Shown piece by piece: positions 1 through 28,301 of a DNA stretch of 28,301 nt (position 1 is its first letter; each line of letters opens with the position of its first letter). The notes under the pieces are model-generated. The model was not told the origin of the DNA. It made no database searches and saw only the letters and a program-made list of their open reading frames with translations. The stretch comes from a virus. The translations under genes and the position numbers were made by a program. The stretch lies in the IMG/VR virus record IMGVR_UViG_3300020469_000197, positions 1-28,301 of that record; one strand, 5' to 3'.

Positions 1-1
1 T

Positions 2-430
2 CATAATTTACAGTTTTGGAACTGTATGGATTATGGGGTTGTAGCAGTGCAAAAGCAATTTGTTGGGTCAATGCACTATGAAGTCGCAACAAGGGACTAT
101 GGGACCCAGAAAGGCACTTATATTTGCACTTTAGACAACTATCACCAAGATGTAGACACGGTTGACTACTCAACAAGTGAAAATCCATCTGAACACAAGT
201 CTCATAACCTCATTGAACTCGACACAGGGCAGTTTTGCCTCTATCCAAACAATCGAACTCGTATTTTTGACAACAGTTTAACACCAGAAGTACCCAAAAC
301 ACCTGATTTTAAGGTTTCGACTGTATTTTACCAAGTTGAGAACGGACATGACCGTGATGGACTCGGAAATGATGAAAATTATTTTTGGAAAACGTCGAAA
401 GAACGTAAAAATGACTCAGAAATCGCCTAA
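2..430 (+). CDS. Conserved phage protein of unknown function, 5'-truncated by the window
   Basis: The frame is open from base 2 and adds HNLQFWNC before the first ATG at base 26. That ATG has no Shine-Dalgarno sequence, so I read this as the last 142 codons of a longer gene rather than a gene starting at 26. The protein is soluble-looking and rich in aromatic, Asp and His residues, with no membrane segment or signal peptide. I do not recognise a catalytic motif. The composition (HNLQFWNC, a TRDYGT stretch, an EHKSHN stretch, LYPNNR) recalls a conserved unknown protein of T4-like cyanophages, but that is from memory. Its codons differ from everything downstream: Arg is mostly CGT/CGA and Asp is often GAC, while the structural genes use AGA/AGG and T-ending codons. 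It is separated from the structural operon by a terminator. Function is unassigned. Confidence 0.7.
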   Translation, partial: HNLQFWNCMDYGVVAVQKQFVGSMHYEVATRDYGTQKGTYICTLDNYHQDVDTVDYSTSENPSEHKSHNLIELDTGQFCLYPNNRTRIFDNSLTPEVPKTPDFKVSTVFYQVENGHDRDGLGNDENYFWKTSKERKNDSEIA

Positions 431-444
431 AGGGCGATTTTTTT
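420..444 (+). terminator. Rho-independent terminator after the unknown gene
   Basis: AATCGCC (421-427) pairs with GGCGATT (433-439), extended by one A-T pair. The loop is five bases, and a run of seven T follows (438-444). The TAA stop of the upstream gene (428-430) lies in the hairpin loop, so the last codons form the left arm of the stem. It separates the upstream gene from the late structural operon. Confidence 0.85.
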
Positions 445-455
445 ATGTTTTTTTG

Positions 456-463
456 TCTAAATA
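456..463 (+). promoter_or_regulatory. Possible secondary late promoter, TCTAAATA
   Basis: TCTAAATA differs from the T4 late octamer TATAAATA at one position and contains CTAAATA. It lies 26 bases upstream of a perfect octamer and 12 bases after the terminator T-run. In DNA this AT-rich a one-mismatch match is expected fairly often, so it could be chance. Confidence 0.3.
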
Positions 464-481
464 AAGAATTAAGACTTTAAG

Positions 482-489
482 TATAAATA
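482..489 (+). promoter_or_regulatory. T4-type late promoter for gp25-gp6-gp7
   Basis: An exact TATAAATA octamer, the T4 late-promoter element read by the phage late sigma factor gp55, ends 27 bases before the gp25 ATG. It sits in the 86-base gap between the upstream stop codon and gp25. The same octamer occurs at two other gene-group boundaries in this window, which argues against chance. No host-type -35 box is evident. Confidence 0.75.
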
Positions 490-516
490 AATCTAGCAAA
501 CTGTTTACTAAATTGA

Positions 517-915
517 ATGAAAACTAGGGTATCTAGGTCATTTAAGGATATTAGCTTATCATTTACACCTCATCCAGTCACAAAAGACCTTACAGTTATT
601 AAAGATGCGAACGCAATTAAGAGATCTGTAAGAAATTTAGTGCAAACTATTCCTAGAGAGAGGTTTTTTAACCCAAATTTAGGAACAGACATAAGAGGTA
701 GTCTTTTTGACTTTGTTGATTTTGGTACTGCATCAGTTATCCAACAACAAATTCAAACTACGATTGAAAATTACGAACCAAGAGTCGATAATTTGGAAAT
801 TGAAGTCTTTCCTAGACCAGATCAGAACGAATTTGAAGTAAATATATATTTTGACATTGTAGGACAACAGTTTCCCTCTCAAGCATTTCAATTCATATTA
901 GAAGCCACAAGATAA
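517..915 (+). CDS. gp25: Baseplate wedge subunit gp25
   Basis: This 132-residue protein has the same length as T4 gp25, the small wedge protein at the inner baseplate that helps seat the sheath and tube. Family signatures are visible: the RERFFNPNLGTDIRGSLFD block at about residues 47-65 and the conserved Glu-Pro-Arg triad at 87-89, shared by gp25, P2 gpW and TssE of type VI secretion. The C-terminal half is strand-rich, as in the family. The ATG at 517 is the first after the late promoter. There is no clear Shine-Dalgarno sequence ahead of it, so initiation may rely on the AT-rich leader. gp6 starts one base after its stop codon. All Arg codons I checked are AGA or AGG. Assignment is firm. 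Confidence 0.95.
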   Translation: MKTRVSRSFKDISLSFTPHPVTKDLTVIKDANAIKRSVRNLVQTIPRERFFNPNLGTDIRGSLFDFVDFGTASVIQQQIQTTIENYEPRVDNLEIEVFPRPDQNEFEVNIYFDIVGQQFPSQAFQFILEATR

Positions 916-916
916 T

Positions 917-2887
917 ATGCCATTTACTAAATTTTCAAACTTAGACTTTGATCAAATAAAGACTTCGATTAAAGATTATCTACGTTCAAACTCAGATTTT
1001 ACTGATTTTGACTTTGAAGGATCTAATTTTTCAGTTTTAATTGATACTTTAGCATATAATACTTACATAACTGCTGTTAACTCCAATTTGGTTGTTAATG
1101 AATCGTTTTTAGACTCTGCAACGGTAAGAGAAAACGTAGTTTCACTGGCAAGAAACATTGGATATGTTCCTAGATCTAGAACTGCAGCAAAGGCAACTAT
1201 ATCATTTAATATTTCTAATTCAGAAGCATTTACTCAAGATAATGCACCATCTACAGTAACTCTTAAAGCAGGTTTGGTATGTATTGGCACTGGCGGTAAT
1301 ACCACATATACATTTTGTACACCAGAAGATATAACAACTACTGTAATATTAGGTTCATCTACAACTTCTGAAAATCCAACCACTGGAGTAGAAACAACGT
1401 CTTTTAATGGTTATACTGCAGCATTTAATGATATTGAAGTTTTACAAGGAACATTTTTACAAAAATCATTTGTTGTTGATGGATCTTTGGATCAAAGATT
1501 TATATTAGACAACCCATTTATCGATACTTCAACGATTATTGTATATGTAAAGGACAACTCAGAAGATGTTGATAGAGGAGTTTTATTTACTAAGATAGAC
1601 AATATTTTAAATATAAAACCATCATCTACAACATTCTTATTACAAGAAGTTCAAGATGAAAGATATGAACTTCTTTTTGGTGATGGTACTTTTGGCAAAA
1701 AATTAGAAAATGGTAAAACAATTAATGTTAGTTACATTATTACTGACGGAAAAGAAGGTAATGGTCCATCATCATTTTCTTTTGCAGGAACTGTAGAAAG
1801 TTCTTCTGGAGTGAATGCTAATTTAGCATCTAGTCCAACTATAAGTGTAATTTCTAGTGCCTCTAATGGCGGCAATATAGAGTCTGTAGACTCTATTAAG
1901 TACTTTGCCCCTAGATTGTATTCCTCACAGTATAGGGCGGTTACAGCAAGGGATTATGAGGCAATAATACAACAAGTTTACCCAAATACTGAGAGTGTAT
2001 CAGTCGTTGGTGGAGAAGAAATAGATCCACCTCAGTTTGGAACTGTCTTTATTACAATAAAACCACAAAATGGAGAATTTGTATCAGATTTTGACAAGGA
2101 AAGAATATTATCAGATTTAAAAAATTATTCTCTAACAGGAATAAATCAAAAAATAGTTGATCTTAAGATTCTTCATATAGAATTAGAATCCTTCATTTAT
2201 TATAATTCATCAAAAGTTAAGACTATAAATGGATTAAAAACAAATGTTGTTAATGGACTCACAGAATACTCTAAGTCTACAGAAATCAATAAATTTGGTG
2301 GTAGATTTAAATATAGTAAAGTTTTGAGTGTAATTGATAATATAGAAGATTCTATAACTTCAAACATAACAAGAGTAAGAATTAGAAGAAATTTAAATGC
2401 TCTTATTAATCAATTTGCACAATATGAACTTTGTTTTGGTAATCAATTCAATGTTAAACCAGAAGGATTAAATATTAAAAGTACTGGATTTACAATTTCT
2501 GGAGTATCATCGACAGTATATTTTTCAGACACGCCAAATGCTGATAAGAAAACAGGAGTAATTTCTATTGTTAGAAGAGATGCTGTTGATGGTGAAAAAA
2601 TAGTTATTGTTGAAAATGCAGGAACTGTTGACTACATAAAAGGTGAGATTAATTTAACAACTATCAATATAACATCAACTATTAAACCAAATAATGTTAT
2701 AGAGGTTCAAGCATTCCCAGAATCGAATGATATCATAGGACTTCAGGATTTATATTTAAAATTTAACATCGCTGAGAGTGCGATAAATATGGTTAAGGAT
2801 ACTATTTCATCAGGTGATCAGATATCTGGTGTTGGGTTTAAGGTTACTTCAAGTTACACAAACGGAGAATTAATAAGAGGATTATGA
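917..2887 (+). CDS. gp6: Baseplate wedge subunit gp6
   Basis: This 656-residue protein is close to T4 gp6 (about 660), the wedge protein that dimerises to form the continuous ring of the baseplate. The N-terminus (FSNLDFDQIKTSIKDYLRS, residues 5-23) is typical of gp6. A baseplate J-like core follows, with the FGDGTFGKKL motif at about residues 253-262 and a Gly-rich turn (GKEGNG). The RAVTARDYEAII motif lies near 341-352, and a strand-rich block follows it. It is equivalent to P2 gpJ and T6SS TssF. It starts one base after gp25 and its last four bases overlap the start of the gp7-like gene, which suggests translational coupling. The C-terminal 170 residues look like an all-beta appendage and I do not recognise their fold. 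No truncation or frameshift is seen. Confidence 0.93.
   Translation: MPFTKFSNLDFDQIKTSIKDYLRSNSDFTDFDFEGSNFSVLIDTLAYNTYITAVNSNLVVNESFLDSATVRENVVSLARNIGYVPRSRTAAKATISFNISNSEAFTQDNAPSTVTLKAGLVCIGTGGNTTYTFCTPEDITTTVILGSSTTSENPTTGVETTSFNGYTAAFNDIEVLQGTFLQKSFVVDGSLDQRFILDNPFIDTSTIIVYVKDNSEDVDRGVLFTKIDNILNIKPSSTTFLLQEVQDERYELLFGDGTFGKKLENGKTINVSYIITDGKEGNGPSSFSFAGTVESSSGVNANLASSPTISVISSASNGGNIESVDSIKYFAPRLYSSQYRAVTARDYEAIIQQVYPNTESVSVVGGEEIDPPQFGTVFITIKPQNGEFVSDFDKERILSDLKNYSLTGINQKIVDLKILHIELESFIYYNSSKVKTINGLKTNVVNGLTEYSKSTEINKFGGRFKYSKVLSVIDNIEDSITSNITRVRIRRNLNALINQFAQYELCFGNQFNVKPEGLNIKSTGFTISGVSSTVYFSDTPNADKKTGVISIVRRDAVDGEKIVIVENAGTVDYIKGEINLTTINITSTIKPNNVIEVQAFPESNDIIGLQDLYLKFNIAESAINMVKDTISSGDQISGVGFKVTSSYTNGELIRGL
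2875..2880 (+). promoter_or_regulatory. Ribosome binding site for the gp7-like gene
   Basis: AAGAGG lies three bases ahead of the ATG at 2884, inside the end of gp6. Together with the ATGA overlap it supports 2884 as the true start of the giant gene, although the spacing is short. Confidence 0.5.
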
Positions 2888-5800
2888 TAAGTACGGGTAT
2901 TGATAAAAGAGTTAAAGTTCATCAAATAATTGAAAACCAACTTCCAGAGTTTATATTATCTGAAAGTCCAAAAACTGCGGATTTTTTAAAACAATATTAT
3001 ATTTCTCAGGAGTATACTGGTGGTCCTATAGACTTAGTAGATAATCTTGATCAATATTTAAAATTAGATAACTTAACTCCAGAAGTTATTAGTGGAGCAA
3101 CAAAATCAACGGGAATAACTACTGCTGGTGCTACTACAATTTCAGTTAAGACTACAAAAGGATTTCCAAATGAGTATGGATTATTAAGAATAGGAAGTGA
3201 AGTTATAAGTTATACTGGAATAACAACAAATACTTTTACTGGTTGTCAGCGTGGATTTAGTGGAATAACATCATACAGAGATAGTAATAATCCATCAGAA
3301 TTAATTTTTTCAGACTCATCTGCAGCATCTCATGTTAATGGATCTAGTGTAGATAATCTAAGTGCATTATTCTTACAAGAATTTTATAAAAAATTAAAGA
3401 AAACTTTTACACCCGGATTAGAGAATTCCGATTTTATATCAGATTTAGATGTAAATAATTTTATAAAAGAGGCAAGAACATTTTATGAATCAAAAGGTAC
3501 AGAAGAATCCTTTAGAATTTTATTTAATGTTTTATATGGAGTAACTCCAAAAGTAATTGATCTTGAAAAATACTTAGTAAAACCATCCTCTGCAAAATAT
3601 ATAAGACGTGAAAGAATAGTAGCAGAAAGATTATCTGGAGATCCTTTAAAATTACAAGGACAAACAATAACTCGATCAACTGATTCACAAACTACAGCTT
3701 CAATTTCTGAAGTTGAAGTATTGACTGGAATAATTGGAGTAACTACTATAAGTGATTATTATACTTTAGATATTTTTGTTGGATATAATGATGAGGAATT
3801 TATAACTGGAACATTTAATGTAACAGGAAAAACCAAAGTAATTAATCCTATAAGTATTGGATCATCAGTTATAACAGTTGATTCTACCATTGGTTTTGGA
3901 GCAACAGGCACAGTAATTGCTGGTGTTAATACGAGTATTACATATACTGATAAAACTATAAATCAATTTTTAAATTGTTCTGGTATTAATACATCTATAA
4001 TTTTAGGTTCTGATCTTATTGTGGATGATAAAGTATTTGGATATGAGAATGGAGATTTAACAAAAAAAGTCGAATTAAGATTATCAGGAGTTTTAAAGGA
4101 GTTTGTACCATCTTCTAATAATAAATTATCACTAGAAGGAGAAACAATAGATATTAAAAGTGTTGGAGAATTAATTAAAAATCCAACTACAGATAAATCT
4201 CAAAAAGAAATATTTGCAAATTCTTGGATTTATAATACTTCTAGCACTTATAAAATCGTAGAAGGAACTAAAGGTGATTTAGCTCAGTTTACATTATCTT
4301 CTACTATTGACAAATCAAGTTTAAAAAAGGGTGATAGTATTGAATTTTTAGAAAAAACCAGTGATCCATTTTCTTTAGGAAAAATTATTGATACTTCAAC
4401 AATTAAAGAAATAAATCAATCTGGAAATTATGTAGAATTAACAAAAACAATAAAAGATTTAACAGGTAATAAATTATATTCAATTAGAAGATCTCTCAAA
4501 AAGGCATCTAGTAGTTTTGATCTTCTTGAATTTGGGAATAATATACTAACTTCAGATGTTCAAAATGTATATAATGAATCTGATGAAAATTTATATGTAG
4601 CAAGTGGTTCTTTACCATCATATACAATTGGTAAAGATATTTCTAGAGTTAGTATTTCTTCAATAACTGAAAATGATACAATACAAGATTATAATTCAGT
4701 AACTAAAAAGTATTCGACTATATCATTTTCTGTAGATGATGTTCCTTTTGTAACGGGAGATAAGGTCTATTATAGTCCTGAAGGTAATCCTTTAGTTGGA
4801 ATATCTTCAGGAGTTTATTATGTTAAAAATATTGGAAAAAATAAAATAAAATTATATCAATCACCCGCATTTATTAATTCTAATTCTTTTATTGAATTTG
4901 GAGTTCCAGTAATTACCACTACTGCACATTCATTTACTCTAAACAATCAATATGACAAAAAGATTACTTCTCAGAAAATATTAAAAAAATTTCCTATAGA
5001 GGTTAAGCAAAATTTAGGTAAAAATGTAAAAACAATTCCTGGACCTGTAGGAATGTTGAAAGATGGTGTTGAAATTGAGAATGCTAGATCTGAGGATAGT
5101 ATTTTTTATGGTTCAATAAGTAATTTTTCATCTGTTGGATTTGGTACTGACTATGATGTTATTAATCCCCCTTTAATAGATATAGTTTCTTCTGGATCAA
5201 CACAGGCACTTGCAAGTCCTGTGATAAGTGGTGATATAAGAGAAATACTGGTTGATAATCAGGAATTTGATATAGAAAGTGTAGAATCGTTAAGAATAGT
5301 TGGTGGGAATAGTGGAGAAGCAATATTATTACCAATTGTTGCAAAAAGAAATAGAGTCTTAGAATTTAGTGGAGTAACATCCTCTTTTGGTGGTGGAATT
5401 GATACTAATGAAGAAACTTTAACATTCATAAAACCACATAATTTGGTTAGTGGTCAAGCTCTAATTTACGATAGAAATAAAAATACACAATTAGGAATTG
5501 GAACTTTTAAGGGCAATAATCTAACATCTTCAGAATTTTTAATAGATGGACAACCATATTGGCCAGAAGTTATTGGACTATCAACAGTTAGACTCTATAA
5601 AAGTGAAAATGATTATATTAGTGGAATAAACACTGTAGGATTTACTGAGATTGCAAAGGATGGTATTCATAAATTTAGAATAAAGGATGCTAAAAATCAT
5701 TTAACTGGTGTTAGAGTTATACAATCGGGTCAACCATATGTAAGTAGAAAAGTTTATGCTAATTCATCTACGGGTATATCTACACAAAAATCAACAGTTA

Positions 5801-8800
5801 CTTTTAATAATCATGGATTCTCTGATGGTGAGTTAGTTACATATCAAGCAAGTGTTGGATTAGGATCTACAACACCACAATCCATATCTGGATTGACGAC
5901 TACAAATCAGTATAAAGTCATTAAACTTGATGATGATACTTTTAGATTATCAAATGCAGGTGTTGGTGGAACTGACAGTACTGAGTTTATTAGTAAAAAA
6001 TATGTTTCTTTCAAATCTAAAGGAACTGGATATCAATTGTTTAAATATCCTGATATAGAAATAACTATAGATGCTTTATATTCTGTATCTACATCTGATA
6101 AAATTGTTTTAACTCCAGTAGTTCAAGGAAGAATATTAGATGTATCTTTATACAATAAAGGAATGGGATATGGTAGTAAAGATATTATCAATTATGAAAA
6201 TAAACCTAATGTTGATATTAAAAATGGAACACCAAGAACTGATAAAAATATCACTCCTTCTTTGAATGCTTTAATAGTTAATGGAGAAATATCTACTGTT
6301 AATATTCAAGATGGTGGTGATGAATATTATTCAACTCCTGATTTAGAGGTTATTGGAGATGGAGTAGGTGCTAAACTAAGAGCAGTTGTTGATAGAGATG
6401 AAAATTCAGCAACATATTTAAAAATTATCAATGTTATCATTATAAATGGTGGATCTAATTACACCTTTGATGAGACAAGAATAAATGTGATTCCAAGAGG
6501 AAAAAATGCAGTATTTAATCTGTCAATTGATAAATTAAATTTAAATAATATTCAAACAATCAGACCCTATAAAGCAAAATACTCTAATCAAAAATTAATT
6601 TCTTCTAATGATAGTTTAAAATTCTCAGTTGTTGGATACTCAACTCAAATAGGAGAAAGTCAATATGGTCAATTACCTGGTAGTCACTCTCCCATAATTG
6701 GATGGGCATATGATGGAAATCCAATTTATGGTCCATTTGGATATAGTGATCCTTTGAATAGTTCATCTACTATAAAAATATTAAAAACAGGATATTCTTT
6801 AAATTCTACAATTGAAAATAGATCAGACCTATCTTTCGCTGATGGATTCTTTGCAGATGATTATTCATATACTCCATCATCTACTACAGATTTAGATGAA
6901 CATAATGGTAGATTTTGTAAAACTCCCGAATATCCAAATGGTGTTTATGCTTATTTTGTTAGTATAAACACGACAACAAAAGAACCAGAATATCCTTATT
7001 TTGTAGGACATACCTATAGATCACTACCAGAAACTTTAGATACTGAATCTACACTATCACAATCATTTGATTTTAATAATTCAAATTTAGTTAGAAATAC
7101 TTTCCCATATAAATTATCTGATGAATTTGCTGATAATGATTTTATTGTTGAATCTGACGAATTACTGACACAATTAACTAAAGTTACTGCTGTAAGTCAA
7201 GGTAAAGTAGATTCTTTAAATATTATCAAATCTGGAGACAATTATAAAATTGGTGATAATTTAACTTTTGATAATACTGATACAGATGGAAGTGGTGTTA
7301 GTGCTTCTGTTTCTAAATTGGAGGGTAAATCTATATTTAATATTGATACTTCTTATGAATCTCTAAACAATGTATCTTTTGTTTGGAAGAATCAAAACAC
7401 AGTTTCAGTATTTGTTCCGAATACACATCAATTATCAATCGGAAATAATTTAGAAGTATCTGGATTAACAACAGATATCTCATCATTAGATGGAATATCT
7501 TTATCAGGAAATAAAATAGTATCTGGTATCACTACAGAGAGTACAGTTTTATATAAACAACTTGCTTCAAACGCAACTGCTGGTGTAGTAACTGACATTT
7601 ATGTTTATCAAACAAATGTAATTTCTGTTGGTAGTAGTGTTGGAATAGGAACTGAAAAACTATTAGTTCTTAATAAATTTGATGATAGAAATATTTTAAG
7701 AGTTAAAAGAGGTGTAACTGGAACGGCACATACTCTATCATCGAAAGTAAATTTAATTCCTAGTTTCTTTGATATTAACTTTAAAACCAACTCATTTACT
7801 TCTAAGGTAGATGATATTGTTTATTTCAATCCCAGACAATCTATAGGAGTAGCAACTACAGTTGGTATATCTACAGCAATAACTGTATCTGTTGGAGATA
7901 CTTCAAGACAAGTATCTATTCCAGCACAAAGCATATATTTACCAAATCATCCATTTAAAACTGGACAATCAGTTACTTTTAGTAGAGGTTCTGGAGGATC
8001 AGCTATTTCTGTTTCTAGAGATGGATCAGTGGGTCAACAATTTAGTTTGCCATTATCAGGAACTAGTCAAGATGTATTCGTTATTAATAAATCTAAAGAT
8101 TATATTGGAATTGTAACTCAAGTTGGGTTGACAACAACTAATGGATTATTCTTTAGAACTAATGGGGATAATTATTTTGATTATTCAATTGAATCTAATT
8201 TCACACAAGTAACTGGAAATTTAGAAAGAATAAATTCAAAAGTTACTTTAACAACATCTCATAGTTTACTTGCGGGAGATATTGTTAGTTTAAATGTAAA
8301 ACCAAACCAATCAGTTGGTATTGGAACTTCTGTTTCTGCTAGAGTTAAGTATAATACTTTAACTGATAGTTTGTTGATAAATGAAATTGGATTTAATTCT
8401 GGAATTAATACAACTACAAATACAATAACTTTAAATTCTCATGAATTAAATACTGGGGATAAAGTTTATTATGATGCCGTAGAGGTAGCTAGTGGATTAG
8501 AAACTGGAGGTTATTTCGTTTATAAAATTAGTGATAATGAAATAAAATTATCAGAAACTTTATATAATTCTAAGATCATACCACCAAAAGTTGTAAATCT
8601 AGTGTCCATCGGTGCAACACATACACTATCTTTAATTAATCCTCCAATTTCAGTTACAAGGAACAATAATTTAGTTTTTGATATATCAGATTCATCTTTA
8701 TCTGGTTTTGAGTTTAAAATATATCAAGATCAAAATTTTGATAATGATTTTGTTTCTACAGGAGCAACAACAACTAATGTTGTTTCTACTTCTGGGACAA

Positions 8801-11800
8801 TTGGAGTTACATCTACAGCATCTTTGACAATAAATTATTCAATTAATAATCCACAAAATTTATTCTATAATGTTGAAAAATCAGGGTTCATAAGCACTTC
8901 AGATGTTGATGTTGTTAATGGTTCTAAAATATCATATGCTGATAGCAAATATAATAAAGATTATTCAATTGTAGGAATTGCAGAAACCACATTTGATATT
9001 AGATTAACCAATAAACCAGAAAATTTACTGTATACTTCTGATAATACAAATACTTTAGAATATTCAACTACTTCAAAAACTGAAATAGGACCTATTAAAG
9101 ATATAAGTCTAAATTTTAGTGGAGATGGATATAAAGCATTACCAAAATTTGTGAGTGTTGCTTCTACTCAAGGAACTAATGCTAAAATAATACCCGATTC
9201 AACTAAAGGCAATCAAATTGAAAATACGGAAATAATTAATATTGGATTTGAATATTCTTCGGATAAAACATTAAAACCAATAGCTAATATATCTCCTGTA
9301 ATTACTATAAAAAATTCAGATCAAATTACATCTATAGAGGTATCTGAGGGTGGAAAAGATTATCTAACACCTCCCACATTAGTAATCGTAGACTCTGAGT
9401 CAAAAGAAATAGTAAACAGTGGTTCTTTACAGGCTAAACTCAGTCAAGCAACTCAATCAATCAATGCTGTTGACATTGTATCAACTCCAAAAGGAATTGG
9501 AGAATGTCAAATATTTGCTGAAGATAATACAAATGGAGTGCAAATAACCAATATTGCAATTGGTGGTACAATAGTTACGGGTGAGGTGACTGGTTTAGTA
9601 ACCTTTACATTAGCAACTCCAATTTTAGGATTCTCTACTGCACCATTTAAAGTTGGTGATACTTTATTTGTTGAAAATGTTGAAAATGAATATGGAAATA
9701 CTATTAACTCACCAAATAATCAATTTAAATTCTATCCAGTAACTAATATTGTTGGAGGAACTAATCCAAATCCATTTAAATTGGAAATTAATTTAGATGG
9801 TTTAATATCAAATCCTGGATTAGCTAAAACTCTTCAGAATTATGGTTCTGTTATTAATTTTAATAGTTATCCAAAATTCACTGTTGTTACAGATTTGTCA
9901 CCATTTAGTGAAGGTGAAAGTATTTTAGTTTCTACAAACAATCAACCATTTGAAAAAGTTGGACTTATCTTAGATAAAACATCAAATAATTATGTAAAAA
10001 TTATTGGTAAGTATGAGTTAAAGGTTAATGATAAAATACAAGGTTTATTCTCTGGAACAATAGCTACAATTAATACTTTATTTGAAAATAAAGGAGAGTT
10101 TTTAGTAGATTATTCATCTAAAAAGGATAAAGGTTGGGTTGATGATATTGGAAAATTGAATGAAGATTATCAAGTATTACCAGATAATGATTATTATCAG
10201 AATCTATCATATACTATTCAAAGTCCAATTGATTATCAAACATTAATAAGTCCTGTAAACAAACTATTACATACAACTGGTCTTAAAAACTTTGCTGATG
10301 TTGGTATTTCTTCATCAGTTGGGGTTGGAAAAACAATATCCGTTGATTCAACATCAATCATAAGAGATCTGTCATCCGAAAACAGAGTTGATGCAATAGA
10401 TAATTTTGATTTAGTAAGAGATTCTGATATTTTATCAAGTCCTAGAAGATCTAAATTTATCACTTTCCAAAATAAAAAACTTGCTAATTATTTTGAATGT
10501 AACACGAATAATGCTATACAAATAGATGATATTAGTACTTTATTTTCAGATTCTACTAATAATGCAAAAACAGATGGTAGTCTATCAATTACAGATTCAT
10601 TTAATAGATTTTTAATACAAACTAGAGTTCCTTTACCTAGCACTGGAATAGCACAAACTACAAATACACTTCAAGTTACAGAAATAGTAACATCTGTTGA
10701 TTTTAATAATAAAGATATCTACACAATTGAAAAAAGTTCTATTAATGATGGAAAAAAATTAGTAGATATTATCGGAAATAAAGATGTAAATGATAACTAT
10801 ACTTTGCAGTTTAATCCAGTTGATGTTTTTAATACTGATTTAGATATTAAAATTCTTGAAAACAAATTTACATCTGGAGTTGGTATTGGAACATCTTCTA
10901 TTGGATTTGTCAATTTAACAGGAAACAATGTTATTGTATCCTCTTCTACCACTTCAACTATAATATCTTCTGATATTAATACTTTAGAATCTTATTTTGC
11001 TACTGTTTCAGTAAATGATGATACTGCAAATGAAAACAATATAGTAGAAATTTATGTAACACATGATGGAACTGATTCTTACATATCAAATTATTCATTG
11101 GAAAGTAATACTGGAAACTCAATAGGAACATTTACATCAGAAATTGATTCTGGAGTTTTATCTTTAAAATATGAAAATGATAGATCAAATCAAGTTTTAG
11201 TTAGATCTAAAATTGTTGGTTTTGGTACAACTGCATCTGGTATTGGAACATATAGATTTAAGTTAGATGCTCAGTCTGATGGATCTGAAAATTCAGGTAG
11301 ATTAGAATCTAAATTTGTGAGTATAGGATCTACAGGAACTATATGTGGATTTACTACATCTAAAGATACAACAATTAAGAGTATTGTTAAAGTTTCAATA
11401 GGTAAAACTAGTGCTTTACATCAAGTTTTAACTGCTCATGATGGAACTGATAGTTTTATTACCCAATATCCTTTCATATCTGTTGGAACAGATCTTGGAA
11501 TAGGAACTTTTTCTTCAGAACTTAGTGGATCTAATCTCAATTTAAAATTCCATCCTGATTCTGAGTTTATAGGAGTTGGTGATTTACAAGTTCAATCATA
11601 TAATGAAGTTCTTAACACTGATTTAGATTTAGTTAATACACCACCCGTTTTAAATTATGGCAAATCATCAGAATCATTATCTCTTTTACAATACAATTCT
11701 TTAAATGGTGATAGATCAGATGTAGGATCATTTAGATTGAGAAGTGATGGTAATTTTATATTTGCTAATTTCTTTAATCCATCTGTGGGTCTTAATACCG

Positions 11801-14800
11801 TTACTGGTCAATTTACAATTGAAAATAATTTCTTTAATAGAAATGAAAGATTGATATACACACCTGGATCCTCATTAGAAGGAGTTGGCATATCATCTTT
11901 AGTGATGTCTAATGGAAATCCTTTGCCACCTGAAGTTTATGTATCTCTTGATGCAGGAACAACTAGATCAAATATATTTAAATTATCCTTAACTCAAGGA
12001 GGAGCAGCAGTTACATTTAACACTGTAGGAAGTGGAAATAGACATCAATTGGAGATGTTTGATAAAAATGAAAAATCTTTAATTACACTTGATAATGTAA
12101 TTCAATCTCCATTATCATTCACTCCTATAACAACTACTTTAGCAAATAATGTTAGTAGTCAAGTTTCTATATCAACTTCAATAATATCCTTATCTGGAAT
12201 TACATCAATAGTAACAGATGATATTTTAAAGATAAACGAAGAGTATGTAAGAGTTAATAATGTTGGTTTAGGATCTACTAGTGTTGGACCAATAACTAAT
12301 ATTGGATCTTTGAATTTGGTAGATGTTACAAGAGCATCTGTTGGTTCTGCAGTAACTACTCACGCTGATGGTTCTACTGTTAGATTATTTAAAGGTGGGT
12401 ATAATATAGTTGGTGATAGTATTTTCTTCACTAATCCACCTAGAGGAACTAATGTCCTTGAAAAAGATGATTCCAATCGTGATCGTGGTAGAGCAAGTTT
12501 CAGTGGAAGAGTATTCTTAAGACAAGATTATTCATCTAATGCTATCTTTGATGATGTATCTCACGAATTTACAGGTATAGCACAAACATTTAGAACATCT
12601 ATATCTGGAGTAAATACAACTGGTCTTACTACTGGTAGTAGTTTCTTAACAATTAATGGTATATTCCAGAGACCAACAACAGAAAAAAATCCATTAAACA
12701 ATTACGATTTTAGTGAGTCTACTGGAATAACAAGTTTTGTATTTACTGGAATTTCTTCTGCAGATGGAACTCAAATAATAAGTGAATCTGATATTAATCA
12801 AAATCAATTACCTAGATCTGGTCAAATTATTTCTATTGGATACACTGGTGGATTAGGTTTTGCACCTTTGGCTGGTGCTGCAGTTACAGCAATTACTAAT
12901 TCTAGTGGAACTATAACTGCTGTAGGTGTAGGAACTAGAGATTTTCATGGTTCTGGATATCGCTCTGGTTTAAGCACTACAGGAAATGGAATTATTCATA
13001 TTGATGTTGTAGATGAAGCATATGAACATAGATTTGTAGGTTCTTCTACTAGTTCTATAACTGCAAATACAGGAGCGAAATTTACACCTACCGATGCTGA
13101 TTATGATTCTTTAACTGGTCTCATGGTTCTGACTATCCCAAATCATGGATTGACAGTTTCAAACACAATAGGAATAACAACAGAATCTCTTACATTTAGA
13201 TGTAACAAAGATGCATTTGCTACAGATCATCCATATCCAAGGACAACTGATCCAGCATACAATGCCACGTTATCGATATCAACAACAACTACAAATACTT
13301 TAACCGTTGGAGTTGGAACTGGTGGTGGAGCTGGTGCTGGTGCTACTATAACTGCAACTGTTGGTGTTGGAGGAACATTAATATACTCTGTCGTTGGTGG
13401 TGGAACTGGATATATTAATCCAGTTGTAATGTCTCCATCTCCATCATATGAGAATTTACCAGTAACTGGGATTTCAAGATTAGGAGTTGGTGCTACAACA
13501 GATACTGGAACAGGATTATTATTAACTATTGATGTTGGAGGTAGTAATACAACTGGTATTGGATCTACTTTATTTGAAGTAAAGGAATTTAAAGTTGCTA
13601 GGAGTGGATATGGATTTAAAAAGGGTGATAAGTTTAAACCTGTAGGATTAGTCACTGATAAGTCACTATCTTCACCATTATCAGAGGTTGAATTTACAGT
13701 GAATGAAGTATTTACAGATAGTTTCTGTTCTTGGAATGTTGGTGAATTTGATTATATTGATGATATTGCAAATCTTCAAGATGGAACTCGAACAGTATTC
13801 CCATTAAACTTCAATGATGAGTTGGTATCGTTTGAATCTAAATCAGGTTCATCACTTGATATGCAGTCTTTATTATTGATATTTGTAAATGGAGTTTTAC
13901 AAAACCCAGGAGAATCCTATATTTTTGAGGGAGGAACTAGATTCCAATTTACTGAAGCACCTGATACTGAAGATGATGTTGCTATTTTCTTCTATAAGGG
14001 AACAAATAATGTTGATGTTACTTTTGTCGATGTTAAAGAATCTATCAAATCTGGTGATGAACTTCAAATATTAAAAAGTAATACTGGAGTATCAACAGAT
14101 CAAAATGTAAGAACAATATCTGGAATAACAACTGCAGATACTGTTGAAACTGAATTGTATTATGCTCAAGGTATTGACGATACTAATCTTAAACCTGTTA
14201 GATGGATAAAGCAAAAATCTGATAAGTTTGTAAATGGAGAATTAATTACTAAAGTTAGACCTTTAATAGAACCATTGGTATTCCCTGATGCAAGAATTAT
14301 TAAAGATGTAGCATCTGGTGACTCTACTGTCTATTTGGATAGTATTAATAATTTCTTCTCTTATGATAGTCCTTCAACAGTGAGTACTTTAGTGATCGAT
14401 GATGATATTACTAGACAATCTGCAGATCTTAATGCAGTCGTCTCTGCTGCTGGAACAATTCAATCAATAACCGTTACTGACGGTGGAAGTGGATATGTTG
14501 GAGCAACAACATCTATTTCAGTTGGTATTCCTACCACAGGTATTACCACTTTCGTAAAGGGTGACGGAACAGTTGGAACAGGAGAAACTGCAACGGCAAC
14601 TGCATCAATTACTGCTGGAATTATTACTAGTATTACTATTACCAATCCAGGTCTTGGATATACTAGTTCTTCTGCTCCTAGTGTTATAGCAGCAGTTCCA
14701 GTCACTCCATCTGAGACTATTACTGGATTCAGTGGTTCTGCTGGTTTCTCAGGTATTGTAACAGGAATATCAGTTCTTAGTAGTTCAACTATTAAATTCT

Positions 14801-15219
14801 TCTTACAAAAAGAATCAGGAGCATTTACTGGATTAGCAAATGGTGATCCAATTCATATCTTTGATACTGCAGTTGGTTCTGGAGCAACTTCTACCATAAT
14901 AGCATCAGGTGCACCTGTAGGTGTTGGAACATCATTCTTTGATAACATCTATATCATTAGTTCTTTAAGTTCAACTAGTAATCTAGGAGAATTTGTTGCG
15001 GGAGTAAAAACAGATACTTCAATTGTAGGTATTGCTACAGAGAATACTATTTGTGGTAGATTCTCTTGGGGTAAGTTAACTGGTGGTACAAGATCATCAA
15101 ATCCACTTACGCTTACAGTATCTGGCAAAACTGTTAATTCTGGATTAAGTACCTTCCCTAGAGTCCAAAGAAGAGCTTCTGGACTTAGAGAAACAGGTGC
15201 TATAAAGGATTCAACTTAA
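2884..15219 (+). CDS. gp7: Giant gp7-like baseplate wedge protein with a very long modular C-terminal extension
   Basis: This 4111-residue frame fills the gp7 slot between gp6 and gp8; T4 gp7 has only about 1030 residues. Residues 19-260 (LPEFILSESPKTADFLKQYY, then FYESKGTEESFRILFNVLYG at 200-219, then a GQTI stretch) resemble, from memory, the C-terminal core of T4 gp7 (FYSTKGIEASYKFLFKVLY). The conserved core would therefore open the protein. The remaining 3800 or so residues are strand-rich and Gly/Ser/Thr/Ile/Asn-rich, built of recurring short modules: GxGY repeats, Gly-Asp-x-Val-x-Tyr loop modules, IGxE...RG...H modules, an altered YHYH-like domain (about 1255-1380), a tandem duplication (about 2715-2920) and fibre-type VNG(V/I)xQ domains (about 3254 and 3633-3706). 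I count only about nine Cys and eight Trp. No signal peptide or membrane segment is seen. It probably anchors in the wedge and extends outward as a fibre-like arm. Wedge membership is well supported by position; the role of the extension is inferred. Confidence 0.8.
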   Translation: MISTGIDKRVKVHQIIENQLPEFILSESPKTADFLKQYYISQEYTGGPIDLVDNLDQYLKLDNLTPEVISGATKSTGITTAGATTISVKTTKGFPNEYGLLRIGSEVISYTGITTNTFTGCQRGFSGITSYRDSNNPSELIFSDSSAASHVNGSSVDNLSALFLQEFYKKLKKTFTPGLENSDFISDLDVNNFIKEARTFYESKGTEESFRILFNVLYGVTPKVIDLEKYLVKPSSAKYIRRERIVAERLSGDPLKLQGQTITRSTDSQTTASISEVEVLTGIIGVTTISDYYTLDIFVGYNDEEFITGTFNVTGKTKVINPISIGSSVITVDSTIGFGATGTVIAGVNTSITYTDKTINQFLNCSGINTSIILGSDLIVDDKVFGYENGDLTKKVELRLSGVLKEFVPSSNNKLSLEGETIDIKSVGELIKNPTTDKSQKEIFANSWIYNTSSTYKIVEGTKGDLAQFTLSSTIDKSSLKKGDSIEFLEKTSDPFSLGKIIDTSTIKEINQSGNYVELTKTIKDLTGNKLYSIRRSLKKASSSFDLLEFGNNILTSDVQNVYNESDENLYVASGSLPSYTIGKDISRVSISSITENDTIQDYNSVTKKYSTISFSVDDVPFVTGDKVYYSPEGNPLVGISSGVYYVKNIGKNKIKLYQSPAFINSNSFIEFGVPVITTTAHSFTLNNQYDKKITSQKILKKFPIEVKQNLGKNVKTIPGPVGMLKDGVEIENARSEDSIFYGSISNFSSVGFGTDYDVINPPLIDIVSSGSTQALASPVISGDIREILVDNQEFDIESVESLRIVGGNSGEAILLPIVAKRNRVLEFSGVTSSFGGGIDTNEETLTFIKPHNLVSGQALIYDRNKNTQLGIGTFKGNNLTSSEFLIDGQPYWPEVIGLSTVRLYKSENDYISGINTVGFTEIAKDGIHKFRIKDAKNHLTGVRVIQSGQPYVSRKVYANSSTGISTQKSTVTFNNHGFSDGELVTYQASVGLGSTTPQSISGLTTTNQYKVIKLDDDTFRLSNAGVGGTDSTEFISKKYVSFKSKGTGYQLFKYPDIEITIDALYSVSTSDKIVLTPVVQGRILDVSLYNKGMGYGSKDIINYENKPNVDIKNGTPRTDKNITPSLNALIVNGEISTVNIQDGGDEYYSTPDLEVIGDGVGAKLRAVVDRDENSATYLKIINVIIINGGSNYTFDETRINVIPRGKNAVFNLSIDKLNLNNIQTIRPYKAKYSNQKLISSNDSLKFSVVGYSTQIGESQYGQLPGSHSPIIGWAYDGNPIYGPFGYSDPLNSSSTIKILKTGYSLNSTIENRSDLSFADGFFADDYSYTPSSTTDLDEHNGRFCKTPEYPNGVYAYFVSINTTTKEPEYPYFVGHTYRSLPETLDTESTLSQSFDFNNSNLVRNTFPYKLSDEFADNDFIVESDELLTQLTKVTAVSQGKVDSLNIIKSGDNYKIGDNLTFDNTDTDGSGVSASVSKLEGKSIFNIDTSYESLNNVSFVWKNQNTVSVFVPNTHQLSIGNNLEVSGLTTDISSLDGISLSGNKIVSGITTESTVLYKQLASNATAGVVTDIYVYQTNVISVGSSVGIGTEKLLVLNKFDDRNILRVKRGVTGTAHTLSSKVNLIPSFFDINFKTNSFTSKVDDIVYFNPRQSIGVATTVGISTAITVSVGDTSRQVSIPAQSIYLPNHPFKTGQSVTFSRGSGGSAISVSRDGSVGQQFSLPLSGTSQDVFVINKSKDYIGIVTQVGLTTTNGLFFRTNGDNYFDYSIESNFTQVTGNLERINSKVTLTTSHSLLAGDIVSLNVKPNQSVGIGTSVSARVKYNTLTDSLLINEIGFNSGINTTTNTITLNSHELNTGDKVYYDAVEVASGLETGGYFVYKISDNEIKLSETLYNSKIIPPKVVNLVSIGATHTLSLINPPISVTRNNNLVFDISDSSLSGFEFKIYQDQNFDNDFVSTGATTTNVVSTSGTIGVTSTASLTINYSINNPQNLFYNVEKSGFISTSDVDVVNGSKISYADSKYNKDYSIVGIAETTFDIRLTNKPENLLYTSDNTNTLEYSTTSKTEIGPIKDISLNFSGDGYKALPKFVSVASTQGTNAKIIPDSTKGNQIENTEIINIGFEYSSDKTLKPIANISPVITIKNSDQITSIEVSEGGKDYLTPPTLVIVDSESKEIVNSGSLQAKLSQATQSINAVDIVSTPKGIGECQIFAEDNTNGVQITNIAIGGTIVTGEVTGLVTFTLATPILGFSTAPFKVGDTLFVENVENEYGNTINSPNNQFKFYPVTNIVGGTNPNPFKLEINLDGLISNPGLAKTLQNYGSVINFNSYPKFTVVTDLSPFSEGESILVSTNNQPFEKVGLILDKTSNNYVKIIGKYELKVNDKIQGLFSGTIATINTLFENKGEFLVDYSSKKDKGWVDDIGKLNEDYQVLPDNDYYQNLSYTIQSPIDYQTLISPVNKLLHTTGLKNFADVGISSSVGVGKTISVDSTSIIRDLSSENRVDAIDNFDLVRDSDILSSPRRSKFITFQNKKLANYFECNTNNAIQIDDISTLFSDSTNNAKTDGSLSITDSFNRFLIQTRVPLPSTGIAQTTNTLQVTEIVTSVDFNNKDIYTIEKSSINDGKKLVDIIGNKDVNDNYTLQFNPVDVFNTDLDIKILENKFTSGVGIGTSSIGFVNLTGNNVIVSSSTTSTIISSDINTLESYFATVSVNDDTANENNIVEIYVTHDGTDSYISNYSLESNTGNSIGTFTSEIDSGVLSLKYENDRSNQVLVRSKIVGFGTTASGIGTYRFKLDAQSDGSENSGRLESKFVSIGSTGTICGFTTSKDTTIKSIVKVSIGKTSALHQVLTAHDGTDSFITQYPFISVGTDLGIGTFSSELSGSNLNLKFHPDSEFIGVGDLQVQSYNEVLNTDLDLVNTPPVLNYGKSSESLSLLQYNSLNGDRSDVGSFRLRSDGNFIFANFFNPSVGLNTVTGQFTIENNFFNRNERLIYTPGSSLEGVGISSLVMSNGNPLPPEVYVSLDAGTTRSNIFKLSLTQGGAAVTFNTVGSGNRHQLEMFDKNEKSLITLDNVIQSPLSFTPITTTLANNVSSQVSISTSIISLSGITSIVTDDILKINEEYVRVNNVGLGSTSVGPITNIGSLNLVDVTRASVGSAVTTHADGSTVRLFKGGYNIVGDSIFFTNPPRGTNVLEKDDSNRDRGRASFSGRVFLRQDYSSNAIFDDVSHEFTGIAQTFRTSISGVNTTGLTTGSSFLTINGIFQRPTTEKNPLNNYDFSESTGITSFVFTGISSADGTQIISESDINQNQLPRSGQIISIGYTGGLGFAPLAGAAVTAITNSSGTITAVGVGTRDFHGSGYRSGLSTTGNGIIHIDVVDEAYEHRFVGSSTSSITANTGAKFTPTDADYDSLTGLMVLTIPNHGLTVSNTIGITTESLTFRCNKDAFATDHPYPRTTDPAYNATLSISTTTTNTLTVGVGTGGGAGAGATITATVGVGGTLIYSVVGGGTGYINPVVMSPSPSYENLPVTGISRLGVGATTDTGTGLLLTIDVGGSNTTGIGSTLFEVKEFKVARSGYGFKKGDKFKPVGLVTDKSLSSPLSEVEFTVNEVFTDSFCSWNVGEFDYIDDIANLQDGTRTVFPLNFNDELVSFESKSGSSLDMQSLLLIFVNGVLQNPGESYIFEGGTRFQFTEAPDTEDDVAIFFYKGTNNVDVTFVDVKESIKSGDELQILKSNTGVSTDQNVRTISGITTADTVETELYYAQGIDDTNLKPVRWIKQKSDKFVNGELITKVRPLIEPLVFPDARIIKDVASGDSTVYLDSINNFFSYDSPSTVSTLVIDDDITRQSADLNAVVSAAGTIQSITVTDGGSGYVGATTSISVGIPTTGITTFVKGDGTVGTGETATATASITAGIITSITITNPGLGYTSSSAPSVIAAVPVTPSETITGFSGSAGFSGIVTGISVLSSSTIKFFLQKESGAFTGLANGDPIHIFDTAVGSGATSTIIASGAPVGVGTSFFDNIYIISSLSSTSNLGEFVAGVKTDTSIVGIATENTICGRFSWGKLTGGTRSSNPLTLTVSGKTVNSGLSTFPRVQRRASGLRETGAIKDST
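6640..7023 (+). other. YHYH-like domain inside the gp7-like protein, with altered signature
   Basis: Residues about 1255-1380 contain GWAYDGNPIYGPFGY (1273-1287), then LDEHNGRF, then GVYAYFVS, then YPYFVGHTY. This order matches the YHYH family (YDG-PIYGP-GY, LDE-NGRF, then the YHYH strand and a PY-LG strand), whose function is unknown. Where the family carries Y-H-Y-H this copy reads Y-A-Y-F, so both naming histidines are absent. It is richer in aromatic residues than the surrounding repeats and is probably a globular domain in the arm. Confidence 0.65.
11041..11660 (+). repeat. Tandem 125-residue duplication in the gp7-like protein
   Basis: Two diverged copies are seen in one frame. HDGTDSYISNY is at about residues 2727-2737 and HDGTDSFITQY at about 2852-2862, exactly 125 residues apart. 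Each is followed by a similar order of strands: IGTFTSEIDSG, then LSLKYENDRS in copy one; IGTFSSELSGS, then LNLKFHPDSE in copy two. The copies differ enough at the DNA level to be an old duplication. Confidence 0.75.
13780..14001 (+). other. Fibre-type VNGVLQ domain near the C-terminus of the gp7-like protein
   Basis: Residues about 3633-3706 run DGTRTVFPLNF, then LLLIFVNGVLQNPGESYIFE, then TRFQFTEAPDTEDDVAIFFY. This pattern (Gly-Thr-xxx-Phe, a VNGV-Q strand, Tyr, Phe-xx-AP, then a hydrophobic strand) recurs in many phage tail-fibre and baseplate proteins. Similar strands occur at about 3254 (FLTINGIFQRP) and 3063-3083 (SLITLDNVIQSP), so at least three copies are likely. Confidence 0.6.
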
Positions 15220-15224
15220 TATGG

Positions 15225-15232
15225 TATAAATA
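15225..15232 (+). promoter_or_regulatory. T4-type late promoter for gp8 and downstream genes
   Basis: An exact TATAAATA octamer lies in the 34-base gap between the gp7-like stop codon and the gp8 ATG, ending 21 bases before that ATG. It begins a second late transcription group. I see no terminator hairpin before it, so read-through from upstream is also likely. Confidence 0.75.
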
Positions 15233-15253
15233 AAGAAAAAAAGTCTATAGAAA

Positions 15254-16906
15254 ATGTCGGCAATTGTAACAGACCAGTTTAGAATTAATAACGCAGGTAA
15301 TTTTTTAGGAGATGTAAATAGTTCCGAAAACTCTTATTATGTGTTTGTTGGATTATCAAATCCTACTGCAAAAGATACAAGATCATCAGTAGCTTTTGGT
15401 AGAAATGCTAATCTTGCTGAATGGAATGCTGAGTCTACTAGAAAAAAACCAATAGATAATTTTAATTACTTAAATCATGTTAAAGACACAATGATTTTTG
15501 GTAAGAAAATTACCTCAGATAATGTTAGAAGGGTTATAAGAAAAGTTACTTGGACTAAAGAAACTAGATACGATATGTATCGTCATGATTATAGTGAATC
15601 TAATTTATCACCGAATGGGAAAACTGCTAGATTATATGATACTGATTTTTATGTAATTAATAAAGATTTTAATGTTTATATTTGTATTAGTAATGGATCA
15701 TCTGGTATCAATACAACAGGTGAACGTTCTCTAAATGAACCAACTTTGACTGGATTGGAACCATTCAAAGCAACTGGTTCTAGTGATGACAAATATCTTT
15801 GGAAGTATTTGTTTACAGTTGCCCCAAGTGATATTATAAAGTTTGATGCAACAGAATTTATACCATTACCAAATGATTGGTCATCTACTACTAATGCTAA
15901 TATAGCAAATGTGCGAGATAATGGAAATTCAGATATCAATAATAATCAGATTAAAACGATTTATGTAGATAAAAAGGGATCAGGTTATGGAAATGCTGGT
16001 GCTGGAGGAAGAGAATATAATATTGTTGGAGATGGTTCTGGTGGAAAGGCAATTGTAGAGGTAGGAACTGACACTAAAATTAGTGATGTTAAAATATCAG
16101 TTGGTGGTAAAGGATACACCTATGGTCTTGTTGATTTACATGATATTCAACCAACTGTCCCTAATGCAGAATTGATTCCAATTATCCCACCATCAAAAGG
16201 TCATGGATCTGATATTTACAAAGAATTGGGTGCAGATAGAGTTTTAGTTTATGCAAGATTTGACGACTCTACTAAAGATTTTCCAATCGATACTAAATTT
16301 GCACAGATAGGAATTGTTAAAAATCCAACATCAATTGGATCTACACAAATTTACAATCAATCTCAATATTCTTCCGTTTCTTCTCTATATTTAAATACAT
16401 TTCCTGATACTGGAGTTAATATAGGTGATTTATTAACACAGAATGTAAAAGATGCTGCTGGTAGTACAATTGGTCAAGCAAGAGGATATGTAGTTTCTTT
16501 TGATATAATATCAAGTGATACTAATACTAGAACAGCTGTTTTAAAATACTATAGAGATAGATCATTATTGTTTGATACTTCAACAGGTGATCAAAGTGAT
16601 ACCACGGGTATTGATAAAGTAGCTGGTAGTAATGGTCAAGTTTATGATTTTACTGCAAGTGGACAACCTATTAGTGGAACTGATGGATCATCAGCACTCA
16701 CTTTTTCAATAAATTCTGGTTTTAGTGGTATAACCACTAATCCAACAGGGACTAAGGTTATTGATCTTGGTGTTGAGTTTAAAAATGGGTTATCTCAATC
16801 TGAGATAAATAATCAGTCGGGTGATATTATCTACTTGGATAATAGACAATTAATTACTAGAGATAGTAGACAAAAAGAAGACATCAAAGTTATACTGGAA
16901 TTCTAA
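15254..16906 (+). CDS. gp8: Baseplate wedge subunit gp8
   Basis: This 550-residue protein matches T4 gp8 at both ends. The N-terminal AIVTDQFRINNAGNF block, a TRYDMYRHDY stretch comparable to the TRYPDPY of T4, and DDKYLWKYLFTVAP (from residue 178) correspond to known gp8 segments. The C-terminus (SGDIIYLDNRQLITRDSRQK, then a hydrophobic strand) parallels the GEMIYMENRPPI ending of T4. T4 gp8 has 334 residues, so about 200 extra residues sit in the middle (about 225-515). They include two GxGY segments near 242 and 285 and strand-rich Gly/Ser/Thr sequence. gp8 dimerises and links wedge proteins gp6, gp7 and gp10 in T4. It follows a late promoter, and the next gene starts three bases after its stop codon. 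Assignment is firm; the insert's role is unknown. Confidence 0.92.
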   Translation: MSAIVTDQFRINNAGNFLGDVNSSENSYYVFVGLSNPTAKDTRSSVAFGRNANLAEWNAESTRKKPIDNFNYLNHVKDTMIFGKKITSDNVRRVIRKVTWTKETRYDMYRHDYSESNLSPNGKTARLYDTDFYVINKDFNVYICISNGSSGINTTGERSLNEPTLTGLEPFKATGSSDDKYLWKYLFTVAPSDIIKFDATEFIPLPNDWSSTTNANIANVRDNGNSDINNNQIKTIYVDKKGSGYGNAGAGGREYNIVGDGSGGKAIVEVGTDTKISDVKISVGGKGYTYGLVDLHDIQPTVPNAELIPIIPPSKGHGSDIYKELGADRVLVYARFDDSTKDFPIDTKFAQIGIVKNPTSIGSTQIYNQSQYSSVSSLYLNTFPDTGVNIGDLLTQNVKDAAGSTIGQARGYVVSFDIISSDTNTRTAVLKYYRDRSLLFDTSTGDQSDTTGIDKVAGSNGQVYDFTASGQPISGTDGSSALTFSINSGFSGITTNPTGTKVIDLGVEFKNGLSQSEINNQSGDIIYLDNRQLITRDSRQKEDIKVILEF

Positions 16907-16909
16907 AAC

Positions 16910-19900
16910 ATGTCACAAAAAACTAATTTAAATATAAGTCCTTATTATGACGATTTCAATAAGGACAATAATTTTTATAAAGTATTGTTTAGGCCAGGTA
17001 GACCTGTTCAAGCTAGAGAATTATCAACTCTTCAATCAATACTTCAAAATCAAGTAGAGTCTTTTGGGTCACATGTATTCAAAGAAGGATCTATGGTTCT
17101 TCCTGGTGGTGTTTTCTTTGATGATTCATATTTTTCAGTAAAGGTAGAATCTGATCATCTTGGTCTTCCAATATCTCTTTATAGTACTAATCTAAAAGGT
17201 AAAAAATTAAAAGGACAAAATTCTGGAGTAGAAATTCTAGTTAATGATGTTAAATTCCCAACAGATTCTACAGATATTACAGATCCAACATTCTTTATAA
17301 AATATCTTACAGGAAATACAGATAATGAAATATCCAATTTAGAGGATGGTGAACCTCTAATTGCGTTAGAAAATATAACTTATGGTAATACAACTATATC
17401 TACTGGGGAGAGCGTTGCTTCATTGATACCCTCAAACGCTTCTGCGGTGGGTAGTGCAGTAAAAATGAATGCTGGTGTATATTTTATTAGAGGGGCGTTT
17501 GTGGACGTTTCTGCGGATACTATAGTATTGGATCCATATTCAAATCAACCATCATATAGAGTTGGTTTGAATGTATTAGAATCCATTATTACCGCAAAAG
17601 ATGATTCATCTTTATATGATAATGCAAAGGGATTCTCTAACTTTGCAGCACCTGGTGCTGATAGGTTTAAAATAACTACAACTTTAGCAAAGAAAGGTTT
17701 AACTGATACAAGTGATGTTAATTTTGTTGAATTAATTAAATTAAGAGAAGGAGAACTTAAAAAGTTACAGGATTTTTCTGTATATAATGAATTAGAAAAA
17801 TATTTGGCTGCTAGAACATTTGAAGAATCTGGAAACTATTCCTTAGATAATTTTAAAATTAATCTATCAGAATCTTTAGATAATGGTCTTTCAAATGGTG
17901 GAATCTTTAAATCTAATCAAGTTACTGAAGATGGTAATACTCCATCAGATGATTTAGCTTGCGTTGAAATAAGTGCAGGTAAAGCATATGTAAAAGGTTT
18001 TCGTATTAATGAACCTGGAACTTCAATCATAGATTTTGATAAACCAAGAGATACTGACGGTGTAAATACTGCTTTGGTTCCTTTTGATATGGGAACTTTA
18101 ATTCGTGTTGATAATGTATCAGGAACACCTGTTATAGGTACGAATATTGAAACAAATACAGTTTCTCTTTATAGTAGAAGAAAAACTGCATCTACAGCAG
18201 ATGCACCACCTACAGGTGGATATGAGATAGGAAAGGCAAGAGTATATTCATTTGGATTAAGAAATACACCATATGTTGATAATGCTAGTCAATGGAACTT
18301 GCATTTATTTGATGTTCAGACATATACATATTTAACATTAAATACTGCATTAACTGCAAGCGTTACTTCTTTTGTTAGAGGTGCTCGTAGTGGTGCAACA
18401 GGATTTATTAATGCTACAGTTTCTGCAAAAACTGAAATAATTTTATCACAAACTTCTGGATCATTTATTCCTGGTGAAAAAATAATTATTAATGAATTAG
18501 AAGAATCAACCAGAACTATATCATCAGTAAGACAGTATACTTTTGAAGATGTAAAATCTGTATATCAAAATACAAATGGAATGTTTAATGGAATAAGTGG
18601 TTTTATTGATTTTAGTGCTGATACTGTACTTGAAACTACTAGAATATCATCATTAGCATCTAATAATAATACAATTATTACAACTTCGGGAGTTACTGCT
18701 GGTTTATCAACTGGAACAATAGTATCACCAGGAAATGCATTTACTGGTATAAAAACAGATTCAATTGTTCAGTATCAGGTTGCAGGTAGAAATGATATAA
18801 CATTTACTAGAGTCTCTGATATTAGTTCAGATTTAAAGACTTTAAATGTTGTTGGTGTTACGACTGTTTCTGGTGTAAATGAAGGTGAACTTGGAACTGG
18901 GGGAACTGGTATCTCTACATCAATTTCAATATCTTTAGCATCTCCAGTTGTTGTAGATAAAGAAAATACTGGATTGTATGCCAAGTTAGATCGTAGTAAT
19001 GTATCTGAAGTTAATTTAGCAAATTCTACATTATCAGTTTCTGCTCAATCTGCTATGTTTACATTGTCTGCTAATTCTACTACACAGGCAGTTCCTTCTG
19101 GAATAACTAGTGCATTCTATAGTAATTTTGATACACAAAAGTATTCATTGATTTATAGTGATGGAAGTGTAGAACCATTAACAAGAGATCAGTTTAAATT
19201 AGTAGATGCTAGTTCAAAGGTTCAGTTTAGTGGATTATCAAAAACTAATCCTACAAAAGCTGTTCTTAATGTAACTGTAGAAAAACAAGCAATTACAAAT
19301 AAAACTAAAGAATACATAAGAAGCAATCAAATAGTTATTAATAAAACTAGTGCAGGTGTATCAACCTCAACAAATGGTTTGACTAAAAATAATTTCTATG
19401 GATTAAGAATAGAAGATAGAGAAATATCATTAAATGTTCCAGATGTTGCAAATGTAATTTCAATATTAGAATCTAAGGATAGTATTGATCCAACTCTTGA
19501 TAAGATAACAACCATATCGGGACTATCTTTAAATACAAATTCTGTTGTTGGTGAAAAAATTATTGGTGCTGAAAGTGGAGCAGTTGCTCAGATAGTTAAT
19601 AGAGTAGATGATGCAAATGTTGAAGTTGTTTATTTTACAAATGTTCAATTTGTTTTAGGTGAATTAATAAGATTTCAAGAATCAAATATTGAAACTACTG
19701 TTCAAGCAATAACACTTGGAAATAATGTGAATATTACCGAGAGATATTCTCTAGATAAAGGACAAAGAGAACAGTTCTACGATTATTCTAGAATAGTTAG
19801 AAAGAGAAATGCTACTCCTCCCTCTAGGAGAGTTTTAGTAGTATATGATTCATATAAAGTTCCTACTACAGATTCTGGTGATATATTTACTGTAAATTCT

Positions 19901-22900
19901 TATGATAAAGATAGATTTAGTAATGATATACCACTATTAGCTAACAATGTAAGAGCAACAGATGTTCTTGATTTTAGACCAAGAGTTAGTGAATATATTG
20001 GTGTTTCTTCTTCACCATTTGCCTTTACTTCAAGAGATTTTTCTGGTTCTGGGTCAACATCTTCTCTTGTAGTTTCTCCAGAGGGGGATTCTACATTAGG
20101 ATATAATTATTATTTACCAAGAATTGATAAATTAGTTTTATCGGCTGGAAAAGATTATGAAGGTGATTTTGCAGTAATTAAGGGAGTATCATCTCTCACA
20201 CCAAGAGCACCAGCATTGAATGATGGTGCAATGCATCTTGCAACTATTGAACTTCCAGCATATCTCTATAATGCAAATGAAGCAAAGATTACTCTAATTG
20301 ATAATAAGAGATATACCATGAGAGATATTGGTAGATTGGAAGATAGAATAGAAAATTTAGAGGTAATTACAAGTTTAAGTTTGCTTGAATTAGATACTAA
20401 AACTTTACAAGTTAAAGATATAACTGGTGATAGGTTTAAATCTGGATTCTTTGTAGATGACTTTAAAGACAATCAACGTCTTGATTTACAAAATCAAGAT
20501 AATACTGTTAATGTTGATGTAATCAATCAAGAAATGGTTGTTCCCATTAATTTATATTCTGTAAAACCACAATTAGGTGTAGATGATACTGTCACTTTAC
20601 TTTCTGCTGATTTTTCTCAAAATTTACCCTTATTAGATTCTAATGTTCAAAAAACTGGAGATCTAATTACTTTAGCATACAGTGAAGTAGAGTCTGATAT
20701 TGGTAATCCTCAGGCAAGTAGAGTTGAAAATGTTAACCCATATGAAGTTGTTGTTCGTATTGGTCAGGTATTGTTGAATCCTTCACAAGATAACTGGACA
20801 AGAGATGTAGAAATTGATGGTGGAACATTTACTCGTGTTGGAGACAATGCAGGAACAGTAGTTGATAGAGTACAAACTGGATCAGTTCCAATAGAATTTA
20901 TTAGATCGAGGAATGTTGGATTCTCTGCATACTCATTAACACCTGGTGTTAGGCATTATTCATTCTTTGAAGGAAGGAGTGGTATTGATATAATTCCAAA
21001 ATTAATTGAAATTGCTATGGTTTCTGGAACATTTAGTATTGGTGAAACTATAACAGGTTCAATAGGACAAGGTGAACAACTAGTTTCATTTAGAACTGCT
21101 CAACCAAATCATAAAACAGGAACATATACTGCACCTACTTCAGTATTTCCAAGTAACCCATATGACACCTCATTAACATTAGGAACTGCTTATAGTGAAT
21201 CTTCTACAGTTTTAAATGTAGATATTGCATCTTTAACAGAAGATGCTCAAGGTTCTTTCTTTGGTAGAGTTGCAACTGGAATGAGACTTGTTGGTGGAAC
21301 TAGTGGTGCTATCGCAACAATATCAAATGTAAGATTAGTTCCAGATTCATTCGGAGCTTTATATGGATCATTCTTCTTTAGAGATCCAACAGTTTCTCCA
21401 CCACCACCTTTAAGATTTAATAATGGAACAACCACATTTAGATTAACTTCAGATGTAAATAATGCTACTGCATTACCAGGAGATGAGGCAAGTATAACCA
21501 GTGGAAATGCTAACTATTCTACTTCAGGATCAATAAATCAGTTTACTACAACCACAACTATAACTCGTCTTCCACCTCCACCAGCTCCAAGAAGAGACCC
21601 ATTAGCACAATCATTTACTGTAGATGAAACAGGAATGTTCCTATCATCGTTAGATTTATATTTTGCAGAAAAAGATGATCAAATACCAGTAACAGTTCAA
21701 ATAAGAACTGTTGAGTTAGGAACCCCAACAGGTCAAGTGGTTAATGATTTTGCAGAAGTTGTAATAGATCCAACAGTATTGGATGCTAATGGAAATTCAG
21801 TTATAAAAACATCTACAGATGCATCATTGGCAACTAGAGTTACTTTCCCATCTCCAATCTATTTGGAACCAGATAGAGAGTATGCAATAGTTATTCTAGC
21901 ACCAGCAACAATAAAATATAAAGTCTGGATCGCTCAAATGAGTGAGGAAACTATTGAAACACAAACTCTTGGTGTTGATCAGGGTTCAAAAAATATAGTT
22001 CAAAAACAGTATCTAGGTGGAAGTTTATTCAAATCTCAAAATGGTACTATCTGGACAGCAACTCAAACTCAAGATTTGAAATTTAGTCTTTACAAGTGTT
22101 CTTTCACAACAACACCTGGTTCACTTACATTATTTAATTCTGAGTTATCAACTAATGATAAAATTAACTTTAGATTACAGGATAATGCATTAAAAACTTA
22201 TCCAAGAAAATTAAAAGTTGGTATTGATACTACAGCAGCTCTTTCTAGCATTATTACTACAGGTGTAAAAGTTACTGCTTCAAATGTTGGATCAGCATAT
22301 AATACATCTCAAGATGCTAAGGGATTTGTTGAGAAAATTGGTTCTCCAATAACTACTGGTTCTGTAACAACAGTTGGAACTGGTTATTCAACAGGAACAT
22401 ATTCAAATGTTCCTTTATACTCAATTACTGGTGATGGAACGGGAGTTATAGCGACTGTAAGTGCCTTTGGAGGAGGTATTACAACTGTAACTATAGGATC
22501 AACAGGTAATGGATATGTTGTAGGAGATGCTTTAGGATTTACTACTGCATCTATCGGAAATGCTGGTAGTGGTGGTGAATATACAGTTTCTACTGTTTTT
22601 GGAATAGACACATTATTCCTTACCAATGTTCAAGGTGAAAAATTCAACAATGGACGTAAGTTAGCATACTATACTAATGTTTCTACAGGAACTATATCAG
22701 CAACACCAGGTAATGTTCCTGTAAGAGGAGACTCAACAGTTAATGGTGATTTATACACTGGAAATATTCTTGAGGTTAGTAATTATAACCATTCTATGAA
22801 ATCTACTGACAATGTAGTTCAACTTGATAATATTTCTCCAGATACTATTCCACAACTTTTAACAGCAAATCTTAGTGCAACAGATACTACAATTTCTGTT

Positions 22901-24094
22901 GCAAATACATCACCATTTGCTACATTTGAGGGTATATCAACCAGCACTGGTTATGTAAAAATTGGTCAAGAAATAATTTTCTATGATGGTATATCGACAG
23001 GAAATTTAAGTATAGGTACCAGAGGTATTAGTAACACCCCAATAGATGCTCATTCAATAAATGATCAAGCATTTAAATATGAATTTAATGGGGTATCTCT
23101 AACTGGAATTAATACTACACATAGTATGCCAACAAATGCTACTCTACAATCTCTAAAGACTGTGGATTCATATTTCTTAGAAATTGCTAGGGGAGCAGGA
23201 AGACCTAATTTATTAGACAGGTCAACTGGTATAAATCAAATTAGTTTCACCACTGAAAAATTTGGTGGTGGTAATATCGCTGTTGGATCACAAAATTTCC
23301 AATATGATGCATTTATTCCAGCAATCAATACATTTACACCTTCAACAGCAACTACAATATCATCACAATTGAGATCAGTTTCTGGAACAAGTGAAGGTGG
23401 ATCTGAGATATCATTTGTAGATCAGGGATATGAAAGTGTAGAATTTAATGAAATCAATCAACTATCTACACCAAGACTTTTATGCTCTAAGGTTGATGAG
23501 AATGCTAAATTAACTAATCTACCTAGAAACAGATCAGTGACTCTATTGACAAGATTTGAGACTACGGATACTAACCTATCACCAGTTTTAGATCTAATGA
23601 ATGGTTCGTTTAGATTTGTAAGAAACAGATTAAACAACCCAGTATCCGATTATGCTACTGACTCTAGATCAAATAGAATATCTGGAGATCCTCATGCTGC
23701 ATGTTACATTTCACAGAAAGTTGATTTAAAACAAGCATCTACATCATTAAAAGTATTGGTGGCTGCATATAGAGATTCAACAGCAGACTTTAGAGTATTG
23801 TATAGGTTATTTAAAACCGATTCAAGTGAAGTGGAACAATCTTATGAATTGTTCCCTGGTTATGATAATCTAAAGGATGTTGGTATCGACAAACAAATTG
23901 TAGATCCAAAATTGAATAATGGAAGACCAGATACTTTCGTTCCTGCAAGTGTGGAAAACGAATTTAGAGAGTATGAATTTACTATTGATAACTTAGATGA
24001 ATTTGTAGGTTTCCAAATTAAAATTGTAATTAGTGGAACAAACGAAGCAACTCCTCCAAGATTTAAAGATCTAAGAGCAATTGCTTTAGCATAA
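16910..24094 (+). CDS. Very large DUF4815-type virion protein, likely baseplate periphery or fibre
   Basis: The protein has 2394 residues. Its N-terminus (NISPYYDDFNKDNNFYKVLF, then RPVQARELSTLQSILQNQVE, then GSHVFKEGSMVLPGG) is the opening of the DUF4815 family found in T4-like marine phages. Further features are a VLDFRPRV segment near 1020, a charged helix at about 1129-1160 (YTMRDIGRLEDRIENLE), the RSRNVGFSAYSLTPG...FFEG strand motif near 1329 common in phage fibre proteins, a proline-rich linker (RLPPPPAPRRDP, about 1553-1564), and an all-beta block after it (AQSFTVDETGMFLSSLDLYF). Near 1820-1880 are two GxGY repeats, near 1990-2060 an IGxE-type module, and the last 140 residues look like a jelly-roll. 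It occupies the slot of T4 genes 9-12, so a role in the baseplate rim or receptor contact is inferred. It lies three bases after gp8 and overlaps the next gene by one base. The reading frame is intact throughout. Confidence 0.82.
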   Translation: MSQKTNLNISPYYDDFNKDNNFYKVLFRPGRPVQARELSTLQSILQNQVESFGSHVFKEGSMVLPGGVFFDDSYFSVKVESDHLGLPISLYSTNLKGKKLKGQNSGVEILVNDVKFPTDSTDITDPTFFIKYLTGNTDNEISNLEDGEPLIALENITYGNTTISTGESVASLIPSNASAVGSAVKMNAGVYFIRGAFVDVSADTIVLDPYSNQPSYRVGLNVLESIITAKDDSSLYDNAKGFSNFAAPGADRFKITTTLAKKGLTDTSDVNFVELIKLREGELKKLQDFSVYNELEKYLAARTFEESGNYSLDNFKINLSESLDNGLSNGGIFKSNQVTEDGNTPSDDLACVEISAGKAYVKGFRINEPGTSIIDFDKPRDTDGVNTALVPFDMGTLIRVDNVSGTPVIGTNIETNTVSLYSRRKTASTADAPPTGGYEIGKARVYSFGLRNTPYVDNASQWNLHLFDVQTYTYLTLNTALTASVTSFVRGARSGATGFINATVSAKTEIILSQTSGSFIPGEKIIINELEESTRTISSVRQYTFEDVKSVYQNTNGMFNGISGFIDFSADTVLETTRISSLASNNNTIITTSGVTAGLSTGTIVSPGNAFTGIKTDSIVQYQVAGRNDITFTRVSDISSDLKTLNVVGVTTVSGVNEGELGTGGTGISTSISISLASPVVVDKENTGLYAKLDRSNVSEVNLANSTLSVSAQSAMFTLSANSTTQAVPSGITSAFYSNFDTQKYSLIYSDGSVEPLTRDQFKLVDASSKVQFSGLSKTNPTKAVLNVTVEKQAITNKTKEYIRSNQIVINKTSAGVSTSTNGLTKNNFYGLRIEDREISLNVPDVANVISILESKDSIDPTLDKITTISGLSLNTNSVVGEKIIGAESGAVAQIVNRVDDANVEVVYFTNVQFVLGELIRFQESNIETTVQAITLGNNVNITERYSLDKGQREQFYDYSRIVRKRNATPPSRRVLVVYDSYKVPTTDSGDIFTVNSYDKDRFSNDIPLLANNVRATDVLDFRPRVSEYIGVSSSPFAFTSRDFSGSGSTSSLVVSPEGDSTLGYNYYLPRIDKLVLSAGKDYEGDFAVIKGVSSLTPRAPALNDGAMHLATIELPAYLYNANEAKITLIDNKRYTMRDIGRLEDRIENLEVITSLSLLELDTKTLQVKDITGDRFKSGFFVDDFKDNQRLDLQNQDNTVNVDVINQEMVVPINLYSVKPQLGVDDTVTLLSADFSQNLPLLDSNVQKTGDLITLAYSEVESDIGNPQASRVENVNPYEVVVRIGQVLLNPSQDNWTRDVEIDGGTFTRVGDNAGTVVDRVQTGSVPIEFIRSRNVGFSAYSLTPGVRHYSFFEGRSGIDIIPKLIEIAMVSGTFSIGETITGSIGQGEQLVSFRTAQPNHKTGTYTAPTSVFPSNPYDTSLTLGTAYSESSTVLNVDIASLTEDAQGSFFGRVATGMRLVGGTSGAIATISNVRLVPDSFGALYGSFFFRDPTVSPPPPLRFNNGTTTFRLTSDVNNATALPGDEASITSGNANYSTSGSINQFTTTTTITRLPPPPAPRRDPLAQSFTVDETGMFLSSLDLYFAEKDDQIPVTVQIRTVELGTPTGQVVNDFAEVVIDPTVLDANGNSVIKTSTDASLATRVTFPSPIYLEPDREYAIVILAPATIKYKVWIAQMSEETIETQTLGVDQGSKNIVQKQYLGGSLFKSQNGTIWTATQTQDLKFSLYKCSFTTTPGSLTLFNSELSTNDKINFRLQDNALKTYPRKLKVGIDTTAALSSIITTGVKVTASNVGSAYNTSQDAKGFVEKIGSPITTGSVTTVGTGYSTGTYSNVPLYSITGDGTGVIATVSAFGGGITTVTIGSTGNGYVVGDALGFTTASIGNAGSGGEYTVSTVFGIDTLFLTNVQGEKFNNGRKLAYYTNVSTGTISATPGNVPVRGDSTVNGDLYTGNILEVSNYNHSMKSTDNVVQLDNISPDTIPQLLTANLSATDTTISVANTSPFATFEGISTSTGYVKIGQEIIFYDGISTGNLSIGTRGISNTPIDAHSINDQAFKYEFNGVSLTGINTTHSMPTNATLQSLKTVDSYFLEIARGAGRPNLLDRSTGINQISFTTEKFGGGNIAVGSQNFQYDAFIPAINTFTPSTATTISSQLRSVSGTSEGGSEISFVDQGYESVEFNEINQLSTPRLLCSKVDENAKLTNLPRNRSVTLLTRFETTDTNLSPVLDLMNGSFRFVRNRLNNPVSDYATDSRSNRISGDPHAACYISQKVDLKQASTSLKVLVAAYRDSTADFRVLYRLFKTDSSEVEQSYELFPGYDNLKDVGIDKQIVDPKLNNGRPDTFVPASVENEFREYEFTIDNLDEFVGFQIKIVISGTNEATPPRFKDLRAIALA

Positions 24095-24291
24095 TGATAC
24101 CAGTTCAAGGACATAAACATCTCTATAGAGATGAAAACTCAGGTGCTATTGTGAATAACGATTCTCAAGGTTATTCACAATATATTGCAATGAGAGATAA
24201 GAAAATAACTGAGGAACAAGAACTTAAAAGATTGAGATCTGATATTGATGAAATAAAAACTCTATTAAAAGAAGTGTTAAATAAATCATGA
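24094..24291 (+). CDS. Small coiled-coil protein downstream of the DUF4815 gene
   Basis: This 65-residue protein starts in a TAATG overlap with the stop codon of the preceding giant gene, so translation is probably coupled; there is no separate Shine-Dalgarno sequence. The N-terminal half (GHKHLYRDENSGAIVNNDSQ, then GYSQYIAMRDKK) is conserved-looking and unstructured. The C-terminal half, from about residue 38, is a predicted helix with heptad-like spacing (EEQELKRLRSDIDEIKTLLK). Similar small proteins with a YRDENSGAI motif occur in T4-like cyanophages, by my recollection as virion-associated or hypothetical proteins. The tight coupling suggests a partner or chaperone of the 2394-residue protein; this is inference. 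Short length does not count against it, since codon use and context fit a real gene. Confidence 0.75.
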   Translation: MIPVQGHKHLYRDENSGAIVNNDSQGYSQYIAMRDKKITEEQELKRLRSDIDEIKTLLKEVLNKS

Positions 24292-24302
24292 AATGGTGGT
24301 CA

Positions 24303-24310
24303 TATAAATA
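24303..24310 (+). promoter_or_regulatory. T4-type late promoter for the fibre and neck genes
   Basis: An exact TATAAATA octamer lies in the 41-base gap between the 65-residue gene and the next ATG, ending 22 bases before it. Its spacing to the start codon is like that of the gp8 promoter. It would drive the group running into gp13, gp14 and gp15. Confidence 0.75.
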
Positions 24311-24332
24311 TTTAAAATCATATTGATTAATA

Positions 24333-24671
24333 ATGGCAGTATATGTATCCAATATAGTGATTGAACAAGGTTTTGACTTTGATACATCCTTTCAATTAGA
24401 GGATACTAGAACTAATGCATTTTTAGATTTAACTGGATCTAATACTGAAGGTCAAATAAGAAAGTCCTCTGGCAGTACCAGTAAAGTAGCATTTGCTACC
24501 ACAGTATCAGATCCTGATACTGGTATTATTACAGTTTCATTAGGATCTACTATAACTGTTAATATGAAACCTGGAAGATACGTTTATGATGTAAAAATAA
24601 TAACTTCTGGCGGCAAAGAATTTAAAGCCATAGAAGGTTCAGCTTTAGTTAGAGGCGGGGTAACAAGGTAA
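24333..24671 (+). CDS. Small beta-sandwich virion protein, BppU-like N-terminal fold (tentative)
   Basis: This 112-residue all-beta protein has a recognisable order of strands: GFDFDTSFQLEDTRTNAFLD, then LTGSNTEGQIRKSSGS, then DTGIITVSLGS, then MKPGRYVYDVKI, then GGKEFKAIEGSALVRGG. The pattern 'DLTG...ir...GiitvsL...pG.Y.yDv....G....eG' is shared with N-terminal domains of phage upper-baseplate (BppU-type) and fibre proteins, which attach receptor-binding parts to the baseplate. There is no signal peptide and no Cys. It begins just after a late promoter, and its stop codon overlaps the next ATG by one base (TAATG), so it and the fibre-like protein are probably made together. I infer a small attachment or adaptor subunit. 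The fold assignment is by pattern only. Confidence 0.7.
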   Translation: MAVYVSNIVIEQGFDFDTSFQLEDTRTNAFLDLTGSNTEGQIRKSSGSTSKVAFATTVSDPDTGIITVSLGSTITVNMKPGRYVYDVKIITSGGKEFKAIEGSALVRGGVTR

Positions 24672-25789
24672 TGCCAAGTATAAACGATAGAATTGGCTCA
24701 CAAAATGTAATACGAGTATTATCTAATGCGTCGGCACCTCCGACAAAATTAGTTAATATGAATGATGTTGATACTTCTAGAGAAGGTGAAAATGGATTAG
24801 TTTTAGTATGGAATTCAGATTCTAAAAAATTTATATTAACTGATAAAGTTCAAGCTACGACATTAATACAAACTGGAATTTCATCACTTTCAAATACTAC
24901 TAATTCATCTAGTGCTACTACTGGAGCATTGACTGTAGCAGGTGGAGTTGGAATATCTAAGAATTTAACTTTAGGTGCTGGTTTTGTTGCAGCAGGTATA
25001 GCAACATTTACATCAAATATTGATGCTAATGCCTCTATAGATGTTTTTAGAGATTTAAGAGTAGGTAATAATCTTAGTGTTACTGGATTAACAACATTTA
25101 CAGGAATAACCACCACTGTTGGTGATTTGTATGTTGGTGGTGATTTATATCTTCAAGATGATCTAGTATTAGATAATATCACTGGTTCTAGTCTTAAAAT
25201 AACTGGCATCAGCACTGTCGCACAATTAACTGCAACAAGTGTTACTACAACTGGTAATGTTAATATTTCTGGTATTACAACACTTGCTGGTAGTGGAGGA
25301 ATAACAACCACTGGTGGTGATTTATATGTTGGTGGTGATTTGTATGTTGGCGACGATTTAACATTTGATGAATTTGTTGCTAGATTAGGAACAGTTAATC
25401 AACAACTTACAGCAGCACAATTAAATGTAACTGGTGTTACTACATTTCAGAATAATGTTTCTCTACTAGATAATGATAAATTAACTTTTGGTGGTTCTGC
25501 ACTTGGTGCGACTGGATCATTGCACATATATCATGATGGATCTAATGGATATATTGATGATGTTGCTATTGGTAACTTAATATTAAGAGCTTCTGGATTT
25601 ACTTTTTATACGCCAAGTAATGAATCAATAATTACAGGATCACCTAATGCAGATGTTAAATTGTTCTATAATAATGTAAATCGAGTTGAGACTACTAATT
25701 ATGGTGCAAAAGTAACTGGTATCTTAAGTGCTACTAGCATAACTGCTGATAATATAACACTAGATTCAATTGATGGAGGAACGTATTAA
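24671..25789 (+). CDS. Fibre-like virion protein in the position of T4 wac (fibritin)
   Basis: The protein has 372 residues. The N-terminal 60 (PSINDRIGSQNVIRVLSNAS, then LVLVWNSDSKKFILTD) look like an attachment domain. A low-complexity Gly/Thr/Ile/Val region follows, with a 65-residue duplication around GDLYVGGDLY at residues 151 and 216. Further on come LHIYHDGSNGYIDD (from about 284), NLILRASGFTFY, and VKLFYNNVNRVETTNYGAKV, a set of strands common to fibre proteins of marine T4-like phages. Its place directly before gp13 is that of wac in T4, but I see neither the fibritin coiled coil nor a foldon, so it is a positional analogue at most. It may be a neck whisker, a short fibre or another adhesin. 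An AAGG ends two bases ahead of its ATG, and TAATG coupling to the upstream gene is likely. Confidence 0.78.
   Translation: MPSINDRIGSQNVIRVLSNASAPPTKLVNMNDVDTSREGENGLVLVWNSDSKKFILTDKVQATTLIQTGISSLSNTTNSSSATTGALTVAGGVGISKNLTLGAGFVAAGIATFTSNIDANASIDVFRDLRVGNNLSVTGLTTFTGITTTVGDLYVGGDLYLQDDLVLDNITGSSLKITGISTVAQLTATSVTTTGNVNISGITTLAGSGGITTTGGDLYVGGDLYVGDDLTFDEFVARLGTVNQQLTAAQLNVTGVTTFQNNVSLLDNDKLTFGGSALGATGSLHIYHDGSNGYIDDVAIGNLILRASGFTFYTPSNESIITGSPNADVKLFYNNVNRVETTNYGAKVTGILSATSITADNITLDSIDGGTY
25121..25380 (+). repeat. 65-residue direct repeat in the fibre-like gene
   Basis: Codons for GDLYVGGDLY begin at 25121 and again at 25316, 195 bases apart and in frame. Both are followed by a D-D-L segment (LQDDLVLDNI and VGDDLTFDEF) and preceded by GIT/T-rich strands. 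The two copies are similar at the DNA level as well, so the duplication is fairly recent or under constraint. Confidence 0.7.
25775..25780 (+). promoter_or_regulatory. Strong ribosome binding site for gp13
   Basis: GGAGGA ends nine bases before the gp13 ATG, within the last codons of the fibre-like gene. It is the best Shine-Dalgarno match I noticed at any gene start here and supports 25790 as the start. Confidence 0.65.
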
Positions 25790-26647
25790 ATGGCAAAACC
25801 AAGTACTAGACAGGGTTTAATTGATTATTGTTTAAGACAATTAGGAGCACCCGTATTAGAAATTAACGTTGACGATGAGCAAATAGATGATTTAGTTGAT
25901 GATGCTATTCAATTCTTTAATGAAAGACATTTTGATGGTGTCGAAAGAATGTATCTAAAATATAAATTAACGCAAGATGATATCGATAGAGGAACTGCAA
26001 ATAATAAAACAGATAGTGATAATACAGTTGGTATAGTTACAACAACAGGAACTTCTACAAATGTAAGTGGACTAGGAACAGTTACTTCTAATTTTTACGA
26101 GACATCCAATTTTATTCAAGTTCCAGATTCAGTTACAGGTATTGAAAAAATATTTAAATTTGACTCTAGTTCAATTTCTAGTGGAATGTTTAGTATTAAA
26201 TATCAATTATTTTTAAATGATTTGTATAGTTTTAATTCTGTTCAATTAATGCAATATTCAATGACTAAAACATATCTTGAAGATATTGAGTTTTTACTAT
26301 CAACAGATAAGCAAATAAGATTTAATAGAAGACAAGGAAGATTATATTTAGATATTGATTGGGGAAATGAAAGTAAAGATACATTTTTTGTAATTGATTG
26401 TTATAGAGCTCTAGATCCTGCAACGTTCACTCAAGCATTTAACGATAGTTTTTTAAAAAAATATCTAACAATATTAATTAAAAGACAGTGGGGTTTAAAT
26501 ATGATGAAATTTACTGGGACTAAACTTCCTGGTGGTATTGAATTAAATGGAAGACAGTATTATGAAGATGCTGAAAGAGAATTAGAGGATATTAAACAAA
26601 GAATGTCATTAGAATATGAATTACCACCTCTTGATCTCATAGGTTAA
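25790..26647 (+). CDS. gp13: Neck protein gp13
   Basis: This 285-residue protein belongs to the T4 gp13 family (309 residues in T4). gp13 and gp14 form the neck that closes the filled head and allows the tail to join. Recognised features are the N-terminal block MAKPSTRQGLIDYCLRQLGA, then the acidic DDEQIDDLVDDAIQFFNERH helix, an IQVPDSVTGI segment, the strand and helix YSMTKTYLEDIEFLLSTDKQ, and the C-terminal helical part with LTILIKRQWGLNMMKFTG and LPGGIELNGRQYYEDAERE. A short Thr/Ser/Gly-rich insert lies near residues 75-100. The ATG directly follows the TAA of the fibre-like gene and has a good Shine-Dalgarno sequence. gp14 follows after six bases, the order seen in T4. Assignment is firm. 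Confidence 0.92.
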   Translation: MAKPSTRQGLIDYCLRQLGAPVLEINVDDEQIDDLVDDAIQFFNERHFDGVERMYLKYKLTQDDIDRGTANNKTDSDNTVGIVTTTGTSTNVSGLGTVTSNFYETSNFIQVPDSVTGIEKIFKFDSSSISSGMFSIKYQLFLNDLYSFNSVQLMQYSMTKTYLEDIEFLLSTDKQIRFNRRQGRLYLDIDWGNESKDTFFVIDCYRALDPATFTQAFNDSFLKKYLTILIKRQWGLNMMKFTGTKLPGGIELNGRQYYEDAERELEDIKQRMSLEYELPPLDLIG

Positions 26648-26653
26648 TATAAC

Positions 26654-28084
26654 ATGGCTTTAAATTCATACTTTTTACAGGGATCCAAAAACGAACAGTT
26701 TTTGATGCAGGACTTGGTTAATGAACAGTTAACCATTTATGGTATAGAGGTATATTATCTTCCTAGAAAAGTATTTAAAACTGATAATATTATTAGAGAA
26801 GTCCAATCATCTAAATTTGATGATTCTTTTTTAATTGAAGCATATTTGAATAACTATGAGGGATATAATCCAAATAGCGATTTAATGACTAAATTTGGTT
26901 TGAGATTGACAAATGAAGTTAGTCTTACTATTTCAAGGGAAAGATTTGAAGAATTTATAGCACCATTTTTAGAAGGTATGAGTTCTGGAATTAGGGATGG
27001 TACAATTACAGAATATACTTTTGAGGATTTAATTACTAGACCTAAAGAAGGAGATTTAGTATATTTTCCACTTGGTGAAAGATTATTTGAAATTAAAAGA
27101 GTTGAATCTGAAAAACCATTCTACCAATTAAATAAAAATTATGTTTATGAATTGAATTGTGAATTGTATGAATATGAAAATGAACTTATTGATACTACTA
27201 TTGAAGAGGTAGATAATACGGTTGAAGATGAGGGATATATTACTACTGTAAATTTAGTTGGATCTGCTACAACTGCATCTGGAACTGCAAGCATTGGTCT
27301 TTCAGGAATGATTGGGTTTATAGATTTGATAGATGATGGATCTGGATATGTATCTACTCCAACAGTTCAAATATCACCACCAACATCAGGAACTCAAGCT
27401 ACAGCAGTTGCGATCACTACTTCAAAGGCTGGTGTAAAATCAATAAAAGAAATTTTATTAACCAATCCTGGTTCAGGATATAATAGTGCAAGTCCACCGT
27501 TAGTTATCTTAAATGGTGGTGGTGGAGTAGGTGCTGCAGTTACTATTGGTGTTGTTAATAATGGACTTAGTGGTGTAACAATATCACAAGCTGGAGTTGG
27601 TTATGCTACAGAACCAACAATTACATTTACTGGTGCTACTGGTGTTGGTGGAACGACTGCTAATGCTCAAACGGTTATTAGTGATGGTGCTATTACAGCA
27701 GTTCGATTCTCAAATGCTGGTGCTGGATATACAGTTGCACCTACAGTTACTTTTGCTGGTATAAGCACAACTGGAATTGGAACATTTATATTTAATGAAA
27801 CTGTTCATGGTCAAACTTCTGGTGTTGTTGCAAGAGTTAAGGACTTCAAGAAGAGAACTGATATCAGTCCTGAAAATCCACCAGTTGAACTTAGAGTATC
27901 TCTAAATAGTGGAGCATTCCGTGCTGGTGAGGTTCTAGTTGGTTCTATATCATCTGCTAGATACATTGTAGATAGTTACGATACTGATAGTTTTGAGGAT
28001 CCATTTGATGCAAATAGTGATATAGAAACTGAGGCAGATAACTTACTTGACTTTACAGAAGGCAACCCATTTGGAGATTATTGA
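26654..28084 (+). CDS. gp14: Neck protein gp14 with a GxGY-repeat C-terminal extension
   Basis: Residues 1-185 match T4 gp14: GIEVYYLPRKVF (30-41), EAYLNNYEGY (62-71), TNEVSLTISRERFEEFI (86-102), and RPKEGDLVYFPLGERLFEIK (129-148) followed by KPFYQLNKNYVYEL. T4 gp14 has 256 residues and this protein has 476. The extra part has four GxGY repeats starting at residues 229, 273, 314 and 356 (period 41-44), each followed by P-x-V/I strands and a Gly/Ala-rich turn. Next comes a GQTSGVVARVKDF...SGAFRAGEVLVGSISSA module (387-435). The acidic tail (DIETEADNLLDFTEGNPFGD) resembles the gp14 C-terminus. By my recollection cyanophage gp14 proteins carry similar extensions. It forms the neck with gp13. The final base of its stop codon is the first base of the gp15 start. 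Confidence 0.92.
   Translation: MALNSYFLQGSKNEQFLMQDLVNEQLTIYGIEVYYLPRKVFKTDNIIREVQSSKFDDSFLIEAYLNNYEGYNPNSDLMTKFGLRLTNEVSLTISRERFEEFIAPFLEGMSSGIRDGTITEYTFEDLITRPKEGDLVYFPLGERLFEIKRVESEKPFYQLNKNYVYELNCELYEYENELIDTTIEEVDNTVEDEGYITTVNLVGSATTASGTASIGLSGMIGFIDLIDDGSGYVSTPTVQISPPTSGTQATAVAITTSKAGVKSIKEILLTNPGSGYNSASPPLVILNGGGGVGAAVTIGVVNNGLSGVTISQAGVGYATEPTITFTGATGVGGTTANAQTVISDGAITAVRFSNAGAGYTVAPTVTFAGISTTGIGTFIFNETVHGQTSGVVARVKDFKKRTDISPENPPVELRVSLNSGAFRAGEVLVGSISSARYIVDSYDTDSFEDPFDANSDIETEADNLLDFTEGNPFGDY
27320..27780 (+). repeat. Four GxGY repeats in gp14, period about 42 residues
   Basis: The four motif copies begin at bases 27338 (GSGY), 27470 (GSGY), 27593 (GVGY) and 27719 (GAGY), so spacings are 132, 123 and 126 bases. 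Each unit reads roughly GxGY, xxxPxVxI, a Gly/Ala-rich turn and a hydrophobic strand, as in a beta-solenoid or stacked beta-hairpin repeat. DNA identity between units is limited. Confidence 0.8.
28073..28076 (+). promoter_or_regulatory. Ribosome binding site for gp15
   Basis: GGAG lies seven bases before the ATG at 28084, inside the last codons of gp14. It fixes the start of gp15 in the TGATG overlap. Confidence 0.5.
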
Positions 28085-28301
28085 TGTTAGGCACTTATTA
28101 TTACCACGAAATTATTCGTAAAACTATAATTGGTTTTGGTACATTATTCAATAATATTTTTATCAAACATGAGGGAATAGATAATAGCACTTTAGATGAA
28201 ACTAAAGTTGGTCTTGCTTATGGTCCTCAACAAAAGTTTTTCGCAAAGATTAGAGAGCAAGCAAACTTAACAAAAGCAGTTGCTATAACTCTTCCAAGAA
28301 T
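28084..28301 (+). CDS. gp15: Tail sheath stabilizer and completion protein gp15, cut by the window end
   Basis: The frame starts in the TGATG overlap with gp14 and is open to the last base, giving 72 codons. The N-terminus (MLGTYYYHEIIRKTIIGFGT, then LFNNIFIKH) matches the opening of T4 gp15 (MFGYFYNSSFRRYATLMGDL, LFSNIQIKR). The next block (VGLAYGPQQKFFAKI...AITLPR) parallels ITYASKEHFMMKL...ETILPRI. gp15 forms the hexameric ring that caps the sheath and binds the tail to the neck; T4 gp15 has about 270 residues, so roughly three quarters lies outside the window. It follows gp13-gp14 as in T4. Assignment is firm despite truncation. Confidence 0.9.
   Translation, partial: MLGTYYYHEIIRKTIIGFGTLFNNIFIKHEGIDNSTLDETKVGLAYGPQQKFFAKIREQANLTKAVAITLPR

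Follow-up and report, generated by a model that had tools for sequence, protein, structure and literature searches.

In a T4-type marine phage, the two genes that precede the neck gene gp13, here called A and B, probably encode a two-part lateral-fibre assembly, a transplant that would do in a T4-type virion what the LtfC-Ltf system does in T5-type phages. Profile searches and a structure model show A to be homologous to LtfC (p132), the collar protein of T5 and DT57C and an Ig-like beta-sandwich. Given that A has the LtfC/p132 fold and that anchoring fibres is the job of LtfC, the reading of A as an adaptor is well supported. B has conserved ends and a variable middle, and the pair is probably an exchangeable host-contact fibre mounted at the T4 whisker site or on the tail.

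The stretch we analysed (the window) is an IMG/VR viral record of 28,301 bp that covers the baseplate-to-neck region of the phage, in the order gp25, gp6, a 4111-aa ORF, gp8, a 2394-aa DUF4815 protein, a 65-aa virion protein, A, B, gp13 and gp14. The closest named relative of the A-B pair is Marine virus AG-345-L05 (Kyanoviridae), with 93.9% DNA identity over the full pair. The features of the locus are as follows.

16910..24094, + strand: 2394-aa DUF4815/VrlC-type protein, a neighbour conserved with A in 85/88 loci (PF16075 E 2.3e-59; PDB 9euf E 3.9e-38)
24094..24291, + strand: 65-aa virion protein (phrog_473, by PHROG match), upstream and outside the unit, 5' of A in 85/88 eligible loci
24303..24310, + strand: predicted T4-type late promoter TATAAATA of the A-B-gp13 unit, 30 nt 5' of A
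24333..24671, + strand: A, predicted LtfC/p132-type Ig-like collar adaptor, 112 aa (PHROG 3304, profile, model)
24669..24673, + strand: TAATG stop/start overlap from A to B (TAA 24669-24671, ATG 24671-24673)
24671..25789, + strand: B, putative modular fibre, 372 aa, phrog_13853 N-terminal family (E 5.7e-15)
24671..24853, + strand: B residues 1-61, conserved N-terminal module and proposed docking segment (alignment; profile 88.6 bits)
25103..25165, + strand: shaft repeat copy 1, residues 145-165, with GDLYVGGDLY (self-match of B)
25298..25360, + strand: shaft repeat copy 2, residues 210-230, with GDLYVGGDLY (self-match of B)
25463..25735, + strand: B residues 265-355, better-modelled beta domain near the C-terminus, possible tip (block pLDDT ~66-81)
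25769..25786, + strand: B C-terminal tag IDGGTY, whose GATGGAGGA codons contain GGAGG (25775-25779), Shine-Dalgarno-like, for gp13 (tag count, codon bias)
25790..26647, + strand: gp13 neck protein, next gene in the unit (phrog_211 E 3e-46; T4 gp13 in PDB E 3.7e-14)

An earlier sequence-only reading had described the two frames, their TAATG junction and their place directly before gp13, and all three are present; the start at 25790 is the base directly after the B stop, and the gene is a true gp13. It had also given the pair a late promoter of its own. Of the 90 loci with enough upstream sequence, 82 have the motif ATAAATA in the 60 nt before A, against 0.43% of control 60-mers (n = 14,854), and none of 91 loci has it before B, so that the pair has its own single late promoter. 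The gene in the position of B starts exactly 1 nt inside the stop of A in 78 of 91 loci, with a 4-nt overlap in 5 more; the TAATG junction is thus not a chance arrangement, and the T5 ltfC and ltf frames are likewise joined by TAATG. One promoter for the pair is what is seen, and A and B are presumably coupled in translation as well. The viral-contig loci in these counts were the top 80 among at least 580 relatives, a sample that is therefore biased towards the window, and owing to near-duplicate loci (e.g., L026/L028, L049/L050 and L082/L083) the counts do not represent independent events. On the + strand of the window, late-promoter motifs NATAAATA occur at 482, 2782, 15225, 16804 and 24303, and those at 482, 15225 and 24303 lie ~30-35 nt 5' of ORF starts.

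The homology of A is best seen with profiles. A matches PHROG 3304, named 'L-shaped tail fiber protein assembly', at E 4e-30 and the Pfam family LtfC (PF23926) at E 6e-4 with 20.7 bits, below a curated cut-off of 27 bits that is a curator's threshold and not a biological feature; a single-sequence phmmer comparison with T5 p132 is weak (E 1.2). The A3 profile, built from 46 sequences (A of the window and 45 of the 80 viral-contig loci), finds T5 p132 at E 2.1e-5 and DT57C LtfC at E 3.4e-5 with hmmsearch, and nothing else scores better than 0.3. PF23926 is matched by 27 of the 46 A relatives at E<=0.01, the best at 9.1e-7. When the A3 profile was run on whole genomes, matches appeared in 8 of 11 records, the sole match in T5 being LtfC (2.1e-4); no homologue of A was detected by this profile in T4, in the Syn9-type phage Syn10 or in Caulobacter phage Cr30. 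The AlphaFold2 model of A is confident (pLDDT 92.7, pTM 0.82), and its best solved counterparts are DT57C LtfC (Z 12.3, rmsd 2.4 Å) and T5 p132 (Z 12.2, 2.5 Å), over 111 residues, followed at a distance of 2 units by the next entry (Z 10.1). Lower matches include BppU-type chains of TP901-1 and 80alpha (Z 8.9-9.0) and neck proteins of Bas63 and Sf14. The sequence-only reading had called A BppU-like, which is consistent with this fold, since the T5 authors, in the text of theirs available to us, link p132 to the BppU N-terminal domain (PMC10038345). The BppU N-terminal domain shares with A a similar Ig-like fold and the anchoring of a fibre or receptor-binding protein, but its structural similarity to A is lower than that of LtfC, and BppU is larger and multi-domain.

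At E<=1e-3, relatives of A occur in 123 phage records, most of them from Synechococcus and Prochlorococcus phages, and at least 580 IMG/VR stretches encode one, which shows homologues of p132 to be frequent among marine phages of the T4 type. In the available part of their report, the T5 authors describe the LtfC-type collar as a landmark of T5-like phages only (PMC10038345). PHROGs and some RefSeq records already label A relatives as LtfC, which makes the homology a known one at the level of annotation. A literature search found no paper on LtfC-type proteins in cyanophages, and the available text of the S-SM1 study does not name the A cluster T4-GC 211. Three loci, in Bellamy and two viral contigs, carry A without a following B, and phrog_13853 was not found elsewhere in these three records; this means that A must have a role or partner besides B. 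Several A relatives are built or placed differently. The protein of ACG-2014f (L006:5995-6528) has a ~65-residue C-terminal extension absent from A of the window. In P-SSM2 (L012:4992-5582, 6185-6532) two LtfC-like genes flank a 198-aa protein, and this pair adjoins a halogenase gene, at a distance from the genes annotated as structural. In Streptomyces phage Wakanda (L010:7929-10035) the LtfC-like protein overlaps a 320-aa lectin-like, collagen-like protein and its gene lies between capsid and head-tail adaptor genes, an adaptor-plus-adhesin layout in a phage of another family.

The second protein is defined by its N-terminus. B of the window matches the phrog_13853 profile (E 5.7e-15), and so does the B protein of S-SKS1 (2e-78). 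PHROG 13853, previously without an assigned function, is the family of this N-terminal part, which would here be a fixed frame that receives fibre modules; its ~60 residues recur in proteins that range from 72-75 aa (S-T4, L064) up to the 372 aa of the window. The first complete ORF after A measures 66-1020 aa (n = 87), and those that bear the C-terminal tag discussed below measure 66-879 aa. The reading of the pair as an adaptor with its fibre stands for A and needs qualification for B, which is frequently a protein of only 66-91 aa and then not a fibre, and which the three loci mentioned above do not have. The repeat in B was described as a 65-residue duplication; what is found is a 21-residue match (residues 145-165 versus 210-230) at a spacing of 65 residues, with a score of 66 against at most 30 in 300 shuffles. 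GDLYVGGDLY does occur in both copies, at residues 151-160 and 216-225. It occurs in B relatives of other lengths too, and by its sequence it is one unit of a shaft repeat rather than a special duplication. The model of B is poor (pLDDT 60, pTM 0.30) and holds no helical segment beyond 3 residues; residues 265-355 resemble other marine phage fibres in sequence. The fold search with this model gave no match at E<=0.001 (T4 gp34, at E 1.1, is not meaningful), and the B profile found nothing up to E 1 among solved structures. A sequence relationship to T5 Ltf is unsupported, as the profile of the B N-terminus does not match T5 Ltf, and in the low-confidence model no long helix follows the N-terminus, unlike in LtfA, where a long trimeric helix comes after the strand-donating docking segment. 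Neither the architecture of B nor its end tag nor the shared operon layout was found described in our literature search.

B shares with T4 fibritin (wac) the place directly before gp13 and a fibrous character. It is nevertheless not fibritin: no Fibritin_C domain (PF07921) was found in the scanned window proteins, and B shows beta repeats and has, or requires, an adaptor partner. The fibritin C-terminal domain is absent from all 14 distinct marine records searched, with the T4 positive control scoring, so that the search for clear wac homology returned none. A segmented alpha-helical coiled coil, which the sequence-only reading had not seen in B either, is likewise rejected, because the model, poor as it is, contains no helix of four or more residues and the repeats in the sequence are of beta type. 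The same reading had placed B in the whisker position. This is correct for the window, but the position is not a fixed one, as the pair lies far from gp13 in P-HM1 and S-CAM1. In P-HM1, where A is elsewhere, the slot before gp13 holds another protein of 1832 aa (L112:15817-21315), and in Syn10, which lacks A, it holds a 1779-aa fibre-type protein (L096:1647-6986).

Between loci, the middle of B is conserved less than its surroundings. We compared 36 loci with a B of at least 200 aa, the tag and a complete gp13, among which 35 pairs have A proteins that are at least 80% identical. Mean identity in these pairs is 0.92 for A, 0.88 for gp13, 0.89 for the B N-terminus and 0.80 for the last 12 residues of B, against 0.50 for its middle. 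In the pair L024 and L026, for example, gp13 is identical after rounding and A is 97% identical, and the B middle is 58% identical. Some shaft stretches match other cyanophages at ~83-85% DNA identity, which fits exchange. From these alignments, the middle of B behaves like an exchangeable cassette between fixed ends that varies in both length and sequence. The partner of A can also differ: in S-SSM7 and S-CAM1 a protein of PHROG 10330 (virion structural protein) takes the place of B after A, with the 1-nt overlap kept.

A short B is often followed by another fibre gene. In 14 of 16 examined loci the short B precedes a separate fibre of 550-1700 aa with a different N-terminus, which belongs to phrog_15769 in L064 and P-HM1; in L052 and L053, the remaining two, no separate fibre was resolved. 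In three-gene loci (L064:4807-5058, L065:8507-8719, L067:8267-8476 and similar ones) the separate fibre is followed by a charged, heptad-like protein of 60-84 aa, which, from its size and look, we take to be a possible gp57A-type fibre chaperone.

The fixed C-terminal end of B has the form [DN]GGx[YF]. This tag ends 80 of the 87 complete first ORFs after A; the search pattern itself required D/N and Y/F, and the count leaves out three loci without B and four in which B is cut by the contig end. The seven without it are from HTVC008M, Wakanda, S-SCSM2R, P-SSM2, S-SSM7, L037 (EGGSF) and L091 (YDAGTF). In an alignment of 19 B sequences IDGG is invariant. The separate second fibre family ends in the tag in 13 of 14 loci, and in Melnitz-2 the tag lies one residue from the end. 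In 12 named phage genomes, 12 places were hit by a degenerate DNA pattern that encodes the tag and a stop, compared with 4 for the reversed control pattern; 2 of the 12 end in TGG and not in a stop, and 8 of the other 10 lie at the A-B locus. The codons of the tag also appear to carry the Shine-Dalgarno sequence GGAGG of the next gene, a conclusion supported by codon usage: the first Gly codon is GGA or GGG in 78 of 80 tags but in only 55 of 298 first codons of internal Gly-Gly pairs. This bias, together with the observation that gp13 mostly starts directly after the tag, could mean that the motif is merely a Shine-Dalgarno sequence for gp13 and no protein signal at all. We consider this unlikely. 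The bias is consistent with GGAGG, but it does not explain why all 80 tags close with Tyr or Phe, encoded by four codons, nor the Asp or Asn at position 1, again through four codons; separate fibres that lie as much as ~60 nt before the next gene carry the tag at their ends, too.

As to the site of A-B on the virion, we give the neck about an even chance and the tail or baseplate just short of one. The pair may be a neck whisker analogue, with A as a ring on the gp13/gp14 neck and B in place of fibritin, serving fibre assembly or sensing and not host binding; in this full form the proposal falls somewhat below even. A stands before gp13, directly or with other fibre genes in between, in 75 of 94 distinct loci (76 of 95 with L001, the window's own copy, which is left out of the locus counts), and 10 of the 19 loci without this adjacency extend no more than 2 kb past A. 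T4 gp13 is, in the available text on its structure, a dodecamer that holds fibritin, which matches the 12-fold ring of LtfC (PMC12270204). The next-best structural matches of A include the neck proteins of Bas63 and Sf14, and two-part neck whiskers exist in Sf14, according to the part of that study at hand (PMC11821841). The Sf14 whiskers (gp30/gp31) resemble A-B as a two-protein neck appendage of which one neck chain matches the fold of A (Z 9.1), but their gene context differs and the likeness in the fold of one chain does not imply homology. The position of the Wakanda gene and the lack of wac in the records searched also favour the neck. However, gene order is a weak guide to location, and 85 of 88 eligible loci have DUF4815 and phrog_473 in front of A. 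Moreover, A and gp13 lie ~30 kb apart in P-HM1 and, by coordinate comparison, ~29 kb apart in S-CAM1, and in both A remains with the baseplate-type DUF4815 gene or phrog_473, so that the neck site is not established; in P-HM1, furthermore, the slot before gp13 is filled by the 1832-aa protein.

This loyalty of A to DUF4815 or phrog_473 is what one would expect if A linked B to the baseplate (e.g., to DUF4815 or a gp10-type platform) as a short tail fibre that replaces gp11/gp12, a possibility that we take seriously while rating it as rather short of even. The T4 genes for gp11 and gp12 occupy the same slot, and T5 LtfC itself is located at the tail tip, as far as the available accounts go (PMC10038345, PMC10713586). 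The shaft repeats of B resemble proteins that PHROGs label as baseplate wedge, but these labels stem from shared low-complexity repeats. A-B-gp13 forms one transcription unit in most loci, which speaks against the baseplate. Furthermore, a contractile tail would bury the ring of the tail tube around which LtfC lies in T5. Alternatively, A might help to assemble B and then be absent from the finished virion, as the name 'L-shaped tail fiber protein assembly' in PHROGs and RefSeq would have it and as its small, single-domain form and its coupling to B would allow. This is improbable, because the closest solved homologues of A are integral virion ring proteins in the available descriptions and because A is kept in three loci that have no B to assemble.

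Under the reading that we prefer, a two-part lateral-fibre assembly of LtfC-Ltf type, the late promoter would drive an A-B-gp13-gp14 message, and adaptor and fibre would be produced jointly, through translation coupled at the TAATG junctions. In T5-type phages, as far as the published descriptions available to us show, LtfC surrounds a tail-tube-like ring at the tail tip as a collar of twelve copies, and the fibre N-termini thread this collar and add beta-strands to the LtfC sheets (PMC10038345, PMC10713586). By analogy, A would assemble, probably as 12 copies, into a ring that encircles an axial ring of the virion, and the N-terminal module of B would dock into A, probably adding beta-strands to its sheets as LtfA does in DT57C. 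The repeats of B may then form a trimeric beta-shaft, the exchangeable middle, to judge from its variability, would touch the host or the environment, and the tag could be an element of the fibre end that serves capping or addresses a chaperone or distal partner. As the model of B is poor, docking, oligomeric state and host binding are steps that we infer. The likeness to LtfC/p132 (PF23926, PHROG 3304) consists of profile homology, an Ig-like fold over 111 residues in a small single-domain protein, and an adaptor gene directly before the fibre gene. The differences are that the virion of A is that of a T4-type contractile-tail phage, that the 12-mer is proposed for A by analogy, that its partner fibre is unrelated in sequence to Ltf, and that it adjoins neck and DUF4815 genes and not pb4/pb3.

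The A-B pair links fibre-mounting parts of two unrelated tail types, those of a T5 siphophage and a T4 myophage. For most host-contact proteins of T4-type cyanophages and pelagiphages, which are very abundant viruses in the sea, no assignment exists, and a recognisable adaptor next to a fibre with fixed ends and a variable middle provides a handle to search for host-contact fibres in metagenomes. As a tentative generalisation, which we think is more likely wrong than right, LtfC-type collars could be a widespread mount of exchangeable fibres in marine T4-type viruses, and all such fibres, from two unrelated N-terminal families, could share a C-terminal code [ILVF][DN]GGx[YF]-COOH that a common distal adhesin or chaperone reads, allowing shafts and tips to be swapped freely between two fixed ends.

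The neck gene after gp13 is itself enlarged in the window. gp14 (26654-28084) measures 476 aa compared with 256 aa in T4, and its residues ~200-370 consist of GSGY..PTV-type repeats common to other virion-protein PHROGs, which suggests an inserted repeat domain in a neck protein.
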